Positions 1-64,000 of a stretch of DNA of 64,000 bases are shown one piece after another. Below the pieces are notes generated by a model. It was given only the letters and a program-made list of their open reading frames with translations. It did no database searches and was not told where the DNA came from. Location of the stretch: NCBI RefSeq assembly GCF_014652455.1, contig NZ_BMYV01000002.1, forward strand, positions 1 to 64,000, read 5' to 3'. The position numbers and the translations under genes were made by a program. This stretch comes from Litorimonas cladophorae (lineage in GTDB: Bacteria > Pseudomonadota > Alphaproteobacteria > Caulobacterales > Maricaulaceae). How positions within the stretch are numbered: position 1 is the stretch's first letter; each line of letters begins with the position of its first letter.

Positions 1-243
1 TCTTTTTTCTCCATCGGCCAAAATGAGTAGGACATTATCGGCGGTAATGTCACGATTTACGCGTGGGCCTTTGATTTTTTTGGCGGGTTGGGCCGAGAGG
101 GGTCTTCTAGCGATTGGAGTGCTCCTAAGTAATTCAATCCGTGTTTTTACAGTGACCGCATATGGCGGTTTTATGGACCATATACAAGGGAAACCCCCCG
201 AATTGGTAAAGGTTTCGCACGAAATTCGGTCCTACGCCTTGAA
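1..243. other. Left edge, no gene established; short inverted repeat
   Basis: This stretch follows the stop of the minus-strand glycosyltransferase gene. Positions 31-51 hold an inverted repeat with 7-base arms (GACATTA / TAATGTC) and a 7-base spacer, which could be an operator. On the minus strand an ATG at 35-33 opens a frame that leaves the window, and another minus frame is open from about 233 to the edge but has no normal start codon. Neither has a clear Shine-Dalgarno sequence or a recognisable protein, so no gene is called. A short plus-strand frame (23-271) runs into the 3' end of the glycosyltransferase gene and looks like chance. Confidence 0.3.
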
Positions 244-1350
244 TTACACTCCGTGTTGGAAACTCCCATAGACGCGCAAAAGCGCAGATTGCAGCGCCGC
301 TTTCGAAAACTGCTCTGAAATACGTTCCCGCGCCAGTGACGGACCCGTCAGCTGATCCACGCGGCCAATGGCTTTCGCCAAGGACAGGGCGTTGCCCGGA
401 GGACAGCGCCAGCCCGTGACACCCTGAACGACAACCTCAACGGCGCCGCCATGATCGCTCGCGATAACGGGACGGCCCATAGCTTGGGCTTCGGCGGCGG
501 TGCGTCCAAATGCTTCGGGGTCGGTCGACGGGCAAATGACAATATCTGACGCAAGATAGGCCGTCGCGACATCCGTATCATGTCCTGGTAAATGCACGCG
601 GTCTGCAACATTATGCGTTTGGGCAAGGTCGTTCAGCTCTGCAACATAGCTATCACGGCCCTGCGCATCGCCCAAAAGCACAAGATGATAATTTGGCCCT
701 AAATGCGCCAGTGCCTCTATCGCGACGCGCTGCCCTTTCCAGCTCGTCAATCGCCCCGGCAATAAAATGAGCGTTGCGTCGTCAGCTACGCCCCAGCTCT
801 GACGACGGGCTTTTGCGGTTTCTGGCGGAATTCGCGCTGGGTCAAAGATCGCCATGTCGACGCCGCGCGGAATGACCACGATCCGGTTGGGGTCTGTGCC
901 ATGTTCCCGAATAATGTGTTCGCCCGTGAAATTAGAATTGGCGATGACAATATCGCCTTTGGCCATCACCGAATTATATCCGCGTTTCAGCGCAGATTTA
1001 GCATTATAAATCCCGTGATAGGTCGTCACGAAGGGCACCCTCTCCGCGCGCGCGGCAAACATAGCGGGCCAAGCTGGCGCACGAGAGCGTGCGTGGACAA
1101 TATCAATTTTATAGTCTGCAATGAGGCGGCGAATGCCCGCAATGCGCCACGGCACAGTCAGAATATTCTTCGAGCCAATATCTGCGGTGTGATGAGTTCC
1201 GCCCAGCGCCACTAACTCAGGGACCAGTCTCCCCCCATTGGAAAGCACATGCGCGCCATGGCCCGCCGCAACCAAAGCCTCGACGGCTTCTAAAGCCGTC
1301 CGTTCGACACCTCCGGCATTGAGCTCCGGCAAAATTTGCAGCACATTCAT
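244..1350 (-). CDS. Glycosyltransferase family 4 (GT-B fold)
   Basis: A 368-residue protein with the layout of family GT4 retaining glycosyltransferases. These transfer a sugar from a nucleotide donor, usually during lipopolysaccharide, exopolysaccharide or glycolipid synthesis at the cytoplasmic face of the inner membrane. The N-terminal acceptor domain has the ELNAGGVER turn at residues 9-17. The donor domain has GRLTSWKG at 199-206 and the EX7E motif (E279 and E287). The start is supported by AAGGAG five bases before the ATG. It is divergent from the hydrolase at 1380, with only 29 bases between the start codons, so the two promoters must lie close together or overlap the coding ends. The acceptor and donor sugars cannot be told from sequence. 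Confidence 0.88.
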   Translation of the reverse strand: MNVLQILPELNAGGVERTALEAVEALVAAGHGAHVLSNGGRLVPELVALGGTHHTADIGSKNILTVPWRIAGIRRLIADYKIDIVHARSRAPAWPAMFAARAERVPFVTTYHGIYNAKSALKRGYNSVMAKGDIVIANSNFTGEHIIREHGTDPNRIVVIPRGVDMAIFDPARIPPETAKARRQSWGVADDATLILLPGRLTSWKGQRVAIEALAHLGPNYHLVLLGDAQGRDSYVAELNDLAQTHNVADRVHLPGHDTDVATAYLASDIVICPSTDPEAFGRTAAEAQAMGRPVIASDHGGAVEVVVQGVTGWRCPPGNALSLAKAIGRVDQLTGPSLARERISEQFSKAALQSALLRVYGSFQHGV

Positions 1351-1379
1351 GGACGCTCCTTAAACCAATCGGAATCAAA

Positions 1380-2132
1380 ATGCCCGACTTTCTGAAAACA
1401 TCTGACGGCCATTATATCGCATATGAGAAAACTGACGGGCATGGCGCCTTGGCAGACGCGCCCACCCTTATTTGGTGTGGCGGCCTAAAGTCAGATATGG
1501 AAGGCGGTAAAGCCACGCACCTACACACGTGGGCGCAGGCGCGCGGGCGAGCCTTCATTCGCTTTGATTATTTCGGACATGGGCAAAGCAGCGGTGATTT
1601 CATCGACGGCACAATGACACGCTGGGCTGCTGACATTGGTCGGGTTCGGGATAGATTGACGACCGGTCCTGTAATTTTGATCGGCTCCTCTATGGGGGGA
1701 TGGGCTGCGCTGCTGACTGCAATTGCAAATACACCGCGCACCGCAGGCCTTGTTTTGATTAATCCCGCGCCTGATTTTACAGAAAAGCTAACGGTTGCTG
1801 GCTGGTCCGAAGCCCAGATCAAAGCGCTTGAAAATGACGGGGTTGTGTATGAGCCCTCGGGCTATGACGAACCTTACGCCTATTCCAAGGCGTTAATCGA
1901 AGACGGGCGAGCGCGGCAGATTTTGGACATGCCCATTCCCGTGACATGCCCTGTTCGGATTTTGCAAGGCTATGAAGATACAGTCGTCCCTTGGACCCAT
2001 TCGAAACGTCTCATCGATATGCTGACATCGAAAGACGTGACCTACACCCTCGTCGCAGGCGGCGATCATAGCCTGTCGCGCGAAAGCGACCTGCGCCTGA
2101 TTGAGACCGCGATTGAAAGCCTGTCCGTGTGA
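1380..2132 (+). CDS. Alpha/beta hydrolase, ABHD10-like
   Basis: A 250-residue serine hydrolase. The nucleophile elbow GSSMG puts the catalytic serine at 104, with Asp200 (QGYEDTVVP) and His230 (GGDHS) completing the triad; GHGQSSG at 66-72 is typical of the ABHD10 branch. Characterised members of that branch cleave acyl esters or thioesters such as acyl-glucuronides and S-acyl cysteines, but the bacterial substrate is unknown. There is no signal peptide, so it should be cytoplasmic. It overlaps the next gene by four bases (GTGA), which suggests translational coupling. Confidence 0.85.
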   Translation: MPDFLKTSDGHYIAYEKTDGHGALADAPTLIWCGGLKSDMEGGKATHLHTWAQARGRAFIRFDYFGHGQSSGDFIDGTMTRWAADIGRVRDRLTTGPVILIGSSMGGWAALLTAIANTPRTAGLVLINPAPDFTEKLTVAGWSEAQIKALENDGVVYEPSGYDEPYAYSKALIEDGRARQILDMPIPVTCPVRILQGYEDTVVPWTHSKRLIDMLTSKDVTYTLVAGGDHSLSRESDLRLIETAIESLSV

Positions 2133-2566
2133 GCAACCCCGCAATCTTTGCCCCTTTTGGGTTCTTGGTGGGATTTCCGCTTCTTTGGATCGCGGCCTGT
2201 TTCCTATTGTCTCGATTGAGTGGGTGGGCCTCACTCGCGACAGAGTATGGCACAGACGCAAAGCCGGTAGGGGAGCGTTACGGGTCACAGTCAATGGGTT
2301 TAGGTTTCTCACGTTTTTCCATGGTGAGTTACAGCTCCGTGGTGAACAGCTATGTTTCAGAGACCCATCTTTATTTAGTGCCAAAGTTCTTTTTTAGAGT
2401 CGGCCATCGACCTCTCAATATTCCGCTGAAGGATATTAAGTCAGGCCCAGGCCGTGTTTTGTTTTGTGACGTCACAAATATAGAATTTCGAAATGCCGAG
2501 GCCGTGAAAGGTAGATTTTTTGGCGTCCTTGGAGAAAACCTTATGAAAGTTACGTCCAGACTCTGA
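2129..2566 (+). CDS. Small membrane-anchored protein of unknown function
   Basis: A 145-residue protein read from a GTG that overlaps the stop of the hydrolase gene (GTGA), the usual sign of coupled translation. One strongly hydrophobic segment near the N-terminus (about residues 8-28) should anchor it. The remainder is beta-rich, with repeated short strands, somewhat like the PH-like domains of small bacterial membrane proteins, but I do not recognise the family. No catalytic motif is visible. The coupling to the ABHD10-like enzyme is the only functional hint. Confidence 0.65.
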   Translation: MSNPAIFAPFGFLVGFPLLWIAACFLLSRLSGWASLATEYGTDAKPVGERYGSQSMGLGFSRFSMVSYSSVVNSYVSETHLYLVPKFFFRVGHRPLNIPLKDIKSGPGRVLFCDVTNIEFRNAEAVKGRFFGVLGENLMKVTSRL

Positions 2567-2604
2567 CCTTTGCAAATCCTGCAAAGCTGCCCTATCTCAC
2601 GCTT

Positions 2605-3507
2605 ATGGTAATTCCCCTCGATCAACGCCCGCGCTCTGGCCCCTATTCCGGCTTGAATGCGCGATCTGCGAAACGGTTTTTGACGCAGGCTTTTGAGGAG
2701 GCCGGCTTGGATTTTGCGGAAGATGACGCTCGAGAGATTGTGGAATCAGCGACGGGTCTAGACCGGACCGCCATGATGCTACGCGGGACGGAGTTCCTGA
2801 CGCCTGAGGTGTTTGAGACGATCAAACAATTAATGGAACGTCGCCTAGCAGGCGAACCCGTTGATCATATTTTGGGCTGGCGTGAGTTTTACGGGCGTCG
2901 GTTCCAAATTTCAAAAGCTGTTTTATCCCCCCGCGCAGATACAGAAACCCTCATTCGCGGGGCTCTTGCGCGATTAAACCCGCATGTGCCTCACGCGTTA
3001 ATTGATTTGGGCACAGGGAGTGGCGCGATTGGTTTAACGCTCTTGGCCGAGTTAGAAATGACAACTTTATTGGCGACCGACCTCTCCCCTGACGCCTTGG
3101 CCGTCGCCAAAGCGAATGCCAAAACCCTGAACGTGGAAAATCGCGTAAGTTTCGTACAGGGGCCTTGGTGGGACGCTGTGCCAAATGCGGCGCGGTTTGA
3201 TATGATCTTGTCCAATCCGCCCTATATCACAAATGCCGCGATGAAAGGCTTAGAGCCAGAAGTTCTCGGCTTTGATCCTGATCTGGCGCTACGTGGGGGT
3301 CCAGATGGGTTGGACGCCTATCGTGCCATTATAGACGGCGCAAAAGCCCGTTTGAAACCTGACGGCTGGTTAGGTTTTGAAATTGGGTTTGATCAAGCCG
3401 CATCCCTGAGCAATTTGCTGCGCGCAGACGGATGGAGCCAGATCTCTGTCGATCGTGACTTGGGTGGAAATGATCGCGCGGTCTGGGCTCAAGGCTCCCC
3501 CGCCTGA
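2605..3507 (+). CDS. prmC: Peptide chain release factor N5-glutamine methyltransferase PrmC (HemK)
   Basis: A 300-residue SAM-dependent methyltransferase that modifies the glutamine of the GGQ motif in release factors RF1 and RF2. The N-terminal helical domain is at about residues 18-100, the SAM loop DLGTGSG at 134-140, and the signature NPPY at 204-207. In many alphaproteobacteria the order is prfA–prmC–DUF4167–clpB. Here prmC, DUF4167 and clpB are in place but prfA is not upstream. No convincing Shine-Dalgarno sequence precedes the ATG; this start fits the family's usual N-terminus. Confidence 0.93.
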   Translation: MVIPLDQRPRSGPYSGLNARSAKRFLTQAFEEAGLDFAEDDAREIVESATGLDRTAMMLRGTEFLTPEVFETIKQLMERRLAGEPVDHILGWREFYGRRFQISKAVLSPRADTETLIRGALARLNPHVPHALIDLGTGSGAIGLTLLAELEMTTLLATDLSPDALAVAKANAKTLNVENRVSFVQGPWWDAVPNAARFDMILSNPPYITNAAMKGLEPEVLGFDPDLALRGGPDGLDAYRAIIDGAKARLKPDGWLGFEIGFDQAASLSNLLRADGWSQISVDRDLGGNDRAVWAQGSPA

Positions 3508-3700
3508 GCTGATTAAACTGGAAGTCGGGTCAAAAAATCGCTTTTCATGTGGCCTTGGCTTTGCTACGCGAAATTAGCAGCGCAGAGCGTTCGACCCCTA
3601 AACCACCCGAACACCGCTGAAAATAACTGACAGACAAGGGCCAATGCACACCGACGTGCTCTACATGCCTAGTCGAATGTCGCCCCTTTGAGGAAATCCG

Positions 3701-4378
3701 ATGAAGCGTCAACGCGGCCGTAATCGTAATAACAACAATAAAAATCGTAATACTAACCACAATAATCATAACCGGTCTTTGGATAGCCAAGGCCCAGATG
3801 TGAAAGTTCGCGGTACAGCATCAACGATTTACGAAAAATATACAACGCTGGCACGTGATGCGAAAATGAGCGGTCATCGCGTTAAAGCCGAAAACCTATT
3901 GCAGCATGCCGAACATTATCTGCGTCTGATGAATGTTCAAGAAGCCGCCAAGCGCGAAGCCCAAGAGTTGCGCGACAAGCAGGAAGCTGAACGCGCCGCG
4001 AAACGCGCTGAAAACGGCGAAGATGACAGCGAAAATAGCCGGGATAACAACAGAGACGGGCAACGCGATACGCGCCGCAATAATAACCGCAACACCCGCA
4101 ATACGCGCGACGACAATCGCCAAGCCGACACAGATGCGCCTGCTGAACTCGAAGTGGTCACGCCGCAAACCGACGCGCCCGAAGAGGAGGCTGTAAAAGC
4201 CAAAGCCCCCCGTAAAGCGGCCCCGCGCAAGCCCGCACCCAAAAAAGTAAAAGCCCCCAAGGCAGACGCCGATGAAACAGCGTCAGATGACGCCGTTTCC
4301 GAGGAAAAGCCAAAGCGCCGCCGCAAGGCCCCTGCGCGTAAAAAAGCGGATGTTGAGACGATCGAAGCTGCGGAGTAA
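3701..4378 (+). CDS. DUF4167 protein, Asn/Arg-rich
   Basis: A 225-residue protein of a family found almost only in alphaproteobacteria and commonly encoded next to prmC. It starts with a very Asn/Arg-rich stretch (residues 2-27). A short conserved helical core follows (about 34-85, GTASTIYEKYTTLARDAKMSG), then a charged low-complexity tail of Arg/Asn and Lys/Ala/Pro runs. The composition suggests binding to nucleic acid, but no member has a role that I can state with confidence. GAGGA six bases before the ATG supports the start. Confidence 0.85.
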   Translation: MKRQRGRNRNNNNKNRNTNHNNHNRSLDSQGPDVKVRGTASTIYEKYTTLARDAKMSGHRVKAENLLQHAEHYLRLMNVQEAAKREAQELRDKQEAERAAKRAENGEDDSENSRDNNRDGQRDTRRNNNRNTRNTRDDNRQADTDAPAELEVVTPQTDAPEEEAVKAKAPRKAAPRKPAPKKVKAPKADADETASDDAVSEEKPKRRRKAPARKKADVETIEAAE

Positions 4379-4409
4379 ACTTCGGCCTAGAATAGAATCT
4401 AAGTTCTGT

Positions 4410-4437
4410 CTTGAACATCAGGACTTAATTCCTATCT
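4410..4437 (+). promoter_or_regulatory. RpoH (sigma-32) heat-shock promoter of clpB
   Basis: The sequence reads CTTG (4410-4413), 17 bases, then CCTATCT (4431-4437). This matches the alphaproteobacterial RpoH consensus CTTG-N17/18-CYTATNT at every specified position. It lies 60 bases before the clpB start codon, as expected for a heat-shock chaperone gene. Confidence 0.8.
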
Positions 4438-4496
4438 CGGAATAGATACACGGCGGCCAAACGCGGCGCGCTGAAATTTTATTCTCGAGGTGAGTC

Positions 4497-7073
4497 ATGG
4501 ACATCCAAGCCTACACACAACGCTCACGCAGCGTTATTCAATCGGCACAAACTGAAGCCGTCACGCGCGACCATCAACAATTGACGCCCGCGCATATTAT
4601 GAGCGCGTTAATTCACGAAGATGGCGGCCTTCCCCGTAATCTTTTACAAATGGCGGGGGCTTCGCCCGATGCTGTTGACACAGCGGTTGCGCACGCCCTG
4701 AACAAATTACCCCGCGTCGAAGGCGGGTCAGGATTATCCCTGTCTAAAGCCGCAACCAAAGTTTTTGCGGTTGCGGAAAAATCAGCCAAAGATGCGGGCG
4801 ATGCCTTTGTCACACTCGAGCGCCTATTGTTCGCTACGGTCACGCAGGCAGATAAAGACCTGCGCGAGGCGCTCTCCACATCTGGCGTTGACGCGACCCG
4901 CTTAGGTGAAGCGATTAAATCTGTTCGCTCTGAAGACCCCGTCACATCAGACTCGGCCGAAGATCAATATGAGGCCCTGTCTAAATATGCCCGCGACCTA
5001 ACCGAAGCGGCGCGAAATGGGAAACTCGATCCTGTTATTGGCCGAGACGAAGAAATTCGTCGTACGCTGCAAGTCCTTTCACGCCGCTCAAAAAACAACC
5101 CGCTCCTCATTGGGGAACCGGGCGTCGGTAAGACTGCTATTGCCGAAGGGCTAGCGGTGCGTATCGTCTCTGGCGACGTGCCTGAGAGCATGCGTAATAA
5201 GCGGCTCTTGGCGCTCGACATGGGCTCCCTCATCGCTGGCGCAAAATATCGCGGTGAGTTCGAAGAGCGGTTGAAATCGGTTTTGAAAGAAGTCGAAAAA
5301 GCCGATGGGCAGATCATTCTATTCATTGATGAAATCCATACACTCGTCGGCGCAGGTAAAGGCGACGGGGCTATGGATGCCGCGAACCTGTTGAAACCTG
5401 CGTTGGCGCGCGGCGAGCTTCATTGTATCGGCGCAACGACGCTGGATGAATATCGCAAACATTTAGAAAAAGATGCGGCGCTCGCCCGTCGTTTCCTGAC
5501 CGTGTTTATCTCCGAACCCACTGTGGAAGATACGGTTTCGATCCTGCGAGGCCTGAAAGAAAAATACGAAGTCCATCACGGCATTCGCATTTCTGACGCG
5601 GCGATTGTCGCGGCGGCGCAACTATCTCATCGCTATATTACAGATCGGTTCCTGCCAGATAAAGCCATCGACCTGATGGATGAAGCAGCGTCACGCTTGC
5701 GCATGCAGGTCGACAGTAAGCCCGAAGCACTCGACGAAATTGACCGCCGGATTGTGCAGTTGCGTATCGAAGTTGAGGCCCTGAAAAAGGAAACAGATTC
5801 TGCGTCGAAAGATCGTCTGGAGAAACGTCAAGCCGAGATCGATGATCTGCAATCACAGTCCGATGAGATGAGCGCAACCTGGCAGGCCGAAAAAGCCAAA
5901 TTGGCATCGTCAACGGATGTCAAAGAAGCGTTGGAGCACGCGCGGTTTGAACTGTCTGATGCTGTACGTCGCGGGGATTATGAAACCGCAGGGCGTTTGC
6001 AGCATGAAGACATTCCGGCGCTAGAAACTCAGATGGCAGAGTTAGAAAACCAATCTGACGACGCCATGGCGAGCGAAACGGTCACATCCGAAACCATTGC
6101 GGGCATCGTCGCCAAATGGACAGGCGTGCCTGTTGAGAAAATGCTGGAAGGTGAGCGTGAAAAGCTGCTGGATATGGAAAAAGTTTTGGCGGCACGTGTG
6201 GTCGGACAGGACCGCGCTGTGTCCGCTGTCTCGGATGCCGTGCGCCGTGCGCGGGCTGGCCTGCGGGATCCGCAACGTCCCATCGGCAGCTTTATGTTCC
6301 TCGGCCCCACAGGTGTAGGTAAGACAGAACTGACAAAGGCACTGGCCAACTTTATGTTTGATGATGACCAAGCGATCACGCGTTTGGACATGTCGGAATA
6401 TATGGAAAAACATTCCGTCTCTCGCATGATCGGCGCGCCTCCCGGCTATGTCGGATATGACGAAGGTGGAGCCCTGACCGAGGCGGTGCGACGTCGACCC
6501 TATCAGGTCGTGTTGTTCGATGAAGTTGAGAAAGCCCATCCAGACGTCTTCAACGTTCTGCTGCAAGTCTTGGACGATGGTCGCTTGACCGATGGACAAG
6601 GCCGCACGGTTGATTTCCGGAATACGCTGATCATCATGACGTCAAACATCGGGGCCCAACATTTGTTGAACCTCGCTGATGGCGATAATGTTCAGGGGGC
6701 GAAAGTCGGTGTCATGGCCGAAGTGAATGCCCATTTCCGTCCGGAGTTCTTGAACCGTATCGATGAAATCCTTCTGTTCGAACGCCTTAAGCCCGAGCAT
6801 ATGGGTGCGATTGTGGACATCCAGATGAAGCGCTTACAAGGCTGGTTAAAAGATAAATCCATTACAGTGAACCTCTCCGAGGCCGCCCGCAAACATTTGG
6901 GTGACGCAGGTTATGATCCAAGTTTCGGCGCGCGCCCTCTCAAGCGCGTAATCCAGAAACAAGTCCAAGATGAGCTGGCTCGCGAGCTCCTCGCTGGGCA
7001 GATTAATGATGGCGACGCGGTAAATGTGGACGCAGTGGGTGGACGCATAAAGCTCGACGTCGTTTCGGGATAG
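4497..7073 (+). CDS. clpB: ATP-dependent disaggregase ClpB
   Basis: An 858-residue Hsp100 chaperone that, with DnaK, pulls polypeptides out of aggregates in the cytoplasm. The N domain spans about residues 1-145. The first AAA+ domain has Walker A GEPGVGKT at 206-213. The coiled-coil middle domain lies around 405-525, and the second AAA+ domain has Walker A GPTGVGKT near 603-610 and GYVGYDEGG after it. The length is normal for the family. GAGGTGAG precedes the ATG closely. An RpoH-type promoter lies just upstream. Confidence 0.97.
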
Positions 7074-7095
7074 CGGCTAACCCTTCTTAACACTT

Positions 7096-7127
7096 GGGGT
7101 AAGCGCCGCTCTGCGGTAGCTTACCCC
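7096..7127 (+). promoter_or_regulatory. Strong hairpin directly before the methyltransferase start codon
   Basis: GGGGTAAGC (7096-7104) pairs perfectly with GCTTACCCC (7119-7127). Inside it GCCGC pairs with GCGGT around a TCT loop, leaving one bulged A. The stem ends one base before the ATG at 7129, so it covers the ribosome-binding region. There is no T-run after it, so it is a poor intrinsic terminator for clpB. Confidence 0.6.
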
Positions 7128-7128
7128 T

Positions 7129-7875
7129 ATGTCTAATGCTGAAACCTTTGGCCGACAAGCCGCCACCTATGCCAAAGGACGACCCTCCTACCCGCCCGAA
7201 TTATTTGATTGGATTGCCGCGCAGGTGCCAAGCCACGCGCTCGCTTTAGATGTCGGAACAGGTTCAGGACAAGCCGCTGTCGCCCTTGCTGGTCATTTCG
7301 ATCAGGTCGTCGCAACTGATTTATCGGCGGCTCAAATTGCGGCGGCGCCCCAACATCCTCGGATTTCCTATCACGCGTCACCCGCCGGTCAGTCAACACT
7401 CGCGGATGCAACGACAGATGTGGTGACAGTCGCGACAGCTCTGCATTGGTTTGCCGCCCCTGAATTTTGGGCAGAAGTGAGACGCGTGACGAGAGCGGGG
7501 GGCTTATTTTGCGCTTGGACCTATCACAGGGCTGAGGTCGATGCCGGCATGGAGGCACATTTACTCTCGCCCATTCTCGATCTGATCGACCCTTATTGGG
7601 CGGAAGGCAATCGGTTGAGTTGGCGCGGATATGACCCTGTTGAATTACAAATGCCATTTACGCCCGTGGTTATGCCAGAGTTTGCCTGCGAACTCTCTTG
7701 GAGCGCCGAAGATTTTGCAGACCATATTGAAAGTTGGTCTGCCCACTTCCGCGCGAGAGAAGATGGGCATGCAGCGGCCCTTTCGGATATTCGGAAAACG
7801 GCGCTGAACATTTTGGGCAATGACGTCAGGAAAGTCCGGTTGCCATTAAACACTTTGGGCGCGCGTATCTCTTGA
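7129..7875 (+). CDS. Class I SAM-dependent methyltransferase
   Basis: A 248-residue protein of the small-molecule methyltransferase type. The N-terminal pattern FGRQAATYAKGRPSYP (about residues 7-22) is followed by the SAM-binding loop LDVGTGSGQAAV (about 41-52) and the ATALHWF segment near 103-109. This pattern is shared with the Tmt1/Crg1-like methyltransferases, which act on small acids, but the substrate cannot be named. The start is set by the conserved N-terminus. No Shine-Dalgarno sequence is free because a hairpin occupies the preceding 32 bases. Confidence 0.8.
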   Translation: MSNAETFGRQAATYAKGRPSYPPELFDWIAAQVPSHALALDVGTGSGQAAVALAGHFDQVVATDLSAAQIAAAPQHPRISYHASPAGQSTLADATTDVVTVATALHWFAAPEFWAEVRRVTRAGGLFCAWTYHRAEVDAGMEAHLLSPILDLIDPYWAEGNRLSWRGYDPVELQMPFTPVVMPEFACELSWSAEDFADHIESWSAHFRAREDGHAAALSDIRKTALNILGNDVRKVRLPLNTLGARIS

Positions 7876-7884
7876 CAGCGCAAA

Positions 7885-7912
7885 TGAAAAACCCGAGCGC
7901 GTGGCCCGGGTT
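7885..7912 (-). terminator. Intrinsic terminator of the DUF4282 gene
   Basis: AACCCG (7890-7895) and CGGGTT (7907-7912) form a stem. On the minus strand the stem is followed by a T-rich tract (the A-run at 7885-7891 on the plus strand). It lies just beyond the stop of the minus-strand gene and may also stop plus-strand transcripts. Confidence 0.65.
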
Positions 7913-7934
7913 AATCAATGTATTTAGAACAGAC

Positions 7935-8729
7935 CTACTTTGCCTTTGGTCCAGGCTTCTTTCGGGGCGTACCGTCTTTTTTCAGAAGGTTCCCATCGGC
8001 ATCACGCGGCGCTTTTGATCCGGGTTTCGGACCGCGTTTCTGTGGCGCGGCTTTCGTTCGGGGTGTCGGCGTTTTCTTGGCTGGCGTCGACTTAGAAGCC
8101 GTTGTGTTTTTCGAACCCGCGGGACGGCCACGCTTTTTCGGTGCCGCAACGGGTTCTAGGATTTTGACAGGTGTTGGCTCGGCATCGGGTCGAGGCGTGC
8201 TGCCTTTTCCCATCACACTTTCGGTTTTGTGTTTGGCTGACTCTGAGAGGTCTTCGGCCTTATGGCGGACGGAGGCACTTGCTGATTTGGCTTTCTCCTG
8301 AACCGTATCACTCATCTCGCCGACATTCTCGCGCAGGCTCTTGGTCGCGCCGCTGGCTTTTTCGCTGACGGTTTTGGTCGCTTCACGTGTGCGGGCGGCC
8401 GCGATCTCTGCGGCTTTACGGGCTTCGCCCATCGGATCATAATCCGCGAGCTCTGACTTGCCTTTATCTGGCGAAAGATTGTCATTGATGCGGAAAATCG
8501 CAACCATCAGCTCCGCAATAATCCGAATTGTGATGATGCCAAGAAACAGTGACGCAAAGAAGTTCACGACTGAGACAGCTGCTGCAAGAATATCGAGGCT
8601 TAAAGAGTCCAAGGCCTCAGCAAAAAAGGCCAAGCCAAATACAATTAAGGCCAGCAGGAAAAATGGCGGGACGAGTTTTTCTTTGAATAATTTATCAAAG
8701 GAAAAGAAGAAGTTGAAAAAATTTTTCAT
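7935..8729 (-). CDS. DUF4282-type membrane protein with an AT-hook/histone-H1-like tail
   Basis: A 264-residue protein. The chosen ATG has AGG eight bases upstream; a frame opening 24 bases earlier has no such signal. Residues 1-85 hold a conserved aromatic start and two transmembrane helices, as in DUF4282 proteins. Residues 95-165 form a charged Ala/Lys/Glu helical region with repeated motifs of the apolipoprotein/LEA kind. The last 75 residues are Lys/Pro/Ala-rich and contain KKRGRPAGSK (an AT-hook core), KRGPKPGSK and RKKPGPKAK. The tail looks able to bind DNA while the front sits in the inner membrane. No function is known to me. Confidence 0.72.
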   Translation of the reverse strand: MKNFFNFFFSFDKLFKEKLVPPFFLLALIVFGLAFFAEALDSLSLDILAAAVSVVNFFASLFLGIITIRIIAELMVAIFRINDNLSPDKGKSELADYDPMGEARKAAEIAAARTREATKTVSEKASGATKSLRENVGEMSDTVQEKAKSASASVRHKAEDLSESAKHKTESVMGKGSTPRPDAEPTPVKILEPVAAPKKRGRPAGSKNTTASKSTPAKKTPTPRTKAAPQKRGPKPGSKAPRDADGNLLKKDGTPRKKPGPKAK

Positions 8730-8830
8730 GATACGACCTAATTGATGGTTCAATTAGGCCTAAGTCTAAACAATTAACGAATGACCCGCAAGTGGGCTGT
8801 CGGCCGCTCAACCGGCTCGGACTCTTTTAT

Positions 8831-10264
8831 CTATTCCGGCAGAGCTTCTGCGGACAGAGTCGCGCCAATTTGGGGTTGCGGCGTGATAATTTCTGACCGT
8901 CCCCGCAGATCATCAATTTCCGCACGACGTTTATCAAAAGCGGGACGCTGGCTGCTGGCCAAGGGTTTACCCGAAAGTTGTGACAAACGACGCGGATTGA
9001 TTTTCTTACCGTTATGAATGACTTCATAATGCAAATGCGGCCCAGTCGAGCGGCCCGTCGTGCCGACATATCCAATGACTTGGTCCTGTTTAACATAGGC
9101 GCCAGATTTCACACCGCGCGCAAAACCTTTCAGATGGGCATAGGCCGTTTTATATCCATCTGTGTGACGGATGCGGATATAATTCCCAAAGCTACCATAG
9201 CGATTGGCGCGTTCAACGGTGCCTGAACCCGCAGCCAAAATTGGCGTGCCACGTGGCGCAGCGAAATCAACGCCGGTGTGCATTTTGCGATAACCCAAGA
9301 TCGGGTGACGTCGGCTGCCATATGTCGATGAGAGGCGCGCACCATTTACAGGTGTCGCGCGCAATTTACGCTTGGCTGTTTTGCCAGCAGCGTCGTAAAA
9401 ATTCTCGCGTCCTTTTTGGTCTTCAAACAGCCAATATTCGGATGTTTTTCCGCGCGGGGAGAAGGAGGTGTAGAGCAGGTCGCCCGCTTTGACGATTTGC
9501 CCTTTTTGGTCACGCGCGACCTCAAAGAACATTTCAAATGCGTCACCGGGTTGAATATCGCGTTGGAAGTCGACGGAATATTCGTAAATATTGGCAAATT
9601 GGACAACGACCTTATCAGGTGCGCCCAAACGGGTTGCATCGACATAGAGTGAGTTTTCAACAGTCGCCTTCACGCCAATCGTTTCATATTTGAATTCGGC
9701 GGCCACTTTCCGCGCACTGTATGACTCACCATCTTCGGTGATGCTGGTGCGATCCACAAACACTGTGGTTTCGACATTTGGTTTGAATGTCAGGTGGTCG
9801 AGCGAGCCTTCTGCAAAATAAAGATCGAAACTTTGGCCGGCCCGCAGGTTTCTCGGCGGGAACACGTCGCCAAACGCTTGCGTGACGCGGTAGGCTTGCT
9901 GTCCTGTAAGTCCGTTACGTTGCAAAAGCGGGCCCAGGTTATCGCCTGATTTTAGCGTCACAGTCTTGACAGTGGTCTTGGGTGTGAAAGCCTCATCCAA
10001 GCCCATATCAAACCGGCTGATATCCAGCGTTGGTTCCACGACAAGGGCCGAATCCGAAGGAATATTGACCGTCGCCTCAGTCCGGTCAGGCAAGGCGACC
10101 AAGCCGATCGCACCCACTGTTGCCGCGGCGACCAGAAACCGAAAATGGTTCTCGCGCGGGATAACAGTATGACGCAGGCGCGCAAAGGCGCTGGCGCGAA
10201 TTTTTAGACCGTCGACAAACACACCCGATGGCGCAGACGATTTATTCAAATTTGGGTCAGTCAT
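8831..10264 (-). CDS. M23 family murein endopeptidase
   Basis: A 477-residue envelope protein. One transmembrane or signal-anchor segment lies at about 42-58. Next comes a LysM-like/OapA-type region (about 103-150), an intermediate beta domain, and a LytM/M23 domain from about 310 to 425. The zinc ligands are visible: H329 and D333 (HTGVD), H377 (AYAHL) and H410/H412 (HLHYE). It is therefore likely an active enzyme that cuts peptide cross-links in peptidoglycan, similar in layout to MepM. It is divergent from the YdbH-family gene across a 180-base promoter region. Confidence 0.9.
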   Translation of the reverse strand: MTDPNLNKSSAPSGVFVDGLKIRASAFARLRHTVIPRENHFRFLVAAATVGAIGLVALPDRTEATVNIPSDSALVVEPTLDISRFDMGLDEAFTPKTTVKTVTLKSGDNLGPLLQRNGLTGQQAYRVTQAFGDVFPPRNLRAGQSFDLYFAEGSLDHLTFKPNVETTVFVDRTSITEDGESYSARKVAAEFKYETIGVKATVENSLYVDATRLGAPDKVVVQFANIYEYSVDFQRDIQPGDAFEMFFEVARDQKGQIVKAGDLLYTSFSPRGKTSEYWLFEDQKGRENFYDAAGKTAKRKLRATPVNGARLSSTYGSRRHPILGYRKMHTGVDFAAPRGTPILAAGSGTVERANRYGSFGNYIRIRHTDGYKTAYAHLKGFARGVKSGAYVKQDQVIGYVGTTGRSTGPHLHYEVIHNGKKINPRRLSQLSGKPLASSQRPAFDKRRAEIDDLRGRSEIITPQPQIGATLSAEALPE

Positions 10265-10433
10265 ATTTCATAGCCCGGGGCGCGCGTGTGTCGAAAGAGT
10301 ATCAAGTGTTCCCACCTTGCCCTAATCTTCCCTAAATCAGGGTTAACGATATCTTGCTCTCCGTGTAAACTGACCAATTTTTAACGGTTGGTTTTGTTGG
10401 TCTTACAAGAGAACCTCATCTATGCATTAGGGT

Positions 10434-10449
10434 AGGAGGTCGGGCCATT
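10434..10449 (+). promoter_or_regulatory. Shine-Dalgarno sequence placing an ATT start codon
   Basis: AGGAGG at 10434-10439 is followed by seven bases and then ATT at 10447-10449, in frame with the long YdbH-family gene. No ATG, GTG or TTG occurs in that frame between this site and a TTG at 10567. That TTG lies inside the predicted membrane helix and has no Shine-Dalgarno sequence. Confidence 0.7.
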
Positions 10450-13400
10450 TCTGCGCAAGATATAAATACAGATGCGCCAAAGGCCTCACCGGTTTCACGG
10501 GCGTCCGCGAAAACGCGCAAACGGCGTTGGTACCTTCGTTGGTGGGCGTGGTGTCTTTGGGCCTTATTGCTTATTTTGCTAGCCGTGGCCTGTGTGGCTG
10601 GCTGGGCTTGGACGCAGCGCTACAGCTTGATGGAAGATTTGGTGATTGAGACTTTAGCGGAGTCTGGCTTTGAGGCGAAGCTGGACATTACCTCCGTTAC
10701 CAGCACCGACGCCACGATCCGCAATATTCGTTTAAACCGTGATGGGAAAGAGGTTCTACGCGCGTCTGAACTGCGCGCGAAATATGTTTGGCCTGATATT
10801 CGCGATGGGGTTTTAGAACGTTTAGAACTTGAGGAACTGACATTACAGCTCACACTCGGGGAGGATTGGAAGCCCTCCGACGCGTGGCTAGTCAAACTTC
10901 TAGACGACGCGCAGAATACAGACGGGGCGAAAGACGCGCCGTCCCGCTTCCCCAAAAATGGGGTGCAAGTCAGCAATGGAACCTTGGCCTTAAATTCACC
11001 TTTGGGGGAGGCCACACTTTATATCGACGCGACGGTCCCTGCCGCAGACCAGTTTGATGCAGAAATCACGCTCGCCCCTTCGGCTTTATCTTATGGCGGT
11101 TTTCGGGCCGAAGGCGCGGGGTTTGCCACGTTAAACCGCAACGGGCCGACTTTTACCATAGAAGGCCAGACGCAAACGGCTGTTCTCTCAAACGCAGATA
11201 TTCAAATCGAAGATGCCACCTTGCGCTTGAACGGAACGGCCAATTTGGACGAGCTGACCTATCGCGGGGAAATTGCGATTAATGGCGATAAGATCGCAAG
11301 CACCCTTTTCGCGGCAGATGCTGTGGATCTAACATGGGACGGGGACATTTCGCGGAACCCGGGTTTAACCGCCACAGGGCAGTGGAACCTCACAACAAAA
11401 GCTGCGCGGACACCCCGACCTGCACGTGCAGATGAGCTAGCCGAAACACTGTCGCTTGCAACTGCTCTGCGCGTTGTCCCGGTGACAGAACATTATGCGC
11501 CCACTTTGGTTAAAACGGTTAGAGAATTTCTCGTCGGCTCTGATCTCGCGGGAACAGGTCAACTTACCTACGGGCCCTCAGGATTTACCGTTACAACGGA
11601 CACGCCTGTGAGTGTGACAACCCCGCGAAACCGCCTGACATTAACACCACGGGCCGAAACGCCACTCTATATTTTCGATCGAGCCGAACAGAAAATTACT
11701 GTCGGATTAGACGCGGGGTTCACCCGACCGGCCTCCCTAAAGTTGACGAATATCCAATTAGAGGCCAGCTCACCAAATGGAATTAAACTGGACGGCATAA
11801 GTCAATTTTCAACGCGCCTTAGCACGACAGAAAATTGGCGCGTGACCGGCGTAAATCAACGGCCTGTAAGACTGGGCCCAATCCGTGCGGAGCTAAATTA
11901 TCGGGGCGCTGAGTCCCCGAGACGGCTGGCGATTAATACAAACCTAAGTTTCGACGGGGGATTACCCGGCGGATATGTTGAAGACTTGGCTCTGCGCGGG
12001 CGTCTGGATGTGGCCCTGCATGAAAACCGTCAAGTGATTGACTTTACGCCAAATCCAAACGCTCGCGTTACATTTGCGCGCATGGAGACACCAACCGCTT
12101 GGATCATTGAGGATGCAGAGTTTTCATTGCCTGCGACACGGTCGCTTTTTGTTAAACGGCCGGATGTCGGTCTGCTGAATGCGCGTCTGGGACAAGCGGA
12201 ATTCACATTCACCCAGCCGGAAACCCAGACATCGAGCGCTCAGCGACTTGAACTTCAAGCCGAAGCCCTTTCCCTTGAAGGGTCAATCTTCGGTGCAGGG
12301 CGGCAGAATTGGGACGCCATAATTACCAATGCGACGTATCAAAGTGAAACCTTACCCGCAGCTGGGACAAAAGCGGCGGCGGCCAGCGCGCATCTGACGG
12401 CAAAAATCATGCCCGATGTGCCGGTCGAGTTGACCTTGGACAGCCCGAACATTTCGGCCCAAACGCCGCTGGTCAACATCATGAATATGACCGTTGATCT
12501 TACCGGCACACCTTTGGTCTATGAGGTGGCGCATCGCAATGGCAGTATCAAGCTCATCGGAACGGAATTTGCCGAGACGGCCAAGGCGGCAGGTTTGGTT
12601 CAATTCCCCGCAGATGGAGTTGTGAATTTTGCCGACGGTCGTTTTACAGGTCAGACAAATTTGCGCATTGCAAAAGCCAATGATGCAAAGGTCATTGTTG
12701 ATTACGCCTATCAAAATGGTGTTGGTGAAGCCGCTATCCTGATCCCATCGGTTAATTTCACGAATAATGGACTGCAGCCGCAAGCCCTTTTCCCTTCACT
12801 CCGAGGTAAAATTGCGAGCGTCGAAGGTGAAGCCCAAGCCCGGTTAAAAATCGGGTTTGCTGATGGCGCTTTGACCCATTCCAGCGGAGTGGTGGATGTA
12901 TTGGACATTAATTTAGGCACTGCACCCGGCCCGATCGAGGGTTTAAATACCTCTGTGACATTTAGCTCCCTCCTGCCGATGGAGACAGACGGACCCCAGA
13001 CCCTGACCATGAGACGCTTTAACCCAGGCCTGGAGTTGGAGGATGGCACCGTGACCTACCGACTTCTGCCCACGGGCGTAGGTGTTGATTTTGCAGAATG
13101 GCCGATTGGAAACGGCGCCTTGTCACTGGATCCTTTCACATGGCTTTATGCGGCTGAAGAAAACCGCGTGACCATGCGGGTCAAAGACGTGTCCTTAGGG
13201 GATTTCCTAAAAAACATTGGCGACAGTAAAATTGAGGCGACGGGTACGGTCGTTGGAACCTTCCCGATTATCATTCGGGGGGTCGAAGTCTTGGTTGATG
13301 GCGGACGGCTGTCTGTTCCAGAGGGCGGCGTCTTACGCGTTGATCCGGGTCCAAGCGTCCCTATTTACAGTCAAGATGAAGCTATCGCCGTTCTGCGTGA

Positions 13401-13701
13401 AAAGCGCGCCAGTGAATATGCGAACCTTGCACGCGATGCCCTACGAGAATTTCGGTATCGCGAACTCAGCGCGGCCATTGATGGCCCGTTAGATGGAGAG
13501 CTGGAAATCGGACTGAATTTCGATGGCGCAAATGATCGCGTTTTAAATGCGCAACCTTTCCGGTTTGATATTTCAGTCGCTGGCGAACTGTTTAATATCG
13601 CGCGGAGCTTTAATTCCAACGCCCAAGTGAAGTCGGAGATTTTACGGCAAAACGGCGCACTGCCCCAAGGTATTCTCGTCGATGGCGAGGCTATTCCTTA
13701 G
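10447..13701 (+). CDS. YdbH-family (AsmA-like) envelope protein, apparent ATT start
   Basis: A 1084-residue protein if read from the ATT at 10447. The N-terminus is then a soluble stretch, an Arg/Lys/Trp-rich cluster (KTRKRRWYLRWW, about 23-34) and one transmembrane helix (about 37-55), a sensible inside-to-outside order. The long remainder is beta-strand repeats, as in AsmA-like bridge proteins, and the C-terminal third resembles the YdbH domain. In E. coli YdbH, YhdP and TamB move phospholipid between the membranes. The conventional TTG at 10567 would start translation inside the helix and lose the positive cluster. The 3' end overlaps the convergent MBL gene by four bases. Confidence 0.85.
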   Translation: MSAQDINTDAPKASPVSRASAKTRKRRWYLRWWAWCLWALLLILLAVACVAGWAWTQRYSLMEDLVIETLAESGFEAKLDITSVTSTDATIRNIRLNRDGKEVLRASELRAKYVWPDIRDGVLERLELEELTLQLTLGEDWKPSDAWLVKLLDDAQNTDGAKDAPSRFPKNGVQVSNGTLALNSPLGEATLYIDATVPAADQFDAEITLAPSALSYGGFRAEGAGFATLNRNGPTFTIEGQTQTAVLSNADIQIEDATLRLNGTANLDELTYRGEIAINGDKIASTLFAADAVDLTWDGDISRNPGLTATGQWNLTTKAARTPRPARADELAETLSLATALRVVPVTEHYAPTLVKTVREFLVGSDLAGTGQLTYGPSGFTVTTDTPVSVTTPRNRLTLTPRAETPLYIFDRAEQKITVGLDAGFTRPASLKLTNIQLEASSPNGIKLDGISQFSTRLSTTENWRVTGVNQRPVRLGPIRAELNYRGAESPRRLAINTNLSFDGGLPGGYVEDLALRGRLDVALHENRQVIDFTPNPNARVTFARMETPTAWIIEDAEFSLPATRSLFVKRPDVGLLNARLGQAEFTFTQPETQTSSAQRLELQAEALSLEGSIFGAGRQNWDAIITNATYQSETLPAAGTKAAAASAHLTAKIMPDVPVELTLDSPNISAQTPLVNIMNMTVDLTGTPLVYEVAHRNGSIKLIGTEFAETAKAAGLVQFPADGVVNFADGRFTGQTNLRIAKANDAKVIVDYAYQNGVGEAAILIPSVNFTNNGLQPQALFPSLRGKIASVEGEAQARLKIGFADGALTHSSGVVDVLDINLGTAPGPIEGLNTSVTFSSLLPMETDGPQTLTMRRFNPGLELEDGTVTYRLLPTGVGVDFAEWPIGNGALSLDPFTWLYAAEENRVTMRVKDVSLGDFLKNIGDSKIEATGTVVGTFPIIIRGVEVLVDGGRLSVPEGGVLRVDPGPSVPIYSQDEAIAVLREKRASEYANLARDALREFRYRELSAAIDGPLDGELEIGLNFDGANDRVLNAQPFRFDISVAGELFNIARSFNSNAQVKSEILRQNGALPQGILVDGEAIP

Positions 13702-14393
13702 CCAGGACCGGACCTATTTTGTCCCGTATGTCCGATGACATCATCGGCAACGAAAGCATTGTCCTTACGTTCTCCGCCAAAGGTTCCCATCGGACCATGT
13801 CCTGGGACAAACCGCATCTCATTGCCAAGGGGCCAGAGCTTTCCAGTAATGGAGTTCAGCAAATCTTGATGATTGCTTTTCGGAAAATCTGTGCGGCCAA
13901 TCGACCCTCGGAAAAGAACGTCTCCGACAAAGGCGATTTTCATATCTTGATTTGCAATAACGACATGGCCGGGCGTGTGGCCAGGCGTGTGTAGCACTTG
14001 GAATTTTACACCGGATAATTCTAATTCATCGCCGTCTTCCAAATAGCGATCGGGCACCACAGAGCGGCCCATGCCGGGATGGCCATATTTTGACCAATGC
14101 GCACCAATCTCATCCATCCAAAATTGATCATCTTTATGCGGACCAATGACCTCAACACCTAAGGTCTCACGCAACTCATCCGCACCACCCGCATGATCCA
14201 AGTGACCATGTGTCAGCCACATCGCCTTGAGAGTGATACCCATTTCATCAAGGGTTTCTTTTAGGCGGGTCGCTTCTCCGCCCGGATCAATTAAGACGCC
14301 CTCTTTTGTATCTACATCATAGAGCAGGGAACAATTCTGCTGGAACGGTGTGACAGGAATAAGTTTGAGGTCGAGACGGGCCATGGCTCCCAT
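13698..14393 (-). CDS. MBL-fold metallohydrolase, glyoxalase II/YcbL-like
   Basis: A 231-residue metallo-beta-lactamase-fold protein. THGHLDH at 61-67 is the first metal motif. Further metal ligands are expected at HTPGHTPGH (about 135-143), in the GDVLFRGSIGR segment (about 157-167) and in PGHGP near the C-terminus. This set is typical of the glyoxalase II-related YcbL group, which hydrolyses thioesters such as S-lactoylglutathione, but the true substrate is uncertain. A second in-frame ATG at 14384 gives a protein three residues shorter and is equally possible. Confidence 0.86.
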   Translation of the reverse strand: MGAMARLDLKLIPVTPFQQNCSLLYDVDTKEGVLIDPGGEATRLKETLDEMGITLKAMWLTHGHLDHAGGADELRETLGVEVIGPHKDDQFWMDEIGAHWSKYGHPGMGRSVVPDRYLEDGDELELSGVKFQVLHTPGHTPGHVVIANQDMKIAFVGDVLFRGSIGRTDFPKSNHQDLLNSITGKLWPLGNEMRFVPGHGPMGTFGGERKDNAFVADDVIGHTGQNRSGPG

Positions 14394-14454
14394 CTGTGGT
14401 GGATACGGCTCAGGGTCAAGAGGGATGGACGCCGCAGACGCGGAGCTGGCGGTT

Positions 14455-14489
14455 CAATTGTGACAATTGTTTCATTGCCGCGTCATAAT
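14455..14489 (+). promoter_or_regulatory. Probable promoter and operator of a small RNA
   Basis: CAATTG-TGA-CAATTG (14455-14469) is a near-perfect inverted repeat. It overlaps a possible -35 element GTGACA (14460-14465), which stands 18 bases before a possible -10 element CATAAT (14484-14489). Transcription would then begin near 14496. Confidence 0.4.
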
Positions 14490-14495
14490 CATGTC

Positions 14496-14625
14496 ATGAG
14501 CTAGCGACTATACACGAGTATACCTTGTGTTTCCCTCCCCTCGGATCACATGTGTAACTGGGCCACACGCGATGGGCGCCACTTCCCCCCCTTGAAGGCG
14601 CTTCCCGTGTGTGGCCTATTTTTTC
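14496..14625 (+). ncRNA. Candidate C-rich small RNA with terminator
   Basis: No protein-coding frame is convincing here. The transcript would expose CCCTCCCC (14533-14540) in its first half. The second half is a long hairpin: GGCCACAC (14561-14568) pairs with GTGTGGCC (14609-14616), an inner GCGCC/GGCGC stem follows, and the loop (14581-14596) carries seven consecutive C residues. TATTTTTTCT follows, making an intrinsic terminator. C-rich loops able to pair with Shine-Dalgarno sequences are typical of alphaproteobacterial sRNAs such as GsrN and the CcsR 'cuckoo' RNAs. I infer a similar role but cannot show homology. The 5' end is approximate. Confidence 0.55.
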
Positions 14626-14678
14626 TGGAAAGTCTGTGAAAGCGGGAATGAGACACGTCTAAGAGATATAACCTTTTT

Positions 14679-14838
14679 GTCATGATCTGGAAAAGGTCCC
14701 GACAGGTTCAGGCCCTTAACAAGGTCTCATATGGTCCGTTGACTGAAGGTGGAACCTTCCCCCAAGACCAGCGCCGTCAGTTGACACATGGTCCAAATGC
14801 AAGACCCGCGCACGGTTTCCCGGCGCGGGTCTTTTTTT
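14679..14838 (+). ncRNA. Candidate second small RNA ending at an orphan terminator
   Basis: A strong plus-strand terminator at 14801-14838 has no plus-strand gene before it: the nearest, the YdbH-family gene, ended 1.1 kb earlier, with an oppositely oriented gene between. A possible -10 TATAAC at 14667-14672 gives a start near 14679. Internal pairing is visible: GAAGGT-gga-ACCTTC (14745-14759), and GTTGACTGA (14738-14746) with TCAGTTGAC (14777-14785), two pairs being G-U. GGTCC recurs three times. No known RNA family is recognised, and no -35 element is clear. It could instead be read-through protection for the first RNA. Confidence 0.4.
14801..14838 (+). terminator. Strong intrinsic terminator, plus strand
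   Basis: AAGACCCGCGC (14801-14811) pairs perfectly with GCGCGGGTCTT (14823-14833). A run of seven T ends at 14838. The minus strand, on which the peroxiredoxin gene ends at 14854, lacks an equal T-run after the stem. Confidence 0.85.
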
Positions 14839-14853
14839 ACTCAAAAATCGGCC

Positions 14854-15405
14854 TTAAGCCGCTTTAGATTTACGTGTCTCTTTGAGGTATGAAAGCATTG
14901 TATCAGCGTCGGAAACTTCGAAAGGATCGATAGGGCAATCATCTTCAAAGCCTGGCTCTGCGAAGAGCTTCACGATCTCACCATTTACGACGAGCATGGA
15001 ATAACGCCAAGACCGCGCACCGAAACCGAGATTGTCTTTCTTGACCAACATGCCCATTTCTTTGGTGAATGTGCCCGAGCCGTCAGGTAGCAATGTGATG
15101 TTCTTATTGCCTTGATCCAGACCCCATTTGTACATGACGAATGCATCGTTCACGGAAATACAGGCGATTTCGTCCACGCCCAAAGCTTGGAAATCAGAAT
15201 ATAGCTCATCATATCGCGGAAGATGCGAGGAGGAACAGGTTGGTGTAAAGGCGCCAGGCAAGGAGAAGACGACAACTGTGCGATCTTTAAAGAATTCGCC
15301 TGTCGATAAATCTTCCCAACGGAATGGGTTTGGGCCTTCGACAGTTTCATCGCGGACGCGTGTTTTAAGGGTAACGTCAGGAACGTGCTTCGGTGTTTCA
15401 GACAT
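14854..15405 (-). CDS. Peroxiredoxin, Prx5 type
   Basis: A 183-residue thiol peroxidase that reduces hydrogen peroxide and organic peroxides. The peroxidatic cysteine is C57 in PGAFTPTC. C82 and C157 (DDCPIDPF) are further cysteines; C157 sits where many proteobacterial Prx5 proteins keep a cysteine. It is a stand-alone Prx5 without the fused glutaredoxin domain seen in some relatives. No signal peptide is present, so it is cytoplasmic. GAGAG lies seven bases before the ATG. Confidence 0.9.
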
Positions 15406-15538
15406 GTAAAATCTCTCTTTTGAAAATAACAGGTGTTCGGGTGAATTTCGGTCTCCCTAAGGAGTCGCGACGGGAGGTAATCACCCTCAAGCGAATTTCA
15501 AGAGTCAATGTCTGTGAGACAGGATTTAAAGCGCAGGT

Positions 15539-15573
15539 CCAAAATTGCGCCCAAATTCAGGGCGACAATTTGG
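15539..15573. promoter_or_regulatory. Strong inverted repeat in a divergent promoter region
   Basis: CCAAAATTGCGCCC (15539-15552) and GGGCGACAATTTGG (15560-15573) pair over about 13 base pairs with one bulged A on each side, around a 7-base loop. It lies between the divergent peroxiredoxin and secreted-protein genes. There is no T-run on either side, so it is more likely an operator or RNA structure than a terminator. Confidence 0.45.
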
Positions 15574-15643
15574 CTTCAAAATAGGGGTCATTGGTCAGTT
15601 TGAGAAATTATGATAAAGTTGGATCAAGGTTAGGGAGCGCGCC

Positions 15644-16714
15644 ATGATTGATCATAAACTTCAGCCACTTATTCTCGGAACAGCACTCTTGCTGGCCGTG
15701 AGCGGAACGTCCCGTGCCGCCCCATCACCGAGTTCACCTCAAGACACGCAAAATATTATGACGGTTCAAGCGGATGATACGCAGGCCTTAGTAGACATCC
15801 GCGCGGCCCTCGCGAAAATCGACAAGGGTCTCCAGTCGCGACCTGTGCCGCGGCCGATCTATCCGCCCTTCGAAGAGGGCCAAATCGAAACATGGATTAA
15901 AGATGCCGCCCTGGCCCGACGCACCATTGTGGCAAGTCAAAAGTTTTTACCGACCTTTGCCAAAGTTGATCTCGGCCGCAACGCTGGCACGGTTTCGCAA
16001 GGTGCCCCCTACGACAACTCAGATGTTCAGCGGTTGCAACGGTTTGCTGACGCGCAGAAAAGGGCGTCCGACAAAAGCTATGCCACGATGGCTCAAGCCA
16101 TGTCTGATGGGCTGAATGGCTACCAAACCGAAATGCAATATTACAAGGGTCCGACAGCCGCAGAGAATTTCGCTCGGTTACGCGCCTATGGCGAAGCGGC
16201 TCTCGCTATCGCGGACGCAACGGATGGGGACGCAGCGAAACCCAAAGCCTTCCTCAGAAGTTTGGCTGGATATGAAAGAAAATTAGCAGACGCCGAGAAA
16301 AAAGCGCTTGAGAACTTCAAACTTCCTGCAGCAAAATCAAAGGACAGGGCCCGTCTCAAGGCTGCCAAGTCGATTTTGGACACGAAGAAATATGGGTTCG
16401 GCGACTACGGCCCGATCGTTTTGACGACGAAGGATATCGCCGCGCGAGAACGAAAAGACAAAGAGATCAACGTTGAGGATGTTGATGTCTCGCTAGGGGG
16501 TGACATCACGTGGTCCGGCACGGAGACGGTCTGGACCTATAAATGGGATGAATTTAAATTCGTCGTCCCAATTAAAGACCATGACTCTGACGATTGGTAT
16601 ATGTGGACAATAACGGCGAAAAAGTTTTCATCCGGCGGGGACAAAACGCCCATTGGAAAATGGGTCTCTGGAAAGTCCCACAAGGGCTCTCAAATCCTGA
16701 GGTCTAATTTCTGA
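15644..16714 (+). CDS. Secreted protein of unknown function
   Basis: A 356-residue protein with a signal peptide (hydrophobic about residues 8-22, cleavage likely after SRAA). AGGGAG six bases before the ATG supports the start. The mature part has a helical central region rich in Ala and Lys (about 120-250) and a C-terminal beta-like region with several Trp and Asp residues (about 280-345). No cysteine pair or catalytic motif stands out, and I do not recognise a family. It is followed 77 bases later by another secreted-protein gene on the same strand. Confidence 0.65.
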   Translation: MIDHKLQPLILGTALLLAVSGTSRAAPSPSSPQDTQNIMTVQADDTQALVDIRAALAKIDKGLQSRPVPRPIYPPFEEGQIETWIKDAALARRTIVASQKFLPTFAKVDLGRNAGTVSQGAPYDNSDVQRLQRFADAQKRASDKSYATMAQAMSDGLNGYQTEMQYYKGPTAAENFARLRAYGEAALAIADATDGDAAKPKAFLRSLAGYERKLADAEKKALENFKLPAAKSKDRARLKAAKSILDTKKYGFGDYGPIVLTTKDIAARERKDKEINVEDVDVSLGGDITWSGTETVWTYKWDEFKFVVPIKDHDSDDWYMWTITAKKFSSGGDKTPIGKWVSGKSHKGSQILRSNF

Positions 16715-16791
16715 GACTGCCGAACAGTCACATTTTGTTAAGCCGCTAGACATAGGGTGCAACCTTAGATCATCCCCAGCGGGACATTTCG

Positions 16792-18057
16792 ATGGAGTTA
16801 GTCCGGAAATCCTTACGCTACATTGCACTTTGGTTTTGTTTTTCGGGCACGGCATTGGCGCAAGGTATCATTGTCAATGAAGCCTCCAACGGAACGTCCG
16901 GCTCTAAAGAATTTATTGAATTGATGGTTGTCGGATCCTCTGTCAATCCAACAGGCCTCGTCGACTTACACGACTGGATCATCGATGATAATAACGGCGA
17001 GTGGGAAGGCTCCGTATCTGGCGTGGGCATTGCACCAGGTTACGCGCGCTTCGACACGATAACCGATAGCGCCAATTGTTCGGCGCTCGGGTTACTATCC
17101 CCAGGTTCAATCGTGGTTGTCTATAATGCAAATGATCCAAATACAAATTTACCGCCTGACGACAGTACCGATGCCAACGGAGATGGCGTCTATGTTTTAC
17201 AGGGCCAAGGCAGCTGCATAAAAACTTGCAGCGGGCCACCGACATCATCCAATTCGGGTTATTCGTCCTGCGCCATTGCGGCGACGCCATCCTACGCGCC
17301 TTTACTTATGCGAAACGGTGGAGATGTCGCCCAAGCAAGGGACCCGAGCGCAGCGCTCTATCATGGATTCACCTATGGCGACATCGGCCTGCCCTATCCA
17401 GCAGGGTCGTTTAAGGTCGGAACGGGTTCAGGCTCCCAATCGACATTCCTGTTTTCCTGTGGAAGTTGGTATGATGGTACAAATTTTTCCAAATCTGCCG
17501 CAGCAACCGATACGCCGGGCGCGGTAAATGATGCCGAAAATGCAGTCTTCAGATCACGCGTTCAGGCCGGAACATTTAATTACAGCAACCTAGCAGATCC
17601 ATTGAACTGTCTTTCAGCGACCGACCCTGTTACTGCTTCTAAGTCCGTAGCCTTATGGGATGGGGTGGGTGGCGGCACCTATTTTCTGCCGGGAAATGAC
17701 GTTGTTTACTCCATTCTTTTGACAAATACGGGACTACTGGCGACAGATACGGATACGATATTTCTGGTCGATAACATGCCAGATGAGGTCACATTTTATA
17801 ATGGCGATATTGATCTCGTGGGGGTGCCGAGCCAGCCCGTTGTCGGGATTGATACTGGGTCGGGACTGACCCTGACTTATCCAGCGGATGTTGGATATGC
17901 ATCGACGCCGCCAGCGGACTTCAGCGATTGCACTTACAGTCCAACGGCAGGCTATGATCCGAACGTCAAATTCATATGCCTCAACCCCAAAGGACAAATG
18001 GCGTTTGGCGATCCTGATCCGACATTTGAGATCAAGTTTCGCGCACGCATTAAATAG
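16792..18057 (+). CDS. Secreted lamin-tail-domain-like protein
   Basis: A 421-residue exported protein with a signal peptide ending in GTALAQG. Residues about 25-235 match the pattern of the lamin tail domain: IIVNEASNGTSGSKEFIELM at the start, an LHDWIIDDNNGEW strand, and a late AATDTPGAVN. These Ig-like domains occur in bacterial surface and nuclease proteins. Residues about 280-421 resemble a DUF11-type repeat (VYSILLTNTG, FLVDNMPDEVTFYNG). Paired cysteines suggest disulfides in the periplasm or outside. No enzyme domain is present, so an adhesive or structural role is the likeliest guess. Confidence 0.72.
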   Translation: MELVRKSLRYIALWFCFSGTALAQGIIVNEASNGTSGSKEFIELMVVGSSVNPTGLVDLHDWIIDDNNGEWEGSVSGVGIAPGYARFDTITDSANCSALGLLSPGSIVVVYNANDPNTNLPPDDSTDANGDGVYVLQGQGSCIKTCSGPPTSSNSGYSSCAIAATPSYAPLLMRNGGDVAQARDPSAALYHGFTYGDIGLPYPAGSFKVGTGSGSQSTFLFSCGSWYDGTNFSKSAAATDTPGAVNDAENAVFRSRVQAGTFNYSNLADPLNCLSATDPVTASKSVALWDGVGGGTYFLPGNDVVYSILLTNTGLLATDTDTIFLVDNMPDEVTFYNGDIDLVGVPSQPVVGIDTGSGLTLTYPADVGYASTPPADFSDCTYSPTAGYDPNVKFICLNPKGQMAFGDPDPTFEIKFRARIK

Positions 18058-18084
18058 CACCTCGTCTAGGAGCTTAAGGGCTTT

Positions 18085-18456
18085 TTATTCGGCTTGAATG
18101 GAGGCCAGATACGCCAGCAAGCCTTCGGTCTCTTTCACCGTGAAATCATAATCCGGCATGTCCGCGTGGCCGACATGAATGTGCTCTCGGAAATCATCCG
18201 CGAGAGATTCGGCGCTTCGGCGGCCAAAGACGGTTCGAAGCGGCTGCGCATCTGGTCGCGGACTCGCTCCACTTACATCTATGCTATGGCAGGACGCACA
18301 ATTCGTCCGCGCGATCTCTTGACCCAATTCCAAATAGGTCGAATCAATTTCACGATCGGCCTGACGAACTTGTGTTTGTTGGCATGCCGCCAAGCTGGAT
18401 ACGCCGAGGAGGGCTGCACTTAAAATAACGAGTGTGGTCGATTTCAAAATTTTCAT
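18085..18456 (-). CDS. Class I c-type cytochrome lipoprotein
   Basis: A 123-residue protein. Its signal peptide ends in a lipobox (LAAC), so it should be attached to a membrane on the periplasmic side. The haem motif is CASCH at about residues 53-57, and the distal methionine is probably in GHADMPDY. It has the size and layout of a mono-haem electron carrier. It is encoded 35 bases downstream of hisS on the same strand. Its redox partner is unknown. Confidence 0.88.
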   Translation of the reverse strand: MKILKSTTLVILSAALLGVSSLAACQQTQVRQADREIDSTYLELGQEIARTNCASCHSIDVSGASPRPDAQPLRTVFGRRSAESLADDFREHIHVGHADMPDYDFTVKETEGLLAYLASIQAE

Positions 18457-18491
18457 AATAATAAAACCCTAGGCCGCCATCATCCGCATTC

Positions 18492-20000
18492 CTAGGCATT
18501 AGTTTCTGTTCCATCGGCTAACATGGCTTTCACAGCGGCAACCCAAGTTCCGCGCGCGACAGTTTCTTGGGCGGGACGAGAGGACTTCCATTCTTCATTC
18601 GATTCAATCGCGGCGGCGGCTTTGGCGCCTTCATATAAATCCTTCAACGTCACTTCCCCTGCAGCCATTTCGTCGCTGCCCATCAAGACGGCGACTTGGG
18701 CATTGCGGCGATCCGCATATTTCATCTGTTTGGTGACATTACCTGCGCCGACAAAGACTTCGGCACGAATACCTTCGCGGTGCAATTCACCCGCCATTTT
18801 AAAATATTCGCCCATCAGCGCTTTATCGAAAGCGCAAATAACGACGGGTGGTTTCACGGAAGACTCTAATGCGTCCATCCGCTCCAACGCTGTGAGGAAA
18901 CGGGACACGCCAAAACTAAAGCCCGTGGCAGGTACGGCTTGTCCACGGAACCGCGAAACGAGATCGTCATAACGACCCCCGCCGCCGACAGAGCCAATGC
19001 GAACAGGGCGACCTTTACGATCGCGAATATCTGTAAGGAGTTCCGCTTCAAAAACGGGTCCCGTGTAATACCCCAGCCCGCGCACGATCGAGGTATCATA
19101 GGCGACGCGATCATTGCCAAAGCCGACCGCGTTCAAAATACTATCGATCTGCACAAGCTCTTTCACGCCATCCAAGCCCCGCTCAGATGTTCCCATCAAG
19201 CCCTCTAAGGTCCGAATCGTATCCGCGCGATTATCTGTGGAGGCTGTCGTGAATCCCAAGACGGCTTTGATGCCTGCCGCATTTAATTTAGCGCCATCCG
19301 TGTAATCGCCGCTTTCGTCTTCGCGGCCGTCGCCGAGAAGAGCTTCGACGCCCTCTGCGCCGAGACGATCCAATTTGTCAATTGCCCGCAGAACCTGCAG
19401 GCGTTGTTCAGCGCCTTCGGCGGTATTGGGAACCCCAGAGGATTCGAGAATTCCGTCCAGTAATTTGCGATTGTTTACGCGGATGGCATATTGGCCGTCC
19501 TTTAAACCTGCGGCGCGCATGACTTCGGCAGCCAGCATAATCATTTCAGCATCAGCCGCAGCCCCCGCTGCGCCGACACTGTCAGCGTCACATTGGGTAA
19601 ACTCGCGGAAGCGCCCCGGCCCTGGTTTTTCATTACGGAAAACGCTGCCCGCTTGATAGCGGCGATAAGGCTTTGCCAACGCATCATAATTCTCGGCAAC
19701 AAAACGCGCGAGCGGCGCAGTTAGGTCATAGCGCAGGCTCATCCATTGTTCGTCATCATCTTGAAGCGCGAAGACACCCGTATTTGGACGGTCATCATCA
19801 GGCAAAAACTTCCCGAGCGCATCCGCAAATTCAAAAGCAGGCGTTTGCAGCGGCTCGAACCCATGGATGTCATAGACTGAAAAAGCGGCCTCGATCAGAC
19901 GCGCTTCTGCACGCAAGGTCTCTGCGGCGCGATCTTCAAAGCCGCGCGGACGGCGGGCTTTCGGACGGAAAGGTTTGTTCTGTTTCTTATTTTTAGCCAT
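18492..20000 (-). CDS. hisS: Histidine–tRNA ligase
   Basis: A 502-residue class II aminoacyl-tRNA synthetase that charges tRNA-His in the cytoplasm. Motif 2 is seen around RNEKPGPGRFREFTQCD, and the histidine-binding signature is RGLGYYTGPVFE. A basic N-terminal extension (KNKKQNKPFRPKARRPRG) precedes the catalytic core. The ATG at 20000 is preferred over the frame opening 36 bases upstream because the upstream residues look like untranslated leader. It is divergent from the secreted-protein gene at 20084. Confidence 0.95.
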   Translation of the reverse strand: MAKNKKQNKPFRPKARRPRGFEDRAAETLRAEARLIEAAFSVYDIHGFEPLQTPAFEFADALGKFLPDDDRPNTGVFALQDDDEQWMSLRYDLTAPLARFVAENYDALAKPYRRYQAGSVFRNEKPGPGRFREFTQCDADSVGAAGAAADAEMIMLAAEVMRAAGLKDGQYAIRVNNRKLLDGILESSGVPNTAEGAEQRLQVLRAIDKLDRLGAEGVEALLGDGREDESGDYTDGAKLNAAGIKAVLGFTTASTDNRADTIRTLEGLMGTSERGLDGVKELVQIDSILNAVGFGNDRVAYDTSIVRGLGYYTGPVFEAELLTDIRDRKGRPVRIGSVGGGGRYDDLVSRFRGQAVPATGFSFGVSRFLTALERMDALESSVKPPVVICAFDKALMGEYFKMAGELHREGIRAEVFVGAGNVTKQMKYADRRNAQVAVLMGSDEMAAGEVTLKDLYEGAKAAAAIESNEEWKSSRPAQETVARGTWVAAVKAMLADGTETNA

Positions 20001-20083
20001 AATTGGCGCTGTCCCACAAACTAGGTATTGCGGCAAGTCCGTAAGCTGGGCAGAAAGTCGGAAACTTACAGCGGGGCAGTCTC

Positions 20084-20551
20084 ATGAAACACATCATATC
20101 AAAATTTTTGGGGCTTGGATTGGCTCTGTCAATCAGCGCAGCGGCTCACGCTAAACCCAGCGTCAATGACGTTCAGCAATGTCAGGCCATTATCGATTTC
20201 ACGATTGAACGTGTGAGCTCTGTTAAAAAATACGACAAGACCGACGTGGACGCCGTGGTCAGCGGTTTAAAAACATATGAGGCGTTTCTGCAAAGCGAGC
20301 ATGTCGACCCAGGCCTGCTGGTTTTCACAAACGGCGATAAAGCGGCAGCCAACGATTATCAGACGCAGATCGATACATTCAAAGGCCAGATGGTAACCGG
20401 ACTGAAAGTGCGTCACCCGCAAGCCCAAATTTTTACCGATCAGGCCGTTGCGATCAATAATTGTTATTCCGCTGCCCCCATGGGTGCCGACAAGACCGAA
20501 ATGATGAAGACCGCTTTAGAGACAATTATAAAGCTTGCCAAACAAGGCTAG
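20084..20551 (+). CDS. Small periplasmic protein of unknown function
   Basis: A 155-residue protein with a clear signal peptide (cleavage likely after SAAAHA). The mature part is mostly helical with two cysteines (in VQQCQAII and INNCYSA) about 100 residues apart, which may form a disulfide. No family is recognised. It ends one base from the convergent cyclophilin gene. Confidence 0.65.
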   Translation: MKHIISKFLGLGLALSISAAAHAKPSVNDVQQCQAIIDFTIERVSSVKKYDKTDVDAVVSGLKTYEAFLQSEHVDPGLLVFTNGDKAAANDYQTQIDTFKGQMVTGLKVRHPQAQIFTDQAVAINNCYSAAPMGADKTEMMKTALETIIKLAKQG

Positions 20552-20552
20552 G

Positions 20553-21158
20553 CTATTTTCGGTAGGCCCGCGTAATGATGACTGGTTCCGTGAGGATCTG
20601 CCCGTTGGTCACGCCCACATCGGACACGCCTTTGGCTTCCATTGCCTGAATACGTTTCACCACGTCTATGCCGTCGGTGACGCGGCCGAAGGTGGCATAG
20701 CCTTGTTCGTCCGAATTTCGCGTTCCACCCGTGTCGAGAAAATCATTGTTTCCGACGTTGATAAAAAAATAGGTCGCGCTGCCCGTACCCGGGGCGTCGC
20801 GCGCGATGGCAACAGCTCCATTCGCATTGCTGATACCTGTCTGCGTTGTGAGCTCGTGAGCGATAGGCCCGCCGATGACCTCTTGATCTAAGCGGCCGCC
20901 TTGGATCAGGCTCATGCCCATATCTCTGGGATCATTATCGGCGCGAACAACGCGGTAAAATCCCTGACCATCATAATGTTTACCATCCACATAGCGCAGA
21001 AAATCACCGGCGCTTATTGGTGCGCGGTCAGGATAAACTGTGATTTCAATCGGACCTTCGGTCGTCTCCAGCAAGACGACGGGCTCATTCGAACTGGGCT
21101 GAACGCTCGCCGAACAAGCCGATAGCATTAGAGTTGTCGAAAGGAGAATATTGCGCAT
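20553..21158 (-). CDS. Cyclophilin-type peptidyl-prolyl isomerase, lipoprotein
   Basis: A 201-residue cyclophilin that speeds cis-trans turning of proline bonds during folding. The signal peptide ends in a lipobox (MLSAC), so it should be tethered in the envelope. The catalytic arginine region reads GFYRVVR, where the usual His of FHRV is Tyr, and GTGSATYFFIN replaces the common SQFFI. Despite these changes, the bacterial secreted cyclophilin pattern holds (GPIEITVYPDRAP near the start, GYATFGRVTDG near the end). Confidence 0.88.
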   Translation of the reverse strand: MRNILLSTTLMLSACSASVQPSSNEPVVLLETTEGPIEITVYPDRAPISAGDFLRYVDGKHYDGQGFYRVVRADNDPRDMGMSLIQGGRLDQEVIGGPIAHELTTQTGISNANGAVAIARDAPGTGSATYFFINVGNNDFLDTGGTRNSDEQGYATFGRVTDGIDVVKRIQAMEAKGVSDVGVTNGQILTEPVIITRAYRK

Positions 21159-21297
21159 GCCCTCTCATGAACCGAGAAGACGAAACTGTCTAGAGCGTCC
21201 CCAAAATGGAGCGTTCAGTTTGCGTTCACCTTACGGACCTTAACACACCGCCAAGGTTGTCAACGTCTACATCTGGGGGGATGAACGCGGGCAGCCT

Positions 21298-21343
21298 GGG
21301 CAGGTTGAGTTATTGTGGTTGCCCCCAACATAACTCCCTGCCC
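21298..21343. repeat. Long imperfect inverted repeat
   Basis: GGGCAGG (21298-21304) pairs with CCTGCCC (21337-21343), GAGTTAT (21307-21313) with ATAACTC (21330-21336), and GTTG with CAAC near the tip. About 18 pairs form with small bulges. It lies between pgi and the cyclophilin gene, both on the minus strand. It has no T-run, so it is more like a structured RNA or 3'-end-protecting hairpin than a classic terminator. I see nothing else in 21159-21366. Confidence 0.5.
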
Positions 21344-21366
21344 GCCCTAAACTTCCTCGCAGAAAT

Positions 21367-22926
21367 CTATTTAATAAGCTGCATCAGCGCGGTCGTAGAC
21401 GCGTCGTGATCGCCTGATTTTCCCGCTTCCATTTCATCCAAGATTGTCGTGGCTAGTACCTTGCCGAGTTGTACGCCCCATTGGTCGAAGCTGTTCACAT
21501 TCCAGACGATGCCTTGGACAAAGGTTTTGTGCTCATAGAGCGCAATCAAATGACCCAGCGCGTTAGGCGACAATTCATCCAGCGTCAGTGTCGTCGACGG
21601 GCGGTTGCCAGGAAAGGTCATTTGCGGCGCGAGGGCATCCAAATCGGGGCGTGTGCCCAATTCATCGCGCACAATTTCCTCGGATTTACCCAACATCAAG
21701 GCTTCGGATTGGGCAAAACAATTCGCCAGCAAAGCCGCATGATGGGCGGGACGATTTTCGTGATCTTTCAACACAGCGACGAAATCAACGGGCGCGCCGC
21801 CATACCGGCCTTCACTTGTTCCCTGATGCAGCCATTGGAAGAACGCGTGCTGGCCATTTGTGCCTTCATCTCCCCAAATTACAGGGCAGGTTAAAGTCGA
21901 GGTCGCTCCATCGCGCGTGGCGGATTTACCGTTACTTTCCATTTCTAATTGTTGGAGAAACGCTGAAAACTTACGAAGGCGACGGCTGTAAGGAATAACA
22001 GCCTGCGAACCATAACCCAGTCCGTTGCGGTTCCAAATGCCAACCAAAGCCATCATTACGGGTAGGTTTTCTTGCAAAGGCTGATCCCGGAAATGCAGAT
22101 CCATAGCGCGCGCGCCGTCTAGAAAATCGGCAAAGACATCCGGCCCATATGCAATTTGCAAGGACAGCCCAACTGCGGACCAAACGGAATAACGTCCACC
22201 AACCCAATCCCAAAAGTCGAAGACGTTTTCGGCAGCAACACCAAACCCAACTGCGCCAGCTCGGTTCGCCGTCACAGCAATCATATTGCTGTTTCCATAT
22301 TCGCCCAACCAAGATCTAACGGATTCTCCGTTCATTTTGGTTTCTTGCGTTCCGAACGATTTCGACACAACAACAGCCAAAGTTTCGGCGGGGTTCAAAC
22401 CTTTGATCGCATCATTGACGGATGCGCCGTCGACGTTCTCTGCAAAGCGAAGCGTTAAAGATTGTTCGGCGCTGGCTTCGAAAGCATCTGCAACAAGGCG
22501 CGGACCGAGGTCTGAACCGCCAATTCCAATGTGGACAATGTTTTTAAACTTACCGTCGGCACGAATAGTGTCGGCATAATCGGCCATGCGCTGACGCATC
22601 GCGGCGACTTCGGCCTTGTTTTCATCTGTGCCGCCAACGCCTCGCAAGGCCATGTGGAGAACAGCGCGGTCTTCCGACGTATTGACCTTTTCGCCAGAGA
22701 AAAGCTTGGACCGCCATTCTTCCAGATCACATTTTGCTGCCATGTCCAGAAGCGCCTTCAGGCCTGCAGCATCCAAAGCTTGCTTGGAGAAGTCCGCGCG
22801 CAGCGGACCTTCACGCATAACAAAGTTTTCGAGACGGTCTGGCTCTGCGTCAAAGAGAGACGCGATTGAAATATCGCGATCAGCTTCCGTCGCGATCGAA
22901 GAGAGAAGCGTATGGCGGTCGGTCAT
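21367..22926 (-). CDS. pgi: Glucose-6-phosphate isomerase
   Basis: A 519-residue enzyme that interconverts glucose 6-phosphate and fructose 6-phosphate. Family signatures are visible: GIGGSDLGPRL, SKSFGTQETKMN in the sugar-phosphate site, WDWVGGRYSVWS, and VIPYSRRLRKFSAFLQQLEMES (residues 332-353 or so). The C-terminal signature lies around NSFDQWGVQLGK. It is complete and of normal length, and follows rph on the minus strand with a hairpin between them. Confidence 0.96.
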   Translation of the reverse strand: MTDRHTLLSSIATEADRDISIASLFDAEPDRLENFVMREGPLRADFSKQALDAAGLKALLDMAAKCDLEEWRSKLFSGEKVNTSEDRAVLHMALRGVGGTDENKAEVAAMRQRMADYADTIRADGKFKNIVHIGIGGSDLGPRLVADAFEASAEQSLTLRFAENVDGASVNDAIKGLNPAETLAVVVSKSFGTQETKMNGESVRSWLGEYGNSNMIAVTANRAGAVGFGVAAENVFDFWDWVGGRYSVWSAVGLSLQIAYGPDVFADFLDGARAMDLHFRDQPLQENLPVMMALVGIWNRNGLGYGSQAVIPYSRRLRKFSAFLQQLEMESNGKSATRDGATSTLTCPVIWGDEGTNGQHAFFQWLHQGTSEGRYGGAPVDFVAVLKDHENRPAHHAALLANCFAQSEALMLGKSEEIVRDELGTRPDLDALAPQMTFPGNRPSTTLTLDELSPNALGHLIALYEHKTFVQGIVWNVNSFDQWGVQLGKVLATTILDEMEAGKSGDHDASTTALMQLIK

Positions 22927-22947
22927 GGCGAGGTCCTATGTGTCTTT

Positions 22948-22969
22948 GCCCCCGCCTGTTGGTGGGGGC
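22948..22969 (-). terminator. G/C hairpin between rph and pgi
   Basis: GCCCCCGC (22948-22955) and GTGGGGGC (22962-22969) form a strong 8-pair stem seven bases beyond the rph stop. On the minus strand it is followed by AAAGACAC, not T, so it may only pause polymerase or protect the rph 3' end. The T-rich side faces the plus strand, where no gene ends. Confidence 0.4.
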
Positions 22970-22975
22970 GTAATT

Positions 22976-23689
22976 TTATTTAACGGCAGCTTGCTGAAGA
23001 GCGCAGAGCTCTCTGATGCCCTCTACGGCGAGGCGTGTCAGTTCAGCCATCTCATCGGCGGAAAACGGTGTGTCTTCGGCGCTGGCTTGAACCTCAATGA
23101 TTCCACCTGCGTCTGTGAGCACAAAATTCGCATCAGCTTGGGCGGCGCTGTCTTCGGTATATTCGAGATCGAGACGGCATGTGCCATCCACGATACCACA
23201 AGACACGGCGGCCATTTTCGCGAATACAGGATTTTCTGTTAGGTCTCCCGCTTCGACGAGTTTTTCACACGCCAGCCAAAGCGCGACCCAACCGCCGGAG
23301 ATTGAGGCGGTCCGTGTTCCACCGTCGGCTTGCATCACATCGCAATCGATAATGATCTGGCGTTCACCCAATTTTTCGAGGTCAATCACGGCCCGCAAAG
23401 AGCGACCGATTAGGCGTGAGATTTCGATTGTTCGACCGCTTTGTTTTCCGCGCGCTGCTTCACGGCTGTTGCGTGTATGTGTCGAGCGGGGAAGCATGCC
23501 ATATTCCGCCGTGACCCAACCTCGTCCCTTGCCTTTCAACCAGCGAGGGATGCCTTCGTCGATACTGGCGGTGCATAAAACATGGGTGCCGCCAAATTTA
23601 ACGAGGCAGGAGCCTTCCGCATAAGCATTGGCGCCCGTTTCAAATGTGACATCGCGGAGTTGATCTAAAGCACGGTTATTCGGACGCAT
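22976..23689 (-). CDS. rph: Ribonuclease PH
   Basis: A 237-residue phosphorolytic 3' exoribonuclease that trims tRNA 3' ends and other RNAs. The start [13 protein letters not shown], the central [13 protein letters not shown] and the GTRTASISG segment are typical of the family. Length is normal. The order trmB–rph–pgi on the minus strand suggests co-transcription of at least trmB and rph, which are 25 bases apart. Confidence 0.95.
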
Positions 23690-23714
23690 GGCAGTTCCAA
23701 TTCATTTTGGTGTG

Positions 23715-24422
23715 TTACTTTGGGTTTGTTTCGGTTTTTCGGAATTTAAAATAGTGACAAGGCCGACCTTCACGACCCGCCTTGGCTTCATAGCGGGTGC
23801 CGGGCCAATCGTCGCCACGCCCACGCCATTGATTTACGGCGTCATGGGTAAACTCCCATCCTCCGCCGTCTTCACCAGAAAAGCGTTTGAGGCGGCTAAG
23901 GGTCCAATCAACATAATGGATAATGTCAGAGGCGAAACGCAATTCGCCGCCTGGTTTTAGAACGCGGTAAAGTTCACCAATGAACTTCGTTCGCAACAGG
24001 CGACGTTTATTGTGACGGGATTTAGGCCACGGATCAGGGAAAAGAATAAAGATACGCGATAAAGATTGATCTGGCAGCGCGGACAAGACATCCCGCACGT
24101 CGCCATGATGCAGCGAGAGATTGGAGAGGTTGGCTTCCGCGGCCCCACGGACAGCTTTCGCGACACCATTCATGAAAGGCTCTGCGCCGATCAGGTGAAT
24201 ATCAGGATGGGCCTCAGCCTGCCAAAGCAAGTGTTCAGCACCGCCAAATCCGATCTCGAGCCAAAGCTCATCTTTCGCCTCGAGATCAGAAAGGGGGGCG
24301 TCGATGTCCCATTTCAATTTAGGAAATGTTTCATCCCAAACCGCTTGGACATGCGGCGACAACGGGCGACCCTTGGCTCGCCCGAATGTTCGAAACTTAT
24401 TTGACTCGCGGTCGAAACTCAT
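23715..24422 (-). CDS. trmB: tRNA (guanine-N7-)-methyltransferase
   Basis: A 235-residue methyltransferase that makes m7G46 in the variable loop of tRNA, using SAM. The SAM site reads LEIGFGGAEHLLWQ near residue 55, and FPDPWPKSRHNKRRL (about 130-144) is the catalytic and tRNA-binding signature. The length is typical. In many alphaproteobacteria metK stands directly upstream, but here the preceding gene is the XRE regulator and metK is absent. Confidence 0.95.
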   Translation of the reverse strand: MSFDRESNKFRTFGRAKGRPLSPHVQAVWDETFPKLKWDIDAPLSDLEAKDELWLEIGFGGAEHLLWQAEAHPDIHLIGAEPFMNGVAKAVRGAAEANLSNLSLHHGDVRDVLSALPDQSLSRIFILFPDPWPKSRHNKRRLLRTKFIGELYRVLKPGGELRFASDIIHYVDWTLSRLKRFSGEDGGGWEFTHDAVNQWRGRGDDWPGTRYEAKAGREGRPCHYFKFRKTETNPK

Positions 24423-24515
24423 GCCTTGCCTATTTTCACGTCAGACAAAATCAGAGATTCAGCCCATTTCACAGTGTGACGGGCCTATAGGGCGAGTAAG
24501 CAGCGCAATAAAGCG

Positions 24516-24950
24516 CTATTCTTCTTCAGACCCACCCAAAGAGCGAGCAAGTTCTAAAATTTGGCGGCGGACCGCTTTGTTTTTAATCTTCAGCACAGCT
24601 TTTGCGAGGCTAACACCATCTGTCGAATTGATGAAATCATACACGATTGGGGACTGGTCTGGACCCTCTGATAGGAGAGCTGGATTGTCGGATTGACCGC
24701 CATATTCTGTCGACAAGCCATCATAGAAGAAGCCAACGGGCACATCTAAGACTTCTGAAAGCTTCCAAAGACGCGATGCGCCGATGCGGTTTGCGCCGCG
24801 CTCATATTTCTGAACCTGCTGGAAAGTAACACCCAATTGCTCACCTAGCTTTTCCTGGCTCATGCGGAGGATTTTACGGCGGAGTCGCACGCGTGCGCCG
24901 ACGTGTACGTCCACCGGATTCGGTGAACGTGGCCCAAGTTTTTCAGTCAT
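24516..24950 (-). CDS. XRE-family transcriptional regulator
   Basis: A 144-residue DNA-binding protein. The helix-turn-helix lies at about residues 18-72, with RLRRKILRMSQEKLGEQLGV and FQQVQKYERGANRIGASRLW as its core (recognition helix near TFQQVQKYE). The C-terminal half is helical and probably mediates dimer formation. Regulators of this exact type sit between lnt and metK in many alphaproteobacteria. A cell-cycle or nutrient role is sometimes inferred, but its targets here are unknown. An ACGTTC…GAACGT inverted repeat (about 24964-25019) upstream of the start could be an autoregulatory site. Confidence 0.88.
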   Translation of the reverse strand: MTEKLGPRSPNPVDVHVGARVRLRRKILRMSQEKLGEQLGVTFQQVQKYERGANRIGASRLWKLSEVLDVPVGFFYDGLSTEYGGQSDNPALLSEGPDQSPIVYDFINSTDGVSLAKAVLKIKNKAVRRQILELARSLGGSEEE

Positions 24951-24990
24951 AATTCATCCCATCTACGTTCGGTGCCAAATGACAAAAGTC

Positions 24991-25006
24991 TTGGTGCCCC
25001 CACCAA
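24991..25006 (-). terminator. Probable intrinsic terminator of lnt
   Basis: TTGGTG (24991-24996) and CACCAA (25001-25006) form a stem with a four-base loop. On the minus strand the stem is followed by GACTTTTG. It lies 34 bases beyond the lnt stop, between lnt and the XRE gene. Confidence 0.5.
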
Positions 25007-25040
25007 AAATGACGAACGTCAATACTATTTAGTTTCTAAG

Positions 25041-26636
25041 TTAGTACCGCAGTCCCACACCGCGTCTACCAATGGGCGAACTTATGACGCATGTTGATAA
25101 ACTTATCAAGAGCAGCAATATCTCAATAAGCTTAATTTTGCTGTTAAATTTCAGAGGTTTAATTAGGGTTGTGTCAATATAGGACACCTCGGGAAACACA
25201 ACTCTACCGTGAATTCGTCCGTAAGGATCAAAAACACCACTGATACCATTCGACGCGGCCCGCACGATGGGGAGCCCCGTTTCAATGGCGCGGTACCGCG
25301 CAATATTGGCGTGTTGGGCTGGGCCAGCGCTGCGGCCGAACCATGCATCATTGGATTGGTTCAGAATAAATTGGGCAGGATTTTTTTCATCGGTAGGCGT
25401 CAAACCGGGAAAGGCGACTTCATAGCACAGCTGCGGAGAGACGCGCGGAAGGCCAGGAAAGTCGATCAGCGTCTTTGTTTTAGCCGGAGAAATGGACGCC
25501 AAATTTGTCGAGATCAGCGGGAATTGTACGTCTTCGAACCAATCCATGAGCGGAATGTGTTCGCCAAACGCGACGAGCTTACGCTTCCGATTGGATCCCG
25601 CGACAGCAGGGACACCGTTTTCATCAAATGTAATCGCAACTGACGCATTATAATATCGCAGACGGCCTTGCTCCATTTCGGTCTGAAGCGAGTTCATCAA
25701 CCACACAGGCGGCGTTGAATCCCCATCCGAAAGCAGCGACCCCATTGCATTCAACAGATCTGGGTCATCCATCGCAGGCCCGCCAAAACCGCGTACCGCG
25801 CCTTCGGGCCAAATCACATGGGTCACATCTTTGATGCCAGGCGATATGCTAGCGCGAATAAATTGGTTGGTGATACCAATGGCCGTGTCGGGCGACATCA
25901 TCTCAGATTGTTTGAACGGGACGGAAACGATCCGCAAGTTAACGTCGTCGTGAAATTCAAGCTGGGCGTTGGCCAGGCGAACATGGCCGATCCCAAAAAT
26001 CGCCACGAGCGGAAGGACGGCGACGGCAAAAGGCCAAATGCGTTTACGCCAAAAAACTGCCTGCCCCAGAGCCGCACTTACAAATAGGACCAAGGCCGAA
26101 AGGCCATAGGCGCCGATCCAGCGCGCCACTTGTGACGGACGTGATCCCGCCTCAAATATATAGGCCGGCAAGTTCCACGGAAATCCACCAAACGCGTTTC
26201 CTCTGGCGATTTCGGCCAAGGTGAATGCCGCTGTAAAGGTCAGGACCGCCAAGACACCCGAGAGGCGCGCGCGCGCGAAAAACGCACCCGCGAGGGCCCA
26301 AAAAAACGCGAGGAGAAACGCGAGGCCCGCCACCATAAAGGGCATCAGTGGGATAAATTCCGGCCCGCGTTCGATGAAGGCAGAACCAACCCAAAATGTG
26401 CCCGCCGCAAAATATCCGACAGCCCACCACAGTGCGACCGAGAAACCCTGACGGCCGGGCCGTTTAGTTTCAGCCACCCATTGCAGTCTTGCAAAAAGAA
26501 TAGCGAAAGAGGCGATGGTTACTGGCCAAAAGTGAAATGGCGCGTGACCTAAAACCGCGATGGCCCCTAAAATAAGGCCGAGAGCTCGTCCAGTCCACCC
26601 TTGCGAACGCAGTATAAGGGGAACGTGCATGGACAA
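25041..26636 (-). CDS. lnt: Apolipoprotein N-acyltransferase
   Basis: A 531-residue inner-membrane enzyme that adds the third acyl chain to the N-terminal cysteine of lipoproteins. The N-terminal half has about six to seven membrane helices. The periplasmic nitrilase-like domain carries the catalytic set: Glu in VIWPEGAVRG, Lys in NRKRKLVAFGEH and Cys in SPQLCYEVAFP. A last transmembrane helix lies near the C-terminus. It is seven bases downstream of the corC-like gene, so the two are very likely one transcript. It would mature the many lipoproteins encoded in this window. Confidence 0.94.
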   Translation of the reverse strand: MSMHVPLILRSQGWTGRALGLILGAIAVLGHAPFHFWPVTIASFAILFARLQWVAETKRPGRQGFSVALWWAVGYFAAGTFWVGSAFIERGPEFIPLMPFMVAGLAFLLAFFWALAGAFFARARLSGVLAVLTFTAAFTLAEIARGNAFGGFPWNLPAYIFEAGSRPSQVARWIGAYGLSALVLFVSAALGQAVFWRKRIWPFAVAVLPLVAIFGIGHVRLANAQLEFHDDVNLRIVSVPFKQSEMMSPDTAIGITNQFIRASISPGIKDVTHVIWPEGAVRGFGGPAMDDPDLLNAMGSLLSDGDSTPPVWLMNSLQTEMEQGRLRYYNASVAITFDENGVPAVAGSNRKRKLVAFGEHIPLMDWFEDVQFPLISTNLASISPAKTKTLIDFPGLPRVSPQLCYEVAFPGLTPTDEKNPAQFILNQSNDAWFGRSAGPAQHANIARYRAIETGLPIVRAASNGISGVFDPYGRIHGRVVFPEVSYIDTTLIKPLKFNSKIKLIEILLLLISLSTCVISSPIGRRGVGLRY

Positions 26637-26643
26637 CCTGCCT

Positions 26644-27612
26644 CTACTGGCCCGTGGGCGCAGGCGTTGCGGGCGCGTCGCTAGGCTTTTCTGGCTTCAG
26701 CACCGGGGCTTCGTCTTTGCCTGAGGCTTTTTTACCCGGCTTCACATCCGTGACGGGTTTACGCTTAGCGTCCGATATTCGCAGGCGTTTCACGCGCCGC
26801 GTATCAGCATCCATGACCTCAAATTCCAGACCTGACGCATGCTTTATAATTTCACCGCGTTCAGGTACGCGACCCGCCAAAGTAAAGATCAATCCGCCAA
26901 GTGTGTCGACGCCATCTTCTTCGTCTGGGGTTGCGAAATCCCGACCGAGGGCTTTTTCGAAATCATCAATGTGAATACGCGCATCGGCTTCCCAGATAGA
27001 ACGCCCGCTTGTGCCCGTCACGATTTGGACTTCGGGCTCGACTTCGTCATGTTCATCATCAATGTCGCCAACAATCGTCTCGATCAGATCTTCGATTGTA
27101 ACAATGCCATCGGTTCCGCCATATTCATCGACGACAATCGCCATATGAATCCGACGCCCCTGCATCTTGCGCAGCAGATCCTGCGCCAACATGGAGGGCG
27201 GGACGAAGAGCACTTCGCGCTTAATATATTGTAGCACTTTTTTGTCAGGATAGGTCTTATTCGTGCGACCCTTTGCATCCAACAACAGGTAAGGCAGCAA
27301 ATCCTTGATATGGACCATGCCTGTTGGCTCATCGAGGGTTTCTTTATAAACAGGCAAGCGCGAGTGACCCGCGGCCTTAAAGGCATCGGATAAATCTTTC
27401 AGCTTGCAGGAGCTTTCAACAGCGACAATGTCGGCGCGCGGCACCATGACATCATCAACGCGCAAGCGGTGGAACCGCTCTGCGGCTGTGACCATCCGTT
27501 TTTCGGAGAGGTCAGAGGCATGTGGTGTGACCGCGACATGCGGCGCTTGACGTTTCAGGAGGTCGCGAAGGCGACGCTTGGGGGGTGCCTGTAATGGGCT
27601 TTCTTCGGTCAT
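26644..27612 (-). CDS. CorC/TlyC-type protein with tandem CBS domains
   Basis: A 322-residue cytoplasmic protein with a CBS pair (about residues 58-185, from [16 protein letters not shown] to [18 protein letters not shown]) and a C-terminal CorC/HlyC domain (about 205-285). There are no membrane helices, as in E. coli CorC/YbeX, a protein linked to magnesium export and ribosome upkeep. The tail is Lys/Pro/Ala-rich. It belongs to the conserved run phoH–ybeY–corC–lnt. It is often called a haemolysin, which is probably misleading. Confidence 0.9.
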
Positions 27613-27619
27613 AATAAAA

Positions 27620-28066
27620 TTATTCGTCGTTTACCTGATAGGGGTTGTCAATGCCAAGCGTGGCCAGTGCCGCGATTTCAATGGATTCCATCTCTGCGGC
27701 CGTATCATCCGTCAGATGATCAAAGCCTTGCAGATGCAGCCATCCGTGAATCAGCAAATGCGTAAAATGCGCCTCAAATGAAACGGCTTTTCCAGCCGCT
27801 TCGCGCAGCAGAGTTTCATGCGCAAGAACAATGTCGCCCAGTAACATGCCATCTTGCGGGAAAGAGAGTACATTTGTTGAGGCGTCTTTGCCGCGATAGT
27901 CGCGGTTTAGAACCCGCACCTGCGCATCATCCGACAACACAACGGAAAGCTCGCCGATACGCGGGGCCTCAAACTGATCTGACACCGCCTCAACCGCGCG
28001 CGCAATCAAGCCTTCACACGCAGGCCAGCCCTCGGATTGAATAGCAATGTCGATAGACGCGTTCAT
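27620..28066 (-). CDS. ybeY: Endoribonuclease YbeY
   Basis: A 148-residue single-strand RNase needed for 16S rRNA 3' maturation and ribosome quality control. The zinc-binding signature HX3HX5H is seen as HLLIHGWLHLQGFDH near the C-terminus. The ATG at 28066 is chosen over a GTG eight codons earlier because it matches the usual short N-terminus. It lies seven bases before the corC-like gene, within one operon. Confidence 0.94.
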   Translation of the reverse strand: MNASIDIAIQSEGWPACEGLIARAVEAVSDQFEAPRIGELSVVLSDDAQVRVLNRDYRGKDASTNVLSFPQDGMLLGDIVLAHETLLREAAGKAVSFEAHFTHLLIHGWLHLQGFDHLTDDTAAEMESIEIAALATLGIDNPYQVNDE

Positions 28067-28168
28067 GGGCGGGCGCTTACAAGGTTCCACGGCGATGGGG
28101 AAGTGTGGCGTACAGGGATTAAGTTCACGAAGACGGCTTTAAAACGACGGACCTCAGGGAGAATTCAG

Positions 28169-29119
28169 CTAGTCCTTCGGTCCTTTTTCATAGGCGTTGA
28201 CAATTTTCCCGACCAGCGGATGACGGACGACATCACTGGCGAGGAATTTAATCTGTTCAATGCCTTTAATACCCTCAAGAATACCGAGCGCATGTGCCAA
28301 ACCAGAAGTCTGCCCACGCGGTAAATCGGTCTGCGTCGGATCACCTGTCACCGCATATTTGGCGCGTTCACCCAATCGCGTCAGCACCATTTTCATTTGC
28401 GGAATTGTCGCGTTTTGCGCTTCGTCAATGACCACGAAAGCATCAGACAGAGTTCGCCCGCGCATAAAGGCCAGCGGTGCGATTTCGATATCCCCCGTCG
28501 CGCGTCGGCGATCGACTTCATCCTTGCCCAGCACCATATGCAGAGCGTCCCAAATGGGTTGCATGTAGGGGTCGACCTTTTCGTTTAGATCACCGGGCAG
28601 AAAGCCGAGCCTTTCGCCCGCTTCTACCGCAGGACGACAGGCGATAAATTTTGTTATTTCGCCACGTGCCAAAAGTGACGCGCCATAGGCTGTTGCCAAA
28701 AATGTTTTGCCTGTACCTGCGGGACCGACACCGAATGTGATGGTTTGTTCGCGCATCGCGTGAATGAATTTTTCCTGACGCGGAGTCTTTGGAACAATCG
28801 GACTGCGGCGCGGAAATGGGATGATCGCATCTGTCGTCGCGGCTTTGACTTTACCTTTGCCCATCGCGCGGATCAGGGCGCGAATATCGGACGGTCCGCA
28901 AGGCCAGCCGCGCTCCAGGCGTTGGTAGATTTCTTTGACCAACTCACCCGCACGCGCCACGGACGGACCATCGCCATTAATATGGACGGCGGACCCGGGG
29001 GCTTCGATATAAACACCAAAGGCATCTTCGATCAGGGCCAAGTTCGCATGGTTGGACCCACACAAACGCCGCACCAAATCGACATCATCAAATTCAAATA
29101 TTTCAGTCTGTTTGCTCAT
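28169..29119 (-). CDS. phoH: PhoH-like ATPase (YbeZ)
   Basis: A 316-residue P-loop protein. Walker A is GPAGTGKT, and Walker B lies in FVVIDEAQN. The N-terminal KH-like portion ahead of the ATPase domain is as in YbeZ, which works with YbeY in rRNA processing. The ATG at 29119 (MSKQTE) is preferred to a TTG 51 bases upstream. In related genomes this gene directly follows miaB; here about 5.5 kb of accessory DNA separates them. Confidence 0.93.
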   Translation of the reverse strand: MSKQTEIFEFDDVDLVRRLCGSNHANLALIEDAFGVYIEAPGSAVHINGDGPSVARAGELVKEIYQRLERGWPCGPSDIRALIRAMGKGKVKAATTDAIIPFPRRSPIVPKTPRQEKFIHAMREQTITFGVGPAGTGKTFLATAYGASLLARGEITKFIACRPAVEAGERLGFLPGDLNEKVDPYMQPIWDALHMVLGKDEVDRRRATGDIEIAPLAFMRGRTLSDAFVVIDEAQNATIPQMKMVLTRLGERAKYAVTGDPTQTDLPRGQTSGLAHALGILEGIKGIEQIKFLASDVVRHPLVGKIVNAYEKGPKD

Positions 29120-29176
29120 GGACGATAGATAGGCGGTGTTGGAGTGGATTGCGAGGAATGATGACCTCAAAACCCA

Positions 29177-30187
29177 CTAATTCGGCCAATAGATTCTCGT
29201 CAGTGGTATAAGCTCCCTCGTTTTTGCGTCCAAAGCTTCGTAATCTGCCAAAATCAATTCCGTTAATTCAGAAAGCGTGAGTAGTTTTAGAGGGTATCTG
29301 GATCGTTCTGCTTCATACCTCGCTTCCTTAGTAAAACCCCCTGTGCTGACGTAGAGGCATTTGTCTCCGTCTTGGCGCCCCCCCAAAAATGCGCGGATTT
29401 CTGATGCACCCATAGATGTACTGGCTCGGTGTTTTACTTCGACAATTATTCTTGGGTCGCTAAAGCCGAGCCCATCTGGAGATGCGATGATATCTTTTCC
29501 TCTGTCAGGACCTTTTGGGCTGACATCCGTCTTGTAACCCATGCCGCGTAATACGCCTGCTACGACTTCCTGCATATCTTCCCAACTTAACCGTACCAAC
29601 TTATCTGCAATGATATCAGCAGCACGAGTTTCGATGGCTTCAAGAGTAAATGCGATGTCATCTTCCGTATCATTCTCATTGTCTCGCGGCTCGACCGATT
29701 TACCTACAGGAGGCTCGCCAGCTGATGTATCAAGCAAGTCGCGCATTGCGTGATCAGGGATCTTGAAAAGTGTGCTGATCGCACCCAAGGAATTTTTTGT
29801 TCGAGGTAGTAAATCGTCACGGGCGACTTCCAATGTCCAGTCTACTGAAATTATATTTCCATGATCGTCATGCTCAAAACTATCATTGAAACGATAGCCT
29901 CCTTTTGATTTTCCGATTTTATAAATGCGTTGCGACGGATCATACGTAACGATGTAGTCATTGGTCTGGATAACCTTGGCAAACCGATGAAGTTGTCCAG
30001 CGGACATAATGACTCGGTTTGGGTGCCAATCTGGCCACTGTTTTGCCACTTTCTCTCGAAGGGTTTCAACCGTGTCTTCTGGCAAGATTGCCCCTAAGTC
30101 TCTCCAGCCGATAGAGGCTATTCCTTCATCAACAAATTTATCGAAAAGGACTCCTTTGGTTCCAGCTCTGATCATCCACCCAATCAT
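29177..30187 (-). CDS. Mrr-type restriction endonuclease, orphan
   Basis: A 336-residue protein. Its C-terminal half is the Mrr catalytic domain of the PD-(D/E)XK fold: GPDRGKD with Asp at about 232, then VEVK with Glu at about 250 and Lys at about 252. Mrr-like enzymes cut DNA carrying foreign methylation (type IV restriction). The N-terminal 120 residues (MIGWMIRAG…) are like the N-domain of other restriction-system proteins. GGAGA six bases before the ATG at 30187 settles the start. No methyltransferase or specificity gene is adjacent. It could act in defence or as a stress-responsive nuclease. Confidence 0.85.
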   Translation of the reverse strand: MIGWMIRAGTKGVLFDKFVDEGIASIGWRDLGAILPEDTVETLREKVAKQWPDWHPNRVIMSAGQLHRFAKVIQTNDYIVTYDPSQRIYKIGKSKGGYRFNDSFEHDDHGNIISVDWTLEVARDDLLPRTKNSLGAISTLFKIPDHAMRDLLDTSAGEPPVGKSVEPRDNENDTEDDIAFTLEAIETRAADIIADKLVRLSWEDMQEVVAGVLRGMGYKTDVSPKGPDRGKDIIASPDGLGFSDPRIIVEVKHRASTSMGASEIRAFLGGRQDGDKCLYVSTGGFTKEARYEAERSRYPLKLLTLSELTELILADYEALDAKTRELIPLTRIYWPN

Positions 30188-30310
30188 ATGCTCTCCATGT
30201 ATTCTTTTATTTTCACCTTCGGCCAAACTGGAAGCCGACCAAAATCGATGAGCAGGGGCAAGCCTATGATACAATCAACTCGCTCATAACGTTACTCTGC
30301 GAAACGTGCA

Positions 30311-30324
30311 CGTTGACGTCAACG
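30311..30324. promoter_or_regulatory. Perfect 14-base palindrome upstream of the AbgT gene
   Basis: CGTTGACGTCAACG reads the same on both strands. It lies between the divergent Mrr and AbgT genes, 91 bases before the AbgT start. It has the form of a binding site for a dimeric repressor, possibly of the LacI or GntR kind. Confidence 0.5.
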
Positions 30325-30415
30325 CGTATCATGTCAAAAACGCACTTAACCCTTGCCTTCATTGCCCACTCCAATTTAGGCAAGACGCTACTCCTTTCAC
30401 ATTTGAGAGATAGAC

Positions 30416-32074
30416 ATGGCCGACCCCAAAACACCCGAACCCGCCGCCACGCCCGCCAAAGACCCTGCGAAAGGGTTTCTGGGTTGGGTTGAACGGACAG
30501 GTAACAAATTGCCTGATCCTGTTTTCTTGTTTTTCTATCTGATTATCATCTTGATCGTGATTTCTGTCATTGTTGCCATGACGGGCGGGTCGGCGACATT
30601 AAGTGACCAAGTGTTGGGTGGAATGCCCGAAAGCCAGAAGAACCGTTTTAGTATCGGTGCGGATGGCGTTATTCCTGGGATGAGCTTGCTCTCAGGAGAA
30701 AACATCGCGCGCCTTTGGGTCGAGATGCCCAAAACCTTCACCCATTTTCATCCACTCGGTTATGTCCTCGTCGTGATGCTGGGTGCGGGTGTCGCAGAGC
30801 GCTCTGGTCTCTTTGCTAGCGCTATGCGGGCCGCGGTCAGAAAAGCGCCTTTATTTTTACTCACACCCGTCGTTGCGCTCGTCGCGATGGTTGGCAATCA
30901 CGCCGCGGATGCAGCCTATGTGGTCCTTATCCCATTGGCGGGCGTTTTATTCGCCAGCGCAGGACGCCATCCATTGGCGGGCATCGCAGCAGCGTTTGCG
31001 GGCGTCTCTGGCGGGTTTTCAGCCAATGTTGCGCCGGGCCAACTGGATGCATTGCTTTACGGAATTACCGAAGAAGCGGGTGAGATTCTTGTCGCGGGCT
31101 ACGACGCCAATATCGCGGGCAACACCTATTTCATCATGGCACTTCTCGTGATTTATCTACCGCTGATCTGGTACGTGACGGATAAAATCATCGAACCACG
31201 TCTCGGCAAATGGGTCGCTGACGGTGAAAATGCGAGCTATGCCGAAGAAGATAAGCCCCTCACGGACAAGCAAAGAAAAGGCCTCCGCATGGCGGGGCTT
31301 GCCGTAATCGGTGTTGTTGCGATGTGGCTCTTTATGACTTTCGGTCCGGGCACGCCGCTGATTAATGAAGCCGCCTGTCCGACAGACTTGGCGGCCGCAG
31401 GTGAGTGTAGCTCTGTTGCGAACTACTCGGATTTCTTCAAATCACTGGTCGCAGGATTTCTTGTTCTATTCCTCGCCTCAGGTTGGGCTTATGGCAAAGC
31501 AGCGGGCACGATCAAAGATCACCGCGACCTCGTTAATATGATGAGTGAGGCCATGAAGGACATGGGGTATTATCTCGTCCTTGCATTTGCCGCCGCACAT
31601 TTTGTTGCCATGTTTAGCTGGTCAAACTTAGGGCTGATTTCGGCGGTGCATGGGGCCAACGCCATTGAGTCCAGTGGATTGCCATTGCCGATTTTGCTGG
31701 GATTGATCGTGATCTTCTCCGCGCTCATCAACCTATTTGTTGGCAGTGCGTCTGCGAAATGGGCGTTACTCGCGCCTATCATGGTGCCAATGCTGATGTT
31801 GCTCGGGATTAGTCCTGACGGCGCGACGGCCGTGTATCGCGTGGGTGACGGTGCAACCAATATCATTACGCCATTGATGGTCTACTTCCCGCTGATCCTT
31901 GTCTTTGCCCGCCGCTGGCAGAAGGATTTTGGTCTCGGTAGCCTCACCGCTATGATGATTCCCTATTCGATTTGGATGCTGATCACGGGCGTCATCCTCG
32001 TCGTGGCTTGGGCTTATCTCGGCTTTGATTTGGGACCAGGCGCGCCAATGGCCTACACACTGCCGGGTCAGTAG
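30416..32074 (+). CDS. AbgT-family transporter
   Basis: A 552-residue inner-membrane protein with about nine to eleven membrane helices. Family hallmarks include GNHAADAAYVVLIPLAG (about 160-176), AGVSGGFSAN (about 195-204) and the late segment GDGATNIITPLMVYFP. AbgT takes up p-aminobenzoyl-glutamate, and the homologue MtrF exports antimetabolites such as sulfonamides. Which activity applies here cannot be read from sequence. No abgA or abgB peptidase gene lies nearby. It sits inside the block that separates miaB from phoH. Confidence 0.92.
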   Translation: MADPKTPEPAATPAKDPAKGFLGWVERTGNKLPDPVFLFFYLIIILIVISVIVAMTGGSATLSDQVLGGMPESQKNRFSIGADGVIPGMSLLSGENIARLWVEMPKTFTHFHPLGYVLVVMLGAGVAERSGLFASAMRAAVRKAPLFLLTPVVALVAMVGNHAADAAYVVLIPLAGVLFASAGRHPLAGIAAAFAGVSGGFSANVAPGQLDALLYGITEEAGEILVAGYDANIAGNTYFIMALLVIYLPLIWYVTDKIIEPRLGKWVADGENASYAEEDKPLTDKQRKGLRMAGLAVIGVVAMWLFMTFGPGTPLINEAACPTDLAAAGECSSVANYSDFFKSLVAGFLVLFLASGWAYGKAAGTIKDHRDLVNMMSEAMKDMGYYLVLAFAAAHFVAMFSWSNLGLISAVHGANAIESSGLPLPILLGLIVIFSALINLFVGSASAKWALLAPIMVPMLMLLGISPDGATAVYRVGDGATNIITPLMVYFPLILVFARRWQKDFGLGSLTAMMIPYSIWMLITGVILVVAWAYLGFDLGPGAPMAYTLPGQ

Positions 32075-32206
32075 AAACCCCGGCTGTCGCCCCGCTGTCA
32101 GCGAGGTGGCGGGTCAATGTCATAGGACTGACGCCCTGCTTTCCTTGTCTGTCTGCCGCGCAGCGATATGCTGTGGGCAGGCAAAAATGTGAAAGGCTGT
32201 CGAACA

Positions 32207-32656
32207 ATGGATATTGATACAGAGAAATTAAAGCGCTGGCGCGAAGAACGGTTTTGGTCGCAAGAGCACCTCGCGGACCTGTCAGGCATCGCGCTGCGGA
32301 CGGTTCAACGCATCGAAAATGGCGGCAACGCGTCACGTGAATCCATCACGGCTTTGGCGGCGGCCTATAATGTCGACGCAGCGGCGCTGACCTTTGCCCC
32401 CGAAGATATTGCGGCGGAAGCGGCGAAGCAAAAGATCGAAAAATCGAAATCTGCGCTTCACCTCTCGTTCTTTATTGTTGCCGCTAGTTGGGCGTTTGTG
32501 TTGATCGTCTTTGCAGGCATCAGCCTGTCCGATGGTCCGGGCGGCGATAATATGACGGTCCCCGCGATCTGGATGACCGTCGGCATGGCAGGCCACGGAC
32601 TGGCGGTTGTGATTGTGGAATTAGTCGCGCGATTTGGCGCGGCAAGGGAAGGCTGA
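32207..32656 (+). CDS. XRE regulator with two C-terminal membrane helices
   Basis: A 149-residue protein: an N-terminal helix-turn-helix (about residues 5-60, with WSQEHLADLSGIALRTVQRIE as the core), a short basic linker, then two hydrophobic helices (about 86-107 and 118-140), as in the 2TM regulator family. It should be a membrane-tethered DNA-binding protein. The ATG at 32207 follows AAAGG at suitable distance; an upstream frame extension lacks support. Its target is unknown. Confidence 0.82.
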   Translation: MDIDTEKLKRWREERFWSQEHLADLSGIALRTVQRIENGGNASRESITALAAAYNVDAAALTFAPEDIAAEAAKQKIEKSKSALHLSFFIVAASWAFVLIVFAGISLSDGPGGDNMTVPAIWMTVGMAGHGLAVVIVELVARFGAAREG

Positions 32657-32685
32657 TTTGAAAACCATATTTAGCAATCAAAAAA

Positions 32686-33393
32686 CTATCTTAACCCTCG
32701 TTTTCGACCAGCTTTGCCACGCGCTCGATTTCGGTTAGGACGGCTAGCTTTGAAAAATGTATGCTCGCTCTCTTTGGCTATCAGCCAGTCTAAAACCAGT
32801 TTAGAGGTTTCAATTGGAACATCATCCCAATAGGGCCCCCTGACGCGCCCTTCTCTTCGAATATGTTTCCATGAGCAACTAAAAATGTGCTTTATCGTCA
32901 TTTCAGGAAGGGAATCTATTAAGTCCAAATAACGCACCTTATCCATATCGGTGAAAGAGATCGCGCATAACCAATCACCGATTTCGGAATAATCACCATA
33001 AGAGGCTAAGGTCGTAACAATCTCAAATATCAGGTCGTCGACAGATTTAAATTGCACGCTCGACCAATTTGTAAAATTCGATGTGCCGAGGCGAACACCT
33101 ATAATATGCGTGTCCAAATTTACGCAAATACCTTCATCTTTAGATTTCGTACCCTGTAACTTTAGGTCCAGAATTCTGGGTATGAAGTATTTAAAGTCAC
33201 AGTCGTCCTTATCGAGATGAAAGGCATGCCAAAGATATGTTGATAAGAGACCATCAGAGAGCTCGTGCAAGTTTTTTCTCAGAAGTGTACCGACTTCACC
33301 CTCTGTCAAACAGCACCCAGCACGACAACCTGGAATTTGAGTGGGGCGGGGTACATTTGAAAATGCACTGTAGAGATTTTCGACTTTGATCAT
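32686..33393 (-). CDS. Uncharacterised protein with a Cys-rich N-terminus and a DFKYFIPRILDL-like motif
   Basis: A 235-residue soluble protein. It has PGCRAGCCL (about residues 21-29) and a segment DCDFKYFIPRILDLK near 65-79. From memory, a widespread but unnamed family, common in actinobacteria, shares the pattern Cys-x-x-Cys, then Leu-Ser…Leu, then DF+(H/Y)FLPRxLEL. This looks like a divergent member. The C-terminus is strongly basic. The ATG at 33393 is chosen over an upstream TTG. The gene is A/T-rich (24 G/C in the 60 bases 33121-33180), which suggests recent gain. Confidence 0.6.
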   Translation of the reverse strand: MIKVENLYSAFSNVPRPTQIPGCRAGCCLTEGEVGTLLRKNLHELSDGLLSTYLWHAFHLDKDDCDFKYFIPRILDLKLQGTKSKDEGICVNLDTHIIGVRLGTSNFTNWSSVQFKSVDDLIFEIVTTLASYGDYSEIGDWLCAISFTDMDKVRYLDLIDSLPEMTIKHIFSCSWKHIRREGRVRGPYWDDVPIETSKLVLDWLIAKESEHTFFKASRPNRNRARGKAGRKRGLR

Positions 33394-33463
33394 GCCTGAG
33401 TTAGTATGCAACAGGTTTGAAAAATGGGTAAAGTTCAAACCTGATATAACAATTCAAACCTAA

Positions 33464-33525
33464 GCCAAAACCCCAACCAAACTATTCCGCCCCGCTTCTA
33501 AAATCTTCACGTGTATAATCGGTCG
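33464..33525 (-). pseudogene. Relic copy of the miaB 3' end
   Basis: These bases match the 3' end of miaB at 34719-34780: 17 identical, one mismatch, 17 identical, then weaker similarity. Read on the minus strand it gives [17 protein letters not shown] and a stop, against [19 protein letters not shown] in MiaB. Two membrane-protein genes lie between the copies. Confidence 0.75.
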
Positions 33526-33545
33526 TGCCGAACATGAAAACGCAC

Positions 33546-34151
33546 CTAATCATCGCATCGCTCTATTTTCATAGCTTCGGAATAATAGGGTTCGAAATAA
33601 CCTGTCTGGCCTGGTTTGAGTCTCGGCTTAACATATAGGCTTTGATGGGTCGAAACACGTATGCGGTCACCCACGGTCATGCCACAACGAAAACCATTGC
33701 ATCTGTTTCCCCCCTTCACCGTGAGTAAGCCCGCATTTGTTTTGATCCGTACCTTTCCGACATGGAACCAGATTGCCTCTCTATGATGTGGGGGGAAGTG
33801 CCAAAACGTCCAAGGTTTTACATCTAACTGACGAGAATTAGCGTTAGAGCCTATCGATCCGAATTCGATCTGTTGACGCGAGACATTGCCAATCATCACA
33901 ACCTTTCCATCATCCCGAGAGAGGGCTTGCATGTCAGCGCGGTCCGTATTGACGCCGTCAAAATGAAGAATAGCGAAAAGTAACAGGATTGGCCCGTAGA
34001 GCCATTGAATTGTTGCGTCGCCATCCTGCAAGGATTGATAAGTAAAAAACACGCCGAGGGCAGCCAAAATAAATGAAAGTGTAATCGCAGACGGCCACAA
34101 CACCGCTGTATCATGGACGACTTGAATATTCTCGCACCAGGGTTTTTCCAT
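33546..34151 (-). CDS. Membrane protein of unknown function
   Basis: A 201-residue protein with two predicted membrane helices near the N-terminus (about 18-40 and 48-65), followed by a soluble beta-rich domain of about 130 residues containing several Trp and His residues and two Cys (in GNRCNGFRCG). No family is recognised. It lies with the next gene between the true miaB end and its partial copy. The two are 51 bases apart on the same strand. Confidence 0.6.
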   Translation of the reverse strand: MEKPWCENIQVVHDTAVLWPSAITLSFILAALGVFFTYQSLQDGDATIQWLYGPILLLFAILHFDGVNTDRADMQALSRDDGKVVMIGNVSRQQIEFGSIGSNANSRQLDVKPWTFWHFPPHHREAIWFHVGKVRIKTNAGLLTVKGGNRCNGFRCGMTVGDRIRVSTHQSLYVKPRLKPGQTGYFEPYYSEAMKIERCDD

Positions 34152-34202
34152 AGGGATTGGTTAGAGCAGAACGGTTAAGTTGAGTTAAACTTGAAGGGTC
34201 TA

Positions 34203-34658
34203 TTATTTCGGGGTTATCAACATCGACCTAGACAATCTACCGCGTGAATATGCTTTTAATTTCTGGGTCTGTTGGGGAGAAAACGCACGACTGGGTATCC
34301 ATCTGTACCCGTTGGGTCGGCCTTCCACTACAATGCCTTTCCGCAAAAACCGAATACGACGTATCTGTTCCCAACGCATTTCAACGACACGTCCAGTTTT
34401 ATCGCGCAAAGTCGCACCCTCAGGCGTGAAGGTCCAAGAGTCAGGCTTGAGCCTTGCGTGCCCCGCAAGCGTCGCAACAATGACAACAAAACAAATTCCG
34501 ACAAAGACTATAATAGAGAACTGTGCTGCAAAGATGAGTAGCGGCCATAGACTTCGGACACCCGCCACAAAGAAGAGTATGTTTGTCGAGAAAAATATTA
34601 CGGAAGCAGCACTAACGGCCCCCATCAATAATTTTCGTCCATAGAACAGGGCGTGCAT
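34203..34658 (-). CDS. YcxB-like small membrane protein
   Basis: A 151-residue protein with two membrane helices (about 10-32 and 37-62) and a C-terminal domain of about 75 residues (WTFTPEGATLRDKTG…RRIRFLRKGIVVE…WIPSRAFS). This fits the PH-like YcxB C-terminal domain pattern. The function of that family is not established. It lies directly downstream of miaB on the same strand (53 bases). Confidence 0.7.
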   Translation of the reverse strand: MHALFYGRKLLMGAVSAASVIFFSTNILFFVAGVRSLWPLLIFAAQFSIIVFVGICFVVIVATLAGHARLKPDSWTFTPEGATLRDKTGRVVEMRWEQIRRIRFLRKGIVVEGRPNGYRWIPSRAFSPQQTQKLKAYSRGRLSRSMLITPK

Positions 34659-34711
34659 ATTATCGGTTTGGGTGATCGCAACCTGTTTGGAGTGAATAGC
34701 TCCGCCTCCGT

Positions 34712-36121
34712 TTACCGCGCCAAAACCCCAACCAAGCTATTCCGCCCCGCTTCCGTAATCGTCACATCCACAATCTGCCCTATCAAATTTTCTGGGCCGT
34801 CGAAATGTGTGCCTGTTAGATAGGGTGAGCGACCGAAGAGTTGCCCGCCTTTGCGGCCCGCGCCTTCGACTAAGACCGAAAGCGTTTTCCCAATGAGGGA
34901 TTTATTATGGGCTTCTTGTTGGGTGTAGAGCAGCTCTTGCAGGCGCACGAGACGATCCTGTTTTACGTCTTCATCCACTTGGCGGTGCATGGACGCGCCG
35001 GGTGTGCCGGGACGGATGGAGTATTTGAAACTAAAGCTACTGGCGTAACCGATTTCTTCGACGCAGCGCATCGTCTCTTCGAAATCCAGTTCGGTTTCAC
35101 CCGGGAAGCCGACGATGAAATCACCTGAGAGCGCGATCTCTGGACGGGCGGTGCGGATTTTGGCGATCAGCTGTTTATAGTGATCATAGGTGTGATCGCG
35201 GTTCATCGCGCGCAGGATTTTATTACTGCCCGATTGGATCGGCAAATGCAGATAAGGCATGAGTTTCGGTTCTTCGCCAATCACGCGGATCAGTTCGTCA
35301 TCCATATCGCGCGGGTGCGAGGTCGTGAACCGAATACGGTCAATCCCACCAATCAAGGCGACGTGACGGATAAGCTGTCCGAGGCCCCACTGCGTCCCAT
35401 CGGGACCTTCAGCTATATAGGCATTTACGTTCTGCCCAATGAGCGTGATTTCACGCACGCCCTGCGCCGCGAGGCCACGGGCTTCGTCGACGATTTGTTG
35501 CACATTTCGGCTGACTTCTGCGCCGCGCGTATAGGGCACAACGCAGAAGGTGCAGAATTTATCGCAGCCTTCTTGAACGGTGAGGAACGCCGAGAACCCT
35601 TTGACGCTGCGGTGTTTTGGCAATTGATCAAATTTCTCAATCGTGTCGAATTCTGTTTCCAAAACTTCGCCAGAACTGCGGTGAACTTTCGCAATCATTT
35701 CCGGGAGTTTGTGATAGGTCTGCGGCCCCAAAACCATATCGACGACGGGGGCACGACGCATGATTTCGGCGCCCTCGGCTTGGGCAACACAGCCCGCGAC
35801 CGCGACTTTCATATCAGGTTTGTTTTGCTCTTTGTGTTTACGAATGCGGCCTAGCTCTGAATAGACTTTCTCGGCGGCTTTTTCTCTGATGTGGCAGGTG
35901 TTGAGAATAACCAAGTCCGCGTGGTCGGGCGTGTCGACAGGGGCATAGCCAATCGGGGCCAAGACATCGGCCATCCGTTCACTGTCATAGACATTCATTT
36001 GACAGCCATAGGTTTTGATGAAAACTTTTTTGGTATTTGCGGGCGCAATAACGTCGGGTTTGGCTGCGATGATCGCAGGGGTGTCGACGTCACGTGCCAC
36101 GTTTTTTTCGTGGGGTGACAT
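34712..36121 (-). CDS. miaB: tRNA-2-methylthio-N6-dimethylallyladenosine synthase
   Basis: A 469-residue radical-SAM enzyme that adds a methylthio group to i6A37 of tRNA. The N-terminal UPF0004 domain has [14 protein letters not shown] and two further cysteines (NTCHIRE and AGCVAQAEG). The radical-SAM cluster is [15 protein letters not shown], and a TRAM domain ends the protein. GGAG seven bases before the ATG at 36121 sets the start. The 3' end has a partial copy at 33464. miaB is separated from phoH by the accessory block. Confidence 0.96.
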
Positions 36122-36218
36122 AATAAGCTCCAATATGTGTTGGCGGGCCTATAGGCGCGCGGAGACGTTTGGGCAAGGTGATCTAGACAGAGCTTGCTTA
36201 ATGTGATTATATAACAAT

Positions 36219-36788
36219 ATGAAAGCGATCCTGCCACTTTGTCTTTTAGTCTACGTTCCGCAAATCAGCTTTGCGCAGATCAATTCAATGAGTCCGCCTG
36301 TTTGTGATTTAACCCCCAATAAGCGCGTTATCGCCGAAGTCGTGAGTGTGGAACGTCACGCGGAAGGCGATGTGAAATACAGCCTGCTTCAGATCGATAG
36401 TGTTTTCGGAATCGGTGAGTTTCGCGCAACGACGGAACCAAAAACAATGAAGGTCCGGCACGCCCATCGCGATTTCGAGCTCTTCGAAGGACAACATGTT
36501 TTGGATCTAAAGCGTACCCATTGCCGCGGAGAGTGGTATCTCGAACGCTCCTCTCATGGCGAAATCGTTAATATTGCCGAACGAACGCGACGAACAGAAA
36601 TTCAAAAGCTGAAAGAGGAGAGCTTTCAGTGTAACTGGCCTGTCGAACGTGAACTCTGCTATCAAAAAATCAACATGGCCTATCACGCCGAAATCTTTGT
36701 TGGTAGCTTTCAGCTGGATAACGCAGAGGTCTGCGAGCAATATATCCCCCAATATAATACAGAATTCCGTTATTCCCCGCGCCCGTAA
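36219..36788 (+). CDS. Secreted NTR/TIMP-like protein, copy 1
   Basis: A 189-residue exported protein with a signal peptide (cleavage likely after SFAQ). The mature part has the outline of an NTR/OB-type domain: VIAEVVSVERHAEGDVKYSLLQIDSVFGIGE, then paired strands and a Cys (KRTHCRGEW). Four or more cysteines suggest disulfides. It lacks the CxC start of its two neighbours but matches their spacing of strands. It reads outward from the miaB promoter region. The function is not known. Confidence 0.6.
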   Translation: MKAILPLCLLVYVPQISFAQINSMSPPVCDLTPNKRVIAEVVSVERHAEGDVKYSLLQIDSVFGIGEFRATTEPKTMKVRHAHRDFELFEGQHVLDLKRTHCRGEWYLERSSHGEIVNIAERTRRTEIQKLKEESFQCNWPVERELCYQKINMAYHAEIFVGSFQLDNAEVCEQYIPQYNTEFRYSPRP

Positions 36789-36806
36789 AGTAATTGGAAA
36801 ATAATT

Positions 36807-37391
36807 ATGAAATCAAATACCGCAATTTTGATCACCCTCCTCACCTTCGCTTTTTCTAGCGTAAGCTATGCCTGCTCATGTTCACAAGCAGGCGGTTGGG
36901 TTAGTAAATTTGCGGAAGGCAAAACTGTCGTTTGGGCGCGGCCCGTGCAGAGCACCTGGCTAAGCGACCAAAGTGGAAGGCCATCAAGCGGAAATGTCGA
37001 AACTCAATTTGAGGTCTTGGACGGATTTTCACGTATCTCTGAAACAACAATATCCGTTCGACATAGGAACGACGGCGCGGCTTGTGGTATCTATCCGACC
37101 TTAGGTCGTTCGGATTTAATCATCGCGTATGATTCAGGTAACTCACAAGAATATTTGGCCACTAATTCCTGCACGATGAATTCTATCGACCCGACCACAC
37201 TCATTAAATACCTCGAAACGGGTGAAGATACCTATGTGCCAAGTTTTTGGAAGTGTGAGCAGCAAAAGGATGACGGTATATCGCTTGAGGATAATTGTGA
37301 GTATCTTAGTGAGGAAGCAGAAAAGCAACGGCGTGATGATTACGTTGCATTTATAAAAAAGAAGCGTCTTGAACTCCGAACGGCACTCTAA
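36807..37391 (+). CDS. Secreted CxC-type NTR/TIMP-like protein, copy 2
   Basis: A 194-residue exported protein. The signal peptide ends in VSYA, so the mature protein would begin CSCSQAGG. A Cys-x-Cys at the mature N-terminus is the hallmark of TIMP-like domains, where it chelates the zinc of metalloproteases. Further cysteines (GAACGIY, TNSCTM, WKCEQQ, DNCEY) suit a disulfide-bonded fold. The stop codon lies inside a repeated copy of the neighbouring zincin gene's end, so the C-terminus may have been altered by the duplication. Confidence 0.62.
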   Translation: MKSNTAILITLLTFAFSSVSYACSCSQAGGWVSKFAEGKTVVWARPVQSTWLSDQSGRPSSGNVETQFEVLDGFSRISETTISVRHRNDGAACGIYPTLGRSDLIIAYDSGNSQEYLATNSCTMNSIDPTTLIKYLETGEDTYVPSFWKCEQQKDDGISLEDNCEYLSEEAEKQRRDDYVAFIKKKRLELRTAL

Positions 37392-37418
37392 CCCGCAACG
37401 CTTCAACCTGATCCGTAA
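37382..37418 (-). repeat. Partial copy of the 3' end of the zincin-like gene
   Basis: GGCACTCTAACCCGCAACGC at 37382-37401 is identical to 38009-38028, and similarity continues to about 37418. Read on the minus strand it gives DQVEALRVRVP, against DEVEALRVRVP at the end of the zincin-like protein. It marks a duplication that includes the secreted-protein gene between the copies. Confidence 0.8.
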
Positions 37419-37462
37419 CCATAATGATCTGCACAAGGCCGCCTTTATTGAGAAGGAATAAA

Positions 37463-37999
37463 ATGCGCTTTATCGCACTCTTCATCATTTTTCTGCTTCA
37501 CCCAACTTTGGCGTGGGCCTGTAGTTGCTCGGAAGATCGCTCCATGTCTGAAATCGTGACAGAAGGCGCGGTTGTAGTTTTGGCTTCTCCAGTAGGCGGT
37601 GGGTTCCAAAGCGAATGGAATAGTGGAATTTATCCCAATCGCCTCAAGATCTGGAAAACTTATGTAGGTGAATCATCGGAATACGAAACTATACAAATTC
37701 ATCGCGGCTCAACATGCGCAGCTAGTTTTCCGAGAAGCCAAATTTCTTTAATTGTCGTCCATAGAAATATATCGGGTGATTTGCAGTCCAATATCTGTTC
37801 GGATGGTGGATACACGAATGAGCAATGGAAAACATATTTCAAGACTGGTGAAGAGACACCACCTCGCGACATGTGTTTCATGGATATAAAAAATGCTTTT
37901 GATGAAGAGGAATTCTTAGGGAAAGCCTTCAAACTCAGTCGCCCTGAATGCGGAGTTCATCTTGATGATTATGTCAGACGATACACACGAAACCCCTAA
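37463..37999 (+). CDS. Secreted CxC-type NTR/TIMP-like protein, copy 3
   Basis: A 178-residue exported protein. AAGGA six bases before the ATG at 37463 sets the start. The signal peptide ends in LAWA, giving a mature protein that begins CSCSED, as in copy 2. Matching features include the AVVVLASPVGG strand, HRGSTCAASF and SNICSDGG. It is A/T-rich (20 G/C in 37741-37800). The stop overlaps the end of the convergent zincin-like gene by four bases. It is a likely paralogue of copy 2 made by tandem duplication. Confidence 0.66.
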   Translation: MRFIALFIIFLLHPTLAWACSCSEDRSMSEIVTEGAVVVLASPVGGGFQSEWNSGIYPNRLKIWKTYVGESSEYETIQIHRGSTCAASFPRSQISLIVVHRNISGDLQSNICSDGGYTNEQWKTYFKTGEETPPRDMCFMDIKNAFDEEEFLGKAFKLSRPECGVHLDDYVRRYTRNP

Positions 38000-38784
38000 T
38001 CCGCCAATGGCACTCTAACCCGCAACGCCTCTACCTCATCCATATTTTTATCTAGCTGCCGCCAGGCTTTTTTCAACATTTTCCGCAAGCGCGGTTTTAG
38101 ATGCGGCGTGGCCGTTTCCTTTGGCATATTTTTAATCCGCATAAATAACGCGGTGGCGAAGACCATGTCGGCTTCGGGGAGGTAACCTGCGCCTTGGGCT
38201 TGCCAGCCTTGCGTATCGGCATTCGTGAATTGCGAAAATTCGAACCGCGTATTGGCGAGGAAAACACCATAGCCGAGGAAGATCGCCGTGAGGTCGGTGA
38301 ACAGCTCATAAAGCTCTGGCTCGATTTCCAATTGCGCTTTCGCCCGCGTATGCAGCGCGTGAGACAGTTCATGCGCAAAAGTTGCGATCAATTGCGCGGG
38401 CTTGTTCTCTAGGCCCAGATCATATCGAATAATCTCGCGCGGATTTCCAACTTTCGAAGGAATAAGCTGATAGGTGCCACAGGCCGTGTCGCCCGTTGTT
38501 TCGACCATCGCCAAACCGCCGAGCGACGCATCGGGGCGGCCTGATTTACCCTCAAGCTCAAAGATATCGCCTTCGTTGAACCCACATTGGGCTTTGACTA
38601 AACGGAAAATATGGTCGGCTTGCGTTGGGGAAAGCGCGTCAATTTCTGGAAAGAAGTCTGGGGTCGGCAGAATTAACGGGCTGTCGGCGAGCGCAGGCTT
38701 CGTTTCGAAATTATCAATCAGCCACGCAAAGCCATCAAATTGCCATTCGGCCACGTCTGGGTCGATGAGATTACGGGAGAACAT
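37996..38784 (-). CDS. Zincin-like metalloprotease, HExxH motif
   Basis: A 262-residue protein with FAHELSHALH (HExxH, about residues 144-153) followed about 20 residues later by ELFTDLTAIFLGYGVF, where a third zinc ligand could lie. It has no signal peptide or membrane helix, so it seems cytoplasmic. The ATG at 38784 is used because the frame upstream overlaps fur in a basic, non-protein-like stretch. I do not recognise a named family. It lies 28 bases after fur on the same strand and may share its transcript. Confidence 0.72.
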   Translation of the reverse strand: MFSRNLIDPDVAEWQFDGFAWLIDNFETKPALADSPLILPTPDFFPEIDALSPTQADHIFRLVKAQCGFNEGDIFELEGKSGRPDASLGGLAMVETTGDTACGTYQLIPSKVGNPREIIRYDLGLENKPAQLIATFAHELSHALHTRAKAQLEIEPELYELFTDLTAIFLGYGVFLANTRFEFSQFTNADTQGWQAQGAGYLPEADMVFATALFMRIKNMPKETATPHLKPRLRKMLKKAWRQLDKNMDEVEALRVRVPLAD

Positions 38785-38812
38785 GATGTCAACGGCCGGT
38801 TGGCGTCCGGGC

Positions 38813-39223
38813 TTAGGTTTTGATCTTACGCCCGTAGAGCTCCATGCGGTGATCGACGAGTTCATAGCCGAGTTTTTCCGCGATTTTCTTTTGTAGCTCT
38901 TCGATCTCTTCATTGACGAATTCGATGACGTCACCCGAATGGACATCAATCAGGTGATCGTGATGTTCGCCTTCGGCGAGTTCATAGCGCGCCCGACCAT
39001 CGCGGAAATCATGGGTTTCGATGATACCGGCTTCGTCAAACAAGCGCACGGTGCGGTAAACTGTTGCGAGTGAAATTTTCGGATCATGCTGGCTGGCACG
39101 GGTGTAAACTTCCTCGGCATCAGGGTGGTCTGTGGCTTCGGAGAGGACTTTGGCAATAATGCGCCGTTGTTCCGTCATGCGGAGGCCGCGTTCAATACAT
39201 CGAGTTTCAAGAATACTGGTCAT
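38813..39223 (-). CDS. fur: Ferric uptake regulator Fur
   Basis: A 136-residue metal-sensing repressor. The DNA-binding domain (about 8-80) has RMTEQRRIIAKVL and ISLATVYRTVRLFDEAGII. The metal region has EHHDHLIDVHSGDVIEF. It lacks the C-terminal CxxC pairs of some Fur proteins, as do many alphaproteobacterial Fur proteins. Two boxes of the 7-1-7 type upstream of bfr and bfd in this window are possible targets. It sits in the conserved order tsaB–rimI–fur–miaB. Confidence 0.92.
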   Translation of the reverse strand: MTSILETRCIERGLRMTEQRRIIAKVLSEATDHPDAEEVYTRASQHDPKISLATVYRTVRLFDEAGIIETHDFRDGRARYELAEGEHHDHLIDVHSGDVIEFVNEEIEELQKKIAEKLGYELVDHRMELYGRKIKT

Positions 39224-39277
39224 AAGGGTTAATAGGGTGAGAGAGCCCCGCCGTCTAGCGCCTTCGGACGATAGGTT

Positions 39278-39742
39278 TCATCCAGAGCCTGTGAGTTTTC
39301 GGGAGAGCGTCAGCGCCGCGACCCGTCCACCCGCGCGGCGATAATATCCCGGACGTCGCCCCATCGGGATAAATCCTGTGCTGCGGTAGAGCGCGATCGC
39401 GGGCGCGTTGTCTTCGGCGACCTCTAAGAACAGATCCGTTACGCCACGCGCTTCTAGCTCTGAGATCGCAAGGTCCAATAAAGCGCGGCCCAACCCTGTG
39501 CGACGGGCAGACGGCGCGGTGGCAATTGTCAAAATCTCAGCTTGGTCCATAACAACGGAGAGAATGATGAAAGCCGCTAGATCGTCTTCACTATCCAATC
39601 CGAAGCAAAGATCTTTCTGGCAATGCGTCGCCATTTCCAAAGCATCCCATCCTCCGCTCCCGTGGGGTGGGGCAAAACTCTGCGCGTGAATGGTGGCCAT
39701 GTCGCGCGCGTCTTGAGCGCCTAGACGCCGCAAAGTCATCAA
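39278..39742 (-). CDS. rimI: Ribosomal protein bS18 alanine N-acetyltransferase RimI-like
   Basis: A 154-residue GNAT acetyltransferase. The acetyl-CoA loop is ATAPSARRTGLGRALL, and the later EVAEDNAPAIALYRSTGF is typical of RimI. RimI acetylates the N-terminus of bS18. The gene overlaps tsaB by four bases, which is its usual partner, so translation is probably coupled. Assignment rests on both sequence and neighbour. Confidence 0.88.
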   Translation of the reverse strand: MMTLRRLGAQDARDMATIHAQSFAPPHGSGGWDALEMATHCQKDLCFGLDSEDDLAAFIILSVVMDQAEILTIATAPSARRTGLGRALLDLAISELEARGVTDLFLEVAEDNAPAIALYRSTGFIPMGRRPGYYRRAGGRVAALTLSRKLTGSG

Positions 39743-40335
39743 AGCGATTTTCCGCCGGGGAGTTTCGCATCAGGACCGCGCGAATAAAGCGGTTCAGCGG
39801 GGAAGTCTTCGGGGTCGCGGTCTATTGCCAGCCATGCGAGGATACGGGTATCGACTTTAGCATCATGAACGATTTGAATGTTTTGGTCGGCTTGGGTCTG
39901 CGCCAACATTTCTTTGAGCATGGCGCGCGGTGGAGATTTGGGCGATCCGTTTTCATAAAGCCCATAGAAAAACTCGCCCCGGCGGACGTCTTGTTGCACG
40001 GCAACACGTCGGGTGGCTTCGGGGTCAAGGCCTCTCGCCGTCAGTTCTAAGGCGTCGATTCCGACCACAGGCAAACCGCGCGGTAGCGCAAACCCTAGCG
40101 CAAAAGAGAGTGCGACCCGCAAACCCGTAAAACTGCCTGGACCCGTACAAACGGCGAGGCGGTCCACATCACCGGGCTTTAAATTCGCGACATCAAAAAC
40201 TTCTGCCACCATACCTGCGAGGACTTCGGCATGGCCACGGCCAATCTTGCGGCTGATATGGGCGCAGATAATCGCATCATCCACGAGGGAGACAGAGCAG
40301 TCAGGACCCGTCGTATCGAGGCCAAGAACCAACAT
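39739..40335 (-). CDS. tsaB: tRNA threonylcarbamoyladenosine biosynthesis protein TsaB
   Basis: A 198-residue ASKHA-fold protein that scaffolds TsaD and TsaE in making t6A37 of tRNA. Seen: LGLDTTGPDCSVSLVDD at the start and VCTGPGSFTGLRVALSFALG (about residues 62-81). The C-terminus is shorter than in E. coli, as is common. It is followed in the operon by rimI and preceded by the NifU-like gene six bases away. Confidence 0.92.
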   Translation of the reverse strand: MLVLGLDTTGPDCSVSLVDDAIICAHISRKIGRGHAEVLAGMVAEVFDVANLKPGDVDRLAVCTGPGSFTGLRVALSFALGFALPRGLPVVGIDALELTARGLDPEATRRVAVQQDVRRGEFFYGLYENGSPKSPPRAMLKEMLAQTQADQNIQIVHDAKVDTRILAWLAIDRDPEDFPAEPLYSRGPDAKLPGGKSL

Positions 40336-40341
40336 TGGCGT

Positions 40342-40920
40342 TTAGGCCACAGCCTGTTCAACGCCATTCACTTCGGGAACGTAGTGTTTCAGCAGGTTTT
40401 CGATACCGTGTTTGAGTGTCATCGTTGAAGACGGGCAGCCCGCACAGGCGCCGCGCATTTCCAGATAGACCATACCGTCAGCATCATCGAAATGTTTGAA
40501 AACAATATCGCCACCGTCCTGCGCCACAGCAGGCCGTACGCGCAATTCGATCAACTCTTTAATTTGCTCAACAATTTCGAGGGTTTCACCTTCATAGACG
40601 CGCTCTTCAACTTCGCCTGCTTGCAGCTGATCTAAGAGCGGTGTGCCACCTGCGACATAGAAATCCATGATCGCGCCAAGCACGGCGGGTTTCAGGTGTT
40701 TCCATTGCGCGTCTTCGCCGCGCGTCACGGAAATATAATCATTCCCGAAAAAGACGCGGTGCACGTCAGGAATCATGAACAACATCTCGGCCATGGGCGC
40801 ATCGGCAATGTCGTCACCGCGCGTATATTCGCGCACGCGACCTTCAGCGCCAACAACCTCTTTACCAGGAAGGAATTTCAACGTCGCCGGATTCGGCGTA
40901 TCTTCGGTTTGAATAAACAT
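40342..40920 (-). CDS. NifU-like iron–sulfur scaffold protein
   Basis: A 192-residue protein. The N-terminal Nfu domain starts MFIQTEDTPNPATLKFLPG, and the C-terminal NifU domain has the cluster-binding CAGCPSS (CxxC). Such Nfu proteins carry Fe-S clusters to target enzymes such as MiaB. The ATG at 40920 is fixed by this conserved start; the frame upstream is leader. It opens the run NifU–tsaB–rimI–fur. Confidence 0.93.
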   Translation of the reverse strand: MFIQTEDTPNPATLKFLPGKEVVGAEGRVREYTRGDDIADAPMAEMLFMIPDVHRVFFGNDYISVTRGEDAQWKHLKPAVLGAIMDFYVAGGTPLLDQLQAGEVEERVYEGETLEIVEQIKELIELRVRPAVAQDGGDIVFKHFDDADGMVYLEMRGACAGCPSSTMTLKHGIENLLKHYVPEVNGVEQAVA

Positions 40921-40997
40921 AAGCGCTATTTGGGACAGCTGCGTGCGATACGCAAGGCGCATTGACCACATGTCACGGAACCGTGCATGAATGGGCC

Positions 40998-41999
40998 ATG
41001 ATGCTCCGTTGCCCCAAATTTGATTTTCGAACCCTGCTGTGCGGTTCAATCTGCATGGCTTTGGTCGGCTGCGCAGGTCTGGACACGCGCCTGCCCGAGA
41101 TTAGCGCACCGGATTTAGCCGCAGAAACACAAATGCAAGAAACAACGGCCCTGCGCCAAATAGAAGACAAGTCAGAGCGCCTTCTTCGCGTTGGCTGGCC
41201 TATATTGACCGCAAATGTGGAACTCTGCCCAAAATCCCGTCCCGCCATCGGCGTGAAAATGCATAGTCTGAAATCCTACCCAAAAAGATTACGGTCCTCC
41301 GCAGGTCGCGTTCTAGGCGCAGATGACACTCAACGCGTTTTGCACATAACCAAAGGCAGCCCGGCAGATGTGTCAGGGCTCCAGCGCGGTGACATCATCT
41401 TAGACGATGACGGCCAAACGGCTGAGCTGGATTCAGAAGCTTGGAGCGAGTTCCTACGTGACAATACGCTAAATATTCGACGTGGAACAGAAACGCTTTC
41501 CGTCGCTATCGACCCCGTTTCCGTCTGCGATTATGCGCTAAAGCTGTCCAGCAGCGGAGCAATCAACGCCTATGCCGATGGCAGGAACATCACGATGACG
41601 ACCGCGATGATGGATTTTGTAGAGAGTGATGAAGAATTGGCCCTCATCATCGGCCATGAGTTGGGGCACAATACCATGGGTCACATCCGCAAGATTGTGG
41701 GCAATTTTATCTTCAGTTTTGGCGGGACGCGCTACACACGACCCTTTGAGAGTGAGGCGGACTATGTGGGTCTTTATTATCTCAAGCGCGCGGGATATTC
41801 GACACAAGGCGTTGAAGATTTCTGGCGTCGGCTCGCGAAAGTCTCCCCCAAAAGCATAAATCGCGCCAAGTCCCATCCAACATTTCCAGATCGTTATTTG
41901 CGTATCCAAGCGAGTCGTGATGAAATTGAAGCCAAGCAATCCGAAGGGAAACCCTTGCTTCCCAATTTCAAAAATGGAGCCAGTCCATCCGGTACATAA
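40998..41999 (+). CDS. PDZ–M48 metallopeptidase lipoprotein, copy 1
   Basis: A 333-residue lipoprotein. The signal peptide ends in the lipobox LVGC (Cys25). A helical stretch follows, then a PDZ domain (about 95-175) flanked by Cys77 (ELCPKSRP) and Cys177 (SVCDY). Last comes an M48 domain with HELGH at 220-224 and ESEADYVGLYYLKRAGY supplying the third zinc ligand. It resembles the envelope proteases of the Oma1/LoiP/BepA group, but with PDZ placed before the catalytic domain. It is probably a periplasmic quality-control protease. Its stop overlaps the start of copy 2. Confidence 0.85.
   Translation: MMLRCPKFDFRTLLCGSICMALVGCAGLDTRLPEISAPDLAAETQMQETTALRQIEDKSERLLRVGWPILTANVELCPKSRPAIGVKMHSLKSYPKRLRSSAGRVLGADDTQRVLHITKGSPADVSGLQRGDIILDDDGQTAELDSEAWSEFLRDNTLNIRRGTETLSVAIDPVSVCDYALKLSSSGAINAYADGRNITMTTAMMDFVESDEELALIIGHELGHNTMGHIRKIVGNFIFSFGGTRYTRPFESEADYVGLYYLKRAGYSTQGVEDFWRRLAKVSPKSINRAKSHPTFPDRYLRIQASRDEIEAKQSEGKPLLPNFKNGASPSGT
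41976..41989 (+). promoter_or_regulatory. Shine-Dalgarno sequence placing an ATC start codon
   Basis: GGAG at 41976-41979 is followed by seven bases and ATC at 41987-41989. This ATC is in frame with the second PDZ–M48 gene. Starting there gives a textbook lipoprotein signal peptide, while the first normal start codon in frame (ATG at 42101) lies 94 residues' worth of frame before the PDZ core but after the lipobox and would discard the signal peptide altogether. Confidence 0.68.
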
Positions 42000-42985
42000 G
42001 CTTAATTCTCGGCGCGCTCTCAGTTGCAACGCTCATCTCGGCCTGCGCAAAGCATGAGGCTTCGGCGCAAGACCTGTCCGAAATCCAGACCGTCAGTATC
42101 ATGTCTCCGACGTCACCCAGGCCCGATGATACGACTTTCGAGCAGGTTCTGGCTGAGTATCAAGCTTTTAACCGTCGCCTCTCGCGCGTCGCCGCGCCCT
42201 TACGAATTGCCAATGCTTCACTGTGTCCTGACAATATTCGGGACCCCGGTTTTTACACGCATCGCTTGGAAGATTACCCAGAAACGATCCGTCCTATGGC
42301 GGAAATTATGCTGGGGCTGGAAAGCAAAGGGCTGTTCATTCGCGAAGTGCGGGCCGGGTCATCAGCCGAGGCGCAACGCTTGGAACCTGGCGATCAGATT
42401 TTGTCGGTAAATGAAAACCCGATCAGCTCCGACCCAATCATGGACACCTATAATCGGGCGGTTCTGCGCAATGGGTTTGATAGTGTGCTGTCCAAAGTTA
42501 AAGTTCGAACCACGGAAGGGCGTGAATATACGGCGCGCATTCGCCCTCAGACGGCGTGCGATATTCCAGCGAAGGTCGTGTTTTCAGAGCGCATGAATGG
42601 ACATACAGATGGTCGCGAAGTTTTAATCACCTCCGCATTGATGAGTTCTGTGCCCGATGACACGAACCTTGCCCTCGTGATCGCGCATGAAATGGGCCAC
42701 GTGATTGCGGGCCATGTCCATCAACCCCAAAGTCAGGCGTTAGAGTTAGAAGCTGACCGTATGGCACTCGTCTTAATGGCGCGAAGTGGATATGATGTGA
42801 CCGACGCCGTGGCCTATTGGGAGCGCGCGGCCCATCCACACCACGGCGGCACAGCAGATGATAGCTCCCACCCCAGCACAGTAACGCGCTATGAGAATTT
42901 TCAATCGGAACTCACGCGCATCCAAAAGATACAAAAACAATCTCGGAAGAACGCCGAGCCCTTCCGAAATCTTTCGTTTAATTAG
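41987..42985 (+). CDS. PDZ–M48 metallopeptidase lipoprotein, copy 2, apparent ATC start
   Basis: A 332-residue protein if begun at the ATC at 41987. Residues 1-20 then read MR, a hydrophobic run and the lipobox ISAC (Cys20). The layout copies the upstream gene: Cys80 (SLCPDN), a PDZ domain (RAGSSAEAQRLEPGDQILSVNENP), Cys191 (TACDIP) and an M48 domain with HEMGH at 234-238 and ELEADRMALVLMARSGY. The first conventional start, ATG 42101, would give a 294-residue protein with no signal peptide, unlike its paralogue. The two genes overlap by 13 bases and form one operon. Confidence 0.8.
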   Translation: MRYISLILGALSVATLISACAKHEASAQDLSEIQTVSIMSPTSPRPDDTTFEQVLAEYQAFNRRLSRVAAPLRIANASLCPDNIRDPGFYTHRLEDYPETIRPMAEIMLGLESKGLFIREVRAGSSAEAQRLEPGDQILSVNENPISSDPIMDTYNRAVLRNGFDSVLSKVKVRTTEGREYTARIRPQTACDIPAKVVFSERMNGHTDGREVLITSALMSSVPDDTNLALVIAHEMGHVIAGHVHQPQSQALELEADRMALVLMARSGYDVTDAVAYWERAAHPHHGGTADDSSHPSTVTRYENFQSELTRIQKIQKQSRKNAEPFRNLSFN

Positions 42986-42988
42986 ACT

Positions 42989-43465
42989 TTAATGGCTGCC
43001 GTGGTCCATGTCGCCTTGGCGCATTTCACCACGCATAACGACAGGCGCAACAACCGTTAAATCGTCCGCTGTTTCGAAGTCCAATGTCAAAACGACCTCA
43101 TCGCCCAGCGCCATTTCAGCGTTAAATATCATCACGTGAAAACTGCCGGGCTTTAGATCGACACTTTCGCCATGGGGTAGTTCAATTCCGTCAACACGGC
43201 GCATCTTCATGACGCCGCCTTCTTCGATATGGGTGTGAAGTTCTATGCGATCACTGACGGATGATGACACCGCGATCAGGCGATCCGTATCTCCATGATT
43301 GTCTATTCGCATAAAAGCGACGCCAGTTGTTTGTCCAGGAAGGGGCGGATTAATTCGCACGTTTGAGAGTTCAATGCCTTCGCCCAAATGGGTATGTTCA
43401 CCACAGCCCGCGAGGGCAAAGCTGGCGACGATTGGAATGGCAAGGGTTAGAAGAAAATGGCGCAT
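42989..43465 (-). CDS. PCu(A)C-type copper chaperone lipoprotein
   Basis: A 158-residue periplasmic protein with a lipobox (LAGC). The copper site pattern is seen as ELHTHIEEGGVMKMRRVDGIELPHGESVDLKPGSFHVMIF (copper ligands His and Met at the ends). The tail DMDHGSH is His-rich and may also bind metal. PCuAC proteins deliver Cu(I) to cytochrome oxidase. It lies three bases beyond the trpS stop region's neighbour and is convergent with the M48 operon. Confidence 0.9.
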   Translation of the reverse strand: MRHFLLTLAIPIVASFALAGCGEHTHLGEGIELSNVRINPPLPGQTTGVAFMRIDNHGDTDRLIAVSSSVSDRIELHTHIEEGGVMKMRRVDGIELPHGESVDLKPGSFHVMIFNAEMALGDEVVLTLDFETADDLTVVAPVVMRGEMRQGDMDHGSH

Positions 43466-43468
43466 GAT

Positions 43469-44491
43469 TTAAGCTCCTCTAAATCCAATAATACGGCGGA
43501 CATCCGCGACAATGGGGTCGGCAATCGCGGCGGCGTCATCACCAGCTTTAGATAAAATCACATCAATTTCGTCCGGCGCGGCCAAATACCGATTCATTAA
43601 TTCCGTCACGGGCCGCAGAGTTTCCACCGCGACATCGGCCAGTGCCGATTTGAAGGGACCGAATTGGCTGCCGCCATGTTCCTTCATAATATCGGCCTCG
43701 CTGCGTTCTGACAGCGCCGCATAAATACCAATGAGGTTCGCAATATCAGGGCGACCTTCCATTTCCTCAGCGCTGGATGGGACGGCCCCCATGTCTGTTT
43801 TGGCCTTGCGGACCTTCTTTGCAATCTGATCGGCGGTGTCGGTCAAATTAATGCGCGATCCGTCGGACGGGTCAGATTTTGACATCTTCTTAGTGCCATC
43901 ACGCAAGGACATAACCTTCGCGCCGGGGCCTTTGATCAAAGGCTCTGGCATTGGGAAGAAATTGGGCGCGTTGAAGTCGTGGTTGAACTTTGCCGCAATA
44001 TCACGGGACAATTCCAAATGTTGTTTCTGATCTTCGCCCACAGGAACATGCGTGGCTTTGAAAGCCAAAATATCTGCGGCCTGAAGCACAGGGTACGTAT
44101 AGAGACCAACAGAGGCGCGTTCAGCGTTTTTGCCCGCTTTGTCTTTAAACTGTGTCATGCGGTTCAACCACCCGGTTCGGGCGACGCAATTGAAATACCA
44201 TGCCAGCTCTGTATGCGCGCGCACCGAAGATTGCGCGTAAACGATCGCCTTTTTCGGATCGACGCCCGCAGCAAAATAGGCAGCCGCGATTTCTCGCGTC
44301 TGGTCAGCCAGTTTAGCGGGGTCTTGCGGCACAGTAATCGCGTGCAAATCGACAATGCAAAAAACGCAGTCTTTTTCATGTTGAAGGGCGGCGAACTTTT
44401 TCAACGCCCCCAAATAATTTCCAAGGTGCAAGGAGCCAGACGGTTGAACGCCAGAAAAGACGCGATCAGGTCCAGAATAGGAGTCAGTCAT
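43469..44491 (-). CDS. trpS: Tryptophan–tRNA ligase
   Basis: A 340-residue class I aminoacyl-tRNA synthetase. The HIGH-like motif is [12 protein letters not shown] (about residues 17-28) and the KMSKS motif is intact ([11 protein letters not shown]). The length is normal. It follows murJ on the minus strand (22 bases), continuing the usual mutS–glnD–murJ–trpS order; the PCuAC gene starts three bases after its stop. Confidence 0.96.
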
Positions 44492-44513
44492 GAATTATGC
44501 CTTTGGCATCTTA

Positions 44514-46091
44514 TTAGGGTGTTTTCACCGAGCGAGAGAACGCCCTGCCTATATCTGCGGGGTCATACGCCCGCAAGAGGGTGGCGGCGATGACATACAG
44601 GACAAATCCGCCGCCCACGACAGCGCCCAACCAGATAAAGTCCATCAGAATGTTCAAGTCGCCCAAATCTGGTAGCCGCATCTGCACCCAAGATAGGCCC
44701 ACGCCCATTATCGCACTTGCAAGCGCCATACGGGGCAATGTCCGCCGTAATTTAACCCCGAGCACCATATCCCCAGATCGCAGCAATAAAATCGCGAGGC
44801 CGAGGACATTGACCCAAGCGGCGATAGATGTGGCTAGCGCCAAACCATGAAACCCAATTGTTTTGAAAAGAGCAAAGCCCAGAGAGAGATTGATCGCCGC
44901 AGAAATGCCCGCCCAAATCATAGGGGTTCGCGTGTTTTCGCGCGCAAAAAAGGCAGGTGTTAAGACCTTCAGCAAAACAAAGGCTGGCAAGCCAAGGGCA
45001 AACCATCGCAACGCCTTGGCCACTTGAGCAGTTGTGTCGGGCGTGAAAGCGCCGCGTTGATAAATGCCGGAGATTAGAAAATCAGGTATGACGTAAAGCG
45101 CAACGGCCGCAGGTAGCGTTAGGAAAAGAGAGATTTCGATCCCATGATTAAGCGACATTTTCGCCCCCGCATCATCGCCCGCCCGAATAGCGCGAGAGAG
45201 TGTTGGTAGGAGCGCGACGCCCATCGCAATACCGATGATTCCAAGCGGTAACTGATAAAGGCGATCAGCATAGGTGAGCCAACTCGCCGCGCTCTCTTGG
45301 GTCGTTGCGATGACGTGACTGACAAGGAGGTTAATTTGCGTAATCCCCGCACTTATAATGCCGGGCACACCCAAGATTAAAAGTCGTCGAACGCCCGTAG
45401 TAAAGCGTGGCCGCCGCAGACCAAATTTGACGCCCGCTTTGCGACAGGCCCAAACGACCAGTATCATTTGCAGCGCCCCTGACGCCGCGATGGCCGCAGA
45501 TAGGGCCAAGCCAATTAAACGCTGAGACCACGCCAAACTTCCCACCGCCCAAAGTGTGCCGATCATCATAACGTTCAAAACAATCGGAACGGCGGCTGCG
45601 ACGGCAAAATGATTTCGGGTATTTAACACACCCGAGAACAAGGCCGTCATGGACATAAACAAGAGGTAAGGCATGGTCAGCCAGGCATAGAGCACGGCCA
45701 AATCATAGGGCGTGATACCTGCGGCGTTGGGAGTTTTCCCCAAACCATAGCCGATAATATTGAGGGTCCACGGCATGGTCAGCTCAAAGCCGATGACCAA
45801 AAGCGCCACGACAAAGAACAAGGCCGCGGCCGCCTCGCTGGCAAATCCATCGGCGGCGGCTTCGCCGTCTTGTTCAATACGCTTGGCATAGAGCGGCACG
45901 AAGGCCGCATTAAATGCGCCTTCTGCAAACATACGACGAAAGACGTTCGGGAGTTTAAAGGCCGTAAAAAAGGCGTCGGACACGACGCCCGCACCTAAAA
46001 AACGCGCAATTAAAATATCGCGCACCAAACCCAAGAGGCGCGAGACCAAGGTCAGCGATCCAATCACAGCGGTGGAACGCAAAAGTCTCAC
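44514..46091 (-). CDS. murJ: Lipid II flippase MurJ
   Basis: A 525-residue inner-membrane protein of the MVF family with about fourteen helices. It moves lipid II across the membrane for peptidoglycan synthesis. The N-terminal GSLTLVSRLLGLVRDILIAR (about residues 11-30) and the RRMFAEGAFNAAFVP segment are typical. It begins one base from the end of glnD, so the two are co-translated or nearly so. Confidence 0.95.
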   Translation of the reverse strand: MRLLRSTAVIGSLTLVSRLLGLVRDILIARFLGAGVVSDAFFTAFKLPNVFRRMFAEGAFNAAFVPLYAKRIEQDGEAAADGFASEAAAALFFVVALLVIGFELTMPWTLNIIGYGLGKTPNAAGITPYDLAVLYAWLTMPYLLFMSMTALFSGVLNTRNHFAVAAAVPIVLNVMMIGTLWAVGSLAWSQRLIGLALSAAIAASGALQMILVVWACRKAGVKFGLRRPRFTTGVRRLLILGVPGIISAGITQINLLVSHVIATTQESAASWLTYADRLYQLPLGIIGIAMGVALLPTLSRAIRAGDDAGAKMSLNHGIEISLFLTLPAAVALYVIPDFLISGIYQRGAFTPDTTAQVAKALRWFALGLPAFVLLKVLTPAFFARENTRTPMIWAGISAAINLSLGFALFKTIGFHGLALATSIAAWVNVLGLAILLLRSGDMVLGVKLRRTLPRMALASAIMGVGLSWVQMRLPDLGDLNILMDFIWLGAVVGGGFVLYVIAATLLRAYDPADIGRAFSRSVKTP

Positions 46092-48911
46092 TTAGGCTGC
46101 CTTCTTTGCTGACTTTTTATCAGGGTCCCGTAGAATTTTAAGCAATCTCTTGCGCACGACTTTTTTCCGTGCGTCGTCCAGAGCGGCACAGCGCACGTAG
46201 AAAGCGTCAACAGCGGTGGTGCCGACAACCTCAATATGGGCTGAGGTAATGTCAAAACCTTCTTGGCTTAATTCGGCCGCCAACATGTATAAAAGCCCTG
46301 GTCGGTCACGACCTTGAACTTCAATGATACAGGCATTGCCATCCCCCGTTTCCGGAAAATGCACCCGAGGTCGGACAGGAATGGCCCCCGCGCGACGGGA
46401 CCGAATGGGTTTGGGAACAGCCAATCCGTCTGTCTGTCCATCGGCGGCCATACGAGATCGTTTGCGCAAATTTTCAAGGAGGTGAGCAGAATGTTCACCA
46501 AAAGCTTCACCATCTGCACTCAGAAGATAAAAGACATTCATGACCATTCCATCATCGCCCGTATTCAGGCGTGCGCCCGTAATCGAAGCGCCGCTGGCCG
46601 TAATCGCCAGGGATAAGTCTCGAAATAATCCAGGACGGTTACGGGTTAGCACCCAAAGCTCTGTCACCTTACGGCGTGGATTAACGCGTGTCTGCGTCGC
46701 AGAATGAAGCAAAGGATCATGACCCGCCTTTAACAGCGTTTCAAAATACGCCATATGCATCACCAGTTTCTTCATGGTGAAACCAATCCAATAACTATCG
46801 GGGAGGTGATCTGTAATTGGCGCAATAAATTCGGGCTTGCCAGGCTCTAGCCGTTCCAGAATTTGCTCTTTCCGCGCTGCGGCTTTAGCGGCAGGGGCAA
46901 GCTCTTCACGGCCATCTAAATAGGCGTCCGTTGCCATATAAAGGCCACGCAAGAGTGTGGCTTTCCAATCATTCCAAATGCCGGGGCCCACGGAACGAAT
47001 ATCCACGACGGTCAATACAGCCAATAGGTCCAAGCGCCGTTTAGAGCCCACCAGCTTTGCGAAAGCCGCGATTGTATCAGGGTCTGAAATATCACGGCGC
47101 TGGGCCGTCTCGCTCATATCTAAGTGACGCCGGACCAACCACGCGACATCATCCGTAATGTCTTGAGGAATGCCTAAACGGTTACAGGCGCGATGCGCGA
47201 GTTGCGCGCCCTCGATACACTGATCACCTTTGCCCTTGCCTGTATCATGGAGGAGGCAGGCCAGCATCATGGTCAGCCGTTGCGTATTATCAAATTCGGC
47301 GGCAATCCGCGCGGTGACAGGCATGTCAGCGTCGAGGCGCCCCTTTGCCAAATTGTCGAAATTATCGATAAGCCGCAATGTGTGCTCATCCACCGTATAG
47401 GCGTGATGCATATTGAACTGCGTTCGCGCGACAATGCCACCAAATTCGGAAAGATAACGTCCCAAGACACCCGCTTCATTCATCGTTTTTAACGTCGCAT
47501 ATGGGGCTTTGGCGGTCAGAAGTGTCTTCTGGAAAATTTCTGAATGTTCAGGGCTATTTCGGAAATCGTGGTCAATCAGATTACGACGGAAATCAATTTC
47601 AGAGAAAGCATCGGGGTGAATATCGATATTTCGGCGACCTGCGGTTTCGAATAATTGCAAAATTTGCGACGGCTTTTCACGAATGGTCATCGGATCGGCA
47701 AACATCAATCGCCCATGGTCAATCACAAAGTCTTCGTTTTTAAGGTTTCGCCGCGACCCCGGTAAATATTTATCCAAACTTTTGGGAAGCCTCAGGGCCT
47801 TTTCGGCTTCCAGCTTCGCACAGGCAATTCGCGTCAGCGCGCCCACTTCGCGGGCATTGGTGAAATATTCCCGCATGAAGCGCTCCACCGCGACTTCGAC
47901 TTCGGGAACGGCATGACCCATTTTCGGTGCGAGCTTGACCTGCATGTCAAAGCTTAGCTGCTCCGTCGGACGGCCTGCCGTCCAATGCAAATGATGTCGC
48001 GTTCGCCAGAGAAAATCAGCCGCTCGCCTGAAGCGCCCTGCCGCGCGTTCATCAAACAAACCCATTTCGGCATAATCATAGGCGCGTTGCGGATCCGTGA
48101 TCTGACCCGCCTTGTCCAGAAAAGAGGTAATCCAATAAAGCACGTGCAAATCACGTAGACCGCCCTTGCCCTCTTTAATGTTCGGCTCAATGACATATCG
48201 GGAGTTACCTGCGCGGTCATGGCGTTCGTCCCGCTCTGCCAGTTTGGTCGCAATATAGGCTCGTCCTTTTCCGCGGGTGATGGTCTTGCGGAATTGGCGG
48301 TAAAGGTCCTCCGAGAGCGCCTCATCCCCAGCCAAATGTCGAACATCCAAGAGGCTGGTCAAGATTGTCTGATCTTCTTTTGCGAGCTTCAAACATTGTT
48401 CCACTGTGCGCGAGGCGTGCCCAACTTTGAGGCTGAGGTCCCAGAGCATGTAAAGAATATATTCGGTGACCGCTTCTGTGCGAGGGGAGCTATTATTATC
48501 GGGAGTCAGGAACAGAAGGTCGAGATCAGATTCTGGCGCCATCTCGCCGCGCCCATATCCACCCACAGCACAAAGTGCGAGGCGCTCTGACTCTGATTCG
48601 ACCGCTGTCAAAGGCGCAATATGGCGCGTTGTAAAATCCCATAACGCGGTAACGATACCATCATGCACAGAGGCCAAGAGCCGCGCTGTTTCCAACCCGT
48701 CCAGGCGGCCATGTTCAAACCGCTCTTGCGCATTATTCTTGGCTTCCGCCAGTCGCATCTTCAACAGCGTCAAAACGTTGAGGCGTAAATCATCGCCGCC
48801 CTGCGCCGACAATGCATCTAATTCTGAAATTAAATCGACTTGGGACAAATCTGTGTCAGGCGCCGCGGCGCGGTCAGGGATGCCAGCGGATGTTTGTGGG
48901 ATGCGGGCCAT
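46092..48911 (-). CDS. glnD: PII uridylyltransferase/uridylyl-removing enzyme GlnD
   Basis: A 939-residue bifunctional nitrogen sensor that adds UMP to PII proteins when glutamine is low and removes it when glutamine is high. Domains in order: nucleotidyltransferase (GGYGRGEMAPESDLDLLFL, about 116-134), GlnE-like helical region, HD hydrolase (ACLLHDTGKGKGDQCIEG) and two ACT domains near the C-terminus (the last with GRDRPGLLYMLAAELSQ). The length is usual for alphaproteobacteria. Confidence 0.96.
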   Translation of the reverse strand: MARIPQTSAGIPDRAAAPDTDLSQVDLISELDALSAQGGDDLRLNVLTLLKMRLAEAKNNAQERFEHGRLDGLETARLLASVHDGIVTALWDFTTRHIAPLTAVESESERLALCAVGGYGRGEMAPESDLDLLFLTPDNNSSPRTEAVTEYILYMLWDLSLKVGHASRTVEQCLKLAKEDQTILTSLLDVRHLAGDEALSEDLYRQFRKTITRGKGRAYIATKLAERDERHDRAGNSRYVIEPNIKEGKGGLRDLHVLYWITSFLDKAGQITDPQRAYDYAEMGLFDERAAGRFRRAADFLWRTRHHLHWTAGRPTEQLSFDMQVKLAPKMGHAVPEVEVAVERFMREYFTNAREVGALTRIACAKLEAEKALRLPKSLDKYLPGSRRNLKNEDFVIDHGRLMFADPMTIREKPSQILQLFETAGRRNIDIHPDAFSEIDFRRNLIDHDFRNSPEHSEIFQKTLLTAKAPYATLKTMNEAGVLGRYLSEFGGIVARTQFNMHHAYTVDEHTLRLIDNFDNLAKGRLDADMPVTARIAAEFDNTQRLTMMLACLLHDTGKGKGDQCIEGAQLAHRACNRLGIPQDITDDVAWLVRRHLDMSETAQRRDISDPDTIAAFAKLVGSKRRLDLLAVLTVVDIRSVGPGIWNDWKATLLRGLYMATDAYLDGREELAPAAKAAARKEQILERLEPGKPEFIAPITDHLPDSYWIGFTMKKLVMHMAYFETLLKAGHDPLLHSATQTRVNPRRKVTELWVLTRNRPGLFRDLSLAITASGASITGARLNTGDDGMVMNVFYLLSADGEAFGEHSAHLLENLRKRSRMAADGQTDGLAVPKPIRSRRAGAIPVRPRVHFPETGDGNACIIEVQGRDRPGLLYMLAAELSQEGFDITSAHIEVVGTTAVDAFYVRCAALDDARKKVVRKRLLKILRDPDKKSAKKAA

Positions 48912-48912
48912 A

Positions 48913-51606
48913 TTATCCTATCTTCTCTTGGGCTTTGACCTTCAGTTCATAAAGGAGATCAAGGGCTTGTCGGGGCGATAAGGCGTCAACATCAAGGCGC
49001 GCCAAAGCAAGCTCTAATGCGCTAGGCTCAGGCGGCGTCGTCACGGCCGCTGTAAAAAGAGGCAAGCCGACAGGGGCGGAGGCTGAATTCACAGACTCAG
49101 ACTCTAATCGTTCCAATACGGCCCGTGCGCGTTCAACCGCCGCCATGGGTAAACCTGCTAGTTTTGCGACCTGAACACCATAAGAGCGGTCCGCCGCCCC
49201 AGGGCGAACGTCATGGAGAAAGACTAAATCGCCATCCCATTCTTTCGCCCGAAGACTCGCGTTCTCCGCGCCATCCAGACCATCAATGAGTTCCGTTAGT
49301 TCATGATAATGCGTGGCGAAAAGGGCGCGTGATTTATTCACGCTCAGCAAATGCTCCACACTCGCCCAAGCAATGGATAACCCATCAAAGGTGGAAGTAC
49401 CGCGTCCGATTTCATCCAAGATCACAAAGCTACGCTCGGTTGATTGATTGAGGATCGCGGCTGTCTCGATCATTTCGGTCATGAAAGTCGAGCGACCTTT
49501 GGACAAATCATCAGAGGCACCGACGCGAGAGAACAGACGATCCGCGACGCCAATTTCGGCCGAAGCCGCGGGGACAAACCCGCCCGCTTGCGCGAGAATA
49601 AACATCAGCGCGTTTTGGCGCAGATAGGTCGACTTACCCGCCATATTGGGGCCGGTAATCAAAGTCAGACGGGCCGCAGAGTTCGCGTCTGATGACAAAG
49701 CGCAATCATTGGCGGTGAAGGCGGGCGCGCCCGATTTGCGCAGCGCGTCCTCGACGACGGGGTGTCGTCCACCTTTGATGATGAAGTCAGGACCGTCATT
49801 CACAATGGGGCGCACAGCTCTGTTTTCTTCGGCCCAAAGCGCCCACCCTGCTTGTACATCTAATTGCGCGAGATAGGCCGCCATCCCGCGAATAGTTTCA
49901 ACATGGGTTATCACGCGCTCAACGAAACCGTTGAAGACCTCAAGCTCTAAGGCGGTCACCCGTTCTGCCGCACTGGCAATCTGGCTGTCGAGATCAGCGA
50001 GTTCCACGGTGGTAAATCGCACACCTGACACCAATGTCTGCTTATGAATGAAGGGGCTTTCGGGTCCCTTCGATAGCATGGTGTCGGCATGTTTGGGCGA
50101 AACTTCGATGAAATAGCCCAGCACATTATTATGCTTGATCTTCAACGTCGAAACTTCTGCGAGTTTAGCATATTCAGCTTGAAGCCCTGCAATCAAACGT
50201 CGCGAGTCATCGCGTAGCGTTTTCAGCTTATCGATTTCTGGCGTCCATCCTGTCGCCACAAATCCCCCGTCGCGCGCCAGCATCGGGACATCTGGCAGAA
50301 GAGCTTTACCTAAATCCCGCGCAAGCTTTGCAATGTCAGGTTCTTGCGCCAGACTAATGCCGGTTAAGGCCCGCTCGACATTGGCTGGGGGTTTGATGTC
50401 AGGGCTTTGTGCGAAATGTGCGTTGATCGTTTCGCCCAGACGCAAAGTTTCGGAGAGCGTTTTGAGGTCACGCGGCCCGCCGCGCCCGAGCGCCAAACGA
50501 GAGGCCGCCCGAGCCATATCGCCTGCGCCGCGCAAATGTCCGCGCAGGGCCCTGCGCATATCTTCATGTTCCACGAAAAACGAGACAGCGTCCAAGCGTG
50601 CTTTGATATCGTCAACATCCAGCAAGGGGCGATTGAGCCGAACGGAGAGCTCCCGCGCGCCGGGACCCGTTACAGTCCGGTCGATGACAGACAGCAATGA
50701 CCCAGACCGTGATCCTTTTTGCGTGCGATCAATCTCAAGGCTTGCGCGCGTGGCAGGGTCAATCGCAAGATACCCACTCGTTTTCGAGGCTTTAGGCGCG
50801 GAGAGTTGAACAGGTGCCCCAGCTTGCGTGAGTTGCAGATACTCCAACAAGGCCCCAGCCGCCGCAATTTCTGCATTTGAGAAATCGCCTAATCCGTCCA
50901 AGCCGCCGACCTTAAAACGTTCAGACAAGCGGCGTTCACCCGCACGAACATCAAATTTAGTCTCGGGTTGGGGCGTGAGCGCGATACCGTCCAATGAAAG
51001 ATCGCCCATGAAGTCGGCGTCATGATACAGGGCTTCTGGCAACACTAATTCGCGCGGGCTCAGCGCGGCGAGTTGTGCGGGCACATCTTTGGCGGGCGCA
51101 GACACCGTTTTAAAGGTCCCGTCCGAAACATCCGCCCACGCCAACCCATGACCCCCCGCGGGCGTGCGAGACATCGCGACGATCATATTGGAGCCCCGCG
51201 CATCTAGGAGTGAATCTTCCGTCAGCGTACCGGGCGTTACGAGCCGTACGACTTCGCGGCGAACAACGGATTTGGAGCCGCGTTTTTTGGCTTCCGCTGG
51301 GCTTTCAGTCTGTTCGCAGACCGCAACACGAAAACCTTTTTTAATCAGGCGCTGAAGATAAACTTCGGAGGAATGAACGGGAACGCCGCACATTGGGATA
51401 GGTTCGCCCAAATGCTTGCCGCGTTTGGTCAAAGCAATATCTAATGCCGCAGCCGCGCGAACGGCATCGTCAAAGAAAAGCTCGTAAAAATCACCCATGC
51501 GATAAAACAGGACGGCCTCAGGCCCGACACCGTCTTTGATAGCAAGGAACTGCTCCATCATAGGGGTCAGCTTATGCGCTTTTTCGGGTTTGGTTTGCGT
51601 TGTCAT
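48913..51606 (-). CDS. mutS: DNA mismatch repair ATPase MutS
   Basis: An 897-residue protein that recognises mismatches and small loops. The mismatch-binding domain has the Phe-x-Glu motif in [11 protein letters not shown] (about residues 37-47). The ATPase has Walker [14 protein letters not shown] and Walker [15 protein letters not shown]. The ATG at 51606 (MTTQTKP) is chosen over the frame opening 39 bases earlier. It is one base from glnD. Confidence 0.97.
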
Positions 51607-51743
51607 TTCGGGCGGGAACCTGTCCCAAAACGGGCAAGGCCGCAAGCACTAGGCATCGGTAAAACTGCATCTAGCTGGTGTGTTTATTCTGATGGGGCGC
51701 AAAGACCTTGGAAGGCCGAGACGCTTGCCCTAAGCAAGACGAC

Positions 51744-53387
51744 ATGAGCCAGACAGCAACCCCCTCAAAATTAACAACGCGCCAAGCCCTAAAGCTAGCT
51801 TTAACAGATCGCCAAGTGCTGGCGATGCTGATTTTGGGCCTCGCCTCTGGCCTGCCTTACGTGATTGTAGCGGGTACCTTGAACGCTTGGTTGACCACGA
51901 CGGGCGTAAAACCTGTTGAAATTGGACTGCTGTCTTGGGCGATCCTAGCTTACGGTTTCAAATTTATGTGGGCTGCTGCACTGCAGAGTCGGCGTACGCC
52001 TTTGGGGCTCAATATTGGCCCAAGACGATTTTGGATGTTCCTGTTTTTGGGTATCTCAACAATCGGCATGGGCATCCTATCATTTTCAGAACCTCCATCA
52101 GGGCTTGGACTGATTGCGGCGCTCGCTGTCGGGATTGCGTTTAGCTCATCCTGCTTTGACATTGTCTTAGCCGGGTGGCGGATCGAAGCTGCCAGAGACG
52201 ACCAACATTTGGATATACTTTCAACAGTGGAGCAATTTGGCTACCGAACCGCGTCCATGTTGGGTGGTTTCGTCGCGTTGATCTTCGCCGATATTTTCGG
52301 GTGGCGGTTCACCTTTTTGGCGGCGACGGGCTTGCTGGCGGCGTCGGTCTTAGGCGTTATCCTCGCCAATCCAACGCAGGTTGAGGACTGGGACAGGAGT
52401 GCAAATGATCAAGATTGCGGATTAAGCGCCCAACAGAAAAACATTGGCACTCTCTTGGTGCTGGCGGGCTGGGTAATCGGCTTTTATCTGATCGGAGATT
52501 TCGCTGTCGGAGTTTTGAGTGATCCCGAAAATCATAGCGCCCGCGACTTTATCCGAAACCAAGGCCCTTGGGTGGTGGTGTCGACGGTTATTTGGTTAGG
52601 CATTGTATCGGCTTGGCTCGTCTACCTTCAGAGCCGGGCCGAAGCCGGGAGCTATGAAGCCTCCAAAGGCGTGCTGGGCGTTTTATTTATGGCCATTGTA
52701 GAGCCAATGATGGAGCTTGTTGGGCGTCTGCGTTGGACAGCAATTCTAGTGCTGATGGTGGTTCTATCTTATCGTTTCACCGATTTGATTTGGGGCGGGT
52801 TTGCCTATCCGTTCTATCTCGGAGAAAATTATGGCGCGCTAGGGCATACGCTGACAGAGGTTGGTTTTGCATCCAAGCTTATTGGGGTCTTTGCAACGAT
52901 CGCCGGGATCGCAATCGGCGGATTAGCGATGCTGCGTTTTGGACGCATGCCTGTTTTCTTTTTCGGGGCGGTCTTTGCGGCGGTGACCAATTTATTATTT
53001 GCTGATCTGGCTATGGGCGCAACATATACGGACCCAGTTTTGATCTTTTTCCAAATCGATCATTTGTTCGGGGCGTTTGGCATGGACATACGCATGGCCC
53101 GACTGACGAGCGTGATTGCTGTTGAGAATATCGCAGTTGGCGTGGCCAGCGCGGCTTCGATTGCTTATTTATCCTCAATCGTTTCGAAGCGTTACGCGAT
53201 CTTGCAATACTCACTCTTGGCAAGCTTGGTGATGTTGCTTGGCGTTCTTGGACGGCCAACCATCGGGGCGATTATTGAGGAAGAGGGTTTCGCGAGAGCT
53301 TTTGTACTATGTGCAGCATTCGGGGGCGTTGCGAGCGCTCTGGCGCTCGCCGAGTGGGTCCGAATTGCCAGAAGCGAACGCGTTTAA
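51744..53387 (+). CDS. AmpG-like muropeptide permease (MFS)
   Basis: A 547-residue transporter with about fourteen hydrophobic segments. The N-terminal region LGLASGLPYVIVAGTLNAWL and the GLLSWAILAYGFKFMWAA loop are typical of AmpG, which brings anhydromuropeptides from the periplasm to the cytoplasm for recycling. The ATG at 51744 (MSQTATP) is used; an upstream in-frame extension is weakly supported. There is no AmpC/AmpR gene nearby. It is divergent from mutS and convergent with the PAS–receiver gene. Confidence 0.85.
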   Translation: MSQTATPSKLTTRQALKLALTDRQVLAMLILGLASGLPYVIVAGTLNAWLTTTGVKPVEIGLLSWAILAYGFKFMWAAALQSRRTPLGLNIGPRRFWMFLFLGISTIGMGILSFSEPPSGLGLIAALAVGIAFSSSCFDIVLAGWRIEAARDDQHLDILSTVEQFGYRTASMLGGFVALIFADIFGWRFTFLAATGLLAASVLGVILANPTQVEDWDRSANDQDCGLSAQQKNIGTLLVLAGWVIGFYLIGDFAVGVLSDPENHSARDFIRNQGPWVVVSTVIWLGIVSAWLVYLQSRAEAGSYEASKGVLGVLFMAIVEPMMELVGRLRWTAILVLMVVLSYRFTDLIWGGFAYPFYLGENYGALGHTLTEVGFASKLIGVFATIAGIAIGGLAMLRFGRMPVFFFGAVFAAVTNLLFADLAMGATYTDPVLIFFQIDHLFGAFGMDIRMARLTSVIAVENIAVGVASAASIAYLSSIVSKRYAILQYSLLASLVMLLGVLGRPTIGAIIEEEGFARAFVLCAAFGGVASALALAEWVRIARSERV

Positions 53388-53396
53388 AGCTTCAAG

Positions 53397-54653
53397 CTAA
53401 GCCGCGTTTGCGATGCGGGCTTTGGCTTCTGGGTTTGTCCAGTCCCGAACTTTTTCAGCGAGTTCTTCCGCGCTGACAGGCTTGGTCATGAAATCATTCA
53501 TGCCAGAGTCGAAACATGCATTTCGATCATCATCAAATGCGTTGGCTGTCAGGGCGATGATTGGCAGACCTTTGCTGACATTTGGCAATGTGCGAATTTT
53601 ACGCGTGGCTTCAAGGCCATCCATATTTGGCATACGCATATCCATGAAGATCAAATCATAGGTAGATGATTTCATGGCCTCGACAGCGAGTTGCCCGTCT
53701 TCGACGGTATCAACCGTGTGACCATCAGCCTCCAGTAGCGTCCGTGTCAGAAGTGCATTGATAGCGTTGTCTTCAGCCAACAATATGCGGATTGGACCTT
53801 CCCTATCGCTGTTTGCACTTGGAGTTTCTACTTCGGCAGCTGCTGGCTCAATATTTTTGGCCACATCAGCGGCGCCGACGGCTTTCGCAATCACAGCGTC
53901 CCGCCAATTATTGCCTAAAACCGCAGATTCATCCTCAATCGGAAGCGGCCGGCGTTCAAATTCGCGTGGGGCGTCTTGATGTTGACGCTGTGGCTGTACC
54001 TGTTCTGTTAGGGCGTAAGCCTCGTCAGACGGAATTTCGATTTCCGGGATTTGAATTTGCGGAACGGGAATTTCAGGCGCAGCCATCTCAGGCTGGTGTG
54101 CTGCCGCAGGTGCAGGCTCAAAAGTCGGTTCAGCATAGTCTGGTTCAGCGTAGGTCTCTTCAGAACTTGTATCGACGTTCTCCCAATGCGCGGCGATAGG
54201 GTTATGCATCTCAGCTGGTGCGCCATTCTGAGCAAAGGCTCGGTCATCGGCCGCTTGCTCTTGTTGAGCAGCTGGCGGCTCGTTTTGTTGGACAGGCGTA
54301 TAGTCTGGCTCTGGCGCATAGGTTTCATTGGGGATTGGATCAGGCGCTTGAGTAAAGATGGTTACATTTCGTGCGAGCGCGAACGCGTGACCATCAGCCA
54401 GCGTTTGTTCCATCCAGTCATAAACTTGTTCTGTGCCATCACCTGCGGGCATGCGAGTTTCAAATCGCGAGGGTCCACCAACTTGTGGAGCCGCCCAGCC
54501 GCCGACTGCGTTTCCGCGCCAATCTTCGACACGCCCACCATATAAGGCCAAGAAGGCCGCGTTGACAAATAAAACACGCCCTTGTGCGTCCCGCTTGATC
54601 GCGGGGTCGGGCCAAGGCCAAAATTGTGCGGCAAAAATGTCGTCTGGTGACAT
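53397..54653 (-). CDS. PAS–linker–receiver protein without a kinase core
   Basis: A 418-residue cytoplasmic protein. Residues about 5-100 form a PAS-like domain (FWPWPDPAIKRDAQGRVLFV). A Pro/Glu/Gln/Ala-rich linker of about 180 residues follows. The C-terminal receiver (about 290-410) has its phosphorylation site Asp338 (FMDMRMP) and Lys391 (TKPVS). The usual hybrid kinase has HisKA and HATPase between PAS and receiver, but neither is present. AGGGA before the ATG at 54653 sets the start. It may be a phosphorelay receiver or scaffold served by a kinase elsewhere. Confidence 0.8.
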   Translation of the reverse strand: MSPDDIFAAQFWPWPDPAIKRDAQGRVLFVNAAFLALYGGRVEDWRGNAVGGWAAPQVGGPSRFETRMPAGDGTEQVYDWMEQTLADGHAFALARNVTIFTQAPDPIPNETYAPEPDYTPVQQNEPPAAQQEQAADDRAFAQNGAPAEMHNPIAAHWENVDTSSEETYAEPDYAEPTFEPAPAAAHQPEMAAPEIPVPQIQIPEIEIPSDEAYALTEQVQPQRQHQDAPREFERRPLPIEDESAVLGNNWRDAVIAKAVGAADVAKNIEPAAAEVETPSANSDREGPIRILLAEDNAINALLTRTLLEADGHTVDTVEDGQLAVEAMKSSTYDLIFMDMRMPNMDGLEATRKIRTLPNVSKGLPIIALTANAFDDDRNACFDSGMNDFMTKPVSAEELAEKVRDWTNPEAKARIANAA

Positions 54654-54845
54654 GATATCATCCCTGGTTTTACCCAAGTCCACACATCTGGTGATGTAGT
54701 CACATCGCGACGGTGGGTTAGGTTTCCACCCGTTTTGAACCCTCAATCTGAAAAAACGGTTACCATACTGGAAAATATTGCGATCGCGGAGACATTTAGG
54801 TTTGTATTTATTGTCAAATCAACCCTCGCGCGAGTATCCATCTGT

Positions 54846-56411
54846 CTATTGCGAGTAAAATGGATTTCGTGGCGTTCGGCTAGATACATTTGTCTGGGCC
54901 TGATTTGCCACCAATCCCGTTCGCGCCCGCCTGTGAGATAGGGCCTCTGCGATATGTAAGCGGTGCACACCGTCTGATCCTGAAAGATCTGCCAATGTGC
55001 GGGCCACCCGCAAGACACGGTGATACCCCCGCGCGGTGAGGCCAAGCGTTTCGGCGGCTTGGATCAAGAGTTTGCGGCCATCGGCATCGGGTTCCGACAC
55101 ACCTTCCAGCTCTGATTGACCTAAGGCGGCATTCACCACACCGTCATTCCGATCCATTTGTCGGTTCCGCGCCGCCGCAATCCGCAATGCGATCTCAGCC
55201 GTCCCTTCAGAAGCGGGGGGTAACGCCAAATCGGCAGGCGTGACGGCGGGCACATCAATTTGAATATCAATACGGTCCATAAATGGTCCCGATACGCGCG
55301 CTTGATAATCAGCAGCGCAGCGCGCGCCGCGACGACACGCAATGCCATCGGCCCCACCCGTTCCGCATCGACAGGGGTTCATGGCTGCAATGAGCTGGAA
55401 CCGCGCGGGATAGGACACATGCGCATTGGCCCGGGCAACGGAAATTTCACCTGTTTCGAGGGGCTGCCGCAAACTGTCCAAAACTTGGGGCGTAAATTCG
55501 GGAAGCTCGTCCAAGAACAAGACGCCGCGATGGGCGAGTGAGGCTTCGCCCGGTTTGGCCTTGGACCCGCCGCCAACCATGGCCGCCATTGACGCCGAAT
55601 GATGCGGCGATCGAAAGGGCCGGGCCCGAGATAACTCCCCCTTGCTGAGCAATCCCGCAACGGAGTGGATCATCGACACATCTAAAAGTTCATTCGCAGC
55701 CAGTGGCGGTAATAGTCCGGGAAGGCGCGCCGCCAACATGGACTTTCCCGAACCGGGCGGACCCACCATCAGAAGATTATGTCCACCAGCGGCAGCAACT
55801 TCCAAAGCTCGTTTCGCAGTTTCTTGACCACGGACGTCCCGCATATCTAACGGGCTGTCTAGCTCTCGCATTTGACCCGCCTCTGGACGGGCCAGAACCT
55901 GTGTTCCCTTAAAATGATTGATCAATTGGACGAGGGTTTGAGGCGCCAGAAGGGGAAGGTCGCCGGCCCAGGCGGCTTCGGCTCCATTTTCAGCGGGACA
56001 AATCAGACCTAGATTATGACTGCTGGCCATGACCGCTGCTGGCAATGCGCCTGGCACCGCGCAGATCGTTCCATCGAGGGAGAGTTCGCCGATCGCAGCG
56101 AAACCCGCGACTGCATCAGCAGGAATTGCGCCAATAGCGGCGAGGAGGCCAATCGCAATGGGCAAGTCATAATGTGCGCCCTCTTTGGGCAAGTCGGCGG
56201 GCGCAAGATTTATGGTAATGCGTTTACCCGGCAGATGCAGACCCAAGGATACAAAGGCGGCGCGGACGCGGTCTCTGGCCTCAGAAACTGACTTATCTGC
56301 CAAGCCAACGACATTGAAAATTTGTTTTCCGCCCGACACGACTTGTACCTGCACATCAACGCGGCGCGCCTCTGTGCCTTGAAAAGCAACGGTGGTTAAG
56401 CGGGCGACCAT
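54846..56411 (-). CDS. comM: YifB/ComM-family Mg-chelatase-like AAA+ ATPase
   Basis: A 521-residue protein. The N-terminal Lon-like domain (about 1-165) has the NVVGLADKSVSEARDRVRAA segment. The AAA+ core has Walker A GPPGSGKSML (about 216-225) and Walker B LFLDELPEF. A cysteine cluster lies at MNPCRCG…CRRGARC. ComM is a helicase that extends branch migration during natural transformation. Related YifB proteins are widespread, so competence is not implied. Confidence 0.92.
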   Translation of the reverse strand: MVARLTTVAFQGTEARRVDVQVQVVSGGKQIFNVVGLADKSVSEARDRVRAAFVSLGLHLPGKRITINLAPADLPKEGAHYDLPIAIGLLAAIGAIPADAVAGFAAIGELSLDGTICAVPGALPAAVMASSHNLGLICPAENGAEAAWAGDLPLLAPQTLVQLINHFKGTQVLARPEAGQMRELDSPLDMRDVRGQETAKRALEVAAAGGHNLLMVGPPGSGKSMLAARLPGLLPPLAANELLDVSMIHSVAGLLSKGELSRARPFRSPHHSASMAAMVGGGSKAKPGEASLAHRGVLFLDELPEFTPQVLDSLRQPLETGEISVARANAHVSYPARFQLIAAMNPCRCGTGGADGIACRRGARCAADYQARVSGPFMDRIDIQIDVPAVTPADLALPPASEGTAEIALRIAAARNRQMDRNDGVVNAALGQSELEGVSEPDADGRKLLIQAAETLGLTARGYHRVLRVARTLADLSGSDGVHRLHIAEALSHRRARTGLVANQAQTNVSSRTPRNPFYSQ

Positions 56412-56616
56412 AGGTCCTCACGTCGGCATCGAACGAAATTATATAAGCTTTAGGAAAACAGAAGTGAAAGAACAAATCAAGAACTTTATGACGTTAGTTT
56501 GTCAAACCTGCAAATAGAGGTAGCGTGTTCGTCTTTACGTATCCGTGGAAATTGTTTGCGGTTCAATCGGGTTTGGCCCTATCCCGTTCGGAGAAAACCA
56601 CTCGGGGACTTATTTT

Positions 56617-56907
56617 TTGGATTCATTATCTCTAACCCTTAGCCTTCTTTGTGGCGCCGGTGGCGGGGTAGTCGCTGGTGAATTTATGCGGCTAAAACTC
56701 GGACTCTTGTCCCGAGCTTTAATGGGTGTAGTCGGGGGCACCGGCCTCGCGGCGCTAGCGCCGATGATCCCAGGTCTGGAAGGCGTGTTTGCCAGCCCTG
56801 CCGACCAAGCGGGTTTGGACATCGGTAGCATTCTGGGCGGTATCGTATCGGGCGGTGTTGGCGGCGGGTTGCTGACAGCGATCCTCGGCAAAGTTATGGG
56901 GAAATAA
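56617..56907 (+). CDS. Small glycine-rich membrane protein
   Basis: A 96-residue hydrophobic protein if read from the TTG at 56617, which has GGGGA eight bases upstream. A GTG at 56545 would add 24 less plausible residues. Three hydrophobic stretches contain glycine runs (CGAGGGVVAGE, GVVGGTG, GGIVSGGVGGG), the kind of packing seen in small pore-forming or helix-bundle proteins. Residues around 55-60 (SPADQAG) form a polar hairpin. The family is not recognised. A strong terminator follows. Confidence 0.62.
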   Translation: MDSLSLTLSLLCGAGGGVVAGEFMRLKLGLLSRALMGVVGGTGLAALAPMIPGLEGVFASPADQAGLDIGSILGGIVSGGVGGGLLTAILGKVMGK

Positions 56908-56934
56908 GGCCCGCACAGCTTCGCTTTTAAGAAA

Positions 56935-56972
56935 GCGCCGACATCGGAGAGGGTGTTCGGCGCATTTTTGTT
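56935..56972. terminator. Bidirectional intrinsic terminator
   Basis: GCGCCGACA (56935-56943) pairs with TGTTCGGCGC (56954-56963), one base being looped out, followed by ATTTTTGTTT. On the other strand TTTC follows the stem. It serves the plus-strand small membrane gene and possibly the minus-strand gene ending at 56972. Confidence 0.8.
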
Positions 56973-57307
56973 TAGTCAAAGGTCTGTTTTGTTTTCTCAC
57001 GGGAAACGCCCAACTCGCGTTTATATCGACGGCGCCCGAACCACTGAATCAGAGCAAGAATGGGTGCGAGAACAAAAAGAATAGCGAGCGCAAAGATAAT
57101 CTTTTCCGCGAACAGGAATTTGGGTTCTTCCGCCTCGAACATTTCATTCCCGCTTAAGCCCCATGCCATCAGCGCGCTGATCGCTAGATATAAAACACCA
57201 AGAGCAATGAGATAGGATCGAACCGGTCGGGCTTTCCACCTTAAAACGATGAAGCTGGGAATGGCCAAAAGCACGGACGAGAGAATAACGAGCAGCAGTA
57301 AGATCAT
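56972..57307 (-). CDS. Small membrane protein, tandem paralogue 1
   Basis: A 111-residue protein with three predicted helices (about 2-22, 30-50 and 65-90) and a basic tail. The segment PILALIQWFGRRRYKR closely matches PVLALIQWIARRRFKK of the next gene, so the two arose by duplication. No family is recognised. It lies downstream of the paralogue and of a C39-like lipoprotein gene on the same strand. Confidence 0.66.
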   Translation of the reverse strand: MILLLLVILSSVLLAIPSFIVLRWKARPVRSYLIALGVLYLAISALMAWGLSGNEMFEAEEPKFLFAEKIIFALAILFVLAPILALIQWFGRRRYKRELGVSREKTKQTFD

Positions 57308-57328
57308 AAGTGCGCCTTCGCCCCACCC

Positions 57329-57679
57329 TCAGGAGAAAACGTCTTTCCCCGCTTTGTCCGACAAAGCTTGTTTTTTCTTAAACCGTCGCCGCGCGATCCA
57401 TTGGATGAGCGCCAATACCGGAAGTGTGATGGGCAGAGAGAACAGAGCATTCACTAGCGCTTCTGAAATTCCCGCCGCCATAAGCTCTGGGTCACCCGTT
57501 CCGTAAATCATCCTGGCTTGAAATGTTTTGATTATACCGGGGGCCACCATCGTCAGATAGGCGACGGTCGCGCCAACAGCGAAGGCCAAAATTGGCCTCC
57601 GTTTCCAAAAAATGACGATCAAACTGGGGACTAGGAGAATGGCGGTGAGTCCGATTACAAACAAAATAAGAAATGACAT
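57329..57679 (-). CDS. Small membrane protein, tandem paralogue 2
   Basis: A 116-residue protein with three to four predicted helices and a basic tail. The ATG at 57679 (MSFLIL) is preceded by GCGGA at good distance. It is a paralogue of the next gene downstream. It starts one base from the stop of the C39-like lipoprotein gene, so these three genes should be one transcript. Confidence 0.66.
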   Translation of the reverse strand: MSFLILFVIGLTAILLVPSLIVIFWKRRPILAFAVGATVAYLTMVAPGIIKTFQARMIYGTGDPELMAAGISEALVNALFSLPITLPVLALIQWIARRRFKKKQALSDKAGKDVFS

Positions 57680-57680
57680 T

Positions 57681-58283
57681 TTAATCCGCCAACCCAATAC
57701 AGCGCACAGCGCGGAAGCCCTTTACGCCCGCTGGGAAAATAAGCGGTTTCTTGCTCGTGCGCAGCGGATCGCGCATGTGATAGCCACGCGCGTCATGTTT
57801 GACAATCATGGCCCAGTGCGATCGGCCATTCGGCAAGTAAAATTGAACCATGGGGTAGTCACCGTCACGTAGGCATTGATCAATCGTCGGCGCATCGACC
57901 TTATCGAAAAAGGTGGCTTTCGCTCGCCCATCGGTCACGCGCCGAATGCCATCCCAAATCAACCAACCACGGTTGGTGTAGCTTTTTGTTTCCGTCAGGC
58001 GCTTGTTGAGATCTTGGGGATTGGTCTGAAAACCGAGGTTTGTCAGCGCCATCGCAGCCGAGGTCACGAGACATCCATCGCTGCCCATTGTGTCGCGCGT
58101 GTTACCCAAGCGGTCAGATTTCCAGCGGGGGTCAATTTGTGAATAGGCGACAGCGTCTCGGAGGACAATTCCGCCGCCAGAGGTTTGTGCGGCAGGTTCA
58201 TTCACGCGAGGCGCGGAGCCACACCCAGAGAGCCAGACCGAAGATAGCGCGGCCGCCAAACATATGAAACCAACCCGTAACAT
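57681..58283 (-). CDS. C39-like cysteine peptidase lipoprotein
   Basis: A 200-residue lipoprotein (lipobox LSGC). The papain-fold set is visible: Cys in GSDGCLVTSAAM, His in NGRSHWAMIVK and Asp in MRDPL. The layout matches the C39_2 family of stand-alone peptidases, not the C39 domains fused to ABC transporters. The target is unknown; periplasmic peptides or peptidoglycan-linked proteins are possible. It heads a three-gene run with two small paralogous membrane proteins, which might be substrate or immunity partners. Confidence 0.78.
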   Translation of the reverse strand: MLRVGFICLAAALSSVWLSGCGSAPRVNEPAAQTSGGGIVLRDAVAYSQIDPRWKSDRLGNTRDTMGSDGCLVTSAAMALTNLGFQTNPQDLNKRLTETKSYTNRGWLIWDGIRRVTDGRAKATFFDKVDAPTIDQCLRDGDYPMVQFYLPNGRSHWAMIVKHDARGYHMRDPLRTSKKPLIFPAGVKGFRAVRCIGLAD

Positions 58284-58370
58284 CGTGAACAGGTCGTAAA
58301 GCGGAAGTCTTTGCAGGGGGTTAAGCGAGCGCTCCTTGCAGATGACATTTACGTTAGATGTGTTAGCGGT

Positions 58371-58979
58371 CTAATCGGTCACCCAGAGTTTGAGGTCACG
58401 GCTTGATTGAGATGCGGCGCGATCTGCGGGAACATCCGTACAGCCGCCTTGGGAGCTGGATAGGGCAGCTCCATCCATCACAGCTAGGCGTTCATTTATA
58501 CGGGTGAGCATTTTTTCTTCGCCCGCTGTTTTCGCCGTTTTGAGCGCTTGTTTGGCCGCAATTTTCATTGTGCCAATTTGCGCGGAGGATAGCGTATATG
58601 GGCAAGGCAAAGTCTCGACCCACATCCCTTTATCATCAAAGACTATGAGGTCGGTAAACACAGAGGTCGACCAAGGCCAATAGCCTTGGAACGTTAGATG
58701 ATCCCGTGAGGAGTCATAGGAAAGACCTTTACCGTTTAGGGGGGAGAAGCTGTCTGTCCTAGGACAAGGGCCCTCAGTTTCAACGAAAATTTGAACGCTC
58801 GCCCAAGCCTCTTTTGCCATCCAAGACACGCAGCCTTGATCTAGCTTTTCACCCCACGTCCAAACATGGCTCGTTAGGAAGCCCCATTCACGCGCCGCAT
58901 CAGACGGGATGTTAGCAGGTGCACAAGCCATGAAGCTTGCGCAAAGACCCAAGGTTAAAATGGGTCTGAAGATTTTCAT
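58371..58979 (-). CDS. Lipoprotein of unknown function
   Basis: A 202-residue lipoprotein (lipobox FMAC). The mature part has several Trp (about residues 32-55) and three or more cysteines (DQGCVSW, GPCPRTD, LPCPYT, GGCTD) that may form disulfides. The C-terminal third is helical. No family is recognised. It follows bfr by 19 bases on the same strand and could be co-expressed with it. Confidence 0.66.
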   Translation of the reverse strand: MKIFRPILTLGLCASFMACAPANIPSDAAREWGFLTSHVWTWGEKLDQGCVSWMAKEAWASVQIFVETEGPCPRTDSFSPLNGKGLSYDSSRDHLTFQGYWPWSTSVFTDLIVFDDKGMWVETLPCPYTLSSAQIGTMKIAAKQALKTAKTAGEEKMLTRINERLAVMDGAALSSSQGGCTDVPADRAASQSSRDLKLWVTD

Positions 58980-58997
58980 AAAGAGCCGCTTTACGCC

Positions 58998-59486
58998 CTA
59001 ACCCTCTTTGTCCAATACGCTGCCGCTTTGCAGCTGAATGTAATTCTGAATGCCCATTTGCTTGATGAGGTCAAATTGCGTTTCGAGGTAATCGACGTGC
59101 TCTTCTTCCTCGGTCAGGATGCGTTGCAGGATGTCGCGCGTACCGTAGTCGCGGACTTTCTCGCAATGCTCAACCGCGTCGCGGTACATCGGCACGGCGT
59201 GGTCTTCGAGTTTCATGTCGCATTGCAAGATTTCTTCGACCGTTTCCCCGATGAAAAGTTTGCCGAGGTCTTGGAGATTTGGGAGGCCGCCGAGGAAGAG
59301 GATGCGCTCGATGATTTCATCGGCGTGGTTCATTTCCTCAATCGATTCTTCATATTCTTTCTTCGCCAACTTGGTCACGCCCCAATCTTTGAGCATGCGG
59401 GAATGAAGGAAATATTGGTTAATCGCAGTCAATTCAGCCTTGAGAGCCGTGTTGAGCCATTCGATTGTTTTTGGGTCGCCGCGCAT
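58998..59486 (-). CDS. bfr: Bacterioferritin
   Basis: A 162-residue haem-containing ferritin that oxidises and stores iron in a 24-subunit shell. It begins MRGDPKTIEWLN, close to the start of E. coli Bfr; AGG seven bases upstream supports this ATG (59486) over one four codons earlier. Ferroxidase ligands are in KAELTAINQYF and KEYEESIEEMNHADEI, and ILTEEEEHVDYLETQ supplies the rest. A Fur-like box lies upstream. Confidence 0.95.
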   Translation of the reverse strand: MRGDPKTIEWLNTALKAELTAINQYFLHSRMLKDWGVTKLAKKEYEESIEEMNHADEIIERILFLGGLPNLQDLGKLFIGETVEEILQCDMKLEDHAVPMYRDAVEHCEKVRDYGTRDILQRILTEEEEHVDYLETQFDLIKQMGIQNYIQLQSGSVLDKEG

Positions 59487-59593
59487 GTGGTGCCTCATAT
59501 GTTTATAAAAATTGAGAAGACATCAGTGATGTGACGTCATTGAATGCAAGTCTTCACAGGAACGCGGCAGCGGTCAACCGCTATCCGTGCATG

Positions 59594-59608
59594 TGCAAAT
59601 CATTCGCG
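59594..59608 (-). promoter_or_regulatory. Fur-like 7-1-7 box upstream of bfr
   Basis: TGCAAAT-C-ATTCGCG (59594-59608) is an imperfect inverted repeat with seven-base arms and a one-base centre, the form of a Fur site. It shares TGCAAATCATTCGC with the box upstream of bfd. Confidence 0.6.
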
Positions 59609-59618
59609 CAAATTTAAG

Positions 59619-59810
59619 CTATTCTGCGGCTTGAAGGATCGGATTTAGGGCGCGAAGGCTCCGCAGGCGGGCATCAATATCGACACGACATTGACCACAG
59701 TTAAAACGCGTCCCGCAAGCTTTTTGCACGCAAGCGGCCGTTTCAGCGCCTTGCGCTGCCGCCGCATCGACCTTGGCTGTGTTAATATTATTGCAGATGC
59801 AATGTATCAT
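59619..59810 (-). CDS. bfd: Bacterioferritin-associated ferredoxin
   Basis: A 63-residue [2Fe-2S] protein. The four cysteines are C4, C6, C38 and C41 (MIHCIC, FNCGQC). Bfd reduces the iron core of Bfr so that iron is released; its place next to bfr fits. A second Fur-like box stands 41 bases upstream, so bfd and bfr may both respond to iron. Confidence 0.93.
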   Translation of the reverse strand: MIHCICNNINTAKVDAAAAQGAETAACVQKACGTRFNCGQCRVDIDARLRSLRALNPILQAAE

Positions 59811-59851
59811 ACAATTTCGCTACTGTAGTTGCGAATGCGTGTCAACAACTT

Positions 59852-59866
59852 TGCAAATCATTCGCA
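59852..59866 (-). promoter_or_regulatory. Fur-like 7-1-7 box upstream of bfd
   Basis: TGCAAAT-C-ATTCGCA (59852-59866) is a 7-1-7 inverted repeat with one mismatched pair. It lies 41 bases before the bfd start codon, where a repressor would block transcription. Confidence 0.68.
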
Positions 59867-59885
59867 GGAACATGTGCAGTTGGGA

Positions 59886-61082
59886 TTATGACTTGGGTGT
59901 TATTCGCAGAAGTTGACCTGAATTTGCATCCAATTTCCCGTCGCCATCCACGTCGCGGCTTTCGAGCAAGATCAGAACGGCCCCATCCGAGGCAACCCGC
60001 ACATCGCGGACGCGCCCGTTCAAGTCAGAAAGTAAATCTTCCTCGCCGACGCTCACACCATTTTCGAGGTCAACCCGACGGAGGTCACGACTGGCGAGGC
60101 CCCCAATAAGCGCGTCGCCATTCCAGTCGGGAAACATATCGCCGCGATAGATCGCGAGGCCTGACGGCGCGATGGACGGCACCCAATTATGGATGGGGTC
60201 GATCATGCCTTCAAAACTCTCATAGGGCGAAATTCGTGCGCCTTGGTAATCGCGGCCTTTGGTGGCCAATGGCCAGCCGTAATTTGCGCCCGCTATGATA
60301 CGGTTCAATTCATCGCCGCCACGCGGGCCATGTTCGTGCTCCCACAGCTCACCTGTTTCTGAATCTACCGCGAGGCCCTGCACATTACGATGCCCCAACG
60401 AATAAATTTGCGGTTTGAATGCGCGGCCGTCTTTGTCTTTACCGATGAAAGGATTGTCTGACGGCACACCGCCGTCGCGATTCAGGCGCACCAATTTACC
60501 CAAATGCGTATCAGCTTTCTGCGCGTCTTCGCGATAGGCGAACCCATCGCCGAGCGTCAGCACCAGCGTGTCGTCAGGGAGGAACGCAATCTTTCCCCCA
60601 AAATGTTGCGCCGCAGATTTGGGCGGGCTGGCACGGAAAATGACTGTAGGGTTTTCTAAGGCGTTGCCATTGAACGTGGCCCGCAAAAGCGCGGTTCCAT
60701 TCGCATCTTCTGTGCCATAGGCGTAAGATATATAGACCTCGCCAGAACGGGTAAAATCGGGAGATAGGACAACATCTAATAACCCGCCCTGTCCGCCAAC
60801 GAAAATATCATTTGGCAGGCCGCTGATCTCGACAGGTGCCACGCCGGGAGTGTGCCGCAATAATTTTCCCGAAATTTCCGTGATCAAAAATCCGCCATCA
60901 GGCAGCGCCGCAACGGACCAAGGTTTTTCTAGGCGATCAACCAAGTTCGTGATGGTGAAATCCGATGACGGACGCGCTGGTAAGTCTGGCGCAGGTTGAG
61001 GTTCGAGACACGCTGTCAGCAAAGCACTCGTAAGGACGAGGCTCAGTCCCCGTTTTGACCCACTCCGATTAACACTCAGCAT
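59886..61082 (-). CDS. PQQ-dependent sugar dehydrogenase, lipoprotein
   Basis: A 398-residue soluble-type quinoprotein with a six-bladed propeller. The lipobox (LTAC) suggests anchoring in the envelope. Typical segments are GGQGGLLDVVLSPDF, AAQHFGGKIAF, SLGHRNVQGLAVD, EHEHGPRGGDELN and GANYGWP; the last three line the PQQ site. Relatives such as E. coli YliI oxidise aldose sugars, with PQQ taken up or made elsewhere. No PQQ synthesis genes are in this window. Confidence 0.9.
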   Translation of the reverse strand: MLSVNRSGSKRGLSLVLTSALLTACLEPQPAPDLPARPSSDFTITNLVDRLEKPWSVAALPDGGFLITEISGKLLRHTPGVAPVEISGLPNDIFVGGQGGLLDVVLSPDFTRSGEVYISYAYGTEDANGTALLRATFNGNALENPTVIFRASPPKSAAQHFGGKIAFLPDDTLVLTLGDGFAYREDAQKADTHLGKLVRLNRDGGVPSDNPFIGKDKDGRAFKPQIYSLGHRNVQGLAVDSETGELWEHEHGPRGGDELNRIIAGANYGWPLATKGRDYQGARISPYESFEGMIDPIHNWVPSIAPSGLAIYRGDMFPDWNGDALIGGLASRDLRRVDLENGVSVGEEDLLSDLNGRVRDVRVASDGAVLILLESRDVDGDGKLDANSGQLLRITPKS

Positions 61083-61132
61083 GGCGAACTCCCGCTTGAC
61101 CCGTTGTCAGCTTCCGCTCTAGCCATAGCCAT

Positions 61133-61615
61133 ATGAAACAGATTTTCAAATATGTTGTCAGTTGGTTTGCCGCAGTCGTCACGACCACTGTCTTAGCGGT
61201 GATTCTACAAACACAAAATGTACTCGCGCGTTTGGTCGGGGTTGGTGCGGACGTTACCATTGGCGAGCGCCTATCTATGACGGCCTATGACGTTCTCCAT
61301 CTGGGCGGCCTTTACGGGGCCTTTATCGCCCTCGCCTTCGTCGTCGCATTTTTTGCAGGCGGACTTGTCTTCCGTCTTGCAAAATTTGGACGTCCCATAG
61401 TCTATGTCGTGGCGGGCGCTACCGCGATGATCGTTATGCTTTACGCCATGCAAACCGTCTTTTTTGGCGTGCCTCTGATCGCAGGCGCGCGCAGCGGATT
61501 TGGAATTGGTCTGCAAATGTTGGCGGGAGGTCTTGGCGGCTATATATTTTCGCGCCTGTCCCAGAACGCAAAAAAGGCCCCTGAGCTTAACTCAGAGGCC
61601 TCTTCAATTTGGTAA
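61133..61615 (+). CDS. Integral membrane protein of unknown function
   Basis: A 160-residue protein with about four membrane helices (about 7-27, 50-75, 85-105 and 115-140). It is rich in Val, Ala and Gly. No motif is recognised. It is divergent from the sugar dehydrogenase (50 bases) and convergent with rho. Its last 15 codons overlap the intrinsic terminator of rho. Confidence 0.66.
   Translation: MKQIFKYVVSWFAAVVTTTVLAVILQTQNVLARLVGVGADVTIGERLSMTAYDVLHLGGLYGAFIALAFVVAFFAGGLVFRLAKFGRPIVYVVAGATAMIVMLYAMQTVFFGVPLIAGARSGFGIGLQMLAGGLGGYIFSRLSQNAKKAPELNSEASSIW
61570..61600 (-). terminator. Intrinsic terminator of rho
   Basis: On the minus strand the stem GGCCTCTGAG/CTCAGGGGCC (61576-61600) is followed by six T (61570-61575). 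It lies 27 bases beyond the rho stop and inside the coding end of the convergent membrane-protein gene. Confidence 0.82.
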
Positions 61616-61627
61616 ACCTGTCTTCTA

Positions 61628-62926
61628 CTACGTATTCATGCTATCAAAGAAGTCCGCATTTGTTTTGTTGTCTTTTAATTTCGACAGCAAGAATTCAATC
61701 GCGTCCATTGTGCCCATCGGGTTGAGGATGCGGCGCAAGACGTAAGTCTTTTGCAGCACGTCAGCCGGCACAAGAAGCTCTTCTTTCCGCGTACCAGATT
61801 TCGTCACATCGATCGCCGGGAAAATGCGCTTATCCGCAACCTTACGGTCGAGGACGATTTCGCTGTTACCTGTACCTTTGAATTCTTCAAAGATAACTTC
61901 ATCCATACGTGAACCCGTATCGATCAGCGCCGTTGCGATAATCGTCAACGAGCCACCATCTTCGATGTTCCGCGCCGCACCAAAGAAACGCTTTGGACGT
62001 TGCAGGGCGTTAGCATCCACACCACCAGTCAAGACTTTACCAGAGGACGGAACAACCGTGTTATAGGCGCGGCCCAGACGCGTGATCGAGTCGAGCAAGA
62101 TGACAACATCTTTGCCGTTTTCTGTCAGGCGCTTGGCTTTTTGAATGACCATTTCGGCGACCTGTACGTGACGTGTAGCAGGCTCATCAAAGGTCGAAGA
62201 CACAACTTCGCCTTTAACGCTACGCTGCATGTCGGTGACTTCTTCTGGACGTTCGTCAATCAGCAGCACGAGCACATAACACTCGGGGTGATTTTTCTCG
62301 ATGGAATGGGCGATGTTCTGCAACAGGACGGTTTTACCTGTGCGCGGCGGCGCGACGATCAAGGCGCGTTGGCCTTTACCGATTGGCGCAACAATATCGA
62401 TAACGCGGCCCGAATTATCTTTGCGGGACGGGTCTTCGATTTCCATTTGCATACGCTCATCTGGATAAAGCGGCGTGAGGTTGTCGAAGTGAACTTTATT
62501 CTGCGCCTGTTCCGGCGTGGAGAAGTTGATCGACGTACAATCGGACAGCGCGAAATAACGCTCGTTCTCTTTAGGAGAGCGGATTTCACCTGAAACCGTA
62601 TCACCCGTGCGCAAACCATATTTGCGAATTAATTTTGGGTCGACATAGATGTCATCTGGGCCCGGCAAATAATTGGCATCAGGCGCACGCAAGAAGCCAA
62701 AGCCATCTTGGAGCACTTCCAAAACGCCCGAACCATCGGTGCGCACTTCGTCTTCGGCTAGGTCTTTTAGGACAGCAAAGAAAATGTCCTGCTTCCGCAT
62801 CGATGCCGCGTTTTCGATGCCAACCTCTTCGGCAAAGCGAATAAGCTCTTTGGGTTTGAGTTTTTTAAGATCATCCAATGAGATGGCGGTCATCTCATCA
62901 AGGTCTTGGTTTAAAAGGTCAGTCAT
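61628..62926 (-). CDS. rho: Transcription termination factor Rho
   Basis: A 432-residue RNA helicase. The N-terminal helical and cold-shock-like RNA-binding domains (about 10-135) include [13 protein letters not shown]. The ATPase has Walker A APPRTGKT and [11 protein letters not shown], and the Q- and R-loop regions follow. Length and layout are typical. The upstream 260 bases carry a possible short open frame, and Rho often controls its own leader, so autoregulation is possible. Confidence 0.97.
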
Positions 62927-62977
62927 AGGGTATTTTCAGTCTAGGGAGAGAGCCATCCGATTGGGCGCGTGGCGCGA

Positions 62978-63115
62978 TCAGAACATATGGAAATGAAGGT
63001 CGGAATTGGCGGCAAGACCAGGACGGCTTGCTTCAATACCAGCCATATGTGCCAAAAACGGGTAATCGTCAAGATGAATAGCGATCCCGCCCCAAGGAGG
63101 ACGATTGCTTGACAT
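62978..63115 (-). CDS. Possible 45-residue small protein or leader peptide before rho
   Basis: An ATG at 63115 opens a 45-codon frame ending with TGA at 62978, 51 bases before the rho start codon. The peptide starts MSSNRPPWGGIAIHLDDY and includes two Trp/Pro-rich and His-rich patches. There is no clear Shine-Dalgarno sequence (the bases before ATG read TTCGAACC). The composition looks protein-like. It may be a leader peptide coupling translation to rho expression, or the remnant of a larger gene. Confidence 0.4.
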   Translation of the reverse strand: MSSNRPPWGGIAIHLDDYPFLAHMAGIEASRPGLAANSDLHFHMF

Positions 63116-63188
63116 GGTTCGAATTAGGGTGCTGTTTCTAAAGATAAGAACGAAAGCTCAAGATAATTGGGCGTCATAGGGGTATATT

Positions 63189-64000
63189 ATGAAACAGATG
63201 CAGGGCTTGGACACGGTTTTTGTCGCCATGGAACGGCCCGTTGCACCCGTGCATATTGGGTCTGTTTTGATCTATGATCCGTCGACAGCGCCGGGAGGCT
63301 TTGTCCGTTTCAAGGATATTCTATCCTTCATCGAAGGCCGCATGCATTTGTGCGAAACGATGCGTCAAAAGATGGTCAAAGTTCCCTTTGGCCTCGATTA
63401 TCCCTATTGGGTTCAAGACAGTAGTTTCGATATCGAATATCATGTCCGCCACGTCGCCCTACCCAAGCCGGGGGATTGGCGACAGCTTTGTATTCAAGCG
63501 GCACGCGTTTTTGCGCGGCCGTTAGATCTGTCCCGTCCACCTTGGGAAATCACGGTTGTCGAGGGCTTGGACAATATTCCTGGCGTGCCAAAAGGCTCTT
63601 ACGCCATGCTCACCAAAGTACATCACTCTGCAATTGATGGTGTATCTGGTGTCGACATGATGAACGCGCTGCATACGCTGACGATTGATAAGGACGCGCC
63701 CCTGCCACCTGACACATGGCGCCCAGAAGCCGACCCTAGCCAGATTGGGATGTTTGCGCGCGGCTATGTTCGCAATTTAACGAACCCCATCCGCCAAGCC
63801 AAAGCGATGCGCCACACCGTGCCCGGCATGATGCGCACAGCCAAAGGCCTGATCAAAAAAGAGTTTGATTTTAAAGCTTTGATGAACGCGCCCAAAACTC
63901 GATTTAATGGCACGGTTTCCCCGCATCGCATGTTTGATGCGCGGACCTTTGCGCTCAAAGATATCTTACGCCTTCGCGCTTTGGCAGAGGGATCAAAACT
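63189..64000 (+). CDS. Wax ester synthase/diacylglycerol acyltransferase (partial, runs off the window)
   Basis: At least 270 residues from the ATG at 63189 with no stop before the right edge. The active-site motif HHSAIDG lies at 145-151. FARPLDLSRPPWEI (108-121) and the late TRFNGTVSPHR segment are typical of WS/DGAT enzymes, which esterify fatty alcohols or diacylglycerol with acyl-CoA to make storage wax or triacylglycerol. The remaining third, about 180-200 residues, should lie beyond the window. Confidence 0.9.
   Translation, partial: MKQMQGLDTVFVAMERPVAPVHIGSVLIYDPSTAPGGFVRFKDILSFIEGRMHLCETMRQKMVKVPFGLDYPYWVQDSSFDIEYHVRHVALPKPGDWRQLCIQAARVFARPLDLSRPPWEITVVEGLDNIPGVPKGSYAMLTKVHHSAIDGVSGVDMMNALHTLTIDKDAPLPPDTWRPEADPSQIGMFARGYVRNLTNPIRQAKAMRHTVPGMMRTAKGLIKKEFDFKALMNAPKTRFNGTVSPHRMFDARTFALKDILRLRALAEGSK

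Follow-up and report, generated by a model that had tools for sequence, protein, structure and literature searches.

A candidate AUU start codon behind a near-perfect Shine-Dalgarno sequence is conserved in ydbH of Litorimonas cladophorae and its eight closest relatives

The window analyzed here is a stretch of 64,000 nt from Litorimonas cladophorae (contig NZ_BMYV01000002.1, positions 1 to 64,000). It contains ydbH, in a reading frame that opens after a TAA at 10366-10368 and closes at a TAG ending at 13701 (Table 1). Proteins of the YdbH family are anchored in the membrane once, at the N-terminus, and continue as a long periplasmic bridge rich in beta structure. We found that the product belongs to this family, as the first-pass annotation of the window had proposed. 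It matched PF11739 (YdbH-like) with E = 1.1e-62 and 213.5 bits (curated cut-off, 26.3), and a search of 18 genomes of the genus found ydbH homologues in each (18/18).

In E. coli, YdbH is an AsmA-like phospholipid transporter encoded at the ydbH-ynbE-ydbL locus, and YnbE is its partner lipoprotein. E. coli YdbH, TamB and YhdP are described as redundant and as jointly essential for growth and outer-membrane lipid homeostasis [PMC8593681]. The window gene is like E. coli ydbH in that its product is in the same Pfam family and the genome also encodes a YnbE-type lipoprotein. It differs in that ynbE is not adjacent to ydbH and in that ydbH appears to start with ATT. Sixteen of the 18 genus genomes, the window's own included, encode a YnbE-type lipoprotein (PF13617) at a place unlinked to ydbH. 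The ynbE gene of L. cladophorae lies on a different contig (G000:C1:1584169-1584267), far from ydbH. The two genes are also unlinked in species whose ydbH starts with ATG, and the ATT is therefore not explained by their separation.

We found that the 5' end of the ydbH frame lacks a usual start codon. The first-pass annotation had placed AGGAGG, a 7-nt spacer and an ATT start here, and its coordinates were right. It was also right that no in-frame ATG, GTG or TTG precedes the TTG at codon 41, which lies within the hydrophobic stretch, and that a start at ATT restores a cluster rich in Lys, Arg and Trp ahead of the helix. On translation, this cluster (KTRKRRWYLR) is absent from the product if the TTG initiates. 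Two of its residues, W28 and R31, are invariant in the nine species described below. Inspection by eye revealed no SD-like sequence upstream of the TTG, and the TTG is not conserved among these species.

Table 1. Coordinates of features at the ydbH and infC starts in the window
Feature	Position	Strand	Remarks
infC (IF3) start codon ATC	112..114	-	Internal positive control; ATC behind AGGAG (112-126)
Possible weak hairpin, TGGTCT (10398-10403):GGGCCA (10442-10447)	10398..10447	+	Would take in both the SD sequence and the A of ATT
Shine-Dalgarno (SD) sequence AGGAGG	10434..10439	+	7-nt spacer to ATT; AGGAG invariant, with equal spacing, in nine species
Probable ydbH start codon ATT	10447..10449	+	ATT in 9/9 clade species; no conserved canonical start column nearby
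ydbH CDS	10447..13701	+	1,084 codons plus stop; PF11739 match
Basic cluster KTRKRRWYLR, codons 22-31	10510..10539	+	From translation; precedes the membrane helix
Presumed membrane anchor (N-terminal hydrophobic residues W33-W55)	10543..10611	+	Read from sequence
First canonical codon, TTG, codon 41	10567..10569	+	Probable false start for gene callers

We found that the ATT is conserved among close relatives. We compared nine species (the ATT clade), comprising the window's own and the eight closest to it, all separate assemblies. YdbH of the eight relatives has 51-73% protein identity to that of the window. The first-pass annotation had suggested aligning homologues to look for an ATG at 10447. 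The alignment revealed ATT in all eight relatives (8/8) and ATG only outside the clade. An SD sequence, 7 nt, ATT and a TCN codon are found at the homologous place in all nine species. The SD sequence is AGGAGG in eight of them and GAGGAG in the other (L008). Farther relatives, in the same genus and in other genera, have ATG starts, and in one case TTG. A comparison by eye matches the N-termini MSVADT and MSVTDT from other genera to ISVQDKNT of the ATT clade, indicating that the ATT occupies the place of the ancestral ATG. Among 20 more distant loci of the family, we found no further clear ATT start. A protein tree of 30 rows places the ATT rows in a single clade (support 100), with one label change. 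By this tree, the ATT start has a single origin, in the ancestor of the clade.

The sequence that follows the ATT behaves as coding sequence. All nine species have Ser at codon 2, spelled TCT, TCC or TCA, indicating that coding constraint begins directly after the ATT. All gaps in the stretch from the ATT to the helix have lengths divisible by three. The frame of L008 is closed by a stop only a short way upstream, and four codons intervene before the ATT. The closest relative, the sister species G014 (L003), lacks canonical codons throughout the interval from the upstream stop to codon 60.

Conservation of the ATT is not expected from the rest of the gene. Four-fold degenerate sites have only 26-37% identity to the window and are near saturation. 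The window ydbH contains 33 ATT codons, and chance is excluded because only one of these (1/33), the start, is ATT in all nine species. Each of the six other columns with invariant Ile mixes ATT with ATC or ATA. Among the other invariant columns, with Trp and Met left out, a single codon is kept in all nine species in 5 of 277. Taken together, the comparisons strongly support the prediction that translation of ydbH begins at the ATT at 10447.

We found that the SD sequence is unusually strong. We calculated the energy of pairing between the 16S tail and the 20 nt preceding the start. With the genome's own 16S tail (CACCTCCTTTCT), the SD duplex of the window ydbH has an energy of about -13.2 kcal/mol. 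The mean is -12.2 kcal/mol in the ATT clade. Relatives with canonical starts (n = 23) average -4.1, and window genes with conserved starts (n = 17) average -5.6. This comparison is descriptive only, as the species are related. The best reading of these energies is that a near-perfect SD sequence compensates for a weak ATT.

Several other explanations of the ATT can be considered. A sequencing error or a decayed gene is refuted by the comparison. Assembly error is excluded because eight separate species assemblies carry the same ATT, so that nine agree on it, and the 293 invariant residues beside saturated synonymous sites indicate strong purifying selection. Translation might instead start at a nearby canonical codon, either the TTG at 10567 in the window, which gene callers limited to ATG, GTG and TTG must take, or the GTG that some relatives have as their third codon. 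We think this very improbable. The GTG is present in four species (L004, L006, L007 and L010), where it could serve, but the SD sequence is 13 nt away, and the remaining five species have GCG, GCA or ACG in its place. The TTG would begin the protein within its hydrophobic stretch and without the basic cluster, G014 has no canonical codon to use, and we found no canonical start column common to the clade. It is hardly more probable that the ATT is kept as part of a protein-binding DNA site or an RNA hairpin, with its use as a start being secondary. The sequence ATTTC is invariant, and a possible stem, TGGTCT:GGRCCA, takes in the A of ATT. However, the synonymous variation directly after the ATT argues against such a site, folding support for the hairpin is weak, and neither a binding site nor a hairpin would explain the missing start codon and the fixed SD spacing.

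A less easily dismissed possibility, although one we consider unlikely, is that the ATT is the true start but does not serve regulation. Drift could have fixed a weak codon that a strong SD sequence rescued. SD sequences show a general trend to compensate for weak start codons [PMC5622118], and a strong SD sequence could lift output to an ordinary level, making the ATT a tolerated relic. A single base change would revert the ATT, but with a strong SD sequence in place the result might be an overshoot. On the other hand, mere restoration predicts ATG with a weaker SD sequence, or GTG or TTG, in some of nine such diverged species. The ATT was strictly kept over a total (summed) tree length of approximately 3 amino-acid changes per site, which argues against a relic. 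This retention suggests that low or adjustable output of YdbH is under selection.

To our knowledge, very few bacterial genes start with AUU. E. coli infC and pcnB are described as having AUU starts, with the codon limiting initiation (Butler 1987 and Binns & Masters 2002, cited in PMC1780047, PMC13009471 and PMC5472188). Like them, the window ydbH is a chromosomal gene with a probable AUU start, but its function differs from those of an autoregulated initiation factor (infC) and a poly(A) polymerase (pcnB). Streptomyces sigR has a GTC start behind AGGAGGTG, is repressed by IF3, and is usually mis-annotated [PMC5472188]. It resembles ydbH in its very strong, conserved SD sequence and in a rare start kept across species. 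It differs in that the start is GTC or GTT rather than ATT, the product is a sigma factor, and the repression by IF3 is experimental, whereas for ydbH it is inferred. In S. aureus, cvfC1 (AUU) and ccpN (AUA) have extended SD sequences and approximately 10% of the output of AUG, and are conserved in relatives [PMC13009471]. These AUH starts are similar to that of ydbH, but they are from Firmicutes, belong to genes for small or regulatory proteins, and were found by ribosome profiling. By comparison, ydbH has the traits of this class, with no usable canonical start and a strong conserved SD sequence. At the level of sequence, ydbH is confirmed as a deeply conserved new member of the small AUH-start class, in which infC, pcnB, sigR, cvfC1 and ccpN are listed as its kin. 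As a structural envelope gene, and not a translation or RNA-processing factor, it is an unexpected carrier of an AUU start. In one reconstruction from annotated starts, a switch from ancestral AUG to AUU was seen once in 61,358 [PMC5622118]. The ydbH switch appears to have occurred in one ancestor and to be retained in nine species, with a stronger SD sequence alongside. Wherever gene callers permit only ATG, GTG and TTG, the N-termini of these ydbH genes would be mis-annotated.

Based on these comparisons, we suggest (with a probability of roughly 0.8) that ydbH is started by an AUU that was fixed after a change of the ancestral start, that a strong SD sequence supports initiation, and that IF3 caps the output of YdbH. 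In the ancestor of the clade, within a genus of Maricaulales/Hyphomonadaceae type, an AUG (or UUG) start would have become AUU and been retained. The near-perfect SD sequence would recruit the 30S subunit even though codon and anticodon fit poorly, as fMet-tRNA on AUU would make two Watson-Crick pairs and a third-position mismatch. IF3 would then reject part of these initiation complexes, such that output of YdbH, a presumed bridge that is anchored in the inner membrane and carries phospholipid to the outer membrane, would be capped and would rise when IF3 activity is low. By analogy with the known rare starts, we infer that YdbH synthesis is capped or low and that ydbH translation is probably sensitive to IF3. 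The ydbH genes of the ATT clade offer a natural test of whether selected weak starts cap or regulate membrane lipid transport.

The region upstream of ydbH could contribute to its control. A leader hairpin over the SD sequence is suggestive only. In its consensus stem (TGGTCT:GGRCCA), 92% of cells are paired, compared with at most 57% when the stem is slid, and pairing of outer-stem cells is 94%. The outer stem has two pairs with a double change, the covariation is weak (16/500 versus shuffles), and single-sequence folds disagree. An upstream mini-ORF, ATGCATTAG (10422-10430), was rejected, as it is not conserved. We looked for a sigma-70-like promoter for ydbH and found none. A search with the initiator-tRNA pattern GGGCTCATAACCC gave no match, and the exact pattern may itself be wrong. 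Between ydbH and a divergent M23 peptidase gene (10320-10405), the blocks CCCTAAATCAGGGTTAACG, TGTAAACTGAC and TTGGTCTT are strongly conserved in the ATT clade, and these are possibly promoter or operator sites.

We also surveyed the starts of other genes. We compared the window with the syntenic stretches of six relatives and looked for a conserved canonical start column in approximately 21 testable genes. Only ydbH and infC lacked one. The infC start is ATC in the 17 other genus genomes as well, and pcnB has an in-frame ATG, apparently used, in all genus genomes with a match (17/17). The genus thus has ATC for infC and ATG for pcnB where E. coli has AUU for both. For three other genes flagged in the survey (2515-3504, 18495-20081 and 1323-2129), a non-canonical start was rejected, the ATG being conserved, and a fourth (24199-24693) proved to be an antisense ORF. 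Automatic annotation may miss the ATC start of infC. There is also a contig break inside infC (window 1-115), where C5 ends and C2 begins with a short overlap.

It is conceivable, although we regard this extension as doubtful, that the level of IF3 sets the supply of phospholipid to the outer membrane, with ydbH and infC, two AUH starts within approximately 10 kb, responding together and the hairpin as a possible second layer. If true, envelope lipid transport would be tied to the state of translation via IF3. In most of the genus (e.g., G003, G011, G009, G014, G008 and G013), infC and ydbH are divergent and approximately 6-10 kb apart. This arrangement is absent in G016, G001, G002 and G015. 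The proximity of the two genes is probably plain synteny.
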